Shown here in pieces: positions 1-64,000 of a stretch of DNA of 64,000 bases. The DNA lies in contig NZ_OX373462.1 of the NCBI RefSeq assembly GCF_947331815.1, positions 1,413,376 through 1,477,375 on the forward strand. The letters are read 5' to 3'. The notes under the pieces are model-generated. The model was not told the DNA's origin. It was given only the letters and a program-made list of their open reading frames with translations, and did not search any database. A program made the position numbers and the translations under genes. Source of the stretch: Cyanobacterium sp. uoEpiScrs1 (GTDB taxonomy: Bacteria > Cyanobacteriota > Cyanobacteriia > Cyanobacteriales > Microcystaceae). Every line of letters starts with the position of its first letter. The first letter of the stretch is position 1.

Positions 1-62
1 CAGGAGAATATGTTGTTAAGATATTAACTAGGAATATTTTCAATATTCAGCGGATGATCGAA

Positions 63-124
63 TTACAGACTAGTCAAAAACTTTTAACTAGCCTGATGGT
101 TAAAAGTTTTTGACTAGTCTGTAA
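63..124. repeat. 26-bp perfect inverted repeat (hairpin)
   Basis: Positions 63-88 are the exact reverse complement of 99-124, leaving a 10-nt loop at 89-98. No T-run follows on either strand, so it is not a textbook Rho-independent terminator, although it could protect or process a 3' end. It belongs to a group of long hairpins in the gene-poor parts of the window (also 19428-19499 and 51013-51065). Confidence 0.85.
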
Positions 125-381
125 TGTGTATTGATTTACTAATATTTAAGTTGTAATTTTTTGCATTTATTTTGTTGCCAAGTCCGATTAAATTAATACA
201 ACTCAATTAACTAAATAACTATTTGTAGTATTAATACTTTAACATTTACGCTGTAAGTTATCTATCTATATTAGTTCCCTTGGGCTAGTTTTAGAGAACG
301 AAAATGTTATACGAAAAGAATATATTTTTTAGTTTTGAAACCAAATACAAAATCAGTAACTAATATGCAGCCATCTAATAT

Positions 382-404
382 AGAGGTATCTACAAGATAC
401 CTCT
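382..404 (+). terminator. Hairpin, possible terminator
   Basis: AGAGGTATCT at 382-391 pairs with AGATACCTCT at 395-404 across a 3-nt loop and is followed on the plus strand by a weakly T-rich tract. No plus-strand gene precedes it within the window, so it may end a gene lying to the left or be left over from a lost gene. Confidence 0.4.
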
Positions 405-464
405 TATACTTTTGCTTCAAACACTAAGAGTTGTTTGTTGAATGATTTAAGTTTTAAAAGATAA

Positions 465-629
465 TTACTTTTTTGCAATCACCCAAACAGCATGGATAAT
501 TCCAAGAATATAGAACCCCAAAATTGTTAACAACAAATTAATCCAAAAATCATTACTAAGCCTAACTTGTAAAAAAACTCCAAGAGGAGGCAGAAATATA
601 CTACAAACAATCTGAATTAAATCAGCCAT
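465..629 (-). CDS. Pmp3/YqaE-type small membrane proteolipid (UPF0057)
   Basis: A 54-residue peptide running from MADLIQIVCSIFLPPLGVFL to HAVWVIAKK. The family hallmarks are visible: a first hydrophobic helix with the PPLGVF motif (residues 14-19), a short polar turn (QVRLSND), and a second hydrophobic helix containing LLTILGFYILGIIHA. Pmp3/YqaE proteins are two-helix inner-membrane peptides linked to membrane potential and salt or cold stress in other organisms; the exact role here is unknown. The length matches the family. There is no clear ribosome binding site in front of the ATG. It stands alone upstream of nothing obvious and shares the minus strand with rnj. Confidence 0.85.
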   Translation of the reverse strand: MADLIQIVCSIFLPPLGVFLQVRLSNDFWINLLLTILGFYILGIIHAVWVIAKK

Positions 630-760
630 TGAACAAACTTTTAAGACAAGATTAGACTATCATATCCTAGTAAAGTGGATAAATATTAGGACTATTTTGA
701 CCAATTATATATCACAGTTGTCTATCCTAAGACTAATTCTGACTGTATCTAAGTCAACCA

Positions 761-796
761 GAAAAAAAGAAAAGAGGCACAATTTTTTATGCCTCT
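761..796 (-). terminator. Rho-independent terminator of rnj
   Basis: A 7-bp stem (773-779 with 790-796; AGAGGCA/TGCCTCT) is followed on the minus strand by a long T-rich tract (complement of the A-run at 761-773). It lies about 50 nt past the rnj stop, as expected for a terminator of the minus-strand asd-dapA-rnj genes. Confidence 0.8.
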
Positions 797-845
797 ATAG
801 GCTAATCTGTCAGATTTAAAATTCTCTGTAGTCAATAATAAACGT

Positions 846-2627
846 TTAAGATATTGCAGACGCAGTTGAACGACGACGACGATAGATTTTCGTTACTGGA
901 CGTTCCCCAGATTCGGACTCTTCAGGCGTTTGAAGTAGAAATACCACCATCGGTTGAGTTCGTAATTCGCGTCTGACTAGCCGTTGTAACATGGTTTCAA
1001 TTTCCTCTTGGAAAGATTTCCAATCAACCTCAATCCCACTACGACTATTATTTTTGGAAAACTCTCCCCAGCGTTCAGTTAAAGTCCGCTCAATAGCACG
1101 AATAATCAACTGTTCCAATAGTGATCTTTCGACCTTTGTCACCACACCCCGCAGATGTACTTCCGGTTTTGCGATCAGTTTCCCCTGCCAATTAATAGCA
1201 GTAGCCACTGTAACTACCCCTTCCTCGGCTAGCTGTTGACGATCATGCATAATATGATCATGCACTACACCAGCTTGATCCACTAACTCAATTCCAGAAG
1301 GAACTTTACCAATAACATCGATATTATCCTTAGAAACCTCAACAATATCTCCATTTTTTATAATTACCATGTTTTCTGTAGGAATACCCATACTATGAGC
1401 TGTCTGGGCATGTTTGAGCAACATTCTATGTTCCCCATGAACTGGAATAAAAAATTTAGGACGAGTTAAAGCCAGCATTAACTTATGTTCTTCTTGACAA
1501 CCATGACCTGATACATGAATACCTTGATGACGACCATAAATAACTTCGGCCCCCTGCATCATCAAGCGATCAACAGTATTCACTACTGCAATAGTATTCC
1601 CTGGGATGGGATTAGCAGAAAAAATTACTGTATCCCCTTTTTGAATTCTAATGTGGGGATGTTGTCCTTTAGAAATACGAGTTAATGCTGCTGAGGGCTC
1701 TCCTTGGGATCCTGTGGTTAGGATCAATACTTTGTCATCAGGCAGATTCCGTACTACTTTTAGGGATACAAAAATGTCATCGGGACATTTTATGTAGCCT
1801 AATTCTCGCGCATGGGCGATAACATTAAGCATTGAGCGTCCCACAACTGCCACTTTGCGTTTGTACTTTTGAGCGAGTTGTAAAATAATATTGACTCTAT
1901 GTACTGAAGAAGCAAAAGTCGTGATCAACAACCGTCCAGGTGCTTGGTTTATAATGCGATCAAGGTTGGGATAAACCGATCTTTCTGAAGGGGTCATCCC
2001 TGGAACTTCAGCGTTAGTAGAGTCACTCAACAGACATAAAACGCCTTTTTCTCCATGTTCAGCAAGTCTTTGTAGATCGAAGTACTGTCCGTCAACAGGA
2101 GTATAATCAACTTTAAAATCTCCTGTATGAATAACCACTCCTAACGGTGTATGAATAGCCACAGTAAAGCTATCGGTGATAGAATGAGTGTTACGGATAA
2201 ATTCCACCAAAAAAGAATCACTGACTCGTACCATATCTCTCGGTGCGGCCGTTTTTAGAGTTGTACGGTTGCCGACTCCAGCTTCTTCCAACTTATCGCG
2301 TAATAGGGCAATCGCTAGTTTTGGACCATAAATTATTGGAATATCAAATTGTTTAAGATGGTAAGGAATACCTCCAATATGGTCTTCATGACCGTGAGTC
2401 GCGATCATTCCTCTAATTTTAGTACGGTTTTCACGTAAATAGGTCATATCAGGGAGAACAATATTCACCCCGTGCATCCCATCAGTCGGAAAAGCAATTC
2501 CCGCATCTATTAGCAAGATTTCATCCCCATACTCAAAAATACAAGTATTCTTGCCTATTTCGTGTAATCCCCCTAGGGGAATAATTTTTAAAGTTGGTTT
2601 TGTTGGATATGTTGTTTTTTGACTCAT
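846..2627 (-). CDS. rnj: Ribonuclease J
   Basis: RNase J is a cytoplasmic zinc-dependent 5'-3' exonuclease and endonuclease for mRNA turnover and rRNA/sRNA processing, central in bacteria where RNase J supplements RNase E. The 593-residue protein has the metallo-beta-lactamase fold: GGLHEIGKN near residue 19, the metal-binding HGHEDH at 78-83, a second histidine region (NTHSITDSF), GDFKVDY, then the beta-CASP domain and the HVSGHG motif, and an RNase J C-terminal domain. Length is usual for cyanobacterial RNase J. The ATG is preceded by a strong AAGGAGG, which supports this start. It follows dapA and asd on the same strand, an order I recall from other unicellular cyanobacteria. The 178-nt gap to dapA leaves room for its own promoter. 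Confidence 0.95.
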   Translation of the reverse strand: MSQKTTYPTKPTLKIIPLGGLHEIGKNTCIFEYGDEILLIDAGIAFPTDGMHGVNIVLPDMTYLRENRTKIRGMIATHGHEDHIGGIPYHLKQFDIPIIYGPKLAIALLRDKLEEAGVGNRTTLKTAAPRDMVRVSDSFLVEFIRNTHSITDSFTVAIHTPLGVVIHTGDFKVDYTPVDGQYFDLQRLAEHGEKGVLCLLSDSTNAEVPGMTPSERSVYPNLDRIINQAPGRLLITTFASSVHRVNIILQLAQKYKRKVAVVGRSMLNVIAHARELGYIKCPDDIFVSLKVVRNLPDDKVLILTTGSQGEPSAALTRISKGQHPHIRIQKGDTVIFSANPIPGNTIAVVNTVDRLMMQGAEVIYGRHQGIHVSGHGCQEEHKLMLALTRPKFFIPVHGEHRMLLKHAQTAHSMGIPTENMVIIKNGDIVEVSKDNIDVIGKVPSGIELVDQAGVVHDHIMHDRQQLAEEGVVTVATAINWQGKLIAKPEVHLRGVVTKVERSLLEQLIIRAIERTLTERWGEFSKNNSRSGIEVDWKSFQEEIETMLQRLVRRELRTQPMVVFLLQTPEESESGERPVTKIYRRRRSTASAIS

Positions 2628-2805
2628 TGGCCTCCTTTTTTTAGCTACTTAGATTGTTAACGGGTTAGTTATCCAAAAAAAATATAATTTTTCAGAGAAA
2701 TTTATCTAGTTTTCTTCCTGGAATTAGTTGAAGTAAATCCTACAATTGCCATTTATTTAACTACAATTGATCTTAGCCTATTTATTCCATAATAAAGCCT
2801 AATTC

Positions 2806-3696
2806 TTAAACAAGAGATAGGTGTTCTAAAACCGATTCTAATTCTTGTTTTAAGTCAGGAGATAATTCAACTAGAGGGGGTCTTAGTCCTCCTACTTTCC
2901 ATCCTTTTAAATTAAGTGCAGCTTTGATTGGAATAGGGTTAGTCGTACAAAATAGTGCTTTAAATAAAGGAAAAAGCTTTAAGTTAATGTCTCTTGCAAC
3001 AGTGGCTTTCCCAGTCCAAAATGCTTGAACCATTTCTTGTATCTGTTGTCCTACTATATGACTAGCTACACTGACTACCCCTATTCCACCAACAGTCAAC
3101 AAGGGTAGGGTCATAAAGTCATCTCCTGCATAGATGGCAAAAGATTCGGGAGTTAAACGACGAATTTGACAAGCTTGTTCTAAGTTTCCACTAGCTTCTT
3201 TAATAGCAACAATATTTTCAATTTCTGCTAATTTAGCAACTGTTTTAGGTAAAAGATTTTGACCAGTACGTCCTGGCACGTTATACAACATGATAGGTAA
3301 ATCAGGGGACTTTTGCGCAATTTCTTTAAAGTGTTGATACAATCCTTCTTGAGGAGGTTTGTTGTAGTATGGAACCACTTGTAATGATCCATCCAAACCC
3401 AATTTAGAGGCTTTTTTTGTTGCTTCTACTCCTTCTCCTGTGGCATTAGAACCTGTGCCTGCAATAATTTTTCCTCGATTGCCGACGGTTTTTTTTACTA
3501 TCTGAAATAATTGGTATTCTTCAGACCAACTTAGGGTAGGAGATTCCCCCGTTGTGCCACAAATAACTAAGCTATCGCTCCCATTTTCTACTAAATAATC
3601 AGCCAATTCCTCGGCTACTGCGTAATTAACTTGACCATTTTCATCGAAGGGAGTAACCATAGCGGTGATTACTCGTCCAAAACTGTGATCACTCAT
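2806..3696 (-). CDS. dapA: 4-hydroxy-tetrahydrodipicolinate synthase
   Basis: DapA condenses pyruvate with aspartate semialdehyde, the first committed step to diaminopimelate and lysine, needed for peptidoglycan. The 296-residue TIM barrel shows the family active site: GTTGE at 47-51 (Thr48/49), Tyr138 in [10 protein letters not shown], and the Schiff-base Lys166 in AIKEASG. Length is normal. It lies 102 nt downstream of asd, whose product is its substrate, so asd and dapA probably form one transcription unit, perhaps continuing to rnj. Nothing looks damaged. Confidence 0.96.
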
Positions 3697-3798
3697 TCTT
3701 TTCTTTACTCTTCCAAAGTTAGTGGTTAGTTCGTATTGTAAAAGCCTTTAGTTATTGGCTAAACACAGTCATTGAGGCAGAAAATTTTAGCTATTTCC

Positions 3799-4800
3799 TT
3801 AAATCAGCAACTCTGCAATCTGCACTGCGTTGAGGGCTGCCCCTTTGCGTATTTGATCCCCACAGAGCCATAATTCTAAGCCATTGGGGTGAGAAATATC
3901 CTGACGAATTCTCCCTACTAATACTTCATCTCGCCCTGAAGCATCTATGGGCATAGGGAAGTAATTTCCTCGCCAATCTTCAACTAGTTTAAGTCCTGGG
4001 GAATTTGCTACAATTTCCCTGGCTTCGGTCACGGAAAATCGAGTAGAAAACTCTAAGTTAACAGCTTCAGAGTGGGCGCGTAGTACGGGAACCCGTATAC
4101 AGGTAGCTGTTATTTTTAGATCTGGCTCATTGAAAATCTTACGAGTTTCATTGACCATTTTCATCTCTTCCGTACAATATCCTTCGGAATTCAGAGGAGA
4201 ATTGTGAGGGAACAAGTTGAAGGCCAAGGGATAAGGAAGTATTTTTGTTTTAGGAGTTTGACCGTTCAAAATAGCTTGAGATTGGAATTTCACTTCTTCC
4301 ATTGCTCTAGCCCCTGCACCGCTTGCTGATTGATAGGTAGAAACAACAATTCGTTTAATAGGTTTAACTTGATGGAGAGGATAGATTGCAAGCCCCATTA
4401 GAATCGTCGTACAGTTAGGGTTGGCAATAATTCCTTGGTGGTGCTTAGTTGTTTCAGGATTGATTTCAGGAATAACTAGAGGAACCTCTGACTTCATTCG
4501 GAATGCGCTGGAGTTATCTACCATTACCGCTCCCGACTCTACAATATTTTTTGCCCAGGTTTTGGAAGTAGATCCTCCCGCTGATGCTAATACCAAATCG
4601 ATCCCCCTAAAGGAGTTTTCTGTTACTGCTTCGACCAGCAAGCTTTCTCCTTTAAAAGTTAAGGAATTTCCTACAGAACGCTCGGACGCCAGTAGTTTAA
4701 GACTGGCAACAGGAAATTCACGATGTTCTAATAAGCCAAGCAACTCGGTGCCAACGGCTCCTGTTGCCCCCAGAATAGCTACTCTAACTGGTTTAGACAA
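3799..4800 (-). CDS. asd: Aspartate-semialdehyde dehydrogenase
   Basis: Asd reduces aspartyl phosphate to aspartate semialdehyde with NADPH, the branch point to lysine/diaminopimelate and to threonine/methionine. The 333-residue protein has the N-terminal nucleotide-binding glycine motif GATGAVG (11-17), the catalytic Cys130 in NPNCTT, and the active-site His243 in RVPVLRAHSE. The ATG has a good AGGAGG upstream. It is the first gene of the minus-strand asd-dapA-rnj set and is divergent from tig across a 472-nt region. Confidence 0.96.
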   Translation of the reverse strand: MSKPVRVAILGATGAVGTELLGLLEHREFPVASLKLLASERSVGNSLTFKGESLLVEAVTENSFRGIDLVLASAGGSTSKTWAKNIVESGAVMVDNSSAFRMKSEVPLVIPEINPETTKHHQGIIANPNCTTILMGLAIYPLHQVKPIKRIVVSTYQSASGAGARAMEEVKFQSQAILNGQTPKTKILPYPLAFNLFPHNSPLNSEGYCTEEMKMVNETRKIFNEPDLKITATCIRVPVLRAHSEAVNLEFSTRFSVTEAREIVANSPGLKLVEDWRGNYFPMPIDASGRDEVLVGRIRQDISHPNGLELWLCGDQIRKGAALNAVQIAELLI

Positions 4801-5272
4801 TTAATACTACCTCCTAGTGAATCGGTTAAGAATCATGAATTGCAGTTGATTAATTCTTTTGATTAATTCTTTGCTCTAGAATTAAGAAAATTTTGACTGA
4901 TTAAGGATTGGATTATTAACACTCAATCGTAATTTACACGGAAAAAAATATATTTTAATTGTGTTTACAATATCTCTATATTGCCTCTACACACTGAGAC
5001 TAGCCGGCTCAGTCCAGCAGAAAGGCCTATCTCGATTCGCTCTAAGAATGTTGTAAATGACCTAGTTTACCCTATCATAATAGAATGATGCGACAATGTA
5101 CTATTACCGGTAGGGTCATATCCCGGCCTAATCCTGTCAACCGACAAAAAACCAAGGGACCAATGATCGATAATGTTTTTAGGATATCATGAGCTACTTG
5201 CTCTTGGAGCATTAATTTTAATTTAGGCTTGTATCACTGTAGTTTAGTGTAATTGTTTGAGATAGGACGTCG
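4801..5272. promoter_or_regulatory. Divergent asd/tig control region with a GC-richer island
   Basis: This 472-nt spacer separates divergent asd and tig and must hold both promoters. From about 4985 to 5180 the composition rises clearly above the surrounding AT-rich spacer and small pairings are visible, such as CTGAG/CTCAG at 4996-5013, and GGG/CCC around 5114-5125. It may be a structured 5' leader or a small RNA. I do not recognise a known RNA family. Confidence 0.45.
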
Positions 5273-6673
5273 ATGAAAGTAACTCAGGAAAAACTCCCTG
5301 ATAGTCAAATTGGCTTAGAGATTGAAATTCCGGCTGAAACCTTAAAGAAAGCCTACGATAAAAAAGTCAACAGCTTGGCACGTACTGCCAATATCCCTGG
5401 GTTTCGCAAGGGAAAGGTTCCCCGTAAAATCTTACTTCAACGCTTAGGAACCAAATATGTCAAGGCCGCTACTCTCGAAGAATTACTTCAAGAAAGCGTA
5501 AAAAAAGCCGTTAAGCAGGAAGAACTGGAATCATTAGGTAACTATCAGTTACGCTCTGATTTTGAAGAATTACTGGAAAAATTTAGCCCAGAACAGTCTT
5601 TAACTTTCTCCGCTGCTGTAGATATTCCTCCCAGCGTAGAACTAGGAGACTATAAAACCCTAAATGTGAAGGCTGAAGAAATTATTTATGATCCAAAACA
5701 GGTAGAGAATTGGTTAAAAGAACGACAAGAACAGCAAGCTGCCCTAGTTCCTGTTGAGGATCGTCTTGCTCAGATGGGAGATGTAGCTATCATTGATTAT
5801 GCAGCACGTTTTGTACCGGAAGAGGGTCAAGAAATTGATAGTAAAGCAATTTCAGGGGTACAAGGAAAAGATTTTCGTGTAGATCTCGCTGAAGGACGTT
5901 TTATCGAAGGCATGGTAGAAGGCATAGTCGGCATGAAACCAGAAGAAACAAAAGAACTTAAGGTGACGTTTCCTGAAGACTATCCCAGGGAAGATTTAGC
6001 CGGACGACCTTCTATTTTTACTATTACTCTCAAAGAACTTAAAGAGAAAGAACTTCTCGAACTTAATGACGATTTAGCCAGAGAAATCAGCGATTTTGAG
6101 ACAGTAAAGGAACTAAGAGAGTCCTTAGAAAAACAGTTTATGCAAGAAGCCAGAGAAGCTACTAAGAAAAACATAAATGATGATATCACAGCTCAGTTAA
6201 TGGCAATCAGTAAAGCTGACGTTCCCGAGACTCTGATTCAAGACGAAGTTACCCAAGTCTTGACTCAAACAGCAATGCAAATGGAACAAATGGGTATGGA
6301 GGTTAGTCAGCTATTTACTCAGGAAAATCTTCCCAAACTGCGGGAAAATGCTCGTCCAGAAGCAATAGAAAGACTAAAGCAATCTCTGATTCTCAGAGAA
6401 TTGGCTAAAGTTGAAAGTATCGAAGTTGAACAGACGGTTCTTGAAGAAAAGGTTGACAAAATTAAAGGGCAACTTTCAGATAGAGAGGTAGATTTCGATA
6501 AATTAAACCAGATGGTCACAGATGAACTTCTAATAGAAGCAACTCTCGACTGGCTACAAGAGCGAGCTGCTATAGAATTAGTTCCTGCAGGAACCTTAAA
6601 GAAAAAAGAAGAAGAAATGGGGCAATCTTCAGTTGACTCTGAACAACCGTTGAAGGCTGAGGTGGAAGGGTAA
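5273..6673 (+). CDS. tig: Trigger factor (ribosome-bound chaperone, PPIase)
   Basis: Trigger factor binds the ribosome exit tunnel and shields nascent chains; its FKBP domain isomerises prolyl bonds. The 466-residue protein shows the N-terminal ribosome-binding domain with the signature GFRKGKVPR (residues about 43-51), a central FKBP domain (about 160-250), and a long helical, charged C-terminal arm. An AGGA about 8 nt ahead supports the ATG. It starts the tig-clpP-clpX block, a grouping widespread in bacteria that links folding of new proteins with Clp proteolysis. The C-terminal tail is rich in Glu and Lys and ends at a normal point. Confidence 0.95.
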   Translation: MKVTQEKLPDSQIGLEIEIPAETLKKAYDKKVNSLARTANIPGFRKGKVPRKILLQRLGTKYVKAATLEELLQESVKKAVKQEELESLGNYQLRSDFEELLEKFSPEQSLTFSAAVDIPPSVELGDYKTLNVKAEEIIYDPKQVENWLKERQEQQAALVPVEDRLAQMGDVAIIDYAARFVPEEGQEIDSKAISGVQGKDFRVDLAEGRFIEGMVEGIVGMKPEETKELKVTFPEDYPREDLAGRPSIFTITLKELKEKELLELNDDLAREISDFETVKELRESLEKQFMQEAREATKKNINDDITAQLMAISKADVPETLIQDEVTQVLTQTAMQMEQMGMEVSQLFTQENLPKLRENARPEAIERLKQSLILRELAKVESIEVEQTVLEEKVDKIKGQLSDREVDFDKLNQMVTDELLIEATLDWLQERAAIELVPAGTLKKKEEEMGQSSVDSEQPLKAEVEG

Positions 6674-6687
6674 ACTCCACTTTAGTT

Positions 6688-6763
6688 CTGTCAGCATTAT
6701 GCCTTGGTCAAGTATTGGACCATCTTATTCACTTTTTTTACACTTGAGGCATAATGTTGACAG
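6688..6763 (+). other. Long stem-loop between tig and clpP
   Basis: The 17-nt arms 6688-6704 and 6747-6763 pair completely, with one G-U wobble, around a 42-nt loop. The loop contains a T7 run on the plus strand, upstream of the 3' arm, so this is not a simple terminator. It may attenuate or process the tig-clpP transcript. Confidence 0.6.
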
Positions 6764-6876
6764 AGGGCATCGATTTGCTGCTCTGGTCCAGGTAGACTAA
6801 AAAGAGATGCACGACTAGCCTCTTAGAAAATGAGCCGTTATTCAAAATCTTTCCCTTGATAGTTTAATTAAAGGCT

Positions 6877-7557
6877 ATGAGTAAATCGCGATTACTAGAC
6901 TATTCCATCATCAACCAGCGTCTTTCGGAAATCTATTCCATGAATCAAAATATTGTTCCCATGGTAATAGAACAATCCGGAGTAGGGGAAAGAGCCTTTG
7001 ATATTTATTCAAGATTATTACGAGAGCGTATCGTATTTTTAGGAACCCCTGTCGACGATCAGGTCGCAGACTCAATCGTCGCACAACTACTTTTCCTTGA
7101 TGCTGAAGACCCAGAAAAAGATATTCAGCTTTACATTAATTCCCCCGGAGGATCTGTGTATGCTGGTTTAGCTATTTATGACACCATGCAGCAGATTCGT
7201 CCCGATGTAGTGACCATTTGTTTTGGCTTAGCTGCTAGCATGGGAGCATTTCTCTTATGTGGAGGCGCTCCTGGTAAGCGAATGTCCTTACCTAGTTCGC
7301 GCATGATGATTCACCAACCTTTAGGCGGGGCTCAAGGGCAAGCCGTGGAAATTGAAATTCAAGCTAAAGAAATTCTCTATATTAAACGGCGGTTGAATGA
7401 AATGCTGGCTTCTCATACTGGTAAACCCATCGATACTATTGCAGCCGATACAGAACGAGATTTCTTTATGTCGGCGCAAGAGGCAAAAGAATACGGTCTA
7501 ATCGACAAGGTGATTTCTCGACAAAATCTGTCTGAATCCACCATTCCCGTTACCTAA
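6877..7557 (+). CDS. clpP: ATP-dependent Clp protease proteolytic subunit (ClpP2-type)
   Basis: ClpP forms the serine-protease barrel that degrades proteins fed by ClpX. The 226-residue sequence carries the complete triad: Ser121 in [11 protein letters not shown], His146 in [11 protein letters not shown], and Asp195 in DTERDF. The N-terminal 25-30 residues before VPMVIEQ resemble a ClpP propeptide. Position directly upstream of clpX (21-nt gap) makes the pair a single operon, the arrangement of cyanobacterial clpP2-clpX. Other paralogues (clpP1, clpP3, clpR), usual in cyanobacteria, are not in this window. Confidence 0.96.
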
Positions 7558-7578
7558 CTCAACTAACTTCAAGAGCTT

Positions 7579-8922
7579 ATGTCTAAATACGACTCCCACC
7601 TAAAATGTTCATTTTGCGGCAAATCCCAGGAACAAGTGCGAAAATTGATCGCCGGTCCAGGAGTCTACATCTGCGATGAATGTGTTGAGCTATGCAATGA
7701 GATTTTAGATGAGGAATTAATGGATGCTCCGACAACGGCAGTATCCGCTAGTTCCGCAAGAGCCGAAGAGTCCCAACCTAAACGTCGTTCAAGTCGCGAA
7801 CGTCTTTCTTTAAATCAGATTCCCAAGCCAAGAGAAATTAAGAACTATCTCGATGAATACGTTATTGGACAAGATGAAGCCAAAAAGGTTCTCTCTGTGG
7901 CAGTTTATAACCACTACAAGCGTTTGAGTCTTAGCCCGTCCCCAGAAGAAGATAGTCCAGACGATTTTGTTGAATTGCATAAATCGAACATCTTATTAAT
8001 GGGGCCAACAGGTTCAGGTAAAACCCTTTTAGCACAAACTCTAGCCCAAATTTTACAGGTTCCCTTTGCCGTTGCCGATGCCACTACCTTGACTGAAGCT
8101 GGTTATGTGGGAGAGGATGTAGAAAACATTTTACTACGACTGTTACAGGTTGCTGACTTAGATGTGGAAGAAGCCCAAAGGGGGATAATCTACATAGATG
8201 AGATTGATAAAATTGCTCGTAAGAGTGAAAATACTTCTATTACTCGTGATGTTTCTGGGGAAGGTGTTCAACAAGCCTTACTTAAAATGTTAGAAGGTAC
8301 TGTAGCCAATGTCCCTCCCCAGGGTGGAAGAAAACACCCTTATCAAGACTGTATTCAGATTGACACTAGCAATATTCTCTTTATCTGTGGTGGAGCGTTT
8401 GTTGGGCTGGATAAGGTTATAGAACAACGACGTGGCAAAAAATCTATAGGCTTTATTCGTCCTGGGGAAGGTAGTCAAGCCAAAGACAAGAGAGCAGCCG
8501 ACTTAATGCAGCAAACAGAACCGGATGATTTAGTAAAATTTGGTATGATCCCTGAATTTGTAGGGCGAATCCCAGTAATGGCTGCATTAGATCCACTTGA
8601 CGAAGACGCTCTTATCGCTATTTTAACTCAACCCCGCAATGCTTTAGTCAAGCAGTATCAAAAACTCTTAAAGATGGACAATGTTCAGTTAGAGTTTAAT
8701 AAAGAGGCAGTACGGGCTATTGCTAAAGAAGCGCATCGTCGCAAAACAGGGGCAAGAGCATTACGAGGAATTGTAGAAGAATTGATGCTAGAGGTCATGT
8801 ATGAATTGCCTTCTCGTAAGGATGTTAAAAGATGTACGATAACTGAGGAAATGGTCGAAAACCGTTCTACAGTTGACCTATTAGTTCACCCCTCTTCTTT
8901 ACCAACTCCAGAGTCTGCTTAG
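7579..8922 (+). CDS. clpX: Clp protease ATP-binding subunit ClpX
   Basis: ClpX is the AAA+ unfoldase that recognises substrates (for example ssrA-tagged proteins) and threads them into ClpP. The 447-residue protein has the N-terminal zinc finger (Cys10, Cys13, Cys32, Cys35), Walker A GPTGSGKT at 142-149, Walker B IIYIDEID at 203-210, the GYVGED pore loop around 175-180 and the ClpX C-terminal small domain. Length and motifs are normal. It is co-transcribed with clpP and followed by an inverted repeat that may end the operon. Confidence 0.97.
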
Positions 8923-8938
8923 AGTTTAGTTTAACTTT

Positions 8939-8997
8939 AGCCATAATCATAACTAGTTAAACATAAAGATTGTAATTAACTGGTCATGATTATGACT
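8939..8997 (+). terminator. Imperfect 22-bp inverted repeat downstream of clpX
   Basis: Arms 8939-8960 and 8976-8997 pair with two mismatches and one wobble around a 15-nt loop. It starts 17 nt after the clpX stop and is the likely end of the tig/clpP/clpX transcript, although no strong T-run follows. Confidence 0.5.
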
Positions 8998-9072
8998 AGA
9001 GGTGTTTAGATTATAGATTTTACTAGTAACATTTTTCCTTTAAGATTTATCATATCTGAGAAATTATCTCTG

Positions 9073-9195
9073 ATGATCAATAACATTAACTCAAAATATT
9101 CAGTATATGATGAGGATAATGGTTTATTTTATCGTATTAGAAGATTGAAAGACTTATTTAGAGTAGAGAATATTCTAAAATTTATGGAAATATAG
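9073..9195 (+). CDS. Possible 40-residue small protein or gene remnant
   Basis: An open frame starts at ATG 9073 (MINNINSKYSVYDEDN) and ends in LKFMEI. It is the only open stretch of note in the 311-nt gap between clpX and the cyclo-ligase gene. It has no clear ribosome binding site and no family I recognise. It could equally be chance in AT-rich DNA or the stump of a decayed gene. Confidence 0.15.
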   Translation: MINNINSKYSVYDEDNGLFYRIRRLKDLFRVENILKFMEI

Positions 9196-9233
9196 TACTA
9201 CCTTCTGGGTACAACGTAATTCTTAGGACCAAA

Positions 9234-9806
9234 ATGATATTTTCTGAGAAAGAGAAGTTACGACGAAAACTATTAAAACAACGTCAATCTTTAGATAAAA
9301 AAATATGGCTAGAAAAAAGCAGTCGTCTGTGTGAAAGATTAGAATCCTTATCTTTATTTCAGAAAGCGAAAATAATTCTGGCATATTTCGCTTTTCGTCA
9401 AGAACCTATTCTCAATTCTCTTTTTACAGAGAGACACTGCTGGGGGTTTCCTCGTTGTGTTGGTCAGTCTTTAATTTGGCATCATTGGACCCCTGGAGAC
9501 ACTTTAAACACAGGAGATTATGGTATTTTAGAACCTGCTCCAAATGCTCCAATATTAGATCCTTTTAAAGTTGATTTAATCTTGGTTCCTGCTGTAGCTT
9601 GTGACAGTGAGGGATATCGTCTAGGGTATGGAGGAGGATTCTATGATCGTTTTTTAAGTGCTCCTCAATGGAAAAACATTCCTACTATAGGAATTATTTT
9701 CGATTTTGCCTATGTTAGTAGACTATTCGTTGAGCCTTGGGATTGTAAGTTAAGGGCAATTTGTACCGAAAAACAACACTTAAATCTATCAGAATTAGAT
9801 AATTGA
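9234..9806 (+). CDS. 5-formyltetrahydrofolate cyclo-ligase
   Basis: This ATP-dependent enzyme converts 5-formyl-THF (folinic acid) to 5,10-methenyl-THF, returning a stored folate to one-carbon metabolism. The 190-residue protein begins with the family's basic segment KEKLRRKLLKQRQSL and carries the diagnostic substrate/ATP loop LGYGGGFYDRFL near residue 134, followed by a short C-terminal strand. Length is normal for the family. It stands alone after clpX and is followed by more than 1.3 kb without a gene. Confidence 0.92.
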   Translation: MIFSEKEKLRRKLLKQRQSLDKKIWLEKSSRLCERLESLSLFQKAKIILAYFAFRQEPILNSLFTERHCWGFPRCVGQSLIWHHWTPGDTLNTGDYGILEPAPNAPILDPFKVDLILVPAVACDSEGYRLGYGGGFYDRFLSAPQWKNIPTIGIIFDFAYVSRLFVEPWDCKLRAICTEKQHLNLSELDN

Positions 9807-11143
9807 GTATTTTTTTTAAATGTAACCTTACTCACCAAAATAACTTATTGAGTTACTGTAAGACTATTTAAAACTTCAACTAATATAAATTGGGATGAGA
9901 ATTTTTGATAAGTTAATGTTAGATTTTATAAAAAATTGTGGGAATAAAATTTATCATAAGAATTATTATTTATTTTATACCTGAGTTAAGAAGTGGTTTG
10001 ATAATAACAAATGGACATATTTACTTATAAAAACACCCAATAATTATTGGGTGTTTTGTTTGAACAAAAATATTTTAATTGTTTTTTAGATATATACTTT
10101 TAGTTGAATAAAAGAATTATATCTAAGTTGAGAAAATCAACTAAATTAATTGAATTTTAGTTAAAATCAGGTATTGATTTTTACTTTAACTTTTCTAAGT
10201 CAAGTATAATTTGTGTGAAAAGTACCTGATTATCTATTAAATAGATACTAAATTTTGGTCATTCTAATTGACAATAATATAAGTCGATTTTTGATTCCCT
10301 ACCCAGTAATAGAACAGATTAAGGGCGATATTTACTTAAAAATATTTTGGGAGAATTAAAAGTTTCTAGTAGCGTTGTCTTAGGGATTATTACAAGTATA
10401 GAAGATGAGAAACATATTTTATAAATTAAAATCTAAAACCAACCTAGTTTTATTTGTTATTTTTGCAACAAAATTGTAGAGCTTAATACAAAATTCAAGT
10501 AATAAATTTAAAAAATTATTCATTTTGCACGGATATATTCCTTGAAAATAAGTGATTATAATTGTTTTTACCAAAAGACAAATAAAATTAATTTATTTTA
10601 AAACAAATCTTTTTTTTTGTAATTTATTCTCAAAAAATACAGTAACTTATATAAGTTAAATTAAACCTTAAAACACTGATGTTTAGATAACTTAATTAAT
10701 ATCTAATATAGTAATATACTCTTTATTTTGTTCATATTGAGTTTTTGTATTAATAATCATTAAAACAGATTATATAGAGATAAACAGCAATAAAGTAAAC
10801 TTATTTTAAGTAAAATAGAGGGTTTAAAAAAATAACTAGATATTATTTTGTGTATAAATTTTACTTATAGAAGTATGACACTAAGACCCGTCAAATTTAA
10901 CTCACGATTAAAAATATATCTCTATAATAATAATTAATATAACAATGCTATATTTAAGTTCACATATGTAAAGATAAAATCAATTTTAATAAGCTAATAT
11001 TTAAAAATAAATTTTAATTTTAAGGCTATTCTATCAAATATTTACTTAGCAATAAATATAAACTACACTAGTATAGTTTATTAAAATCTAGTATCTATTT
11101 TAGTATTTTATTTATAAATAAGATTAATATCTAGAGTAAAAAC
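9807..11143. other. Gene desert, 1.3 kb, very AT-rich
   Basis: No open frame with recognisable similarity was found on either strand. The only clear structure is the orphan palindrome at 10030-10057. Stretches around 10260-10380 are less AT-rich and may be eroded coding sequence, but I could not identify a source. Confidence 0.6.
10030..10057. terminator. Orphan bidirectional terminator-like palindrome
   Basis: A perfect 28-nt palindrome with a GC core (CACCC/GGGTG) and A/T tails on both sides, typical of a Rho-independent terminator working in either direction. It lies 220 nt past the cyclo-ligase stop and more than 1 kb from holA, so a gene that once sat in between may be lost. Confidence 0.65.
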
Positions 11144-12127
11144 CTACTTAGAAAAAATCTGACACAATTCAATGGTTTTAGTCTTTAAATTTGCTAAAAT
11201 ATGCCCTCCCCGTTTTAACGAAAATTCCAATTCTAATAAAATAGGTAAAGTGGCTAAAAGCTGTTGCGCAGAAAAAAACTGCAATTCTTTCCGCAAAAAG
11301 TAAAGACGTTTAGGGTTAGCAATATTAGAAGCTTTAGCAATTACTTTGTCATCTTTTTGTCCAGATTCAATTTGTAGTTTAACCATGGACCAAGTGCGAA
11401 ATTGTCCCACTAAAGTTGCTACAAGTTTTAAAGCAGGTTCATTATGGGACATTAAATCAGTAATCAACTGCAAAGATTTTTCTATATCTCCCTGACGAAT
11501 AGCTAAAGCTAATTGTAGACTATTCTGTTGGCTAGTATTGACTAAAGAAGAAATAACCTCTGTATCTAAAGGTATGGTTTTATCGAGATTATAGATGTGT
11601 AATTTTTCTAGTTCATAATTTAATTTTCGTGTGTTATTACCGATAGACTCTACTAACAATTCTGTCGCTTTAGACGTTAGTTGAACGCCAATTTCCTTAG
11701 ACATGTGCTTAACTTTGTTAATTAATTCATCAGTCTTCCAAGGAGCAATAAGAGAAAATTCTTGAATTTCAGCATATTTTTCTAAAAGTTTTGTAGACTT
11801 TAGCCGACCATCAGGTTTTTTGCGTGATGTCAATAATAGGTGAGAATTTTTAGGGATAACAGGTAAAGTTTTTTGTAGTTGAGAAAAGATTTCTTCGGAA
11901 CACTGTTGACAGATTATAGGGTTTATAACCAAGACAACCCTTCCCCCTACGCCAAAAACTGGGGTCATTGATTGATTTAAGGCTTTTTCTATAGCATTAG
12001 GCTGATCTCCATAAATTTTATCGTAATTAAATTGAAGCCAGTTAGGATCAAGGAAAGTTTTTAATTTTTTCTTAACAGTTTGGGTGATTGTAAAGTCATC
12101 TTCACCCCACAATAAATAAATTGGCAT
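11144..12127 (-). CDS. holA: DNA polymerase III subunit delta
   Basis: The delta subunit opens the beta sliding clamp and loads it onto DNA as part of the clamp-loader. The 327-residue protein begins MPIYLLWGEDDF, the usual HolA opening, and shows the conserved SRKKPDGRLKSTK region near 105, the NTRKLNYELEKL segment near 174 and a C-terminal helical collar with QLALAIRQGD and FSLKRGGH. Divergence in the family is high and no catalytic residues are expected. It is divergent from the DUF1868 gene, with which it must share a short promoter region of under 70 nt. Confidence 0.88.
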   Translation of the reverse strand: MPIYLLWGEDDFTITQTVKKKLKTFLDPNWLQFNYDKIYGDQPNAIEKALNQSMTPVFGVGGRVVLVINPIICQQCSEEIFSQLQKTLPVIPKNSHLLLTSRKKPDGRLKSTKLLEKYAEIQEFSLIAPWKTDELINKVKHMSKEIGVQLTSKATELLVESIGNNTRKLNYELEKLHIYNLDKTIPLDTEVISSLVNTSQQNSLQLALAIRQGDIEKSLQLITDLMSHNEPALKLVATLVGQFRTWSMVKLQIESGQKDDKVIAKASNIANPKRLYFLRKELQFFSAQQLLATLPILLELEFSLKRGGHILANLKTKTIELCQIFSK

Positions 12128-12194
12128 AGAAAATATAAGGTAAATTAGGGAAAATAATAATATCAGGTTATTGAATTACTTAGAGGAAAGAAGC

Positions 12195-12968
12195 TTGGAC
12201 GAAACTTATCAAACTTATGTTAATCGGGTAGCACGATTAACCATCCCGGATATCTATCAACCCCAACTTCAGAATATCCAAAAATCGCCTAAATTTCAGG
12301 GGGGAAATTTTGTTGCTTTCCCTGGTTATACAGTTCTCACTCCTCCTTCTACAGAGGATTCCCTTAATGAAGAGTTCTATCATTATTTGGAAGCCATACA
12401 ACAACAATTGTCGGAACAGATAGAGTTTGATATGGTTGCTTGGGTTCCCCCCGATAGTTTTCACTTAACTTTGGCTGATTTAATTTGGGATCAAAGTTAC
12501 CAAGAAGCGGTTCAGTATCTTCCCGACTTTGATAGTAAAATTAAGGTCTATATGGAGCAAAGTTTTAAAAACTATAAAAAAATTGACTTAGAAAAAAAAG
12601 AAATTAAATGGCAACTACTAGGCTTATTAGTCTTTCCTCGCGCTCTAGTGGCGGGATTAGTTCCTTGTGATGAATTATCCTACAAAAAAATTGTTCAATT
12701 AAGGCGCTCGATTTATCAAAATATTGATTTAATGGCTTTAGGAATTGAACAACAATATCATTTTACAGCTCATATTCCCTTAGGATATTTTACAGAAAAA
12801 ATAGCTGAACTTAATCGGGATAACTTGGCTTCTGTTCTAACTACCTTTTATGATAAATGGTTAGAAGCTAAACCAAAGATTTTAACAATTTATCAGGCTG
12901 AGTTACGTAAATTTGAAGACATGACAAACTTTCTACTAGAGGATGATAATCCTCTAGTAGAACTTTGA
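12195..12968 (+). CDS. DUF1868 protein, 2H-phosphoesterase-like
   Basis: About 257 residues with two HxT-type motifs spaced as in the 2H phosphoesterase (2'-5' RNA ligase-like) superfamily: HLTLADL in the first half and HFTAHIP in the second. DUF1868 proteins carry this fold; their substrate is unknown, though relatives act on 2'-5' or cyclic phosphodiesters in RNA. I place the start at TTG 12195 because GAGGAA lies 6-12 nt ahead of it. An upstream in-frame TTG at 12171 would add eight residues. The last codons form half of a perfect 14-bp hairpin, so terminator and coding sequence overlap. Confidence 0.8.
   Translation: MDETYQTYVNRVARLTIPDIYQPQLQNIQKSPKFQGGNFVAFPGYTVLTPPSTEDSLNEEFYHYLEAIQQQLSEQIEFDMVAWVPPDSFHLTLADLIWDQSYQEAVQYLPDFDSKIKVYMEQSFKNYKKIDLEKKEIKWQLLGLLVFPRALVAGLVPCDELSYKKIVQLRRSIYQNIDLMALGIEQQYHFTAHIPLGYFTEKIAELNRDNLASVLTTFYDKWLEAKPKILTIYQAELRKFEDMTNFLLEDDNPLVEL
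12931..12962 (+). terminator. 14-bp perfect hairpin inside the 3' end of the DUF1868 gene
   Basis: Positions 12931-12944 are the exact reverse complement of 12949-12962 with a 4-nt loop, and the stop codon follows within six bases. A weak T-rich tract comes after. The protein tail is constrained by the hairpin, which probably acts as a terminator or 3'-end stabiliser. Confidence 0.65.
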
Positions 12969-14744
12969 GGTTTTAATATAAGTTAAAAAGTGGAGAAACT
13001 TAGACATAGTATTTAAAGTTATTAAATACTATTTTTTACAGAAAAATTAAGTGAACATTCTATAACTTTAAAGGTAATTAAGAACTAAATTATATAATAG
13101 TTAATCAAGATAGTTACTGTAGTTTTGATATAAAATATTAATTATTTATTGATAAATAGTCTTATCATAAAACCTTTCTAAGTTGATAGTTTATCATCTA
13201 TATTATTTTGGTAAAAAAAATGTCTAATTCCATAATGGTGGAAACCTTAATATAAGGAGAAATACTACACCTCTATTTCAGAGAATACTTAAAAATAACT
13301 AAATAAATGCCTCTTTTATTATATTTTGGGGCTCATATTATATTTGATAACAGTATAAAGAGAGGCTATAGGTCAAAGTACTACTAGTTAACTTTCCCTA
13401 AAGTTATCAAAATAAATTGTAATTTCTTCTATTTGAAACTATAGTATACTTGATTTTTTTGAATATTTAATTAACATCTAAAGTGTAGATAATAATTATA
13501 TAATTTAATGAATCTCTAAAGCCATATTTTTAGAGCATATTTATACTATATAAACGCTATAAGTATTTTGAGAATCTATAACACTCTTATTGCTATTAAA
13601 GTCATAGTATTACATATATTAAATTAATAGTCTATATCCTCTAATTCTATTTATTTATTAAAATTTACAGTCACTTTGATATAGATTTATTAAAAATAAA
13701 TGTGCTAATAATTTATTTAATACATAGACCATGAAATGAAAATATTTTTTTATATATATTATCTTTTTTAAATTTAATTCCAGTTTTTTTACTAAAAAAT
13801 AGTAGTATTTTAATCTAATTATTTAGATATGATTTTTATTTTAATTTTAATTTATTTAAGATACTGATAAAAATATTAACAATAGATAAATTGCAATTCG
13901 GGATATATTTATATATAACACACTTAACAACTAGATCATAAACATAATAATCAAAATATTCTAGATTGATTGAAGTAAAAATCTTAACTAAAATTTTAAA
14001 CTATTTTGCTCTTTAAATAGTTGTTTTGATAATGATTTTATGAAAATAATTTGTTTATAAAAAATATTAATTTATTATCTTAAGTTAGCGTTTACATTTT
14101 ACTTATAAAACAAATATCTACATAACAAAAAATATTAACAATTAATATCTATTAACTACACTCGACTTTAACTAGTAAAAATTAGTAAAAATTACTAAAA
14201 ATTAATATTCTATTCTATAGAGATTATATTAATAACAAGTCGAGTTTAAAGTATGATTTTTTGTAATACTTTTAAATACTAACTATTAATAATTTAATAC
14301 TATAGCCAGAGTAAACATTATTTATTTTACTTTAATTAAATCATTAGCTCAAGTTTTTTAACAAAAAATATATTTTATATCTCTATTTTATAAAAAATGA
14401 AAATTATATATATTATCTTTTTAGAGACTTTTAATATCTTGATATAAACTAAAGTAGTTTTATCTAAAAGTACTTTTATTTGAGATATATACCTTGTCCT
14501 TAAAAATAAGTAATTTAAGTTATAAATAATGGATATATTATATCAATAATATATCCATTATTTTGTTTATTGAGATGAAATTTTTGAATGTTTATAAAAC
14601 TAAAAAAATTATGTCATGTATTATCTAATAAATAAATCAATAATGTACTAATTACAATATTTTATGAAAGTGTAAAGTTAATTTTAATAGAAAACTGTTT
14701 ATCCCAGAATTATTTTTTAAGCTTTAAGTATTTATAGTTAATGT
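12969..14744. other. Gene desert, 1.8 kb, extremely AT-rich
   Basis: No coding sequence could be recognised. One terminator-like hairpin (14525-14562) stands without a gene before it. The composition and lack of open frames suggest long-dead sequence. Confidence 0.6.
14525..14562 (+). terminator. Orphan terminator-like hairpin
   Basis: Perfect 16-bp stem (14525-14540 with 14547-14562) with a 6-nt loop, continuing into a T-rich tract on the plus strand. The nearest plus-strand gene ends 1.5 kb upstream, so it probably outlived the gene it served. Confidence 0.6.
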
Positions 14745-15062
14745 CTAATAAGATTTATTTTTAAACAAAATTTTATATAAAGCAAATAAAATAACTCCAA
14801 AAATTCCAATCATGATTACAGACATTACTAACCGTAATATACTATTGAGTAACGATAAAGTAGCAATAATAACCACAATAGCTAGCACTATTTTTGTAGT
14901 AACGGACAGGTTGTTATATGCTTTTACGAAGCGAACTAAGAGACCCTTATAAATTTTATTAGTTTTAAAAGGTTGTACAGGCGATTGTTCAGATTTTTGG
15001 TTTATTTCCGCTTCTAAATCTTTAAGACGTTGTTTCCAGCCTGGAGAATTTTTTTGACTCAT
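14745..15062 (-). CDS. Small membrane protein of unknown function
   Basis: A 105-residue protein with a polar, charged N-terminus containing a short helix (WKQRLKDLEAEINQKSE), followed from about residue 55 by two adjacent hydrophobic segments (KIVLAIVVIIATLSLL and LVMSVIMIGIFGVILFAL) and a basic tail (KILFKNKSY). It looks like a two-helix inner-membrane protein with its N-terminal half in the cytoplasm. I do not recognise a named family, although such proteins are common in cyanobacteria. It is flanked by deserts on both sides, so its preservation suggests it is used. Confidence 0.65.
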   Translation of the reverse strand: MSQKNSPGWKQRLKDLEAEINQKSEQSPVQPFKTNKIYKGLLVRFVKAYNNLSVTTKIVLAIVVIIATLSLLNSILRLVMSVIMIGIFGVILFALYKILFKNKSY

Positions 15063-15798
15063 AGGATTTGGATCTTAATTGAGATCACTGTTTAGATTTT
15101 CTGTTTATTATATATGAAGGCAATAGTAGGATACTAGATAAGTCTTCTTAATTGTATGAAGAATCCCTAGAAAAATTTTTATCACCAAGAAGTAGAGTTC
15201 ATATAATTATTAAGCAGTTTATGCTGTGTTAATTTCATTATTGCATGTATTCGACTCAAAATATTATTATTTTAATATCTTAACGATATCCTAGATAACT
15301 ATCTTTTATTTTTTATAAAAATCATATGATTTTATATCATTGCCTATTATATTTAGAGATTTTGTCTTCTTAACTGTCTATTGATAAAAAGATTGTTGTC
15401 AATGCTTGACTAGTAAAAAAATGAGTAGTAATAGCAACATCAATACCACAATAAACTATATCAGTAAATTTATACTTTAAAAACTTCTTCAGACTTGTAC
15501 TTCTCTGAAGATAGTAGATGATTTTTATTTACAATATGTAGTTTTTTACGTTCTGTATAGTATATTTCCCAGTTATGCTATTTATAGCATTAAAAAACAT
15601 AAACTTTTCAAGTAATTTATAAAAAAACTTAGTAATAATTGTATGTTAAGTCAGATTAATTATAATTCAAAAAGGTGATTAATGAGTTTATAAAAAACTA
15701 GATTAATAGTTGAATTCTGATTTAATTTATAGTAGTATTACCTACACTATAAAAATGGTGTGATTAACTTTAATCATCAACTATTTGTTATAAACTTA
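15063..15798. other. Intergenic region with a possible gene remnant
   Basis: 735 nt without an intact gene. On the minus strand 15370-15486 reads as an open tail containing DIVYCGIDVAITTHFF and ending in SIDS, which is less AT-biased than the surroundings and looks like the C-terminus of a lost protein I cannot name. Confidence 0.4.
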
Positions 15799-17079
15799 TT
15801 AAATTTCTCTTTTTACTGAACTACAATCAATTCTATAATATTGAGCTGCTTTTGACATATTAAAGCTTAGTATTTCTTCTTTACTGAGGATATATTGAGG
15901 TATAGGTTTAATTAATATAACATCAAGACATTTAACAATTTCTGTTGCAATTGCTTTTGCCAATAAAGGAGGAACAGAATTACCTATCTGACGAAATCCA
16001 TGCCATTTAGTAATATGAAATCTAAACCAATCAGGATACGAGTGAAGTCTTGCAGCTTCTCTTACAGTAATACATCTAGGAGTAATAGGATGAATGGGAC
16101 GGGGGGAAGTATGTGCTCCTCTACTCCTCGGAGTTCCTGCTCTTAAGGTATTACATAAACCATCTCGATGAAGCCTAAAAAATCGACTAATAGGTTCTAT
16201 TGTTCCTGGGAGAGTTTTGTTAAATCTTTCCTGAATTGTAATAGTATGCTTCGTTCTTAAACTCGATGTTAAAAGGTTCTTATTATAGATTCTTTGATAA
16301 GAAAAATCATTTTCCAAGGGGACTAAAGACCTTAATTTTTTAACGTAATCACTTTGTGTTCCATAATTAACTATAGTCCAATCTCTCTTTTGAAGTTCAG
16401 GATAATTATTTACTTCAGGTAAGTCTTTGATTGCATCCCAAACAGTAGGAGATTTAGGTAAATTAGAACTTGTTTTTGTTGTTGATTTATGAGTAAAATC
16501 ACTACTAATAGCTTGAGGATATTTAGGTAAAATTAAGTCTTTTTGACATCCTAATATAAAGAGTCTTTTTCTATTTTGAGGAACCCCATAATTAGCTGCA
16601 TTTAAAATTTGATAGTCAGTTTCTAACTTATAATTTCCTTTACTTAATTTATCGAAGATTTTTTGTAAAATTTTTTGATGATTACCAATAGCTATCCCTG
16701 GAACGTTCTCAATAATAAAATATTTCGGTTCTAACTCTAAAATTAGTCTAACAAAATGATAGATTAATAGATTTCTTTCATCTTCTACAAGACGTTTACC
16801 TATCAAGGAAAATCCCTGACAAGGAGGTCCTCCAAATATAGCATCAATGGAACGGTTTCCAATTTTTGATATCTGTCTAATTTCTGATCCAGTTATTTTT
16901 TGAATATCCCGACAAATAACTGTCCAAAATGGAAAATTGTACTTGTGGACTGCACAATGGATGGGATCAATTTCTACCGATGCAAGAACATCAAATCCGG
17001 CTTGTTCAAATCCTAACGTCATTCCTCCTGCGCCAGCAAATAAATCGATGGCAATTGGCCTTTTGTAATCGATTTGCAA
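15799..17079 (-). CDS. DNA (cytosine-5-)-methyltransferase, orphan
   Basis: A 426-residue C5-cytosine methyltransferase with all main motifs: I (IDLFAGAGGMTLGFEQAG, 11-28), IV with catalytic Cys87 in GGPPCQGFS, VI ENV at 124-126, VIII QNRKR at 168-172, IX (REAARLH) and X (QIGNSVPPLLA). The variable target-recognition region lies between VIII and IX. No restriction endonuclease is adjacent. In cyanobacteria solitary enzymes of this size include the CGATCG (HIP1) methyltransferase type; assignment to that specificity is inference. It starts at TTG 17079, there being no ATG before motif I. AAGGAG overlaps the stop of xth 10 nt before it, so the two genes appear translationally coupled. Confidence 0.92.
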   Translation of the reverse strand: MQIDYKRPIAIDLFAGAGGMTLGFEQAGFDVLASVEIDPIHCAVHKYNFPFWTVICRDIQKITGSEIRQISKIGNRSIDAIFGGPPCQGFSLIGKRLVEDERNLLIYHFVRLILELEPKYFIIENVPGIAIGNHQKILQKIFDKLSKGNYKLETDYQILNAANYGVPQNRKRLFILGCQKDLILPKYPQAISSDFTHKSTTKTSSNLPKSPTVWDAIKDLPEVNNYPELQKRDWTIVNYGTQSDYVKKLRSLVPLENDFSYQRIYNKNLLTSSLRTKHTITIQERFNKTLPGTIEPISRFFRLHRDGLCNTLRAGTPRSRGAHTSPRPIHPITPRCITVREAARLHSYPDWFRFHITKWHGFRQIGNSVPPLLAKAIATEIVKCLDVILIKPIPQYILSKEEILSFNMSKAAQYYRIDCSSVKREI

Positions 17080-17093
17080 GTTATAATTACTCC

Positions 17094-17882
17094 TTAAAAT
17101 TCAACAATAACTGGAGCATGATCACTAGGTCTTACCAATTTTCTTGGCTCAATATCAATAGTACAACTAAGAGCTTTTCTATAAAGTTCTGGAGTAAGAT
17201 ATTGATGATCAATTCGCCATCCGCGATTATGCTTAAATCCACTTGCCCTATAGTCCCACCAGCTAAAGTAATTACCCTCTGAGATAAATTTTCGAAATAC
17301 ATCTTTTAATCCTAACGAAAGGATATCTTTTAAAGCTTCCCGTTCTAACTGAGAAGACATAATATGATTATCCTTAGATTTAGAATCATAAATATCCTTA
17401 TCTTCTAAAGCAATATTAAAATCCCCACAAACACATAATCCATGATTAGGTTGATCTAAAATCTCAGTTAAATATCGTTTTAGAACTTTTAGCCATCTTA
17501 ACTTATAGTTGTATTTTTCACTTCCTATAGAAGCACCATTAGGAACATATAAGTTAATAATTCTTACCCCATTTAAAATTCCTGTAATAATTCGTTTTTG
17601 CTTGTCAAACTCTTCCACTAAAGAATCCTTAACAATAGAAGTAAATCCGATATTAACATTTTCTAGAGGGTAACGACTGAGAATAGCAACCCCATTGTAG
17701 GCTTTTTGTCCATAAACATAAACATAGTAACCTAGTTTTTCAAAAGTATTTTTAGGAAAGTTTTCGTCAACTACTTTAGTCTCTTGTAAACAAAGAGCAT
17801 CCACATAGTTATTATTTAACCATTCTATAACATGGGGTTGTCTAACACGAATTGAGTTAACATTCCAGGTAGCAATTTTCAT
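17094..17882 (-). CDS. xth: Exodeoxyribonuclease III
   Basis: Exonuclease III family AP endonuclease for base excision repair. The 262-residue protein has the metal and catalytic residues of the endonuclease/exonuclease/phosphatase fold: Asn7 in TWNVNS, Glu34 in LQETK, the CGDFNIA motif, and the C-terminal SDHAPV with Asp254-His255. Length is standard. The gene ends 14 nt before the methyltransferase TTG and supplies its ribosome binding site, so they form a two-gene operon. An AP endonuclease next to a 5mC methyltransferase may be meaningful, since deaminated 5mC creates T:G mismatches, but that link is speculation. Confidence 0.95.
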   Translation of the reverse strand: MKIATWNVNSIRVRQPHVIEWLNNNYVDALCLQETKVVDENFPKNTFEKLGYYVYVYGQKAYNGVAILSRYPLENVNIGFTSIVKDSLVEEFDKQKRIITGILNGVRIINLYVPNGASIGSEKYNYKLRWLKVLKRYLTEILDQPNHGLCVCGDFNIALEDKDIYDSKSKDNHIMSSQLEREALKDILSLGLKDVFRKFISEGNYFSWWDYRASGFKHNRGWRIDHQYLTPELYRKALSCTIDIEPRKLVRPSDHAPVIVEF

Positions 17883-18136
17883 ATATTATTGTAGTATTTA
17901 TAAGTTGATGATGTTAACTTTATTTTAAATAATAGTTTCTCACACAAAATTTAAAATTTTTATAAGTGCAAATTTTAAACTATCTGAGTAAAAATACCAA
18001 CTAACCAATGTCTAGAAAAAAAGAAAGTAATTGATAATTACTATCGATTTAAACTATGCTCAGTTTGAAAGGACAACAATTTATGAGTAAAAACTATAAA
18101 GAAAAGCTTTTACACAATTATCTAGCAAGTCTTGAT

Positions 18137-19378
18137 TCAAGAGGCATGAGCCATAACTATAGCACTTGTTAAGAGGTTAATAGCAGCTTGGTATTGTAGA
18201 TCTGCATCAGTACCAATTTGTCGATGACCAATAGGGTCTTGGGGAATAACCTCATCAGGAAGGATTCCCAGTCTATGAATATCCCTGTGGTTGGGAGTTT
18301 CATATTTAGCTACTGTCACTGCTAATCCTGCCCCACCAGGCAGCTCAAATAAAGACTGAATCAAACCTTTACCAAAGGTTTTTTCTCCGACCAATATACC
18401 TCGACTATTATCTTGTAATGCCCCTGCTAAAATTTCACTAGCACTAGCTGTCTTTCCGTTAACTAATACTGCTAAAGGAGCCTTTGTTAATGCTGAGCCG
18501 AAAGCAGAAAAACTATCTTGGATTCCTTGACGATTAACTGTATGTACTATGGTACCGTCATTCAACCAAAGACGAGCAACTTCAATCCCTGCCTGTAACA
18601 ATCCTCCTGGGTTATTTCGTAAATCTAAAATATAAGCCTTAGTTCCCTGTTGTTCTAATTTGGCAATTGCATCAGTAACATCTTGGGCTGCATTAGCACT
18701 GAATTGGTTAAGGCGAATATAACCAATAGGAATATCCTGGATTTGACTATCAAGCTCAGCAAATACTGGACTCAGAGAAATATGTTCCCGTGTAATGTTG
18801 ATGTAATGAACTGTTTTCTGAGCATGACAAGGTCTTATAGTCAAAGAAACTTGTGTTCCACTTTGTCCACGCATCTTAGTCGCTGCTTCATCAAGAGTTA
18901 AAGCAGTGGTGTCTACTCCATCGATTTTCAAAATGCAATCACCTGCTTTAATGCCGGCAGACTCAGCAGGTGATCCTCTTAACGGGGCAACCACTTCCAG
19001 GTTACCAGTCTCAGGATTAATATTAATCTGTAAACCCACTCCTGATAACTCTCCAGCTGTACTTACTTGTAAGTTACGATATTGTTCGGGTCGTAAAAGT
19101 CTAGTAAAAGGTTCATTGAGTGTAGCTAACATTTCATCAATAGTTTTATAAGTTTCTTCACGATTGTAAAGATGCCGCTTTAGAAACTGTTGGCGTAGAG
19201 ACCACCAGTTTTGGTTATTAAATGAGTTATCTATGTAGGATTGATTAACTAATCGCCAAGACTGAAGTAATAGTTCTTGATTTTGCGTAAAAGCCGAAGC
19301 AATTGGAGACCAGAAAAGCCAATTGAGTAAAAGAGAACAAATAATTAAAATAGTAATCCAGAATGTACTTTTTTTCAT
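18137..19378 (-). CDS. ctpA: C-terminal processing protease CtpA
   Basis: CtpA is the lumenal S41 serine protease that trims the C-terminal extension of the photosystem II D1 precursor. Numbering from ATG 19378 (413 residues): signal peptide 1-29 (MKKSTF, hydrophobic core, ASA cleavage), PDZ domain about 100-190, and the Ser/Lys dyad Ser312 in KTASASEI and Lys337 in KTFGKGLIQ. The region SWRLVNQSY to TRLLRPEQYRNLQV is the cyanobacterial CtpA pattern as I remember it, more than CtpB or CtpC. I reject the upstream TTG at 19420, which adds 14 residues before an otherwise good signal peptide. A 72-bp palindrome ends 49 nt upstream. An intact CtpA implies D1 processing or another substrate. Confidence 0.93.
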   Translation of the reverse strand: MKKSTFWITILIICSLLLNWLFWSPIASAFTQNQELLLQSWRLVNQSYIDNSFNNQNWWSLRQQFLKRHLYNREETYKTIDEMLATLNEPFTRLLRPEQYRNLQVSTAGELSGVGLQININPETGNLEVVAPLRGSPAESAGIKAGDCILKIDGVDTTALTLDEAATKMRGQSGTQVSLTIRPCHAQKTVHYINITREHISLSPVFAELDSQIQDIPIGYIRLNQFSANAAQDVTDAIAKLEQQGTKAYILDLRNNPGGLLQAGIEVARLWLNDGTIVHTVNRQGIQDSFSAFGSALTKAPLAVLVNGKTASASEILAGALQDNSRGILVGEKTFGKGLIQSLFELPGGAGLAVTVAKYETPNHRDIHRLGILPDEVIPQDPIGHRQIGTDADLQYQAAINLLTSAIVMAHAS

Positions 19379-21650
19379 AAGAAAGGTGGATGATTGATGG
19401 TTTGTATTTAATTTAAACAAGGAAACTCATATCATAGTACTAGAAGTATAAGGATGATAACAATTGTTATCATCCTTATACTTCTAGTACTATGATATGG
19501 TCTAATCTATGTCGAAATTCTAGCAAAAATTTAACTAAAAATTTCTATCTTACTCTTGACCTATAAATTTGACACAAGGAATAAGATTAGCTTTCAAGTA
19601 ACTGAATTTATCTTTGTAATCAACTACAAGAATATTGTTAAGAATGACATGTAAGCTATAATTAATAGTAGATTATCACAGGAGATAAGGAAGTTTTAAT
19701 TAAATCTCTTGTCGTGTTTAATTACAAGTAGCTAGATTATTATTATAACTCTCCTATTTCGTAGAAAATTACATTACCTAATAAATGGGGATTGTATAGT
19801 TATTTTAGCTCATTTTATAGTTTTTAAAAGAAATAAATTGTTAATAACTAAAAACTATTTTTTAATCATTTCTACTTAAAAATAAAAAATCATAAGCTTA
19901 TTAGTTTTGTGATTATTTTTTATCTATTTAAAATAAAAATACTTGATTTCATTGACTAATAAAATATACATAGTATAAGTCTATAAAGACAGTGGTTTCT
20001 GTTTGAGCTAAACTAGAAATTTTTTTGTTTTAAATTAGTTTATTTTGACTACTAAATAGTTAGTCTCGTTTAAATGTTAAAATCTAAAATTGAGAAAATT
20101 TATTAGTACATGCAATTAAATTTAGAATAATGCAAAAATAAGTACGATATTAATAAATATTTGCTAAAATTTAAATATTAATATAAAATAAACTAATATT
20201 AATTAATTATTTTTCTAAGTATTTTACATTTAACAAATAATGCCATTTGATATTATAGATAGCTTGTTAATTCAAATCAATAAACACTAATATTTATAGC
20301 TTTTAAGCTTAGTATAATAAGATCTCAGTATAAATCAAATATAATTAATTAGCATTAAACAGATTACCAGAACTATAAATGTATTTAAAAATCTAAGATA
20401 CTTTATTAGTTGTCCATAACTTTTATATCACTAAAATATGTTATGATTAAAGCAGCTATTTTTATTACGTTAACAAAATAAACACACATAAAATTTTGCA
20501 AAAAATAATATTTAACTATTAAAGTTATATTTTCAGTTTAAGCTAAAATAGCATAATAACTATAGATACAGTAGTGCCTATTCAAATAACTTAAAACCAA
20601 AATATAATTCTACCCAAAAATAAAAACGTAATCCTTTACATGGCTTAGATTAAACCCTTAAATATTAGCAATAGAAGTAATTAATTTACTGTAGTTTTAT
20701 ATAAACTGTTATAAGTATTCATGAGTTAACCAATATTTTTATTATAAACAAGAAACAGAAAAAAATATATAGATATTGTAATTTATTTAAGTCAAATATT
20801 TTTTTGTGTTTTTACTATACTAATTCTAAATTCATTAAAATCTTTTGGTTTAAAACTATTTGATATTGCTTAATTAAAGAATGCAAAAATTTTAGTAATC
20901 TTAATTAATTAAACTATCAATCAATAGCTCTGTTTAGTGACTAATGAAGATATAAATATCTGTTTTGTTTACTATTGTTATTGCTATACATCTATTTTAA
21001 AATCAAAATATTTAGTTCTTAATTATATTCCTTGTATAGTATTTTATTGTCATAAATAGAGATTTAAATTTTAAGTATAAAAGAGAAAAACAACGATATA
21101 TATAAGAGCATAATAGGGGATTATATAAATTCGTTCATTAAATTTTAGGTCAAAAAATAAATCTTTAATACAAGTATTCTATAATAAATAATTTAGATAA
21201 TAATTATACTGTCTGCAACTTTTTTATATATCATCATATATTTTAGTAGGTTTTATACTTTACTATTTTTGACTTAGCCAAAAAATACTAACGTTTATTT
21301 ATAAATTAAATAAATTACGATTATAATTTTATTTTGGCTTCAACAAAATTACTTTTTTGATAAAATTAATTTTGTCAACTTAGTATATTTATAGTAAAAA
21401 TAATAGATTGAAATATTGTTATTTATTAAATATGTTCTAAATTGAATATATTTATTTAATTAATTTATAACTAAATTTGTTATTATTTATTCCTACTCTA
21501 TTTCTCTAAAAATGGTAACTATAACGATAATATATTTTTTTTAACCTTTGCTTTATTGATGATTTTAGGAGATAATAAAATGCTAAAAGAGTTTTGACCA
21601 TTTTTATTAAAACCTTGGATTAAATCATTTTTAACTCTATTAAATAAAAT
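19379..21650. other. Gene desert, 2.3 kb, upstream of ctpA and the glycosyltransferase
   Basis: No intact gene. It contains the 72-bp palindrome (19428-19499). On the minus strand, roughly 19553-19669 reads as an open tail with VVDYKDKFSYLKANLIP, possibly the end of a gene once upstream of ctpA. From 19700 to 21500 the DNA is strongly AT-rich and featureless. At 21580 an AGGAG-led ATG opens a five-codon frame ended by TGA, just before the glycosyltransferase. Confidence 0.5.
19428..19499. repeat. 72-bp perfect palindrome
   Basis: Every base from 19428 to 19463 pairs with its mirror from 19464 to 19499, giving 36-nt arms with no spacer. It lies 49 nt upstream of the ctpA ATG. Neither side has a T-run, so it is not a simple terminator. 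Such a long perfect inverted repeat can extrude as a cruciform and is usually unstable, so its survival is notable. Confidence 0.9.
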
Positions 21651-23348
21651 ATGTCCATTATTCAAAATAAGTTAAAATCCTATCACTGGCGGAAATCTGT
21701 TATTTGGTTATTATTAACAGGGCTTATATTACGTTCTATAATCGCCTTTTGGCTGTTTCCTGGTTATGATGAAGGTTACTATTATCTCTACACTCGCCAT
21801 TTAGATTGGAGTTATTTCGATCATCCCTTATTAGTTGCCTTGACGACTAATTTTGGTATTTGGATTACTGGTATTACTTCTCTTTTTACCCTACGTTTTG
21901 GAACAGTAATTTTATATACAGGAAGTTTATGCCTATTATATTTAACTAGTAGCAGACTATTCGGTCATCAAACGGCTAAATTAACTTTAGCCATTGTCTC
22001 AGTAGTTCCTATTTTTAATATTGGATTCGGGGTTATTACTCTTCCTGACAGTCCTTTAATCTTTTTTTGGACTGCAAGTTTATATTGTGCAACTATTGAG
22101 TTTTTTCCTAATCACTCCAATTCTAATCAAAATTTTCGTCCTACTTATCGCCTTGCTGTTCTAGGAATTCTTGTTGGATTAACTTGTTTAGGTAAATATC
22201 ATGGATTTATATTGGGATTAGGATTAATTGGATTTTGTCTAACTAGTCCTCCTCATCGATGTGTTTTTATATCTCGCTGGACAGGATTAGGATTTATATT
22301 ATTTATTTTAACTTTATTTCCCCTTTGGTTTTGGAATTTAAACCATGATTGGATTTCATTTCAATTTCAATTATTAAATCGCTTTGAACCTCCTCCAGAA
22401 GAAGAGGTATTATCGTCAGGATATAGTTTGTTAAATGTATTTTTTGTTTTTTTGACAGGGCTGGGCTTACTATTTCCTACTATTGGCATTCCTTTATGGT
22501 GGGTTGTTTTTAAGTCAAGTTTATCTCAATTGCAAATATTATTTAACAATAAATTATTTGGAATTTCAAAAAAGGTAAAAAATAAATTCAATGAATATGA
22601 TTTTCTAAAAAAACAGCTATTTATTTTATGGGTTTCTCTTCCCTTAATGTTAGGATTTACTCTGCTTGGCGGTAAGCAACAAATTCTTGTGACCTGGCCA
22701 ATTCCAGGATATTGGAGTGCAACTTTATTATTGGGATTTTATAGTGTTCAGTGGAAACAACATTCATCTAATTTAATTAGATGGTGGATTAGATCAACGG
22801 GCATCATAACTACTGCTATTTTACTTTTATTGCTACTTCATACAACTAAAGGAACTTTTTATAAAATCAATAAATATTCACCTTTTTTATATTTTTTTAC
22901 TCCTCAAAATGATCCTGTAACAGAATTAATTGATATAAAACAATTGCGAAATAATTTTGCAGAATCTTCAGAGCTTATGAATGCTTTGAGTGAAACAGAT
23001 TTTATATTCACTAATGCATATTACTTAGCTGGACTAATTGATTTAGCTTTGCGACCTTTAAAAGATATTCCTGTAACTTGTTTTAGTTACGATATGCGAG
23101 GATTTCTTTTTTGGTATGATACTAATCAATGGGTCGGTAAAGATGGATTGTATATTACATTAGAACAATTCGACAAAATGCCTCATTTAAAGAACGATTT
23201 TAGCCGTTACTTTAAAGAATTTAAAGAAGTTGGTACTGTTTCTATTCGTTTAGGAGGAGTGGTAGTTAACATATTTCATATTTATAAAGCAAAGACTTTT
23301 CTTAAGCCATATTCTCCTGAAGAATCTTTCTCTTTTTATAAAAACTAA
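21651..23348 (+). CDS. GT39/ArnT-type membrane glycosyltransferase
   Basis: A 565-residue polytopic protein of the GT-C superfamily (PMT/ArnT-like), which transfers sugars from lipid-phosphate donors on the outer face of the inner membrane. The first helix (residues about 16-34) is followed by the acidic motif DEGYYYLYTRHLDWSYFDHP, in which Asp-Glu and the YFDHPLLVA stretch match the family active-site loop. About ten further hydrophobic segments follow, then a soluble C-terminal domain of about 150 residues. The acceptor is unknown; a cell-surface glycolipid or glycan is likely. It stands alone between two gene-poor regions. Confidence 0.85.
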   Translation: MSIIQNKLKSYHWRKSVIWLLLTGLILRSIIAFWLFPGYDEGYYYLYTRHLDWSYFDHPLLVALTTNFGIWITGITSLFTLRFGTVILYTGSLCLLYLTSSRLFGHQTAKLTLAIVSVVPIFNIGFGVITLPDSPLIFFWTASLYCATIEFFPNHSNSNQNFRPTYRLAVLGILVGLTCLGKYHGFILGLGLIGFCLTSPPHRCVFISRWTGLGFILFILTLFPLWFWNLNHDWISFQFQLLNRFEPPPEEEVLSSGYSLLNVFFVFLTGLGLLFPTIGIPLWWVVFKSSLSQLQILFNNKLFGISKKVKNKFNEYDFLKKQLFILWVSLPLMLGFTLLGGKQQILVTWPIPGYWSATLLLGFYSVQWKQHSSNLIRWWIRSTGIITTAILLLLLLHTTKGTFYKINKYSPFLYFFTPQNDPVTELIDIKQLRNNFAESSELMNALSETDFIFTNAYYLAGLIDLALRPLKDIPVTCFSYDMRGFLFWYDTNQWVGKDGLYITLEQFDKMPHLKNDFSRYFKEFKEVGTVSIRLGGVVVNIFHIYKAKTFLKPYSPEESFSFYKN

Positions 23349-23865
23349 TCAATAGTATTTTAAATAGTAAAATCAATAATTATTGGTCTTACTATTTAAA
23401 ACCTGTTAATATACAAAATAAAATATACATAAATTGAAAAATTTAAAAAGAAACTTTTAAAAGTAGATTCTATATTAGCTGTACGTTTTTCATAAAAAAT
23501 AAATTAGAGAAATTAGAACCTTATACATTAGTTTAAAAGTCAGAAAAAACAACTCATAATTAATACTATTGTGATTTTTATAAGAATATGTATACTAATG
23601 ATATTAACTTTTTAAAAATTTACTTTACTTTACTTTACTTTTGTTTAATACCAAACATGAACCGAAAAGTATCTTACTAATATCTTAGTTCTTTTCAAAA
23701 TATAAAAGAGTTTACTTCCGATAAGAGTAGACTACGCTAGTGTCTATACTGCTTCCTATTTATAAATTATAACCGAGACAAATCTTAATTTTTAAAACTT
23801 GTAACGAAGTGTAAAGTACAATAGAAATTATTATGAATATATTTGTTAAAGCAGGAAGATTGTAG
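23349..23865. other. Intergenic region with a short tandem repeat
   Basis: 517 nt lacking a gene. A pentanucleotide repeat (TTACT, about four copies) lies near 23620-23642. The last part presumably holds the crtP promoter. Confidence 0.5.
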
Positions 23866-25260
<1,395 letters not shown>

Positions 25261-25439
25261 TCTAAGTAACGCAAAGAAACATTGTTAGTTTTAGTAAATC
25301 AAACTAAGGACTGTTTTAATAACTTAACTGATGACGAAAGACTCATTAGAATGCGACAATGAGTACTAAACATCTAACGGTTAACCATTAGGTAAAGATC
25401 CAATTTTTCCCCTATACACAATCATTCCGCTTGTGCTGA

Positions 25440-26372
25440 ATGCTGCAACTGCCTGAACCACCCCGAATCCAAGGAAACTTCGTCTCCCTGACGGAATCTT
25501 ACGAATTATGTCGCCAAATTACAGCAAAATTTTCTAAAACATTCTATCTAGGAACGTTGTTAATGCGTCCCGAAAAGCGTCAAGCGATCTGGGCAATCTA
25601 TGTTTGGTGCCGTCGTACTGATGAATTAGTTGATGGACCCCAAGCTCAATCGACAACAGTAGAAACTCTACAACGTTGGGAGAAACATTTGAAAATGGTA
25701 TTTTCAGGTCATCCCATCGATAATGAGGATGTAGCTCTAGTTGATACTATTCAACGCTTTCCCGTCAAAATTGAACTATTCCAGGAAATGATTGCAGGAC
25801 AGAAAATGGATTTACATCGTAGTCGATATGAATCTTTTAAAGAATTACAATTGTACTGTTACCGTGTGGCAGGAACGGTAGGATTGATATCTAGTTCAGT
25901 ATTAGGAATCAAGGGACATAAGTACAATGTTTTCTGGCAAAATAATCGGAACCATTATATTCCTAAACAAGAAGCAATCACTCTCGGAATTGCAAACCAA
26001 TTAACCAATATTTTACGTGATGTAGGAGAAGATGCTCAACGTGGACGGATTTACCTTCCTCTAGAGGACTTAGAGAAGTTTAATTACACTCAAGAAGATT
26101 TATTCGCCGGTGTTGTTGATGAGCGGTGGTGTAACTTAATGCGTTTTGAAATTGAACGCGCCCGCCAATATTATCAAGATGCCAAACAAGGAATTCGTTT
26201 TCTATGTCGAGATTCCCGTTGGCCAGTATGGGCAGCATTGATGCTGTATCAAGATATTTTAAACATGATAGAAGCTAATAACTATGATGTATTTACTAAA
26301 CGGGCTTCTGTTCGGACTTCTAGGAAAATAATCTATATTTTAATAGCTTGGTTACGAGCACAAGTTCCTTAA
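25440..26372 (+). CDS. crtB: 15-cis-phytoene synthase
   Basis: CrtB condenses two geranylgeranyl diphosphates to phytoene, the entry to carotenoids. The 310-residue protein has both Asp-rich substrate-Mg motifs of trans-isoprenyl head-to-head synthases: DELVD at 61-65 and the second in NILRDVGEDAQRGRIYLP around 187-205. It begins MLQLPEPPRIQ at an ATG, consistent with cyanobacterial homologues. It probably shares a transcript with crtP. Both active-site motifs are unbroken, so the carotenoid route looks functional at this step. Confidence 0.95.
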   Translation: MLQLPEPPRIQGNFVSLTESYELCRQITAKFSKTFYLGTLLMRPEKRQAIWAIYVWCRRTDELVDGPQAQSTTVETLQRWEKHLKMVFSGHPIDNEDVALVDTIQRFPVKIELFQEMIAGQKMDLHRSRYESFKELQLYCYRVAGTVGLISSSVLGIKGHKYNVFWQNNRNHYIPKQEAITLGIANQLTNILRDVGEDAQRGRIYLPLEDLEKFNYTQEDLFAGVVDERWCNLMRFEIERARQYYQDAKQGIRFLCRDSRWPVWAALMLYQDILNMIEANNYDVFTKRASVRTSRKIIYILIAWLRAQVP

Positions 26373-26702
26373 AAGAGCGTGCACTCTAGAGAAATTTTAT
26401 AAACATATCGAAATCAATTGACTGATGAATTTTATTGATAAATTCATCTATGACTCGTCAACTTATTAGAACAACTAAAGTAAACTTAGACTATTAAAAA
26501 TATCACGACAATTAAGAATAAATATTACATTAATTAATTACTGTAGTTATATTATTTATTAATAATTTTTTCTGTTCAAATAATTAATAAATAAACTTCT
26601 TTTACTAATGCAGTAAAATTAATGTCCTCATAATTATAGTTGAGAGATTATGTGATAATAGATTATCTATTGACTTTCAAATAAAAATAAATTAGAGATC
26701 GA

Positions 26703-26739
26703 AGAGAATTCATAGGACTTAGAGTCTTATGAATTCTCT
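26703..26739 (+). terminator. 17-bp hairpin with downstream T-rich tract
   Basis: Arms 26703-26719 and 26723-26739 pair with one wobble around a 3-nt loop, followed by TTATTTT on the plus strand. It lies 330 nt past crtB, far for a direct terminator, and may have belonged to a decayed gene in between. Confidence 0.6.
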
Positions 26740-27655
26740 TTATTTTCCTGGTCTAACATGTATTTAGGATTGTTAGTCTATCAAAAAACAATATTTATAA
26801 AGTGAACAGTTTAGTAATTTTATAAGGCTAAATCAGGTGATTACTTTAGCAACTAATACACAAATAATTAACTAGTTTATCTACCATCACTAATGAGTAT
26901 ATCTTCAGTTATTAACATACTTATTCTTATTTATCAATATATCATTATTATAGAAATAATCCAATTTTTGGACAAGATTATTTTTATGTAAGTTTATATT
27001 TTTTATAAATAGAAGTGTTAAACTAATGAATTAATCAGCAGTCAAAAAATAACTAAATTACTCTTTTTATATAAAACATAATATATGTTAATGTTTTTAA
27101 ATAAACAAATTAATATGGAGTTTGTAGAAAGAAACTATAGCAGAGAATACTACATGCTAAAATAGGAATATACTCTGTAAAACACATTAATATTTTAAAA
27201 AAAATTAATATGCAATTATTATTGCTAGTTATATAACTAGTTATAAATATTATTATTTTTATCAAAATCAGAACTTAGTGCTTCTTATTTTTAACTTGTT
27301 ATAATATTTTTATTCTTTCCTATTTACATACTTATATTTGCTGGTTTATCATAGTTAATATTTATCTCTACAGATATTACTTATATTCTTTTGAGTGATC
27401 TTATTTTTTTTTAAAAGTAATATTTATTTTGTTCTTATTATTTAATGATTGGCTAAAAAAAATAAACTTTTTTATTGACAAATAATAGCTTTATAATTTA
27501 ATTGATATTTTACTGCTTATAATTGAATACATAAAATATGAACATCAATCAAAATATATAATTAATTTTTAGCATTCTATTTTACTTGTTGTGTTAAAAG
27601 TTAATTTAAGCAAAAGTATAGACAACAACCATAATTGGATTAACTAATCAATAAC

Positions 27656-27693
27656 TTTTTTGCTAACAAATAGCTATATTTGTTAGCAAAAAA
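27656..27693. terminator. Orphan bidirectional terminator-like hairpin
   Basis: Perfect 15-bp stem (27656-27670 with 27679-27693) around an 8-nt loop, with T6 at one end and A6 at the other, so it could terminate in either direction. No gene lies within 350 nt. Confidence 0.6.
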
Positions 27694-28055
27694 TATACTT
27701 ATATAAAATATGTCAATGCTAGAGACAATTTAAAAACATAAATAAACATAAAATTAACTCCTAAAAAAATGAGCAAGATTTTGAATCTATATAACATAAA
27801 AATACTAATATAAGTATGATAGTATGCAAATTAAATACATTAGAGTACAGTTTGAGTTTTAAAAAAATATTGATATAAATCACTGCAAACAATGAGGATT
27901 TATGTAGTGTAGTAATACAGTTCTTAATTCACCGAGTCTCTAGGACATGAAAGACAATTATTTTCAACTCTTCTATCTCTTAGGTTTACCATTGATAATC
28001 AAATATCAAGTCAGTCACTATACAATCAACATAGAAATGATTACTTCTAGTACTT

Positions 28056-29171
28056 ATGAACTTGCTTCAAAAACTTAAAAATAACCATCTAGCTCGTTTT
28101 GGAGCAACTTTATTGATATTTTTCTATATGGTAGTGATATCAGCAGACTTTATTGCTCCCTACAATCCCTATTTTTCTCAAGTTGATGGGTCTTTATTGC
28201 CTCCAACTACTATCTATTGGACAACCCTAGACGGGAAGTTTCTAGGACCTCATATCTACCCTACAACTCAAAGTCCAACAGATGTGACAACAGGAGAACG
28301 GACTTTAAATGTTGATTTTAAAAACCCTGCACCTATCCGTCTGTTTATTAAAGGTGACCGTTATCAATTATTCCAACTTCGTCTCCCTTTGCCCCCTACT
28401 TTTAAAGAAGTAGAACTGTTTTCTGGGATACCTGTTGATATCCACCTATTCGGAGTGCTAGGAAAGGCTAAATTTAACCTCCTTGGAACTGATGAACAAG
28501 GACGAGATGAATTTAGTCGATTGCTATTTGGTGGAAGAATTAGTTTATTTATTGGACTAGTAGGAATTGTAGTTTCTTTTCCTCTCGGTATACTAGTCGG
28601 AGGTATTTCTGGCTATTTTGGGGGTTGGTTAGATATGGCATTAATGCGTCTGGTTGAAGTATTAATGACTATTCCTGGAATTTATTTATTAGTTGCCTTG
28701 GCAGCGGTTCTTCCCCCTAGTTTAAGCAGTGCGCAACGATTTTTACTTATTATTCTCATTACTTCTCTTATCAGTTGGTCTGGACTAGCAAGGGTGATTC
28801 GTGGTCAAGTTCTTTCTTTAAAAGAACAGGAATTTATCCAGGCAGCAAGAGCAATGGGGGCAACCCCTTGGCGAATTATTGTTCGTCATATGTTGCCTCA
28901 AACAGTTACCTATATTATCATCTCAGCTACTCTTGCTGTCCCTGGATTCATCATAGCTGAGTCAGTGTTGAGTCTCATTGGTTTAGGAATTCAACAACCA
29001 GATCCCAGTTGGGGAAATTTACTTTCGGTAGCTACCAATGCTTCAATTCTCATGCTACAACCTTGGTTGATTTGGCCACCTGCCCTTTTGATTGTTCTTA
29101 CGGTTTTATCTTTTAACTTACTTGGTGATGGACTACGCGATGTCCTAGATCCTCGCTCTCTTAAAAATTAA
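28056..29171 (+). CDS. ABC transporter permease, DppC/OppC type
   Basis: A 371-residue inner-membrane subunit of a peptide/nickel-class ABC importer. An N-terminal helix (OppC_N-like, about 15-32, ending in SADFIAPYNPY) is followed by a periplasmic segment of about 110 residues and then the BPD_transp_1 domain. The NLLGTDEQGRDEFSRLLFGGRISL start and the EAA loop (EFIQAARAMGATPWRIIVRHMLP) are textbook. Its DppB-type partner, binding protein and ATPases are not adjacent, so a working transporter needs subunits encoded elsewhere. The periplasmic insertion is longer than in Escherichia coli DppC and, as I recall, typical of cyanobacterial members. Confidence 0.9.
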   Translation: MNLLQKLKNNHLARFGATLLIFFYMVVISADFIAPYNPYFSQVDGSLLPPTTIYWTTLDGKFLGPHIYPTTQSPTDVTTGERTLNVDFKNPAPIRLFIKGDRYQLFQLRLPLPPTFKEVELFSGIPVDIHLFGVLGKAKFNLLGTDEQGRDEFSRLLFGGRISLFIGLVGIVVSFPLGILVGGISGYFGGWLDMALMRLVEVLMTIPGIYLLVALAAVLPPSLSSAQRFLLIILITSLISWSGLARVIRGQVLSLKEQEFIQAARAMGATPWRIIVRHMLPQTVTYIIISATLAVPGFIIAESVLSLIGLGIQQPDPSWGNLLSVATNASILMLQPWLIWPPALLIVLTVLSFNLLGDGLRDVLDPRSLKN

Positions 29172-29277
29172 AAGTCTTTCAATTGGAATAATTTTGTATT
29201 TCTTTATTATACGTTCGTATTTTATACGATATCTCGACTTTTATTAAAAACTGGATAGGTTTTATAGATAAAAAAAG

Positions 29278-29308
29278 TGGCTTAAATTAATAGTTTTAAT
29301 TTAAGCCA
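29278..29308 (-). terminator. 12-bp hairpin with T-run on the minus strand
   Basis: Arms 29278-29289 and 29297-29308 pair perfectly. The A6 run at 29271-29276 reads as T6 on the minus strand after the stem. The nearest minus-strand gene, hemL, ends 750 nt away. It could also mark the end of the permease transcript on the plus strand without a T-run. Confidence 0.5.
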
Positions 29309-29327
29309 GATTATCGAGATAAACTTT

Positions 29328-29850
29328 GTTGGCAGCATTGATATTTTACGAGCACAAACTAATTTTTAACTCTATTTTTGGCTAAAAATAGGCTATGTTA
29401 ATCGAGGTCCTATAGAAGAGATTTATATATTAAGTTCCAATATTACTTGAGCTTACTAGAACTAATCCAAAGTATAGACAACAATCCATTTATGCATACG
29501 GGTAATTTAGTATTTTTGCATTATGATGAATTATTTATAATTTGTTGTCTTAAGGATTTAATTGTTGCCCGATATCAAAATTACTATTCTCAAGATATTG
29601 AGTTAACAGTATAATCGACCTATTGATTCATACGACCTAGATGTAGTATAGTATAGTATCTGGAGGATATCAAAAGTAAGAGAAAATTGGTTATCATTCA
29701 ATAGACATTAGGAGTCACTAAGATCTAATATTCAGGTTTTAATCTTAAATTTTAAAAAAATAGACTCTGACCTGGGTAACAATTATTGCAGTCCAAGATA
29801 GAGCTTAATACATAAGTGAAGTAGTAGAATAAAATTATTTATATATTTAT
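29328..29850 (+). pseudogene. Decayed fatty-acyl-AMP ligase (FAAL/AMP-binding enzyme), 3' part
   Basis: Broken frames on the plus strand spell, in order, the C-terminal hallmarks of fatty-acyl-AMP ligases: GYVNRGPIEE (family GYWNRPxE), QYYLS (QAYLS), then from about 29402 one open frame with PFMHTGNLVFLHYDELF (PFLRTGDLGFLxDGELF), CLKDLIVARYQNYYSQDIELTV (family GRLKDLIIxRGxNxYPQDIELTV, split here at KDLIVARY / QNYYSQDIELTV), a stop at 29612, then IRPRC (LRPGC) and KRKLVIIQ (EKLVIVQE). At least one frameshift, several stops and loss of the Gly-Arg, the DG pair and the acidic Asp show it is dead. The N-terminal 400 or so residues are gone. FAALs activate fatty acids for polyketide or lipopeptide assembly, so a secondary-metabolite pathway was probably lost. 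Confidence 0.75.
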
Positions 29851-30057
29851 AGAGAATAATCTAGTAGTTTCTGATTTGTGTACTTTTAATCTATTATTTT
29901 AGAATTTAGGGCTAAAAAAAGACCTAGAAATTAAATTTAATATAAAACTGGATACAAATTCTCTGAAAATTCTCTAAAAGATTGATGAGATAAGACTATT
30001 AATTCTATTAAGTTATTGACTGCTAATTAAAACTATCTAATTTAAAAACTCTTTAAC
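29851..30057. other. Spacer between the FAAL remnant and hemL
   Basis: About 200 nt of AT-rich sequence at the 3' side of hemL with no gene or clear terminator seen. Confidence 0.4.
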
Positions 30058-31359
30058 CTATAAAGTTGCAAAAACTTTACGGGCTATCTCTAAAGTTTGA
30101 TCAATATCCTCATCACTATGAGCCAAGGAAGTGAAACCCGCCTCGAATTGAGAAGGAGCTAAATAAACACCCTGTTCAAGCATTCCCCGATGAAACAGAC
30201 TAAATTTATGTAGATCAGACTTTTTAGCATCATTGTAGTTACGGACAGGTCCTTCCGTAAAAAATAGTCCAAACATTGCCCCAATACAACCACCAGAAAT
30301 AGCATGACCTGCTTCTTGAGCAAACTTGATAAATCCATTACTTAGCTTTTGGGTAATTTTATTTAAATATTCATAGGTACCTGGTTTTTGTAGTAATTCA
30401 AGGGTTTTAATTCCCGCAGTCATAGCTAAAGGGTTACCTGATAAGGTCCCTGCCTGGTACATAGGTCCAACGGGTGCCACCATTGCCATAATATCCTTAC
30501 GTCCTCCATAAGCTCCCACTGGTAAACCACCACCAATAATTTTACCTAATGTGGTTAGATCAGGGGTAACCCCAAATTGTTCTTGAGCTCCTCCATAAGC
30601 TAAACGAAATCCCGTCATCACTTCATCAAATACTAGTAAAGCTTGATGTTCTATAGTTAACTCCCGCAAACCTTCTAAAAACCCTACATCAGGAGCAATA
30701 AAACCGGAATTACCAACAACAGGTTCTAAAATAATTCCCGCAATTTCACCAGGATTTTCGGCGAATAGAGCTTTGACTGCTTCTAAATCATTATAAGGAG
30801 CCGTTAAAGTATCCTTAGTCGTAGTCTTGGGAACTCCTGGAGAGTCAGGTAAACCTAAGGTTGCAACTCCTGACCCTGCTTTGACTAAGAACATATCAGC
30901 ATGACCATGATAGCATCCTTCAAATTTGATTACTTTATCACGTTGAGTAAATGCCCGTACGAGACGCAAGATAGACATGCAAGCTTCTGTTCCTGAATTT
31001 ACAAACCTGACCATTTCTATACTAGGAACGGCTTCAATGACCATTTCTGCTAAGATATTTTCCTGAAAAGAAGGCGCACCAAAACTAGTCCCTTTTTCTA
31101 AGGCCTCATGAATAGCGGCAATAACTTCAGGATGAGCATGTCCACAAATAGCTGGTCCCCAAGTTCCCACATAATCAATGTACTGATTGCCATCTACATC
31201 CCAAATATGAGCTCCCTTGACGTGATCAAAAACAATAGGCTGTCCACCAACGGATTTAAACGCTCGTACTGGAGAACTAACCCCACCAGGCATTAATTTT
31301 TGGGCTGCAGTAAAAATTTCTTCTGACTTTATGGTTGTTAATAGTCTTGTGCTAGCCAC
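30058..31359 (-). CDS. hemL: Glutamate-1-semialdehyde 2,1-aminomutase
   Basis: HemL converts glutamate-1-semialdehyde to 5-aminolevulinate, the precursor of heme, siroheme, bilins and chlorophyll in the C5 pathway. The 433-residue class III aminotransferase has the PLP lysine Lys273 in [18 protein letters not shown], Asp245 in [10 protein letters not shown], and the NSGTEA motif at 121-126. It begins at GTG 31359, supported by AAGGAG seven nt ahead. Length matches the family. It has no adjacent tetrapyrrole gene, though chlD lies 3 kb away. Confidence 0.96.
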
Positions 31360-31583
31360 TATTGTCTCCTTCCTGTTGATGATTGGACGACTTTATTTGA
31401 CGATTAAAAGTACGGGTTATCCTAATACGTAACACTGATTGCCCTAACTTAATTATCCTACGAATGCATGAATACCATTTATTATGTATATCTGTATAAA
31501 ATAATCCTAATTAATAGAGTATTTGTTCTGGATTTTAGTTAAAATATAGTAGATAAGAAAATTTCAGCTATTTTCGACTATTT

Positions 31584-31910
31584 TCAACGTAAAACTTTAA
31601 TACTAACTGGAATCCTCCCAGATTTCAAAGAACCAATTTGTTGAAAGGCACCTTGAGACAAGTCGATAGTACAACGACAGCGATCTACGACTCGAACAAT
31701 AATGCTCTTGCCATTTTTTCGATTTGTAACCTTTACTCTTGTCCCAAAGGGGAGGGAAGGATGGGCAGCTAAAGGATGGTAATTGTTAAATATTACTCCC
31801 GAAGCGGTTTTTTTGCCGTGATAGTGAGAAGAATAATAAGTTGCCGTTTGAGCCTGTCCAGAAGTTGCAGTCAACGCTATCATCAAAGTAGATATCAACA
31901 GTCTTTTCAT
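31584..31910 (-). CDS. RlpA-like exported double-psi beta-barrel protein
   Basis: A 108-residue protein with a signal peptide (MKRLLISTLMIALTATSGQA, cleavage near QAQ) and an RlpA-type double-psi beta-barrel: YYSSHYHGKKTASGVIFN, LAAHPSLPFGTRVKVTN, and IIVRVVDRC followed by IDLSQGAFQQIG. RlpA proteins are outer-membrane or periplasmic and some cleave denuded peptidoglycan glycans; this one lacks the C-terminal SPOR domain. The start at 31910 is chosen because AGGAG precedes it by 10 nt and because it opens a clean signal peptide; an ATG at 31928 adds six residues. A pair of cysteines (VDRCRC) replaces the usual DRGPF. Confidence 0.85.
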   Translation of the reverse strand: MKRLLISTLMIALTATSGQAQTATYYSSHYHGKKTASGVIFNNYHPLAAHPSLPFGTRVKVTNRKNGKSIIVRVVDRCRCTIDLSQGAFQQIGSLKSGRIPVSIKVLR

Positions 31911-32122
31911 TAGAAGATAACTCCTCATATAGACAACCCAAGTTAATATACTCAGTTTTCTCGCATTTGTCTAGTTGAAAACACACCACATGATAGTTAC
32001 AAGTGATAGTTGTTGTGCGAGTGAGCTTTAACTATATGAATCTTGACTAATAAGGGTTAGGTTCTCATAAATCAGGAGTTGATTTTTAAATGTTCTGAAA
32101 TTACTCACTCGAACAATCCATC

Positions 32123-32869
32123 TTGAATCTCCCAACTTTTTCTGTTTTTTACTTTTCATCACTCAAATTATTTCTTCTTTTGAGATTTAGTTTTCGTTTG
32201 TGTCTGTTTCTCATATGTCTATTCTTATTAGGTTCAAATACTGCCTGTAACCAAAATTTTATTAATCCGAGTAAGACTGATTTAGTCAAACATGGTTCAA
32301 CTGAATTCGTTAAACAGGGAATTATTAAAAGTCGTCAGGGTGATTTTCTAGAAGCCACTAGGGATTTCACTCGAGCTATTGAAAAAAATCCTAATGATAC
32401 CAATGCTTATTTTAATCGAGGGTTTGCCTATAGCCATCTAGGGAAATTTGAGTTGGCATTGGAGGATTTTAGCCAAGCTCTCAAACTTGATACAAAACTG
32501 GTTGAAGCTTATGTTAATCGAGGGAACGTCTACTTACATCTAGGAAAAGACAAACAAGCGATCACCAATTATGTAAAAGCCCTTGAACTTAATCCTCATG
32601 ATGCTTTTGCTTATAATAATTTGGGGTTAGCTTATTTAAATCTGGGTCAAGCGAATCTAGCTCAAAATGATTTTACTGAAGCAATTAAACTAAAACCTGA
32701 TTATGGAGAGGCTTATTTTAATCGTGGATTAGCTTCATCTGACCTTAACCAGAGTCAAAAAGCGATTGCTGATTTTAACAAGGCTGCTCAGTTGTGGAGT
32801 CAACAAGGACATGACCAAGATTCTTACATAGCTCTTGAACAAATTAAAGCTCTGGAAGAAAAAAAATAA
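32123..32869 (+). CDS. TPR-repeat protein, probably membrane-anchored
   Basis: A 248-residue protein with an N-terminal hydrophobic stretch (residues about 15-38) followed by Cys42 in SNTACNQ, perhaps a weak lipoprotein signal, and then five tandem 34-residue tetratricopeptide repeats from about residue 63 to the end (for example AYFNRGFAYSHLGKFELALEDF, given here in parts: AYFNRGFAYSHLGKF and ELALEDF). TPRs are protein-binding scaffolds, so no enzymatic role is expected. The frame opens at TTG 32123 and no ATG is available before the repeats, so the true start is uncertain. It is divergent from rlpA. Confidence 0.8.
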   Translation: MNLPTFSVFYFSSLKLFLLLRFSFRLCLFLICLFLLGSNTACNQNFINPSKTDLVKHGSTEFVKQGIIKSRQGDFLEATRDFTRAIEKNPNDTNAYFNRGFAYSHLGKFELALEDFSQALKLDTKLVEAYVNRGNVYLHLGKDKQAITNYVKALELNPHDAFAYNNLGLAYLNLGQANLAQNDFTEAIKLKPDYGEAYFNRGLASSDLNQSQKAIADFNKAAQLWSQQGHDQDSYIALEQIKALEEKK

Positions 32870-33384
32870 TTTGGGCTTTATGCCAACTTTGTTGTTGTGA
32901 CTATAGCTTTCTATAAAGCAAAACAAAACTTCTTTACCCTCCCTGAGCTTGTTTTTATCTAATATATAGGGAGATCTGCTTAACTTTTAAATTGTAAATC
33001 AAGAAAATATCTTCTAAATAGACAGTCAGTAGAGTAAAGGAGTTAACACAATAATTCAAACTCTTTGATTTCTCAAATATTCAATTATTCAATCTTAAGG
33101 GCATTTTTAAAGTTAGCCGCTAACCGCTTTGATTACAAAATACTGACGAGGTAATATATTGCCAATCAGTTCGACTAAATTTTAATTCATTGACATAAAA
33201 TGAATTAAGAATCACTTACATTCTTTTTTGATAGCGTCTTTCAAAGAGTATTTGGGCAATATATCCTTTAGATTACCTTCACAGACACTACAGTGTTGAA
33301 TCTTTATTTTAATATTTTCGTATAAATGCTAGATTAGCATTCAATGCTGAATCGTGACTATAAAAGAGGTAAGAGAAAAACACA
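32870..33384. other. Intergenic region with a Cys-containing remnant
   Basis: 515 nt without an intact gene. On the minus strand 33212-33325 reads open as a tail containing QHCSVCEGNLKDILPKYSLK and ending KKECK, without any ATG, GTG or TTG in front. It may be the end of a lost gene. Confidence 0.35.
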
Positions 33385-33762
33385 ATGATTAAAGTATTTA
33401 TGATGATTGGGGCAACTTTAGCAGGATTAGGGGTAGTTGGAGGTGCAGTCGCTAGTCATGTATTGAAAAATAGACTAAGTGATAACGCGTTAGACATTTT
33501 CGGAATAGGAATAAAATATCAGATGTATCATTCTTTGGCTTTATTATTAGTTACATTACTTTTAATCTGTCGACAAAATAATCCTTCTAGTTTATTATTG
33601 GCTGGCTATGGATTTACTCTAGGAATAGTAGTTTTTTCAGGAAGTCTTTATGCTCTTAGTTTAACTGGAATTAAATGGTTAGGAGCAATTACTCCGATTG
33701 GTGGGATTGCATTTATTATTGGATGGGGAAGTTTAGTTATTACTGCTTGGAATTGGAAATAA
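33385..33762 (+). CDS. DUF423 family membrane protein
   Basis: A 125-residue protein with four hydrophobic helices and the DUF423 (YgdD/TMEM256-like) pattern: a glycine-rich first helix (GATLAGLGVVGGAVASHVL), the stretch DIFGIGIKYQMYHSLALLL, and the C-terminal LTGIKWLGAITPIGGIAFIIGW, here cited in pieces. The role of this family is unknown. Length is typical. It stands alone; the nearest same-strand gene ends 515 nt upstream. Confidence 0.88.
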   Translation: MIKVFMMIGATLAGLGVVGGAVASHVLKNRLSDNALDIFGIGIKYQMYHSLALLLVTLLLICRQNNPSSLLLAGYGFTLGIVVFSGSLYALSLTGIKWLGAITPIGGIAFIIGWGSLVITAWNWK

Positions 33763-34522
33763 ATATAAAAAGTACTGCATTTAGCCAATTTACAAGAGGA
33801 ATGCTGCCAAAAAGTTAATGAAGTGTATATCTATTAATAAATGTTCTAAACTAGAAAAAATATCTTAGTATATTTTATAAATTTTATCCTGAAAAATATT
33901 CAAGTGTATAGATCATTTATCTTCGTGCAGTTCTATTTTTGTGAAAAAGATAATAGCTATTGATTTACCCTTCATAATTTTTAGTTAACTTATAATATAA
34001 GTGTTACATATAAAAAAAAGTATATCAATTAGATACACTATCACTACTTTTGTAAAGTACATTTAATGAATTTTACCTAACTAAACTAAATAATATTATC
34101 TACAATGTATCACCAATACACTGTATGGCAACTAGCTTTAAAAATACTCATAATAATTTGAATTTTGTATATAGAAATTAACCAGAATTAATGATTTAAA
34201 TATTTAATGTAGACTATATTGATAGTACTAAAATGTTGAATTTATAAATTAATAAATCAAATTTCTATTTTTAAATATTACATTTTGTTTTTTATCTAGA
34301 TTTTGTATTTCACTATTTTACTGAAATACAAATTGTATTGTCGACTTTTTTTATTTTATATAGAAGCTTAATTTAAATACTATTTTTATCAATTTCACCA
34401 CTTATATATCAATACTTTTAACTGATTTTTAATGTAATTAAATAATATATTTTACCCCTTACTACCTCAATTGATAATAGTTAGAATGCTTAATAAATAT
34501 GTACTTTTATTCTAGATAATAT
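33763..34522. other. Intergenic region, 760 nt
   Basis: AT-rich and without any gene, terminator or repeat that I can support. It lies between the convergent 3' ends of the DUF423 gene and chlD. Confidence 0.5.
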
Positions 34523-36586
34523 CTATTTTAAGTTCTTAATTGCTTCTCTAGTCATTCGTGCAATTCCCTTATCTGTTACTTTGGGTAATTGATAGTAGAT
34601 TCCTCCCGCAGTTTGTGCTAGCTCTTTTCCAAACCCAGTAGAAACAAATTTTTTTTCTGTGTCGATGACCAATAATTTCATGCCTAAAGTTCGAGTTTTT
34701 TTAGCAATTTCTAATAGTTCAGCCTGAATATCTGGCTTTTCTTTTTCAGGCAAAGATTTTCCTAAAGACTTCGTTAAAGGAATGTTCCCCCGTCCGTCAG
34801 TAATAGCAACAATGACGACTTGTCCAATGTTCCCGGATATTTTAGCATTTATCCCTACATGAATAGCTTGAGATAAACCGTGTGCTAAAGGTGAACCTCC
34901 TCCACAGGGCAATATTTCTAACTGTCGTTTTGCTAAAGCAATGGAACGGGTAGGAGGTAATAAAATGTTTGCCTGTTCCCCTCTGAAAGGAACTAATGCT
35001 ACTTGGTCACGGTTTTTGTAAGCCTCTGTCAACAGATGTATTACTGCACCTTTAGCAGATTGCATCCGGTTTAAAGCCATTGATCCTGACGCGTCTACTA
35101 CAAAGACAATCAACGCTGCGGCTTTCCTCGCCATGTATTTTGACCGAATATCCCCTTGTTCAAGGATAAAACCACGACTGGGATGACGCAAACGACGGGA
35201 TTTCTGGTAGGGGGCTGCAGCTCGTAAAGTTGCGTCAACGGCAATGCGTTTAACTTTTCTTTTAGGAATTATAGGTTTAATGTAGCGTCCTTTTTCTTCA
35301 GAAGTAGTTAGTCCACTAGACCCTGAATTACCCTGAGTTTGAGCTATTTGAGTACAAGATAAAACATTAGGATCGAGAATAACTCCATCTACATCAAAAA
35401 TAAACTCGTCAGGAATATTTAGAGGTTTTTGCTGGTTTTCTTGCTGGTTTTCTTGCTGGTTTTCTTGCTGGTTTTCTTGCTGGTTTTCTTGCTGGTTTTC
35501 TTGCTGGTTTTCTTGCTGGTTTAAGTCAGAGTTATCTTGAAATTCTTGAGGGAGTGGTGGTGAAGACAATTGCTGATCTTCAGGAAGAGGCTGTTTTATA
35601 GTGGAACGGGGTACGATGACTAATTCTACTGCTCGTGTCAGATCTTCTGGTATGACATTGTTACGTCCTTCCAAGGCGGCGGAAACTTTAGCGACTCTAA
35701 CAGCGAAAAGTTCAGCACGATGTCCTTCTACAGCTCCTCGAATAGCTTCTTCAACTAGATAAGCAATCTGATCAGTAGTAATTTTGACATCTTTTAACCA
35801 TTCCCGTGCGAGAATAACTTCGGTTTTAATGTTGTCTATTTCATTCTTATATTTGCTAATAAATATTTGAGATGAACTAGCATAACCAATAGCTCGTTCT
35901 ACCGCTTGGATTCGTTGTTCTAAAGTTAAGACTTCATCAGTGTAGAGAGCTATCGCGATGCGATCCAATAAATGTCTTCTTAGAGATCCTTCTTCGGGGT
36001 TATAAGTAGCAATAAATAAGGGTCGACAAAAATGTTGAAAGCTAATACCTTCTCGTTCAATTTGATTAAATCCTTCTGTCAATACAGTTAATATCTTATT
36101 GGAAATTTGATCATCGAGTAAATTAACTTCATCAATGTATAAAACTCCACGATGTGCCTGAGCTAATAACCCAGGTTGAAAGACTGCTTCTCCTTTTTTT
36201 ACAGACTTTTCTACATCTACCGAGCCCAAAAGTCTATCTTCAGTAATCCCAATAGGAATTTGAATAAAAGGAGCTGGTATAATTTCTGTCGGAATATCTT
36301 CTAAAGGAATAGTTTGATATTGTTTATGAGTGTTATCGTCCCATTCACTTGGTTTGTTATGATCGCAGTTAAAGGGGTTATTTTTTATCCTTTCAATGGG
36401 AGGTAATAAGGCATGAATCCCTCTAGCCAGAATAGACTTTGCCGTCCCTCGACGACCGGCAATTACAACTCCTCCTAATCCTTGATCAATGGCAGCTAAA
36501 AGTAAGGCTAGTTTGATAGATTCTTTCCCAATTACAGCTGTTATTGGAAAGTTAGTTGATGGTAAAGATAAAGTAGAAGCAGACAT
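34523..36586 (-). CDS. chlD: Magnesium chelatase subunit ChlD
   Basis: ChlD is the AAA+/vWA platform that with ChlI and ChlH inserts Mg2+ into protoporphyrin IX, the first step specific to chlorophyll. The 687-residue protein has an AAA+ domain (Walker A region GRRGTAKS at 44-51, [12 protein letters not shown] as Walker B), an acidic/proline linker and a C-terminal von Willebrand A domain with the MIDAS motif DASGS (Asp498, Ser500, Ser502). The linker has a low-complexity stretch of repeated NQQE units (residues about 355-386) encoded by a perfect 12-nt tandem repeat. The reading frame is intact. The gene is not next to chlH or chlI. Intact ChlD argues that chlorophyll synthesis is, or was until recently, active. 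Confidence 0.95.
35429..35522. repeat. 12-nt tandem repeat inside chlD, 7.8 copies
   Basis: The unit TTGCTGGTTTTC (plus strand) repeats exactly seven times from 35429 to 35512 plus ten bases of an eighth copy. On the coding strand it encodes NQQE. A 12-nt unit keeps the frame, so copy number can change by slippage without breaking the gene. Confidence 0.95.
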
Positions 36587-37632
36587 GAGCTAGGAATGAC
36601 TAGTTATCAAGTTTGAGTCGTCTATCCTTCTATTTTATCTTAAAAAATATTTTCCTTAGTAATTATAATAATTCTAAGTAAATTAAATAATCAAACTGTT
36701 CAAAGCTGCTATTTTATTTGTTCGTTGATATTCTATACTTGATTCCACGCATCTGTTTTAAATCAAATTTAATATTGGCAAATTAAAAACAATAGTATTT
36801 GGTATTATTGTATGTATATAAATATAAAAACTTATTAATCTATGAATAACTAGTTATCACTCATAAACATCAAAAGACTTAAATTTATAAAGTTGGCAAA
36901 TATGATAGATACTTATTTTACGAGCCTAGAAGTCTCGGCTTCAAAAACTGAATACAATATAAAATTTTGGAATAGATAATAACGTAAATACTATATTCAT
37001 ATCATATCGGTTTAAAACTACTTAACAATAACCTGAACTTTTAAGTAATAAAGAGCTCCCATCGAGATTAAATGATCCAAAATGATGTAATATCCTGAGG
37101 CTCTAATAGCTATTTTTTAGTTTTATAGTACACTGTACTTTATCAGTTTTTTGCTCTTTGTCTTTGCTGGTATCAGATTTAAATATATTTGTCAATATAC
37201 AGTTATTGATTTCTAATGGACTTAAATAATGGCAAGCTAAAAACTGTACTGAGTTAGTCTGTTGAATAATTTTAAGCTTATAAAGGGTTACTGACGGATG
37301 TATAATTTTTAAATTATAAATTTTGGTTCCAAAACTTTTCTTTTTAAGAATTAATATGCTAAACTGTGTGTAAATCAGTGAGCTAAAAAGCGATAAATTT
37401 TAAGTCTCTAGCTATCACTGAAAAAAAAGTGCCATACAAAATAGGTGAAAGTGAATTATAAACTAAATAGGGTAGGAGCACGTAAGTTAGCTATCTGGAG
37501 TAAGTCCTTTAGAGGACTTAGTGTAGATAGTCCATTTAGACTAAACATGAGAGTGTAGAATGCTGGTAAAAGCGGAATTTAGCCTAACAGCCCAGCTTAT
37601 TTTTGTTACCAGATGCTCCAATTATTTTTAGT
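36587..37632. other. Intergenic region upstream of chlD, with a structured segment near tRNA-Thr
   Basis: About 1 kb without a protein gene. It contains the chlD promoter at its left end and, from 37472, a GC-richer segment with nested helices listed as a candidate RNA. Confidence 0.5.
37472..37620 (+). ncRNA. Candidate structured RNA upstream of tRNA-Thr
   Basis: Helices can be drawn that close on each other: GGAGCA 37475-37480 with TGCTCC 37614-37619; GCTATCT 37490-37496 with AGATAGT 37525-37531, enclosing TAAGTCC 37501-37507 with GGACTTA 37514-37520; and CTGGTAA 37563-37569 with TTACCAG 37606-37612. The segment is less AT-rich than its surroundings and is followed by ATTATTTTTA, 13 nt before the tRNA. 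It matches no RNA family I know (not SRP, tmRNA, RNase P or a riboswitch I recognise). It could be a leader of the tRNA transcript or an independent small RNA on either strand. Confidence 0.45.
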
Positions 37633-37704
37633 GCTGGTGTAGCTCAGTGGTAGAGCAGCTGATTTGTAATCAGCTGGTCGCAGGTTCAAATCCTGTCACC
37701 AGCT
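37633..37704 (+). tRNA. trnT: tRNA-Thr (anticodon TGT)
   Basis: A complete 72-nt cloverleaf: 7-bp acceptor stem (GCTGGTG with CACCAGC), D arm GCTC/GAGC, anticodon stem GCTGA/TCAGC with loop TTTGTAA giving anticodon TGT, and T arm with GTTCAAATC. The discriminator base is T at 37704 and CCA is not encoded. It reads ACA and, by wobble, other Thr codons. Confidence 0.97.
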
Positions 37705-37942
37705 TTATACTTTGATCTGTTATATAAACATCATGTAATTCCAGGATTTTTATCTATGGTTTTTTAGAAGAGCAAACTTCTCACAATGATTTATATTTGT
37801 TATACATGAGGCAAGTTAGTTTGTTCGATAATAAGGTAAAGAGTAAATGCTAATTGTCTTTTTGATATAGGAAAATTTGCATCTTATCCTAAATCTAAAA
37901 CTAAAAATTTAAATTATGATTTAAGTTAAACAAGCAGATACA

Positions 37943-37980
37943 CAAAAAAAAGAAAAGGCTACGGGGGACTAGTAGCCTTT
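37943..37980 (-). terminator. Rho-independent terminator of ilvC
   Basis: A 9-bp stem (37954-37962 with 37972-37980; AAAGGCTAC/GTAGCCTTT) followed on the minus strand by a long T tract (complement of the A-rich 37943-37956). It starts 10 nt past the ilvC stop. Confidence 0.85.
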
Positions 37981-37990
37981 CACTAGTAAT

Positions 37991-39329
<1,339 letters not shown>

Positions 39330-40109
39330 CTAATCTCGAAATCGCTTTTCTATTAAATTAACTAACAATTCCCTGGGAAGAAAACGGCTAGAATTTACAA
39401 TAAATTGATTACTTAATCCGCCAGAAACGATATTTGATTTCTTTTTTTTAAGTGCTTCAAGAGCATCTTTTACTACTTCTTTAGCTGAAGTTAAAACATC
39501 GTTATCTTTATAACTAAAACCTTCTGGAAAATCCGCTACTTTAAAAAAATTAGAATCTGTTGGACCTGGACATAATGCAAGAATGTTAATATCTGTTCCT
39601 TGGTTTTCTGCCCACAATGCTTCAGAGAAACTAAGGACAAAGGCCTTTGTTGCCGCATAAACCGATAAATAGGGCAGAGGCAGGAATCCAGCAATAGACG
39701 CGACGTTAATAATATTCCCGGCTCCTCGTTGTTGCATCTTCAATAAAAACAAATGGGTCAACTCTACTAATGCAACTATATTGAGTTGGATCATTTCCAC
39801 TTGGCGAGGTAATTCTCGTTGAGCAAATTCTCCATAATCCCCAAATCCTGCGTTATTAATTAAAAAATCAACGCTTATTTCTTTTTCTTCTACAATATCA
39901 TAGATTTGCTTGGCAGCTTGTTGCTCAGTTAAATCTTGTACAATTACCTCTACTTTTATAGGAGCTTGATGTTGTAACTGCTCGGCAAGTTGATAGAGTT
40001 TATCTTGAGAACGGGCAACTAAAATTAAATTTATCTGGCGCATAGCTAATTCTTGAGCAAAAGCTGTTCCAATACCAGAAGATGCACCAGTAATCAAAGC
40101 TGTTTTCAT
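39330..40109 (-). CDS. Short-chain dehydrogenase/reductase (SDR)
   Basis: A 259-residue classical SDR oxidoreductase. The NAD(P) motif TGASSGIG lies at residues 7-14, NNAG in the central strand, and the catalytic set Ser (NVASIAG), Tyr-x-x-x-Lys (YAATK) is intact, with CPGPTDSNFF after it. The pattern is close to the DltE/YqjQ-like subgroup that acts on lipid or carbonyl substrates, but the substrate is unknown. I use the ATG at 40109, six nt after AGTAGG. The TTG at 40124 and ATG at 40115 lie on or too near that ribosome binding site. It is divergent from the LptF/G gene. Confidence 0.88.
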   Translation of the reverse strand: MKTALITGASSGIGTAFAQELAMRQINLILVARSQDKLYQLAEQLQHQAPIKVEVIVQDLTEQQAAKQIYDIVEEKEISVDFLINNAGFGDYGEFAQRELPRQVEMIQLNIVALVELTHLFLLKMQQRGAGNIINVASIAGFLPLPYLSVYAATKAFVLSFSEALWAENQGTDINILALCPGPTDSNFFKVADFPEGFSYKDNDVLTSAKEVVKDALEALKKKKSNIVSGGLSNQFIVNSSRFLPRELLVNLIEKRFRD

Positions 40110-40260
40110 GGTCATCCTACTCAAATCTAGTGAAAGTTGCTTTACCTTAAGGATTGTAACGCATGATTAAATTAATCATCGGGAAGATTAACAGTAGTGG
40201 AAAACTTATCTCTATTGAACTACTACAGCAACTAACTAACCAATTGTCCGTCGATATTTA

Positions 40261-41475
40261 GTGAAGGGTGCTTCTAATAAATCTCTGATGTTGACGAAAA
40301 TTCTTCAATCTCTATTCGATATATGGAGATCGCAACAATGTCGGTTTTCTCTACCTTTGATGGATCGCTACATTGGAGGCGAACTGCTCCTCCCGTTCAT
40401 CTTTAGCGTGGGACTGGTCTCATCGTTAGGGGTAGCAATTGGTTATTTATCGGATTTGGCAAATAAAGTGGTAGAGTTTGATCTTCCACTAATACAAGCC
40501 CTAGAGATTTTACTTTTAAAAGTACCTGAATTCACCGCCTATGCTCTGCCAATATCAGTTATGTTAACTACGTTACTGACCTATGGTCGTCTTAGTAACG
40601 ATAGTGAATTAATAGCATTACGTACTTGTGGGGTGAGTTTATATCGTGTGATTGCTCCTGCCTTGGTTTTTAGTTTAGTAGTCACAGGGATCACTTTTGT
40701 ATTTAGTGAATCAATTGTCCCTGATGCTAATCACCGAGCTACATCTATACTAGTAGAATATCTACAAGAAGAACATACATTTTGGCAAAATAAAGATATT
40801 TTCTATCCTGACTATGAAGAAGTGGATTTACCAAATGGAGAAACAGTTAAACGATTAAAATACTTATTTTACGCTGAGAAATTTGACGGTAAGCAAATGA
40901 AAACTTTGACTATCTTAGAATGGATAGGAACTAATCTCAACACAATAGTTGTGTCTGATTCGGCTACCTGGAACTCTAGGGAAAATACTTGGGATTTTTT
41001 TAATGGGACAATTTATAAACTAGCTCCCGATGCTTCCTATAGAGACATGTCTCCTTTCAAACACTGTCAGTTAGCTCTAACTAGAGCTCCCTTTGAATTC
41101 GCTCTTCAAGGTAGAGATCCCTATGAAATGAATATCATTCAGGCTCAGCAGTACATAAAACTATTGAGAATGATTGGAGATGAAAAAAACTTGCGAACCT
41201 TTCAAGTACGAATCCAACAAAAAATTGCTTTTCCTTTTATTTGTGTTGTTTTTGGTTTAGTGGGATCTGTTTTAGGAGTAAGGCCTCAGCAAATGGGAAG
41301 AGCTACTAGTTTTGGCTTAAGTGTAGTAATTATTTTTACTTATTATGTTTTAGGATTTATTATCGGTAGTTTAGGCTTAATGGGTATTATCTCTCCTTTT
41401 ATGGCTGCATGGTTGCCTAATTTTCTTGGACTAGGGACAGGATACTGGTTACTGTATCATTTTGCTAAATCTTAA
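40261..41475 (+). CDS. LptF/LptG-type permease (YjgP/YjgQ family)
   Basis: A 404-residue inner-membrane protein of the family that extracts lipopolysaccharide and drives it through the Lpt bridge, powered by LptB. There is a membrane segment after LPLMDRYIGGELLLPF (about 44-64), two more near 85-110 and 125-150, a beta-jellyroll periplasmic domain (about 155-300), and three C-terminal helices. The start is uncertain: GTG 40261 opens the frame, and ATG 40288 is an alternative nine codons in. LptB, LptA/C and the second permease are not adjacent, and cyanobacteria often have a single permease gene. An Lpt system implies that an outer membrane is retained. Confidence 0.85.
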   Translation: MKGASNKSLMLTKILQSLFDIWRSQQCRFSLPLMDRYIGGELLLPFIFSVGLVSSLGVAIGYLSDLANKVVEFDLPLIQALEILLLKVPEFTAYALPISVMLTTLLTYGRLSNDSELIALRTCGVSLYRVIAPALVFSLVVTGITFVFSESIVPDANHRATSILVEYLQEEHTFWQNKDIFYPDYEEVDLPNGETVKRLKYLFYAEKFDGKQMKTLTILEWIGTNLNTIVVSDSATWNSRENTWDFFNGTIYKLAPDASYRDMSPFKHCQLALTRAPFEFALQGRDPYEMNIIQAQQYIKLLRMIGDEKNLRTFQVRIQQKIAFPFICVVFGLVGSVLGVRPQQMGRATSFGLSVVIIFTYYVLGFIIGSLGLMGIISPFMAAWLPNFLGLGTGYWLLYHFAKS

Positions 41476-42158
41476 ATGTTTCGTAATATTGCTTTCAAGA
41501 AACAATAAACAAGGCAATAAAAATATTGTATATGAATTATTTGTCTATTAATTTTTACTTTTGTTGTATAGGTGCGTTATCTGTTATTTGTTTATCCAAA
41601 TTCTGATAGCTTAACAGTATTTATTGTTTTTTTTTGAATGTTAATAATCGTTAAAAACACTAAACATATTACATACAGATAAATACGTGTAAAAAATACC
41701 AAATTCTTTACCTAATAAATTAAAGTTACTGGTAACAATCCTTTTAGTCGTGGAGTATTGGCAAATTTAGATTTGATTTTAACTATTCCTAATTTTAATC
41801 GATGGGATTTATTCATATCCTTTTACTTTTACAGTTAAATGATAGTATTAGACGAAAAAGATATAAATCTACCACTATGGGGCACAGTACTTATTTTATC
41901 TAGTCCATTAATCTTAACATTGACTGATACATGTTAGGATTAATAGTTCTCTCTCTCCTTTTTCTACATAGCAGACATGATTGAATTTTCTAAAGCGATC
42001 ACATTTAAGGTTGAATTAAGCAATATTTCAAATAAAATTAGGAGTTATTCATAGACATAATAGACTTACCGATATCATATGACAAATTCGAGTGACTATT
42101 GAGTAATTTTGTGAGTTAACCTTAAATTAAAATCAATTAAAGATTATTTGTATCGATT
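41476..42158. other. Intergenic region containing a membrane-protein remnant
   Basis: 683 nt with no intact gene. A broken frame at 41719-41937 is listed separately. The right end holds the pepP promoter. Confidence 0.5.
41719..41937 (+). pseudogene. Remnant of an unidentified membrane protein with an in-frame stop
   Basis: One frame reads NNPFSRGVLANLDLILTIP, then NFNRWDLFISFYFYS, a TAA at 41836-41838, and on in the same frame through DEKDINLPLWGTVLILSS and PLILTLTDTC to TAG at 41937. The amino-acid mix (polar lead, then a hydrophobic helix) and continuity across the stop suggest a once-functional membrane protein. I do not recognise the family. Confidence 0.4.
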
Positions 42159-43478
42159 ATGAATATTAAACTAGCAGAGTATGGTCAACGTCGAGAACGC
42201 TTAATGAAAAAAATTGGTACGGGAACTGCGATTTTTCGTAGTGCGCCGACCGTAATTATGCATAATGATGTAGAGTACGTTTTTCGTCAAGATAGTGATT
42301 TTTTTTACCTTACAGGATTTAATGAACCAGAAGCCGTAGCGGTTTTAGCACCTCACCATGAGGAACACCATTTTGTATTATTTGTTCAACCGAAAGACTC
42401 CGAAAAAGAAACTTGGACGGGTTATCGTTGTGGTGTAGACAAAGCAAAAGAGTTTTACGGTGCAGATAAAGTATATCCCATTAACGAATTACATGAAAAG
42501 CTACCTCAATATATTGAAAAAGCTAACCGTATCTATTATCATCTGGGACGAGATAAGAATTTTAATAAGGTAATTCTATCTTATTGGCAACGTCTAATGG
42601 CAGCTTACCCCAAACGAGGCGCTGGTCCTGTCGCTATTGAGGATCCTAATCCCATTCTTCACTCTATGCGTCAGGTGAAAAGTATTACTGAATTGGAAAT
42701 GTTACGCAAGGCAATAGGCATTTCAGTCATTGCTCACAACCGAGCCAGAGAATTTGTTCAAGTAGGGCATTATGAGTACGAAGTTCAGGCAGAAATAGAA
42801 CATGCTTTCCTTTCTCATGGAGGTATTGGTCCAGCCTATCCTTCTATTGTAGCATCAGGAGCTAATGCCTGTATTCTCCACTATATTGAAAATTGTCGTC
42901 AGATTCAGGAAAATGAGTTGCTCTTAATCGATGCGGGTTGTTCCTATGGCTATTACAATGGAGACATTACCCGGACTTTTCCCGTCAGCGGAAAGTTCAC
43001 AGGGGAACAAAAAGCAATTTATGAGTTGGTTTTGGAAGCACAATTGAGGTCTATAAAATCAGTCCAACCGGGAAAATCCTATAATGAGTTTCATGATATA
43101 GCGGTCTGTGTTTTAGTTCAGGGATTAATTGACTTAGGATTACTAAAAGGGGATCTAGAAGAAATTATTAAAGAAGAAAAATATAAACCTTTTTATATGC
43201 ATAAAACTGGCCATTGGTTAGGATTAGACGTCCATGATGTGGGAGTTTATAAACAAGGGGAGGGAACTTGGAAACTATTAGAACCAGGCCATCTATTAAC
43301 AGTTGAACCGGGGATTTATATTAGTCCTAACATTAAACCTCTCAAGGGACAACCGGAAATTCCTGAACGATGGAGAGGGATTGGTATTAGAATTGAAGAC
43401 AATGTGTTTGTTACAAAAACAGGTCATGAGGTTTTAACTACTGGAGTTCCTAAAATGATTGATGAGATTAGTTTGTAA
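42159..43478 (+). CDS. pepP: Xaa-Pro aminopeptidase (aminopeptidase P)
   Basis: PepP removes N-terminal residues preceding proline in the cytoplasm. The 439-residue protein has the N-terminal aminopeptidase-P domain (about 1-140) and the pita-bread M24 domain with the full dimetal site: Asp258 and Asp269 (LIDAG, NGDITRTF), His352 (KTGHWLG), Glu383 (TVEPGIY) and Glu413 (RIEDNV). Length matches family members. It is monocistronic and flanked by remnants on its left. Confidence 0.95.
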   Translation: MNIKLAEYGQRRERLMKKIGTGTAIFRSAPTVIMHNDVEYVFRQDSDFFYLTGFNEPEAVAVLAPHHEEHHFVLFVQPKDSEKETWTGYRCGVDKAKEFYGADKVYPINELHEKLPQYIEKANRIYYHLGRDKNFNKVILSYWQRLMAAYPKRGAGPVAIEDPNPILHSMRQVKSITELEMLRKAIGISVIAHNRAREFVQVGHYEYEVQAEIEHAFLSHGGIGPAYPSIVASGANACILHYIENCRQIQENELLLIDAGCSYGYYNGDITRTFPVSGKFTGEQKAIYELVLEAQLRSIKSVQPGKSYNEFHDIAVCVLVQGLIDLGLLKGDLEEIIKEEKYKPFYMHKTGHWLGLDVHDVGVYKQGEGTWKLLEPGHLLTVEPGIYISPNIKPLKGQPEIPERWRGIGIRIEDNVFVTKTGHEVLTTGVPKMIDEISL

Positions 43479-43622
43479 ATATAATTAATTGTGAATTATA
43501 AAGTAGCTAGAATATTTAATTCAATAAATTTATTGTTTAAAATATATACCAATTAAGATTAAATTCTTAATATATTTATAGAAGGTCTATCTAAGTAAAA
43601 TTTAATTATATTTAAATTTTAC

Positions 43623-44072
43623 TTAAGTCAAATACCGATTGTTATCTATTTTTGAACGCTTATAATCCAACCACTGTTGTAGAATAATGCAAGCAGCATG
43701 ACGATCAATTGCCCCTTTGTCCCAAGTAGAAAATAGTTTTTGTGCCTTGAGGTGTGCAATGGCTTCAATAGAGGTCAACCGCTCATCCATGTACTCTACT
43801 GGTAATTGTAAGATTTGAGAAATACGCCCCACAAATTTTTGGACTTGTTTAGCCTGGAATCCCAAGCTTCCATCCATATTGTATGGAAGTCCTACAACTA
43901 ACACTTGGACTTCCCTTTCGTGAATCAACTGTTGAAGCTGTTGAATATCTTTCTCAAATGAAGTACGATGAATCGTTGTCAATCCCGTTGCAATTAACCC
44001 AGTTCCATCACATCCAGCTACTCCAATTCGCTTCCTGCCCACATCTAAGCCTAAAACCGAAATTCGTTTCAT
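43623..44072 (-). CDS. ruvX: Putative pre-16S rRNA nuclease / Holliday junction resolvase RuvX
   Basis: YqgF/RuvX is an RNase H-fold nuclease proposed to finish the 16S rRNA 5' end and able to resolve Holliday junctions in some species. The 149-residue protein (from ATG 44072) shows GLDVGRKRIGVAGCDGTG with the first catalytic Asp10, VVGLPYNMDGSLG, VEYMDERLTS and the final DRHAACIILQQWL with its Asp. The TTG at 44114 would add 14 residues ahead of the RNase H fold and is less likely. Confidence 0.92.
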   Translation of the reverse strand: MKRISVLGLDVGRKRIGVAGCDGTGLIATGLTTIHRTSFEKDIQQLQQLIHEREVQVLVVGLPYNMDGSLGFQAKQVQKFVGRISQILQLPVEYMDERLTSIEAIAHLKAQKLFSTWDKGAIDRHAACIILQQWLDYKRSKIDNNRYLT

Positions 44073-44178
44073 TATCCTATTAAATATAATTAGAGTAAGC
44101 GAGCTAGAAGACAAATGTTAGAATATCTCCCTATCAGCTTATTTACTTTTTACGGTGCTTTTCCTTATCTTATTCCTT

Positions 44179-45432
44179 CTATGGCTCATTGTTAAATTCA
44201 GAAGACTTTCCCAAGGTTTGCGACTTGTGTTTATATTGCTTTCCATTGCATGGATTAGTTTTTTTTTCTAAAGGATTAAAAGATGTTTTCAACCAAGACA
44301 TTCGACTAGGAATGGGGGTACGAGGAACTGTCTGTAAACCCTGTAACATCTCTGATAAATGTAGTCCTTCTGGCTTAGCTTCTTTTAGTTTATGCCATAC
44401 TGAACGGGACATCAACAGAGTATGTTTATTACGTTGTGCTCCCAATTTATCAAGATATTCTTCTCGTTCATGCTGGTAGTCTGTCGAGACCAACTCCAAG
44501 CTTTGGGATGGGAAATTTTGCACAATCTGCGCCATTTTGGTGAACAACTTGGGATAGAGCCAAGTGTAAGCTGGATGCACTGTTAACTTAGCTTGATGGG
44601 GATTAGACCCGTTATCACATAAAATTAGTTTAAAATGACCAACAGCTGCCTTACGCTGGGGTTCAAACACATATCCCTGGGCGACATCAGTTTTATAGTA
44701 CCATTGTTGCAACTTAGATGCCAATCCCGCCAAAAACGGAGTCTTGAAATCAGGCAGGTGGCGATCAAACACTTGACGTAATAAAGGTGGCATGGAAACG
44801 CAGTCGAGTTGATAAAGTAGATGAGCATCGGCATTACTCACAGGTAATAAGTTAGGAAAATCAGAATCTCCTAGAGCAAGTTCTTGTAGTAATTTTGGTG
44901 GTAAAGACCAATAAGTTAGTTTGGCCAGAGGTTGAAAGCCATTCTGACGGTAAAGGGCAAGGATACTCTTTTGATTGATATTAACTTCTAAAACCCAAGT
45001 TCTGGCTTCCCAAATAGTTTCAAAACAGTGACGTAACAGTTGAGATCCCACTCCTTTAGGATCAGTTATCAACTGAGGTTGAGATTCTTGGGTATTAATT
45101 ACTACTCGTTCCACACACCAAGTGCTACGACCTCTATTGAAAGGACTAATTTGAATAAACCCTTGTAATCTTTCTGCTCCTTGATTTAATAATGTTTTCG
45201 GTTCAGCAATGTAAACACAAAAATGATGTTGGAATAAATTAGGAAACCAACTCAAGAATTTAAGAATTCCAAACCAACGCCGTGCTTGTTGTAATTTTTG
45301 AATAGGCATAACGAGATTTGACTCCGGCTGTTCTTGGGCTATTTGAACAACCAAATGTTCTATAGGATCTAAATCACGATACTGTACAGGACGAATTAGG
45401 AGCTTAGGGGCATCATCTAAAAGAGAATTCAT
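44179..45432 (-). CDS. GNAT family N-acetyltransferase
   Basis: A 417-residue protein with one clear GNAT domain in the N-terminal half (about 12-180): the acceptor strand RPVQYRDLDPIEHLV, the acetyl-CoA P-loop PKGVGSQLLRHCFE (Q/R-x-x-G-x-G/A type) and the final LYRQNGFQPLAKLTY. The C-terminal 230 residues look like a second, degenerate GNAT-like domain (YVFEPQRKAAVGHFKLILC, HPAYTWLYPKLFTKM). The substrate is unknown. Intact frame and no obvious partner genes. It ends 107 nt from ruvX on the same strand. Confidence 0.8.
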   Translation of the reverse strand: MNSLLDDAPKLLIRPVQYRDLDPIEHLVVQIAQEQPESNLVMPIQKLQQARRWFGILKFLSWFPNLFQHHFCVYIAEPKTLLNQGAERLQGFIQISPFNRGRSTWCVERVVINTQESQPQLITDPKGVGSQLLRHCFETIWEARTWVLEVNINQKSILALYRQNGFQPLAKLTYWSLPPKLLQELALGDSDFPNLLPVSNADAHLLYQLDCVSMPPLLRQVFDRHLPDFKTPFLAGLASKLQQWYYKTDVAQGYVFEPQRKAAVGHFKLILCDNGSNPHQAKLTVHPAYTWLYPKLFTKMAQIVQNFPSQSLELVSTDYQHEREEYLDKLGAQRNKHTLLMSRSVWHKLKEAKPEGLHLSEMLQGLQTVPRTPIPSRMSWLKTSFNPLEKKTNPCNGKQYKHKSQTLGKSSEFNNEP

Positions 45433-45527
45433 GGATCGCGGTGGGGAGTATGTCGCTTACTGGCTCTATCTTAACCATTTTTACTTGGTTGTCACCTTCC
45501 TTCGCCAGAAATAAATATGAGGGAAGA

Positions 45528-45977
45528 ATGCCAAAAACTATAGATGTTTTACCAGAATATTTGTTGCATGTAACTGAATCTTCACCTTAGCTTATCAGCT
45601 ACCAGCTAAACTACTTTTAGTCGATAAATGGCCGGGATAAGGTCGCTTATATATTGTAAATAAATGTCGCCCAGTTAGTATTATATGCTGAAAGTTTTCT
45701 AAAAACACAGACCTATTTTTCCGCTTTTGCCGCTTTAACTATTTTCCATGAGTGGTAAGATACTCGGTGTAAAAAAATGATCCTCTTAAATTTTTATAGC
45801 TATTTAAGTGGATGAGGTAAATAAACTGTAGAGCTAATTTTATTTATTTCATCTTAATTTAGCACTGGATTTAGTCTCTACCTTATTGCTGTTACAAGGC
45901 TAAAAAATTTCTCTCGTTTAGTCTGGACTGAAAACTCAACCTCTATTGGATTAAGAGATACTTTATTAACTTCTTAG
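45528..45977 (+). pseudogene. Decayed gene fragments, plus strand, unidentified
   Basis: Codon-like stretches occur in shifting frames. ATG 45528 opens MPKTIDVLPEYLLHVTESSP, ended by TAG and continued in another frame by LAYQLPAKLLLVDKWPG. A later open frame from 45858 reads FSTGFSLYLIAVTRLKNF and then SRLVWTENSTSIGLRDTLL to TAG 45977. The protein-like composition contrasts with the flanks. I cannot name the ancestor, and the fragments may come from more than one gene. Confidence 0.35.
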
Positions 45978-46054
45978 AGCTCTGTATCGGATACCATAAC
46001 GAGTTAAGTCATCCCACTTTCTCAGGCTTAATAACAACTTGGAGTCTTTTTTTT
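45966..46054 (-). pseudogene. C-terminal fragment of an unidentified protein, minus strand
   Basis: The minus strand reads KLLLSLRKWDDLTRYGIRYR and then ALRS to a stop at 45966. It is cut at its 5' side by a stop beside a run of eight adenines, a likely slippage frameshift: shifting one base continues the reading (SQSSIKK) for a few codons. The ancestor is unknown. Confidence 0.35.
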
Positions 46055-46272
46055 ATGCTAGATTGTGATTTTTTAGGATAGTCCTGGAAAGAAGTAACTT
46101 TTATAATTGTAACAAGCCTTATATAGGATATGATCTTTCTAATTCTTACCTAAAATTAACTCTAGTCCATAGTTTAAGGGCTGCTATCAAACATCTAATA
46201 AATAGCCTTTTATCTCTCTTTACTATTTAGAGTTGCTCAAAGATTTAGGTAAATAATTGCAGACGAAAAACT

Positions 46273-46315
46273 TTTAATAACTTTAGCAATTAGTTTAATT
46301 GCTAAAGTTATTAAA
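46273..46315 (-). terminator. 19-bp perfect hairpin downstream of ispE
   Basis: Arms 46273-46291 and 46297-46315 pair perfectly around a 5-nt loop, and T5 follows on the minus strand. It lies 350 nt past the ispE stop and is the first terminator-like structure after it. Confidence 0.65.
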
Positions 46316-46664
46316 TAAAAAGATATAAATTTACTACACGGTATAAGTTAATTGAACTATATATTAATATTAAATTTCAATATTTATATATAGTTCTTTA
46401 ATAAAAAGACTTTTTTAAAAAACTATGTGTTGTATTTAGACACAAAAATAGGTATAGTCAAAAATATAAAGAAATAAATATAGTAATTATTCTTGATAGT
46501 GATTCAGTGCGCACAAACAGGCTCCTGTAACAATTTAAAACAATAGGAACAGGAATTATTATATTATTTGTCTCTGCTAATTTATACTTTAGAATTAAAT
46601 ATGATAAAAAACAACACCACATGAAAGATTATAAAATAAACGCAATAATATTTTTTCGCATAAC

Positions 46665-47606
46665 TTAAATAACTTTAATTCCTGTACTCGACAATTTTGT
46701 TATTAATAATTCCAAGTCAGGATCAAAAATAGCTTGTCTAGCTTTATTTTTTATATTTTCTGCTTCTTCTTGAGATTGACATAAAGTAAATATCGTTGGT
46801 CCTGATCCTGACATCATAGTGCCTAGTCCTCCTATTTGCTGTAATGTCTTTCTTAACTTCATAACTTGGCAATATTTAGGTAAAACTACTTTTTCTAAAT
46901 CATTATGTAGAAAGTGCCCAATTTTTGGGTTATCTTTGTGACTAATGGATTTAACCAAAGGACCTGAATGAACTTTAGATATTCGAGAAGTAACTGCAGC
47001 ACGATCACTAACATATTTATGACCGAATTGCTGCCGGTAGGTTTGATAGGCCCAAGAAGTAGAGACCGCTAGACTTTGATATTTTCCTAACACAATCCAT
47101 AGGTTTTCACAAGCTTCTATTGGATCTAATTTTTCTCCTTTTCCAGTGGCGACCACAGTCCCCCCTGCAATACAAAAAGGAACATCCGATCCCAATTTTT
47201 CTCCCAACCGTTGTAATTCTGGGATAGTTAACCCCAACTCCCAGATTAAATTTAACCCGACCAATACTGCTGCTGCATCAGTTGATCCTCCAGCCAATCC
47301 TGCAGCCACAGGTATATGCTTATCTATTGTTATATCTACCCCCCCATAGTTAGCGAAGGCTTCGTTAAATTCAAGTTTCATCAATTGTGCCGCACAATAG
47401 GCTAAATTGGTCTCATCGGTAGGAACTTGAGGGTGGGAACAAGTTAAATTGAAGTCTTGAGCTCCATAGGCACAAATTTCCAAGCGGTCAGCTAAATCAA
47501 TACTCTGAAGGATCATTACCAATTCATGATAACCATCTAGGCGATCGCCAATAATTTCTAAATACAGATTTACCTTAGCTGGAGCAATTAGGGTACAAGA
47601 TCGCAT
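46665..47606 (-). CDS. ispE: 4-diphosphocytidyl-2-C-methyl-D-erythritol kinase
   Basis: IspE phosphorylates CDP-ME in the MEP pathway to isoprenoids, upstream of the carotenoid enzymes CrtB and CrtP in this window. The 313-residue GHMP kinase has the N-terminal APAKVNLYLEIIG with its Lys, the GHMP ATP loop IPVAAGLAGGSTDAAAVL (about 95-112) with VPFCIAGG after it, and the C-terminal MSGSGPTIF. I prefer ATG 47606 (MRSCTLIAPAKVNL). The GTG at 47633 adds nine residues not expected in the family. Confidence 0.94.
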   Translation of the reverse strand: MRSCTLIAPAKVNLYLEIIGDRLDGYHELVMILQSIDLADRLEICAYGAQDFNLTCSHPQVPTDETNLAYCAAQLMKLEFNEAFANYGGVDITIDKHIPVAAGLAGGSTDAAAVLVGLNLIWELGLTIPELQRLGEKLGSDVPFCIAGGTVVATGKGEKLDPIEACENLWIVLGKYQSLAVSTSWAYQTYRQQFGHKYVSDRAAVTSRISKVHSGPLVKSISHKDNPKIGHFLHNDLEKVVLPKYCQVMKLRKTLQQIGGLGTMMSGSGPTIFTLCQSQEEAENIKNKARQAIFDPDLELLITKLSSTGIKVI

Positions 47607-48342
47607 AATCGGGTGGATTAACAACTCAGACACTTAATATCTTTCTCTATTTTCCCACACACTTTACCTTTTCTTGTAGTTACTCTTGGCATCTATCCCC
47701 TATGTAGGGCGAGAGCCTCTTTAAATCTTAAAAAATAACAAAGTTTTATCCTTTAAAATCTACATTAGATTTTATGAATTAATTATTATTTCTGATAACA
47801 GTCAATAAATTTTCTATAAGTTCCTGATTAAGGTTAATAATAAGACTGTTAAAGTTGCGTATAAAATACAATATATCAATTATTGGGATCTACTATAAAA
47901 ATAAAGTAAAACAGTAAATATTTATTAGAGACAATTTAGATTATTCTTGAAGTAATTTGATTGTGAAACTTCTGATGTAATCCTATTCCTCATATTAGAG
48001 TTTTGTTCCAGCAATAGAAATAAGCTATTTCTGAATTAATTTGCTTATCCAATTTGTATTAAACCAAAAGTTTATTTTTAGTAAACTCTAATTCTTAGAA
48101 AGTGAATTGCTGACAGGATAGAGGGAGTGATAGTTAAAAAACAGGCTCAATTGGAACTTATAGCTAGATTAAGGAGATATTTAATAAACGAACACCTGAA
48201 TTAATTGATCTAATTGTCAACCTTTATAATTCTATTAATAATATTTGTGAAGCATGGACTTATTTCTCTATATAAGTAGGATTTTTTAGCTCTTTACTTT
48301 AATCCATCCGAATAAAAAAAGTTCTTAAATTTTGAGCCTATT
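47607..48342. other. Intergenic region upstream of ispE
   Basis: Mostly AT-rich; holds the ispE promoter and the frameshifted small frame at 48127-48275. No other gene seen. Confidence 0.45.
48127..48275 (+). pseudogene. Frameshifted small gene, unidentified
   Basis: GTG 48127 opens MIVKKQAQLELIARLRRY and stops soon after. One base over, a second frame reads KEIFNKRTPELIDLIVNLYN, then SINNICEAWTYFSI, to TAA 48275. The two frames overlap near AGATTAAGGAG, so joining them by one frameshift gives a plausible helical protein of about 50 residues. It may be a recently broken small gene. Confidence 0.3.
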
Positions 48343-48523
48343 AAAAAACTGCCGCGCCGTTTTACCTCAGTTTATGACCTGGATGGACCAGGTGGGTGCT
48401 GACGCCTCTTATTTCTGTTTCCGGATACAAGCCCGGTCTACTACCACAAAAAGCTATCGACTCCCTTAACTTATAAAGCATAGATCAAAAAACTTTATTG
48501 GCAGTCACCAACGCGGCAGCCAC
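48343..48523 (-). ncRNA. Probable structured ncRNA, about 180 nt, possibly 6S RNA
   Basis: A GC-rich island in AT-rich DNA. The ends close on each other: CTGCCGCG at 48349-48356 and CGCGGCAG at 48512-48519. Read on the minus strand it ends with that helix followed by TTTTTT (complement of 48343-48348), like an intrinsic terminator. Inside are ACCTGG/CCAGGT (plus-strand 48379-48395), a hairpin near the 3' end, and a bulged helix next to the closing stem. A TAGGAT box is correctly placed in front of the 5' end. Size, rod-like closing and terminator fit 6S RNA (ssaA), which regulates RNA polymerase, but I cannot confirm the family by eye. Confidence 0.6.
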
Positions 48524-48629
48524 AGTTTATCCTACCATAATTGAAAGAATTAAGGTTCTCTAGTGATTACTTTTAAGTAAGATTAATGCTGCTAAAATTG
48601 TCCAGATATCTCTCAATTAGTGATCACGG

Positions 48630-49853
48630 ATGAAGATTCTTATGCTCTCGTCTACTTTCCCCTACCCTCCTATTCAGGGGAAAACTCAGATGAGAACGTT
48701 TTCCTTGCTTAAATATCTAAATCAACGTCACGATCTTACCCTTGTTACGCAATTCCCCGAACAGGTAATAGAAGACGATATAAATAACTTTAAACAACAA
48801 ATTAAAAAATGTATTATTTTTCCTTCTGTCAACTGCGAAGCTAGTTCATTAGGTTTTCTTGAAAAAGCAAAACAACTAGGGGTTTTTTTCCAACAGGGAA
48901 CTCCTCCAAGGTTTTTATCCCACTATTCCATAAAGATTCAAAAATGCTTAGATCAAGCTATAGATTCAGGAGAATTTGATCTCTTAACCTGTGAAGGAAG
49001 TAACAATGAAATCTATGTGCGCCCTCAGTGGCGAGAAAAATTGCCGACACTGATCAATATTCATCGTTCGGTATGGGGGGCATGTAAATATCAAATAAAA
49101 ACCCAAATAACGGAATCCGGCTTGCGTAATCAGATTAATTTACCCTTATTACGTCGCTATGAAAAGCAGTATTGTGGTAAATTTCTATCAGTTGTCACAA
49201 CTTCAAAAACGGAGCAAAAATTACTGAAAGATTTAAAAATAGAAACTCCTGTTGCCCTTATTCCCAATGGGTTAGATTTGATAGGGTTTCCTAAACGAAC
49301 AGTTAATCAGGGAGGACAGCGCATTGTTTTTATTGGGGCAATGGACAAACCTAGAAATGTTGACGCAGCACGTTTCTTTAGTTTAGAAGTTTTCCCTAAA
49401 CTAAAGAAACGTTATCCAGAAGCAACCTTAGAATTAGTAGGAGCTTCTCCCGTCCCCGAAGTGGAAGAACTTGGACAAATTTCAGGAATTACAGTAACCG
49501 GCTATGTACATTCAGTGGTTGAATATCTTCATTGGACAACTGTTTGTGTTATCCCTATTCGCCAGAGTACGGGAATTAAAATCAGAAGTCTCCAGGTTTT
49601 AGCGACAGGTACTCCTTTAGTAGCAAGTGATTATGCATTAGAAGGATTACCTATCGACGGTACTGGAGTTCCTCTAAGTGCAATGAGGGCTAATGAAATA
49701 GATGAGTATGTTTATGCTATTGGTCGTCTGTTTGAACAGCCTAAATTAAGAGAAAAACTGTCCATTAACGGTCGAGCTTTAATCGAGCAAGAGTATACTT
49801 GGGAACGAATAGGAGAACGTTACGAACGACTCCTAATTCATTTGACATCTTAA
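48630..49853 (+). CDS. Glycosyltransferase, GT4-like
   Basis: A 407-residue GT-B fold glycosyltransferase. The N-terminal domain begins MKILMLSSTFPYPPIQGKT, the typical sugar-acceptor domain with a glycine loop; the C-terminal domain has VVTTSKTEQKLL, VALIPNGLD, IVFIGAMD and the donor-binding segment RQSTGIKIRSLQVLATGTP. The related TIGR03087 group comprises exopolysaccharide transferases. The donor and acceptor are unknown. The gene begins close to the ncRNA (107 nt, opposite strand), with no cluster of polysaccharide genes around it. Confidence 0.88.
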   Translation: MKILMLSSTFPYPPIQGKTQMRTFSLLKYLNQRHDLTLVTQFPEQVIEDDINNFKQQIKKCIIFPSVNCEASSLGFLEKAKQLGVFFQQGTPPRFLSHYSIKIQKCLDQAIDSGEFDLLTCEGSNNEIYVRPQWREKLPTLINIHRSVWGACKYQIKTQITESGLRNQINLPLLRRYEKQYCGKFLSVVTTSKTEQKLLKDLKIETPVALIPNGLDLIGFPKRTVNQGGQRIVFIGAMDKPRNVDAARFFSLEVFPKLKKRYPEATLELVGASPVPEVEELGQISGITVTGYVHSVVEYLHWTTVCVIPIRQSTGIKIRSLQVLATGTPLVASDYALEGLPIDGTGVPLSAMRANEIDEYVYAIGRLFEQPKLREKLSINGRALIEQEYTWERIGERYERLLIHLTS

Positions 49854-51123
49854 ACAGTTATAGTCACCTAACAAAAATTATTGCTATCTATACTCATCTC
49901 AGTTCGGTAAAATTAATATATTCTCTCAAGAATAATACTCTTAATGAAGTCTTGTCTAACTAGTCTTAGCAAACTTAAAAATTTTTTGATCTATACCCAT
50001 TTCTAGTATTTTCTGATAGTGTTTTAGTGTTAAGTATTTTGTAACTTCATATACACACATTATTTCCAAATTCAAAACCTTGAATCAAAATTTAATCTTC
50101 AGAATAAAACTATAAAGTGTTCTAGATGTCGTTTTCTACTTTTCTAGATTCAGGACGTGAATAAACAAGAATTGTTTATATGAAGAAAGTACAAGTAGCT
50201 AAAATTATTACTTGCATTCTTAAGCTTTATTGGTAGTTAAATCTAACTTTTATTCAGGGCTGAATTATTCAGTATATAAATAACATCTAAAATGTACTAG
50301 TCTTTATCATGTTTTTTTATAAAGTATATTCTATATGAGCGAAATAGATGTTTTTTATGTTTCGATTTTCTCAAAAATTTTTATAAAAATATCAATTATA
50401 ATATAAGTTATATTCGTATATAGCTAATATTACATATTAGTGAATATCACCTGATTTGTATTTCATTGTAATAAATTTTGCTACCTATTATTTTAGATAA
50501 TACTTTAGTTAACTTATATTCATTGAATTTATTAAAGTAATAAAATACTTTCTTAAATAAGAGTGAAGCAGGATTGGTAATAAAAAAATAATCAAAAATT
50601 TTTACTTATAAAATAAATAAGTCTAATCCTTCATCAATAACATTGTTTGTACATTCTTCTAGAATAATGCATTAGTCAAACTACTTATATATTTAATAGT
50701 AATTTTTAGTAAATAAAAAACTACTATTAAATATGTTTTTTATAAAGTTAGTTAATATTTTAGGGCGACATGATGATGACAATCATCAAATAATATGAAG
50801 CTGACTAATTTTTAGGCTATATATACTACTTTAGTGCAAAAACACAAATAATAACATACCATATCAATAATACAAAATGTAGATTGTATATATAAAAATA
50901 TAGTCAATTTTTAACGACGAAGTTCATCTACTTAATATTTCACTGACTAATTTTATACAATCTAATTGAGTAAAAATATAGAAGATAAAAGTTTACGCAA
51001 ATACAACTTACTGTTTTTACCGATATCAAACACTTTAATATATAGTGTTTGATATCGGTAAAAACATGTATTGAAACACTACACTATTGTTTTGCTTCAA
51101 AATGACAGGAGTTTATAGTATCT
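49854..51123. other. Gene desert, 1.3 kb, with a hairpin before the symporter
   Basis: No gene or recognisable remnant. It contains the 22-bp perfect hairpin at 51013-51065, ending 58 nt before the symporter ATG. Confidence 0.55.
51013..51065 (+). repeat. 22-bp perfect hairpin upstream of the sodium symporter
   Basis: Positions 51013-51034 and 51044-51065 are exact reverse complements around a 9-nt loop. In the symporter's transcript it would sit in the 5' leader if transcription starts upstream; otherwise it may lie between a lost gene and this one. Confidence 0.85.
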
Positions 51124-52596
51124 ATGAGTACAATCGATTGGATCATTATTCTGGTTTATGCAATGGTTGTACTTGGAATTGGAGCTGCAGCAAGCCGTAA
51201 ACAGAATAACACCAACGAATATTTCCGAGGGTCACAGCAACTTCCCTGGTGGGCGATCGGCTTGTCAATTGTTGCCACCTCCTTTTCTGCAGCTTCACTT
51301 CTTGGGGGACCTGGAGAAGGATATGAACATGGTTTTTTATATCTTCAACTTCAGTTAGGTGATCTGATTGGTTACGGCTTAGTTGTACTCATATTTGTAC
51401 CATTTTTTGTGCGGCTTAATTTAACTACTGCCTATGAATACCTTGAGAAACGTTTTGATGCAAAAACACGTTCTTTGGGTTCGTTGTGTTTTCTCCTATT
51501 TGTTATTGCTAGATTAGGGGGGCTCTTATATGCTGCCTCTTTAGTAGTTTCAAGAGTAACGGGGTTTTCTCTGTATGTTTCTATATTACTAGTCGGCATT
51601 ATCTCGGTGTTTTACACCACAGCTGGCGGTATTACGGCAGTTGTTTGGACTGACGTGCTTCAGTTTGTCATGATTTTTGTGGGTTTAGTAACTGGAATTT
51701 GGGCTATTGTCTCAAGTACACCTGGTGGATTTGAGCAACTTTGGCACATCGCAGGAGATAAAGGAAAACTAGCTGTAGTTAACCTATCCTGGGAACCAGA
51801 ATCAATCCGCTCCTTACCAACAGCTTTATGTGCTTATGGAATATTAGCTTTTGCTGTGGCCGGAACAAATCAACAATCTGTCCAACGTTATGTTTCTTGT
51901 GCTGATGTTACCTCGGCACGTAAAGCAATTTTATTAGGGTGGTTTTCTGGCTTTATTAGTGTATCTATCACACTTTTACTTGGCGTTCTGTTGTTTGCAT
52001 TCTATTCCTTAAATACTGGACTGCCTGATAATATTAAATCCGATGAAATTTTATCCCATTTCATTCTCCATCAAGTTCCACCAGGTGCTTCAGGATTTTT
52101 AGTTGCAGCTATCTTTGCAGCGGCTATGTCGTCAATTGATTCTGCACTTCATTCTCTAGCTACCTGCATAACGGTTGACTTTTATCAGCGTTACTCCCCG
52201 TCAAAACAAAATGAGTCTCAATACTTAAAGGTAGCTCAAAATTTAATATTAATTTTGGGTATTATTAGTATTTTTTTAGCGTTTTATGTTGCCTCAATAG
52301 GAGAGTCCTTACTTCCATTTTTAATAAAATACACTTCTATGTTTTTGGGCCCATTACTGGGAATTTTTTTTATGGGAGTTTTTTTTCCTCGTGCTAATGC
52401 AACAGGAGCATTTTACGGAACTATTGCTTCGGTTACCATTCTTTCAACTGGTTCAACTTTAAGTTGGTTTAGCTTTCCAGGAATTTGGCAATCTGCGATT
52501 GCAGCGCCCCTTGCTGTTATATTAGGTTTGACGATTTCTTTATTAGGTCAACGGCCGGCAAGACATTCTCTTAAAGGGCTTACCCTTTGGACTTAA
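51124..52596 (+). CDS. Sodium:solute symporter family protein (SSS)
   Basis: A 490-residue polytopic transporter with about 13 hydrophobic segments of the SSS/LeuT-fold family, which imports solutes such as proline, sugars or carboxylates with Na+. The first helix is followed by NEYFRGSQQLPWWAIGLSI, a hallmark near TM2, then ATSFSAASLLGGPGEGYEHG, the GGITAVVWTDVLQ stretch, and AAIFAAAMSSIDSALHSLAT (TM8/9 region with Na+ site serines). The substrate cannot be told from sequence. It is convergent with ftsH, with which it shares a terminator. Confidence 0.9.
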   Translation: MSTIDWIIILVYAMVVLGIGAAASRKQNNTNEYFRGSQQLPWWAIGLSIVATSFSAASLLGGPGEGYEHGFLYLQLQLGDLIGYGLVVLIFVPFFVRLNLTTAYEYLEKRFDAKTRSLGSLCFLLFVIARLGGLLYAASLVVSRVTGFSLYVSILLVGIISVFYTTAGGITAVVWTDVLQFVMIFVGLVTGIWAIVSSTPGGFEQLWHIAGDKGKLAVVNLSWEPESIRSLPTALCAYGILAFAVAGTNQQSVQRYVSCADVTSARKAILLGWFSGFISVSITLLLGVLLFAFYSLNTGLPDNIKSDEILSHFILHQVPPGASGFLVAAIFAAAMSSIDSALHSLATCITVDFYQRYSPSKQNESQYLKVAQNLILILGIISIFLAFYVASIGESLLPFLIKYTSMFLGPLLGIFFMGVFFPRANATGAFYGTIASVTILSTGSTLSWFSFPGIWQSAIAAPLAVILGLTISLLGQRPARHSLKGLTLWT

Positions 52597-52605
52597 GTAA
52601 TAATT

Positions 52606-52634
52606 ACCCCACTAATTTAATGAATTAGCGGGGT
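52606..52634. terminator. Bidirectional terminator between the symporter and ftsH
   Basis: Arms ACCCCACTAATT (52606-52617) and AATTAGCGGGGT (52623-52634) pair with one mismatch. It lies between the converging stops, 10 nt after the symporter and 38 nt from ftsH. Confidence 0.7.
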
Positions 52635-52671
52635 GCGAAGACAAAATTATTAAGATGTCAAACCATAGATT

Positions 52672-54522
52672 CTAAGCCAAGGCAGCCATTCTTATCTCAT
52701 TACTTGTTAAAATATTCTGCAGTTCTTCTGCGTCGACAGTTTCTTTTTCTATCAACATCTCAGCCAATGTGTCAAGAACATGACGGTTATTTATTAAGAC
52801 ATCTTTGGCTCGTATATAAGCATTATCGACTAACTGACGAACTTCTTCATCAATTGCGGCAGCCGTTTTATCTGAGAAATCTCGATCAGAAGCAATATCA
52901 CGACCTAGGAAAACATTACCATTCTGCCGGCCCAAAGCTACAGGTCCAAGGCTATCACTCATTCCAAAACGAGATACCATTTGGCGGGCAACCCGCGCTA
53001 CTTGCTGAAGATCATTAGAAGCACCAGTAGTAACTTCTTCTTCTCCAAAGATGATCTCTTCTGCAACACGACCTCCTAACGCGACGGCCATTTGATTTTG
53101 AAGATATGAACGAGAATATAATCCGGACTCCATACGATCTTCACTAGGAGTAAACCAGGTTAATCCACCAGCGCGACCACGAGGAATAATACTAATTTTC
53201 TGTACGGGATCATAATCAGGCATTAAGGCTCCTACTAAAGCATGACCTGCTTCATGGTAGGCTACAAGCGATTTACGTTTTTCGCTCATAACACGGTTTT
53301 TTTTCTCAGGACCAGCTAGCACACGATCAATAGCATCATTAACTTCATCCATAGAAATTTCCGTTAAATTCCGGCGTGCAGCCAGAATGGCAGCTTCATT
53401 TAAAAGATTAGATAGGTCAGCCCCTGTAAATCCAGGACTACGACGGGCAATTTTATCGAGATCAACGTCCTTAGATAAAGTCTTACCGCGAGCATGTACC
53501 TTAAGTATTTCTCGACGACCTGCATAGTCGGGACGATCAACTACGACCTGACGGTCAAAACGACCGGGACGTAATAAAGCCGCATCGAGGACGTCAGGAC
53601 GATTGGTAGCAGCAACTATGATGATACCTGTATTTCCCTCAAAACCATCCATTTCAGTAAGTAATTGGTTGAGAGTTTGTTCCCGTTCATCATTGCCACC
53701 GCCTAACCCAGCACCTCGTTGACGACCTACGGCATCAATCTCATCTATGAAAACAATACAGGGGGCGTTAGCTTTGGCTTGTTCAAAAAGATCTCGAACA
53801 CGAGAAGCCCCAACACCAACGAACATTTCTACGAATTCTGAACCAGAAATACTGAAGAAGGGAACACCAGCTTCTCCTGCTACTGCCCTAGCTAAAAGAG
53901 TCTTACCGGTTCCTGGAGGTCCGACAAGAAGAACTCCTTTAGGAATTTTTGCTCCGATAGCAGTAAAGCGATCAGCATTTTTCAAGAAGTCCACGACCTC
54001 AGCTAATTCTAATTTAGCCTGTTCAATACCAGCTACATCACCAAAAGTTACTTGAGTTTGAGGTTCCATTAATACTCGTGCTTTAGACTTACCAAAGTTC
54101 ATAGCCTGAGAACCAGGTCCACTTTGGGCGCGACGGAGTAACAAAAAAAGTCCTATCAACAATAAGATGGGAAGAAATAGACTACTGGCTACCCGAAACC
54201 ATAGCCCTTCATCACTTTGAGGTTGAACGGCAATGTCGACATTATTTTGGATCAAAATGTTAATTAAGTCAGGATCATTCGGAAGATTAACCAATAGAGG
54301 TGCACCACCATTAGGGTTGGGAACTCTTGCTTCAGTGCGATCAGCACTTAAAGTGACCCGTGTGACTTTATTATTTTTAACTTTGTTAATGAATTCACTG
54401 TAAGTGAGGGGTTCCCGACTTTGGGGTTGTTGATCAAAAAATGCAGAAGCTAATGCCAATACAACTATTAACAATAGTGCGTATAGTCCAGCATTACGCC
54501 ATTTTTTGTTATTTTTTTTCAC
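52672..54522 (-). CDS. ftsH: ATP-dependent zinc metalloprotease FtsH (FtsH3-type)
   Basis: FtsH is a hexameric membrane AAA+ protease that removes damaged membrane proteins. The 616-residue protein has two N-terminal membrane helices (about 11-29 and 112-130) flanking a periplasmic domain, Walker A GPPGTGKT at 201-208, Walker B IVFIDEID at about 256-263, the arginine-finger region (RPGRFDR) and the zinc motif HEAGH at 423-427. Length 616 and the N-terminus agree best with the essential cyanobacterial FtsH3 subunit, which pairs with FtsH1 (PratA-type Fur regulation) or FtsH2 (photosystem repair). Other FtsH genes are not in the window. Confidence 0.96.
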
Positions 54523-56285
54523 GCTTTAAGTCTCCTAGATGAGGGTAAGGGAATCATTAATTTTTAAATGTACACCAATATATTACCTAAATAATACTGA
54601 TAACAAAGTGAGAAAGTATTCCCGGGAGATAAACATTTGTTGATTTATGTTAGTCTTCTTCAGGAACAATTTTCTAATAGATCCTGTTCTGAGTCTAACT
54701 AAGAATCGAGTCTGAGTCGCTAATCAATGGTGGTATCTATAGTTCTAACGCAGATTTTTTCAGTTTTTGTAGATGAATCTGCCGTAACTTTTTTCTTGTA
54801 ACAGATTAGGGGACATTTTAAAATATTATTCTAGCCTTGCTAAATTGTTCAGAGTAATTTAGCAACTTATGTTACGTAAGGCAGTTTATTAATTTATATC
54901 TTTTTAAAAAATTTTCTCCCCCGACATAACATGGCTAAACTTTTTACCCGAGATCACACATAAGTCTTCAATTAAAAATATTATACCTAAATCCAATAAA
55001 TAATCTTAAGTTTTTTCATTTATTTGTGAACTGCATAGCTTTTTATCCTAGGTAAATTTTACATAGTTGAGTTCATATTAGAAATATGACTAATTTTGTA
55101 TTACAAAGACAAAATTAGTCATTATTGACTCTAGTAACTATGAACATAGTGTTTATAACTATACTCCATTTTAGGCAAATATATTCAAAGTAATTATCAA
55201 TTTTGATGTAAATTAATTCCAACATAAAAACAATATAATATTTAATATTTTATATACAAATAACTATATATACAAAATGTAAATATATATAATATTTTTG
55301 AGATATAAAAAACTACAATAAAATACTCATTTTTCTAGCTTTAATTATTTGATTAAATAGTAAAAATATAATGTTTTATTTTTAAATAAAAATGAAAATA
55401 AAATTGGTTGCACATTACAAAGTTAACATAACTATTAAGGTACTTATATGATTAAGAACTTTTATTTTCCTTTAAGCAAATACAATAATTTCACTTTTTA
55501 CGCTCGCAACTCATATCATTATACAGTATATAACCCAGAATAAACAAAAATAAAAACACAATAATATTGAAAGTTTTTTAAGACACATTATCATAGTTGT
55601 ACGTTAAAATATTTTAAATAATAATAAATTTAAATATTTTTAAAAAGGTTAATATTAAAATAGATATTTTTTGTGCATCTATTAAAATAGATGGTCGTTG
55701 ACTGACATTTAATAACTTTATTAATTGAAGGTTAATGCTCTAAAATTATCATAAAACATAAAAGATCACTTAATCAATAATACAGTTATATTTATTTTTA
55801 AAAAACTATTTAAAGTTAATTTATTACCATTTATAGTAAACAACTAACTTCTTAAATATTTATATCGAAGAATAATAACTATTCTCAATCGTAGTTGGTA
55901 TTCATTATTTACTTTTTAATATTTTATTTTATACACTAATAAATATCTCAAATAGATTAAGTTAAGTACAGCTTAATTCTTTGACTGTTGGGATTGATAC
56001 TAGCTTAGTAAGCTATCTTAAATTTTATAAACTGGTGGGATAATCTAAAAACTATAGGTAACTTTTTAGATTAACTTCAATACCGAGATACTGTGGACTA
56101 TAGAGGACTCACGAACTCGAATTCTTTTATTGCATAACAAAGCCGAATACTCGATTTTAGGCTATTATGACTCAACTAATTACCCTAAAATTTAGATACC
56201 TTTAAGGTTATGTCCGCAAAATATATATTTAGATAAATTATTTGAATAATTTACTTAATCAATCCTTAAAATTCTAAAAAAATCC
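54523..56285. other. Gene desert, 1.8 kb
   Basis: No coding sequence or structured element that I can support. The first 400 nt are less AT-rich and hold the ftsH promoter; the rest is heavily AT-rich. Confidence 0.55.
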
Positions 56286-58241
56286 ATGAAATCTACAACA
56301 GTAACCCCATTTGGTTCTTGGAAATCCCCTATAACAACGGATCTGATTGTCTCTAGAACTGTCGGATTAGAGGGAGTAACATTCGATAATGAGGATATTT
56401 ACTGGTTAGAATCAAGAGCAACAGAAGGAGGACGCAATGTTCTCGTTAAATGCAATGCTGATAGACAAGTCACAGATGTAACTCCTCAATCATTGAATGT
56501 GCATACCCGTGTTCATGAATATGGAGGAGGAGCATTTTTAATTGTTGAAGGGACTATTTATTTTGTTAATCTCAAGGATCAACGTATCTATAAACAGTCA
56601 CCAAATAGCGTGCCTGAACCTCTAACTCCGGAAAATAAATGCCGTTATGCTGATTTTATTTTAGATTTCTCCAACCATCGTTTAATCAGTGTATGTGAAG
56701 ACCACAGTAGACTAGAAAGGGAAGCAGAAAATACATTAGTCGGCATAGATCTTAATACAGGCAAAATTAACACTCTAGTTTCTGGACACGATTTCTATTC
56801 GAGTCCTCGCCTGAGTCATGATGGAACTAGTCTTACTTGGATTAGTTGGAATCACCCTAATCTACCCTGGGATCAAACAGAATTATGGTTAGCTAATTTA
56901 AATGAAAATGGTTCTTTAGATCAACCGATAAAGATTGCGGGGAATTGTGAAGAGTCAATTTGTGAACCCCGATGGTCTCCTGACGGACAATTGTACTTTT
57001 CTAGTGATCGTACGGGATGGTGGAATCTATATCGTTATACAAAAAAAAGGGAAATTATTCCTCTGTTTCCTTTGAATGGAGAATTTGCTTGTCCTCATTG
57101 GGTATTTGGTTTATCCACTTATGCATTTATATCAGCAGACACCTTAGTTTGCACTTTCTGTCAACAAGGACAGTGGAATTTAGCTACGTTGGATACGAGA
57201 GAAAAAAAGTTAACACTCTTGGAAAATCCTTATACCAATATAGCCTCGATACAAGCCAAAGACCATCAAATTGTTTTTATTGGAGGATGTCCAACTAAAC
57301 CCACAGAAATTGTTCATTTAAACCTGAAAACTGGCAAAACAACTATTCTCAAACAATCTAATGATTTAAAGATTAATACTGGTTATTTATCTATCCCTAA
57401 AATGATTGTTTTTCCCACCGAAAATAGATTAACTTCTTATGGTTGGTACTATCCCCCTAAAAATAAAGATTACATCCCCCTTAATGGAGAATTACCTCCC
57501 CTATTAGTTAAAAGTCATGGAGGTCCTACCTCCTGTGCGTCTTCTAATTTTAATTTACAGATTCAGTATTGGACAAGTCGGGGATTTGGTTATTTTGACG
57601 TTAATTATGGAGGAAGTACGGGGTTTGGGAGAGAATATCGTCAACGGCTAGATGGTAAGTGGGGAGTTGTGGATGTGGATGATTGTGTTAATGGAGCTAG
57701 ATATTTGGTAGAACAGGGGTTAGTTGATGGTGATCGTCTAGCTATTTCTGGGAAAAGTGCTGGGGGATATACTACCCTTGCCGCGTTAACTTTTCGGAAT
57801 ACTTTCAAAGCTGGAGCAAGTTACTATGGAATCGGTGACTTAGAAGCATTGGCTAAAGATACTCACAAATTTGAAAGTCGTTATTTAGACCTATTAATTG
57901 GCAAATATCCTGAAGAAAAAGCTATTTACAAAGATCGTTCACCCGTTAATTTTACTCAAAATTTGAACTGTCCTATCATTTTCTTTCAAGGATTAAAAGA
58001 TAAAGTAGTCTCTCCATCACAAGCACAAATGATGGTAGATGCTATAAAGGAAAAAAAACTTCCAGTTGCTTACATTCTCTTTGAAGAAGAACAACACGGA
58101 TTTCGTTGTGCAGAAAATATTAAACGGGCTTTAGACGGAGAATTCTATTTTTATTCCCAGATTTTTGGCTTTGCACCAGCAGAAAAGTTAGAACCTATCA
58201 AGATTATTTATCCAGTAGGGAACATAGATTTAAATTCTTGA
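56286..58241 (+). CDS. S9 family prolyl oligopeptidase / acylaminoacyl-peptidase-like
   Basis: A 651-residue serine peptidase with a beta-propeller (about 20-370, blades such as EPRWSPDGQLYFSSDRTGWW) and a C-terminal alpha/beta-hydrolase carrying Ser491 in GKSAGGY, Asp572 in GLKDKVV and His604 in EQHGFR. The Gly-x-Ser-x-Gly signature and spacing match S9C. Such enzymes cleave short peptides or N-acyl-peptides, probably in the cytoplasm, since no signal peptide is visible. It is a single-gene unit after a long desert, with nothing broken. Confidence 0.93.
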   Translation: MKSTTVTPFGSWKSPITTDLIVSRTVGLEGVTFDNEDIYWLESRATEGGRNVLVKCNADRQVTDVTPQSLNVHTRVHEYGGGAFLIVEGTIYFVNLKDQRIYKQSPNSVPEPLTPENKCRYADFILDFSNHRLISVCEDHSRLEREAENTLVGIDLNTGKINTLVSGHDFYSSPRLSHDGTSLTWISWNHPNLPWDQTELWLANLNENGSLDQPIKIAGNCEESICEPRWSPDGQLYFSSDRTGWWNLYRYTKKREIIPLFPLNGEFACPHWVFGLSTYAFISADTLVCTFCQQGQWNLATLDTREKKLTLLENPYTNIASIQAKDHQIVFIGGCPTKPTEIVHLNLKTGKTTILKQSNDLKINTGYLSIPKMIVFPTENRLTSYGWYYPPKNKDYIPLNGELPPLLVKSHGGPTSCASSNFNLQIQYWTSRGFGYFDVNYGGSTGFGREYRQRLDGKWGVVDVDDCVNGARYLVEQGLVDGDRLAISGKSAGGYTTLAALTFRNTFKAGASYYGIGDLEALAKDTHKFESRYLDLLIGKYPEEKAIYKDRSPVNFTQNLNCPIIFFQGLKDKVVSPSQAQMMVDAIKEKKLPVAYILFEEEQHGFRCAENIKRALDGEFYFYSQIFGFAPAEKLEPIKIIYPVGNIDLNS

Positions 58242-58644
58242 CCATATTAAGAGTTTTTGCTCACGGGACCTTAAGACTCAAATAGTTTCAAGGTCCTATT
58301 AACTGTTTCAATTACATTAAAAGCAAATTTATCCTTTTATCTATAAAAAAAGAAATTTAATCATATAAATCAAGGCTATTCAATAAAAAGTTATGAGACA
58401 AGTGAATGTTCAAAAGTGCTCACTTACTGTTTAGGATCTAACTAAACAACAAATAGTTAAATGTTTTAATAGTTTTACATACATAAGGGACAATTTCAGA
58501 TACGATTAATCCCGCTGTCTGCTTCTGTCTATTACTTTTCCAAAAATCTACTTAGAGAAGTTTGAACTTAGGTAATGGTTTTAGAAAAAATTAAGGGGCA
58601 CACATATCTTGTAAAAATGATGAACCGTACCCCCTTTATAATCC
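58242..58644. other. Intergenic region between convergent genes
   Basis: 403 nt without a gene. A 7-bp stem (58266-58272 with 58290-58296; GGACCTT/AAGGTCC) may end the S9 peptidase transcript. Confidence 0.4.
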
Positions 58645-59109
58645 TCATTGAGTAGAGGGAGGAATGTCGACTACTGGACGATTTAATGCAATGGTTAACG
58701 GTTCTGCTTCCACATCAGCAAAATTACGAGATAGAGATTGCTTTTCTAGGTAAAAATTGTAAACAATTCCTATAACAACTGTTGCAATTATCATACCTCC
58801 CCATTGTATTAGTCGCTGAGTTTGGTCTTGACGATCAACCTTCTTGAAAACACTTTCAGATAGCTGTTGAGATGAAACTGTACTTTTGGGAAACGGAACG
58901 GTAGGAATCTCCCGTTGTAGACGAGAAAGCTGGATATATAATTGATGAAATTGAGGATCAGTATCAAGTAGTTGCTGTACTTGACGACGCTCTTGGACTG
59001 TTACCTCCCCATCTAAATAGGCGCTTAACAACTCAAAACGCTCAAACTGATCGTTAATATCACCCGAATTGGCTGATTGCAAATGCTGTTGTTCAAAATT
59101 AGACATCAT
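58645..59109 (-). CDS. Anti-sigma factor (RseA-like, membrane-anchored) partner of SigG
   Basis: A 154-residue protein with a cytoplasmic N-terminal anti-sigma domain (FERFELLSAYLDGEVTVQER, about 18-37, the RseA-like fold; no HxxxCxxC zinc motif is seen), one transmembrane helix (LIQWGGMIIATVVIGIVYNF, about 102-121) and a short periplasmic tail. I use ATG 59109, six nt after GAGAGG, rather than a start at 59193, which would add an ill-fitting 28 residues. It lies 132 nt downstream of sigG on the same strand, as is usual for an ECF sigma factor and its inhibitor. Confidence 0.85.
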   Translation of the reverse strand: MMSNFEQQHLQSANSGDINDQFERFELLSAYLDGEVTVQERRQVQQLLDTDPQFHQLYIQLSRLQREIPTVPFPKSTVSSQQLSESVFKKVDRQDQTQRLIQWGGMIIATVVIGIVYNFYLEKQSLSRNFADVEAEPLTIALNRPVVDIPPSTQ

Positions 59110-59241
59110 GATATACCTCTCCAAGGAGCGAAACCAAATTAGTTGGCTGCGGAGACGGGTGCTAAATAATAGCACTGTCATGACACCCCTCACAGATTGC
59201 CAAAAGGGGCAATGGTGTAATAGTCTCGACTCGTCTTTATT

Positions 59242-59895
59242 TTAGTCTATATATTGCTGGAGGACTGACTGTAATTTTGTTCGTGCTCTAGCAATACGAG
59301 ACTTGACCGTACCGAGGGAAACCCCTGTCATTTGGGCAATTTCCTCGTAGGCCATGCCCTCGATTTCTCTTAGTACAATAGTTGTGCGAAATGCCTCTGG
59401 CAAGTCAGCAATCGCTACTTTTAACCGGTCATAGAATTCACGCGTTGCTAGGTTATCATCAGGACCAGGGTAATCAGACACAATATCCCATTCGATCTCT
59501 CCATCATCGACACGCCGAGGAGCATCCAGAGAAATAGGATGACTAACTCGCTTACGTTTACGTAATTCATCGTAAAATAAATTTGTGGCAATGCGGCTTA
59601 ACCAACCCCGAAACTTTACTGGTTCCTTCAGGCGTTTGATATTGCGATAGACCCTAATCCAAACCTCTTGGGCAAGATCTGCTCTATCTTGCCAATCAGG
59701 AGCAAGGTGATAGAGGATTCTATCTACATGAGACTGATAACGACTTAATAACTCTGAAAACGCTATCCGGTCGGGCTTGAACCCTTCTTGACAGCTTAGA
59801 ATTAGGTCATAATTAGACAGTCCTTCTGGAGATAGCTTGAGAGAAGACCGTCTCTCTTGTGCTGTTGACCAGGATGCTGGAATTGCTTGACTCAT
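59242..59895 (-). CDS. sigG: RNA polymerase ECF sigma factor SigG
   Basis: A 217-residue group 4 (ECF) sigma factor. Region 2 (about 55-120) shows LAQEVWIRVYRNI and FRGWLSRIATNLFYDELRKR for the -10 element; region 4 has LPEAFRTTIVLREIEGMAYEEIA and TGVSLGTVKSRIARARTKL for the -35. The spacing and the linker with DYPGPDD match SigG of unicellular cyanobacteria. ATG 59895 is chosen over GTG 59925. The anti-sigma gene follows. SigG is reported essential in Synechocystis, in keeping with retention in a reduced genome. Confidence 0.92.
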   Translation of the reverse strand: MSQAIPASWSTAQERRSSLKLSPEGLSNYDLILSCQEGFKPDRIAFSELLSRYQSHVDRILYHLAPDWQDRADLAQEVWIRVYRNIKRLKEPVKFRGWLSRIATNLFYDELRKRKRVSHPISLDAPRRVDDGEIEWDIVSDYPGPDDNLATREFYDRLKVAIADLPEAFRTTIVLREIEGMAYEEIAQMTGVSLGTVKSRIARARTKLQSVLQQYID

Positions 59896-61244
59896 TAGGT
59901 TACCCGATGCGTGATTACTCCTCACATTGATTTATCCAGACGGACTATTAGACTATAAGGTTCCCAATTAATGATTGATTGTTTTTTAGTTGGAAGCTAA
60001 GGATGTGATTAAAGTAGTCATCTGAAGAAAAGATATTTTTTCAGTTGTTTTTAGTCAGCAATAGTTGTCAACCTTAAAATGACGTTTAGTTATTTCATCT
60101 GACCTTTCACTAATCAATAGTTTAAGTATCTAGAGGTATGAAGTAGCCCATAACTAAAGTCAAGGTAACTGGCATGAAACAATTAGTAAAGTGTTGCTGA
60201 AGTATAGCTGTTGTTCTTTCAGTTAACAAAACTTTTACAGTTGGTTTAGAGTTAAATCCAATTTTTATACAATGTACGTTCAAGAATATTTTTAATATCC
60301 ATAGCAAACAAATATATTAGCTATAACAACAATACATGATTAATTCCTGGAAGTTTGTGGATGATGTTTAAAATGTTTTAGGTTTATCTAATTGTTAAAT
60401 ATTAATAATCCAAGATGTTAAATATTGTAAACACTAAACTTATTTGGATTTTTTAATTAGATGATTTACTTTTGCTTTTAAGCATATATAAATTGTAGCA
60501 AGAGACAGGTTAATTTAGATAAATAAAACATATAAATAAACTATCTATAATAAATATTACGCTTGTAAAAAAACTACCTAAATAAATATATATATAAAAA
60601 TATAAAAATATTAAAAATCAAAACCTAAGACATCAATAAAGTATGAACTAATCAATTTTAAAAGTCAGCCCATTACTTGATATTTACATTAGCAAGTTGA
60701 CAAATATAAATGCCTATAAAAGTTAAAATATTCTCTGATTAAATCAGAAGTACAAATAAATCGTAATCAAAATTTTTAATCTTATTAAAAACATACTAAC
60801 TATCCTAATAAATCAAGACAGTTAGATAATTATATGTCTATGAATCCGTCATATCAATAACACAAAACTTTATAAAATTAAATTATAAGAACAGATAGTA
60901 GTTTAATTTTATAAAATTGAGTTAGTGGAGAAATTATAGATATTAGTAGATAAACTTCAAGGTAATGAGTTTTATTAAAAAATTTGTGGTACAAAATAGA
61001 GAGTTTAAAATCTAACTCATCATAAATTGCTTAAATTTTCTGCTCACGTGATTTTTTAAAATAGCATAGTAATTAAAGCTAATATTCAGAGTATTCACGG
61101 ATATTAGTTGAATTTTAGAGTTAATTACTGTTATTTTGGTTAACTCTAAAGTAGAGTAATGGACAATCAGTAATGGGTATTTTAGCCATTACTGATTTAA
61201 TTCATTGATTGTTGACTCAGCTCTTTTGATCTCTATAAAATTTT
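59896..61244. other. Gene desert, 1.35 kb, upstream of sigG
   Basis: Contains the sigG promoter near 59900-60120. A 61-codon minus-strand frame at 60122-60307 begins at TTG and reads ...QHFTNCFMPVTLTLVMGYF; it has a protein-like hydrophobic end but no ribosome binding site or recognisable family, so it may be a remnant. The rest is AT-rich with nothing seen. Confidence 0.4.
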
Positions 61245-61694
61245 TTAAATATCACCACGAATTTCTTGAACAACTCCATCGCGAACTACAATTTCTACAT
61301 TTAGCTTTTTAAGTAAGTTATCGCCTTTTTCTAAACGAAAAAAGCTTTCCATCTGCCCTTGAACTACTTCCTGATCTAATTCCAATAGTTGAATCTGCTG
61401 CATTTGCTGTAAAAACTGATTTTTACTTTCTAACATCTCACTTTTTTTCTCGTTAACTTGAAGTCGAATATTATCAATTTGTTCAGTAATTGCTGGTCCA
61501 GGGGGAGAAATACTTTGTTTTTGAATTTCTGTGACAGCACGTTGACCTTGTATTTCAATCTGCTGCATCTGGTCATCAAGTTGGGTGATTTGCGATTGAA
61601 GTTGCTGTTGTGCCTCTTGTTTCCAAGTTGTCGTAACTATTATTTTTAGAGTGATCGGTCGTTTTAGAAGTAAGCTGGTGTTTGTTTTATCCAT
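61245..61694 (-). CDS. YlqD-like coiled-coil protein
   Basis: A 149-residue acidic-to-neutral protein dominated by Gln-rich helices (TWKQEAQQQLQSQITQLDDQ, EQIDNIRLQVNEKKSEML), likely coiled coil from about 25 to 110, ending in the small beta-like tail LNVEIVVRDGVVQEIRGDI. This is the YlqD pattern seen in cyanobacteria and Bacillus; the function is unknown. It is 31 nt downstream of the acyl synthetase gene on the same strand and probably co-transcribed with it. Confidence 0.82.
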   Translation of the reverse strand: MDKTNTSLLLKRPITLKIIVTTTWKQEAQQQLQSQITQLDDQMQQIEIQGQRAVTEIQKQSISPPGPAITEQIDNIRLQVNEKKSEMLESKNQFLQQMQQIQLLELDQEVVQGQMESFFRLEKGDNLLKKLNVEIVVRDGVVQEIRGDI

Positions 61695-61725
61695 TGTTTT
61701 TTCCTCTCATGAAAAAGATGATTAA

Positions 61726-63654
61726 TTAGTGAACTTGCCCATAACCAAACATCTCGTCAATCATACCCTGATATTGTTGTATGATGATTCGCCGTTTAAT
61801 TTTAAATGTCTGAGTCATCAAGCCATTTTCTTGAGAAAATGGTTCTAAAATAAATCTAAAGTTTTTTATTCTATCATCAGGGCAGTATCCAGGACGTTTT
61901 TTTACTTCCCTAGCTAATTCTTTCCAAAATAAAGTCTGTACAGGTTTGCTATAAAGATCACTACAAGCAATCTCTTCAGAAGTTCCAGATACCTTAGGAA
62001 GGTTTAGATTGAGTTGTTGGCTTTGTCCCCATTTGTCCAATGCCTCTAAATTAGGTACAATCAATGCGCCTAAAGCTTTTTGATCTTGACCGACTAACAT
62101 AATTTGGTCAATGTAGGAACTACGGGTGCAAGCATCTTCAATAGCTTGTGGTTCAATGTTTTCTCCATTACTCAGAACTATCGTATCTTTGGATCGTCCA
62201 GTAATTACTAAGTCCCCCATAGAGGTTAACCATCCTAAGTCACCTGAATTAAGCCAACCGTCATCATTAATAGCTGTTGCAGTAGCTTCTGTTTTTTTGT
62301 AGTACCCTTGCATTACTTGAGGTCCTCGAATTAATACAAGTCCTCTTTCTCCTTGAGAAACTGGTTGGCCACTATCAGGGTCAACAATACAAACTTCGGT
62401 TTCAGGGATACATTGTCCTGATGATCCGCGTAAGTTGTGACTATGGGTACGAACGTTAGTAACGGGGGAGGTTTCGGTTAATCCATAACCAACTAAAACA
62501 GGAATGTTAACAATTTCGTAGAAGGTATCGATATGTCTGGCTAAAGAACCACCTCCACTAACGATAGTTTTAAGATTGCCTCCAACTTCTTGCCGAATTT
62601 TACTGTAAATAAGTGTGTCTGCTAACTTATGAAGAGGAGCTAATAAAGCCATTTTAATTTTTGCCAATAAGTATTCTGCATTAGAAGTTTCAAGATGATC
62701 CAAACTAAGATTATTGGCAATACGTCGGGACAGAATGTACTTTTCCGAAATGCTCAAGAAAAATTGGATGATTGTTTGTTGAGTAAGATTTTGCTTACGA
62801 AATTGTTTTTGAATGCCTTCATAAAGAAACTCCCAAAGACGAGGAACTCCAACCATGTGTTGGGGTTTGAATCGTTTAAGATCAGCCTTAAATGTACGGA
62901 TACTAGTGTAGGTTAGTATACAACCCCGGGAAAGAAGAAAATATTCTGCACTACGTTCATAGGCATGCCATGGTGGTAATATAGTAAGAACACGGTCACC
63001 AGGTTGCGGCTGGATAACAGCTTCTAAATAAACCACCTGGTGGAGTAAGTTTCTATGACACAACATGACTCCTTTAGGTTGTCCTGTTGTTCCGGACGTA
63101 TAAATTAGCGTAGCTAGTGTTTCTTTAGTTTGATGGACAGGTTTTAGTGTGGAATGGCTCCCTATTTCCATCAGTTCTTGAAAGTTGAGAGTTTGAATTG
63201 TATTGTCCCAATTTATTTGTTCATCACTCAACAAAATAATGAGTTCAATAGACAATCTATCAAGATCGGACCGGAGTTTAGCTAAAGTTTTTTTGTTTTC
63301 CACAATAAGGATATTACTATCACTATCCTTCAAAATGTAGAGTAATTCATCTTTATCTGCTTGGGAGGAACGTACTGCATTAGCTGCACCGGCCATCATT
63401 GAGCCTTGATCTGCTATAAACCAACGAGGGCTATTATCAGCAAAAAGAGCGACTCGTGAGGGAAATTTTGTTCCTAAACTCTGTAATCCTGCGGCAAAAT
63501 CTTTAATACTTTGGTATAATTGCTCATAGTTTAATGTTATTTTGAACATCCCATGGGGGTCTTCAAGAGCGACAATATCCTTGAATTTTTTTGCAGCTAT
63601 GGGCCAGACTTCGGGCAAGGTATTGAGTAATGAATAGTTTGGTAGATTTGTCAT
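61726..63654 (-). CDS. aas: Long-chain acyl-CoA/acyl-ACP synthetase (AMP-forming)
   Basis: A 642-residue adenylate-forming enzyme that activates free fatty acids for reincorporation into lipids; in cyanobacteria the single long-chain enzyme (Aas) makes acyl-ACP. The AMP-binding core IYTSGTTGQPKGVMLCH lies at 184-200, with YGLTETSP and the linker SGDLGWLTSMGDLVITGR, followed by KDTIVLSNGENIEPQAIE. Length suits the plant-like, cyanobacterial Aas. It is an intact cousin of the dead fatty-acyl-AMP ligase at 29.3-29.85 kb and is probably co-transcribed with ylqD. Confidence 0.92.
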   Translation of the reverse strand: MTNLPNYSLLNTLPEVWPIAAKKFKDIVALEDPHGMFKITLNYEQLYQSIKDFAAGLQSLGTKFPSRVALFADNSPRWFIADQGSMMAGAANAVRSSQADKDELLYILKDSDSNILIVENKKTLAKLRSDLDRLSIELIILLSDEQINWDNTIQTLNFQELMEIGSHSTLKPVHQTKETLATLIYTSGTTGQPKGVMLCHRNLLHQVVYLEAVIQPQPGDRVLTILPPWHAYERSAEYFLLSRGCILTYTSIRTFKADLKRFKPQHMVGVPRLWEFLYEGIQKQFRKQNLTQQTIIQFFLSISEKYILSRRIANNLSLDHLETSNAEYLLAKIKMALLAPLHKLADTLIYSKIRQEVGGNLKTIVSGGGSLARHIDTFYEIVNIPVLVGYGLTETSPVTNVRTHSHNLRGSSGQCIPETEVCIVDPDSGQPVSQGERGLVLIRGPQVMQGYYKKTEATATAINDDGWLNSGDLGWLTSMGDLVITGRSKDTIVLSNGENIEPQAIEDACTRSSYIDQIMLVGQDQKALGALIVPNLEALDKWGQSQQLNLNLPKVSGTSEEIACSDLYSKPVQTLFWKELAREVKKRPGYCPDDRIKNFRFILEPFSQENGLMTQTFKIKRRIIIQQYQGMIDEMFGYGQVH

Positions 63655-64000
63655 AAAATTTAGCTAACGAAATATTTGTTAGTCAAATGTTAGCTCTTTA
63701 AAGGGTAGTAAACAGTGCACAATTTGTTCAAATATATTGATCATGATATATATGTTGTGTTGGGATGAAAGCTTTAGTTTATATAATAATAAGGACTAGT
63801 ATGAGTATTTTTACTTTACTAATAAACATTAGGTCATTATAAAGCGTTCGTTCTTACCATAAGTTTTAGATGTAAAAAGCTTAACTCGTATGACTCACAT
63901 AAAATCATAAATTTTTACTAATTAATTATCTTTTTGTTTACAATTAGTCTTTGACTATAGTTATTAAACTAAAAAACACATAACTTGAATAAAATCAAGC
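63655..64000. other. Promoter region of aas and window edge
   Basis: 346 nt of AT-rich upstream DNA for the minus-strand aas-ylqD pair. No further gene or structure is visible before the window ends. Confidence 0.45.

Follow-up and report, generated by a model that had tools for sequence, protein, structure and literature searches.

The interval between an ABC-transporter permease gene and hemL in the window (i.e., the whole 64,000-nucleotide stretch of DNA analysed here) measures 886 bases, has a G+C content of 26% and holds none of the listed open reading frames of at least 60 amino acids. A preliminary description had read positions 29328 to 29850 as the corpse of a fatty-acyl-AMP ligase (FAAL) that fed a polyketide or lipopeptide synthase. 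With a probability of about 0.9, we interpret the stretch as all that remains of one pseudogenised gene, which encoded a FAAL, a phosphopantetheinyl carrier (ACP) and a thioesterase (TE) in one chain; an early 34-nt deletion, shared with other symbionts, would have been followed by separate erosion in each lineage.

Genomes and locus

The window genome (G000) is a single contig of 2,483,960 bases and the smallest of four symbiont genomes; its same-genus sister symbionts (G001, G003 and G005) are likewise small, single contigs, and G002, G004 and G006 are free-living congeners. The organism carrying the window almost certainly belongs to the cyanobacteria that live as spheroid bodies in diatoms. 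DNA identity in hemL is 88-89% between the window genome and the other three symbionts, as compared to 92-93% among those three, which makes the window genome the outlier. Among symbionts of 2.5-3.1 Mb, the smallest and most distant is EpSB, the symbiont of the marine diatom E. pelagica (PMC12903740), and the window lineage is probably this Epithemia pelagica symbiont.

The gap occupies the same position, between permease and hemL, in all four symbionts, with sizes of 886 bp (window), 1946 bp (G001), 815 bp (G003) and 3434 bp (G005). Its hemL-proximal end is conserved, as the 3' flank of hemL in the window maps to the corresponding end of the G005 gap and parts of it also match G001 and G003 (DNA comparison). 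The features of the locus are given in Table 1. Downstream of the permease (29278-29308), a perfect 13-bp inverted repeat with a 5-base loop (TGGCTTAAATTAA/TTAATTTAAGCCA) was noted by eye and also found as a self-match. On the other side of the permease, 1.7 kb without a listed open reading frame (26373-28055) separate it from a crtB-like gene and may contain other relics; the same interval measures approx. 0.2 kb in free-living G002.

Table 1. Features between and including the permease and hemL genes (window coordinates)
Feature	Position	Strand	Details
ABC-transporter permease gene, intact, left flank	28056..29171	+	371-aa ORF; 90-92% identical to the gap-adjoining permease in G001, G003 and G005
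Non-FAAL relic: spacer, then probably the start of a dead DUF2997 gene (5' end, ATG at 29394)	29308..29411	+	Probable source of 'GYVNRG'
Decayed FAAL C-terminal piece	29412..29704	+	Approx. residues 403-514 of intact FAAL-ACP-TE protein L130; frameshift alignment to intact genes
Scar of 34-nt out-of-frame deletion, common to G001 and G005	29472..29473	+	Three pseudogenes aligned with six intact genes
Short FAAL-ACP linker/ACP-region relic	29728..29766	+	39 nt; collinear with G005 and G001
Conserved 3' flank of hemL, right limit of relic region	29936..30044	.	75% identity over 109 nt to G005
hemL, intact, right flank	30058..31359	-	433-aa ORF; 90-92% identical in sister symbionts

Detection and extent of the FAAL relic

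Pfam scans of the raw window fragments and of the TE-like stretch of G005 yielded zero matches; as these fragments are too decayed for profile searches, frameshift-tolerant alignment was used. The fragments named in the preliminary description were recovered when the plus strand was read in three frames. For the central piece, the query consisted of 89 amino acids translated from the plus strand of the window, with stops written as X. This query matched 47 of 59 relative genomes at E ≤ 0.001 as well as 164 plasmid records, of which the best were FAALs and FAAL-bearing synthetases (top E value 3e-12, Nostoc; tblastn). The frameshift-tolerant alignment to the best FAAL, the kind of translated search that the preliminary description had called for, was significant, with a score of 156 as compared to a mean of 32 and a maximum of 46 for 60 dinucleotide shuffles. 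The homology is thus real, and the stretch is indeed a recognisable FAAL corpse, its frame broken by stops and frameshifts and its N-terminal part erased in the window. The span originally proposed was too wide on both sides, as FAAL-homologous DNA comprises the C-terminal piece plus the 39-nt relic from the ACP region (Table 1).

The C-terminal piece corresponds to positions 1857-2145 of the G005 gap with 74% DNA identity, and its first approx. 200 bases also match the G001 pseudogene (77%). The 39-nt relic is 82% identical to G005 2463-2501 (E = 9e-6) and 79% identical to G001 1193-1231. Because the matched blocks are collinear, the window copy resembles a version of the G005 copy from which large pieces were lost. 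With regard to individual motifs, 'GYVNRGPIEE', cited earlier as FAAL sequence, is FAAL-derived only from about 'IEE' onward, with 'GYVNRG' lying outside the homology. 'QDIELTV', cited as diagnostic, is homologous and in order, but the conserved TGD of the FAAL hinge reads TGN in this broken gene. Of the other features of a functional FAAL, i.e., an open frame and an ATP-binding motif, none was found in the window copy, where the N-terminal half is absent and the frame is interrupted by stops and by the 34-nt frameshift. The FAAL-specific insertion prevents acyl-CoA formation; the window relic does not include that region. As the window fragment by itself does not distinguish a tri-domain FAAL (score of 173) from an ordinary FAAL (172), it was assigned through its DNA similarity to, and its position in common with, the G001 and G005 copies. 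Elsewhere in the window, a 642-aa open reading frame on the minus strand (61726-63654) covers the sole match to the AMP-binding domain (PF00501) anywhere in this genome.

Probable origin from one FAAL-ACP-TE gene

In their 3' parts, the gaps of G005 and G001 contain an ACP relic and a thioesterase relic. A search with a read-through of this 3' part among 196 genomes of the order identified two intact long proteins (open frames of 1017 and 988 codons), both with PF00501 (FAAL), PF00550 (ACP) and PF00975 (TE) in one chain. Further intact members were found in Trichodesmium MAGs (one cut by a contig end), one Crocosphaera MAG and Calothrix. The intact homologues are 960-994 aa long and carry the three domains in this order; their PF00501 matches range from 1e-61 to 3e-69, and they also match NCBIfam FAAL models, below the curated cut-offs of these. 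The free-living congeners G002, G004 and G006 yielded no match covering nearly the full length of the tri-domain protein.

The four symbiont gaps were aligned, with frameshifts allowed, against the first of the two intact proteins, using shuffled maxima as control. The G005 gap scored 1234 (shuffled maximum 126) and aligned from residue 11 to approx. 930; of 932 aligned positions 374 were identical, and approx. 46 frameshifts were inferred in total; the N-terminal half is kept only in this copy. The G001 gap scored 962 (shuffled maximum 92) and the window gap 161 (shuffled maximum 64), while no relic was detected in the G003 gap (67 vs. a shuffled maximum of 75). FAAL, ACP and TE are contiguous and collinear in the G005 and G001 copies; the window keeps only the FAAL piece and the 39-nt trace. 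Genes that follow stand-alone FAALs in G015 (a desaturase) and G045 (a response regulator) were also considered as the source of the relics and rejected, as G005 and G000 did not score above shuffles and a G001 match to one of them (63 vs. a shuffled maximum of 55) was judged to be due to chance.

In a phylogenetic tree, the three relics fall inside a clade with five tri-domain FAALs (100/100) and group with the Trichodesmium, G182 and Crocosphaera copies (99/98; together L115, L131 and L130), the placement of the window piece resting on a long branch. Because a sixth tri-domain protein, L133 from Calothrix NIES-4105, falls outside this clade, the FAAL-ACP-TE architecture may have arisen more than once.

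In the intact enzyme, the FAAL would adenylate a fatty acid, which would be loaded onto the protein's own ACP; the thioesterase would then release the acyl chain or pass it to an acceptor, with no polyketide module of its own. Genes near intact copies include a nucleotidyl transferase, a UDP-glycosyltransferase and a sulfotransferase (L115:3191-6714, G182) and a PapA/condensation-type acyltransferase (L116:3347-4681, G200); other intact copies have unrelated neighbours. From these neighbours, our guess is a role in the fatty acylation of a lipid or glycolipid.

Remains of neighbouring genes

DUF2997 and Ycf35/DUF1257 genes come after the permease in the free-living congeners G002 and G006, with hemL elsewhere; in G002 a ferredoxin gene comes next. 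DUF2997 pseudogenes were significant in G001, G003 and G005, where the relics (in the L032, L033 and L034 gaps) share a CAA-to-TAA stop, and Ycf35/DUF1257 relics were significant in G003 and G005. As these relics lie in the gaps, the order in the symbiont lineage was permease, DUF2997, ycf35, FAAL-ACP-TE and hemL, so that the tri-domain gene of the symbiont ancestor would have lain between the permease-DUF2997-ycf35 block and hemL. In the window, the DUF2997 signal was not significant (30 vs. a shuffled maximum of 36), and no DUF1257 match was found anywhere in the window genome. A 22-nt block (29308-29329) is collinear with the G005 spacer, and the left relic was compared by eye (ATGTTAATCGAGGTCCTA vs. 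ATGTTGATGGAAATCCTA); by position and by this comparison, 'GYVNRG' probably belongs to the neighbouring dead DUF2997 gene.

Polyketide genes

Many cyanobacterial FAALs reside in polyketide or lipopeptide clusters, according to passages of a FAAL review (PMC11837247), and the free-living congeners have PKS genes that the symbionts do not have. Both observations are in line with the preliminary view of the relic as the loading FAAL of such a cluster, the remaining genes of which were deleted. For this locus, that view is already largely refuted, and we consider it improbable. In G005 and G001, the FAAL, ACP and TE relics are contiguous and collinear with one self-contained protein, and no trace of a KS, AT, C or A domain was found there; an adjacent or fused PKS/NRPS module is absent from the alignable symbiont gaps, and no PKS/NRPS megasynthase was found among the checked neighbours of intact tri-domain genes. 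Moreover, the tree places the relics among tri-domain proteins. The idea that a PKS locus once lay between these flanking genes, to be checked in free-living relatives, was also rejected, as permease and hemL are not neighbours in the congeners and the permease of G002 is followed by no PKS locus.

The related claim that the lineage shed its polyketide capacity is probably true, but it is not what the relic in the window shows. Each symbiont (G000, G001, G003 and G005) has one match to the KS domain (PF00109), in a FabF-sized frame of 419 codons, as compared to 6-7 matches, including large PKS frames, in the free-living congeners G002 and G006. If the ancestor resembled these congeners, polyketide genes were probably lost wholesale from the symbiont lineage.

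A shared deletion and the timing of gene death

Alignment of the three pseudogenes with six intact genes revealed a 34-nt deletion with identical endpoints in all three relics and absent from all six intact genes. The distance from the YW codons to the PF codons, counted by hand, is 66 nt in intact L115 and 32 nt in each relic (net -34), and the deletion is thus frame-breaking; in DNA comparisons, the three relics align with one another across it without gaps. We consider this an early lesion, perhaps the first. Since it is common to the three copies, the gene was probably dead before the window lineage, the most divergent symbiont, split from the others. Subsequent erosion would have proceeded separately in each lineage, leaving traces of nearly the whole gene in G005, of approx. 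half of it in G001 and of approx. 0.3 kb in the window, with none detected in G003.

The identity of 74-77% between the remaining segment and the relics of two sister genomes could also reflect continued use as a short protein or RNA. We regard this as highly implausible, as no copy has kept an open frame, each being interrupted by the common deletion and by further lesions whose places differ, and the segment is undetected in G003.

Short AAG-type repeats, seen by eye near both breakpoints, can favour recurrent slippage, and the deletion could have arisen more than once, in the window lineage separately from the others, with the gene dying separately. The chlP gene, also dead in these genomes, is in line with this and contrasts with the FAAL locus: relics occur in the four symbionts (L211, L212, L213 and L214), and no frame-breaking indel was clearly shared by the window genome with the others, the G000 copy aligning poorly, so that chlP may have been intact when the lineages separated. 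Nevertheless, the identical endpoints in three genomes and the gapless alignment around the deletion make a recurrent origin unlikely, and we prefer a single ancestral event. G003 and G005 appear to have several chlP indels in common. Relics of psaA/psaB were seen in G001 (C1:2151964-2153483) and G005 (C1:2492356-2493001); the window genome and G003 yielded no such relic.

As one lesion in one gene, the shared deletion suggests, short of proof, an onset of decay in an endosymbiotic ancestor of all these lineages; the same pattern would result if the gene had been disrupted earlier, in a free-living ancestor. The deletion bears on whether there were one or several acquisitions but, as chlP has no clear lesion in common, does not by itself settle this. 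A bolder combined reading traces the window lineage and the freshwater spheroid bodies back to one cyanobacterium with an already decaying genome, favouring a single acquisition, and assigns the lost enzyme to a new family of self-contained FAAL-ACP-TE proteins whose product would be a lipid other than a polyketide; we put this forward tentatively and hold it to be somewhat less probable than its negation.

Relation to known systems and implications

FAALs occur as stand-alone, FAAL-ACP and larger multidomain forms and in olefin synthase, according to passages of a review (PMC11837247); the passages found there do not include a FAAL-ACP-TE form. As described in these passages, the stand-alone or didomain proteins JamA, CylA, HapA and NocH share the FAAL domain with the intact relatives found here, and the didomain forms also share a fused cognate ACP; the intact relatives differ in that their chain also ends in a thioesterase and in having no adjacent PKS/NRPS. 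Cyanobacterial olefin synthase (OLS; FAAL-ACP-KS-AT-KR-ACP plus ST and TE) likewise uses FAAL, ACP and TE, and a sulfotransferase gene lies near one of the intact homologues, L115, but neither the tri-domain protein nor the relics contain KS, AT or KR. Approx. 100-290 pseudogenes have been catalogued per rhopalodiacean spheroid-body genome (PMC5638926, PMC11131595). These are likewise frameshifted, stop-riddled relics in reduced endosymbiont genomes, whereas the relic in the window has been traced to a protein architecture and carries a lesion common to the divergent window genome and others. In the open-access texts searched, no paper was found that deals with a FAAL-ACP-TE protein, or with this gene in symbionts of Epithemia.

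In a young endosymbiont, one pseudogene is nothing unusual; the shared lesion and the tri-domain family raise the value of this one. The relic leads to FAAL-ACP-TE proteins of Trichodesmium, Crocosphaera and Calothrix for which our searches found no description, and their architecture suggests fatty-acid handling without chain extension. A 2026 comparison leaves undecided whether the marine EpSB was acquired separately (PMC12903740). Shared disabling mutations provide a direct test of separate acquisition, with this locus as one worked case and chlP as a contrast, and the relic can help date the onset of genome decay in nitrogen-fixing diatom endosymbionts.
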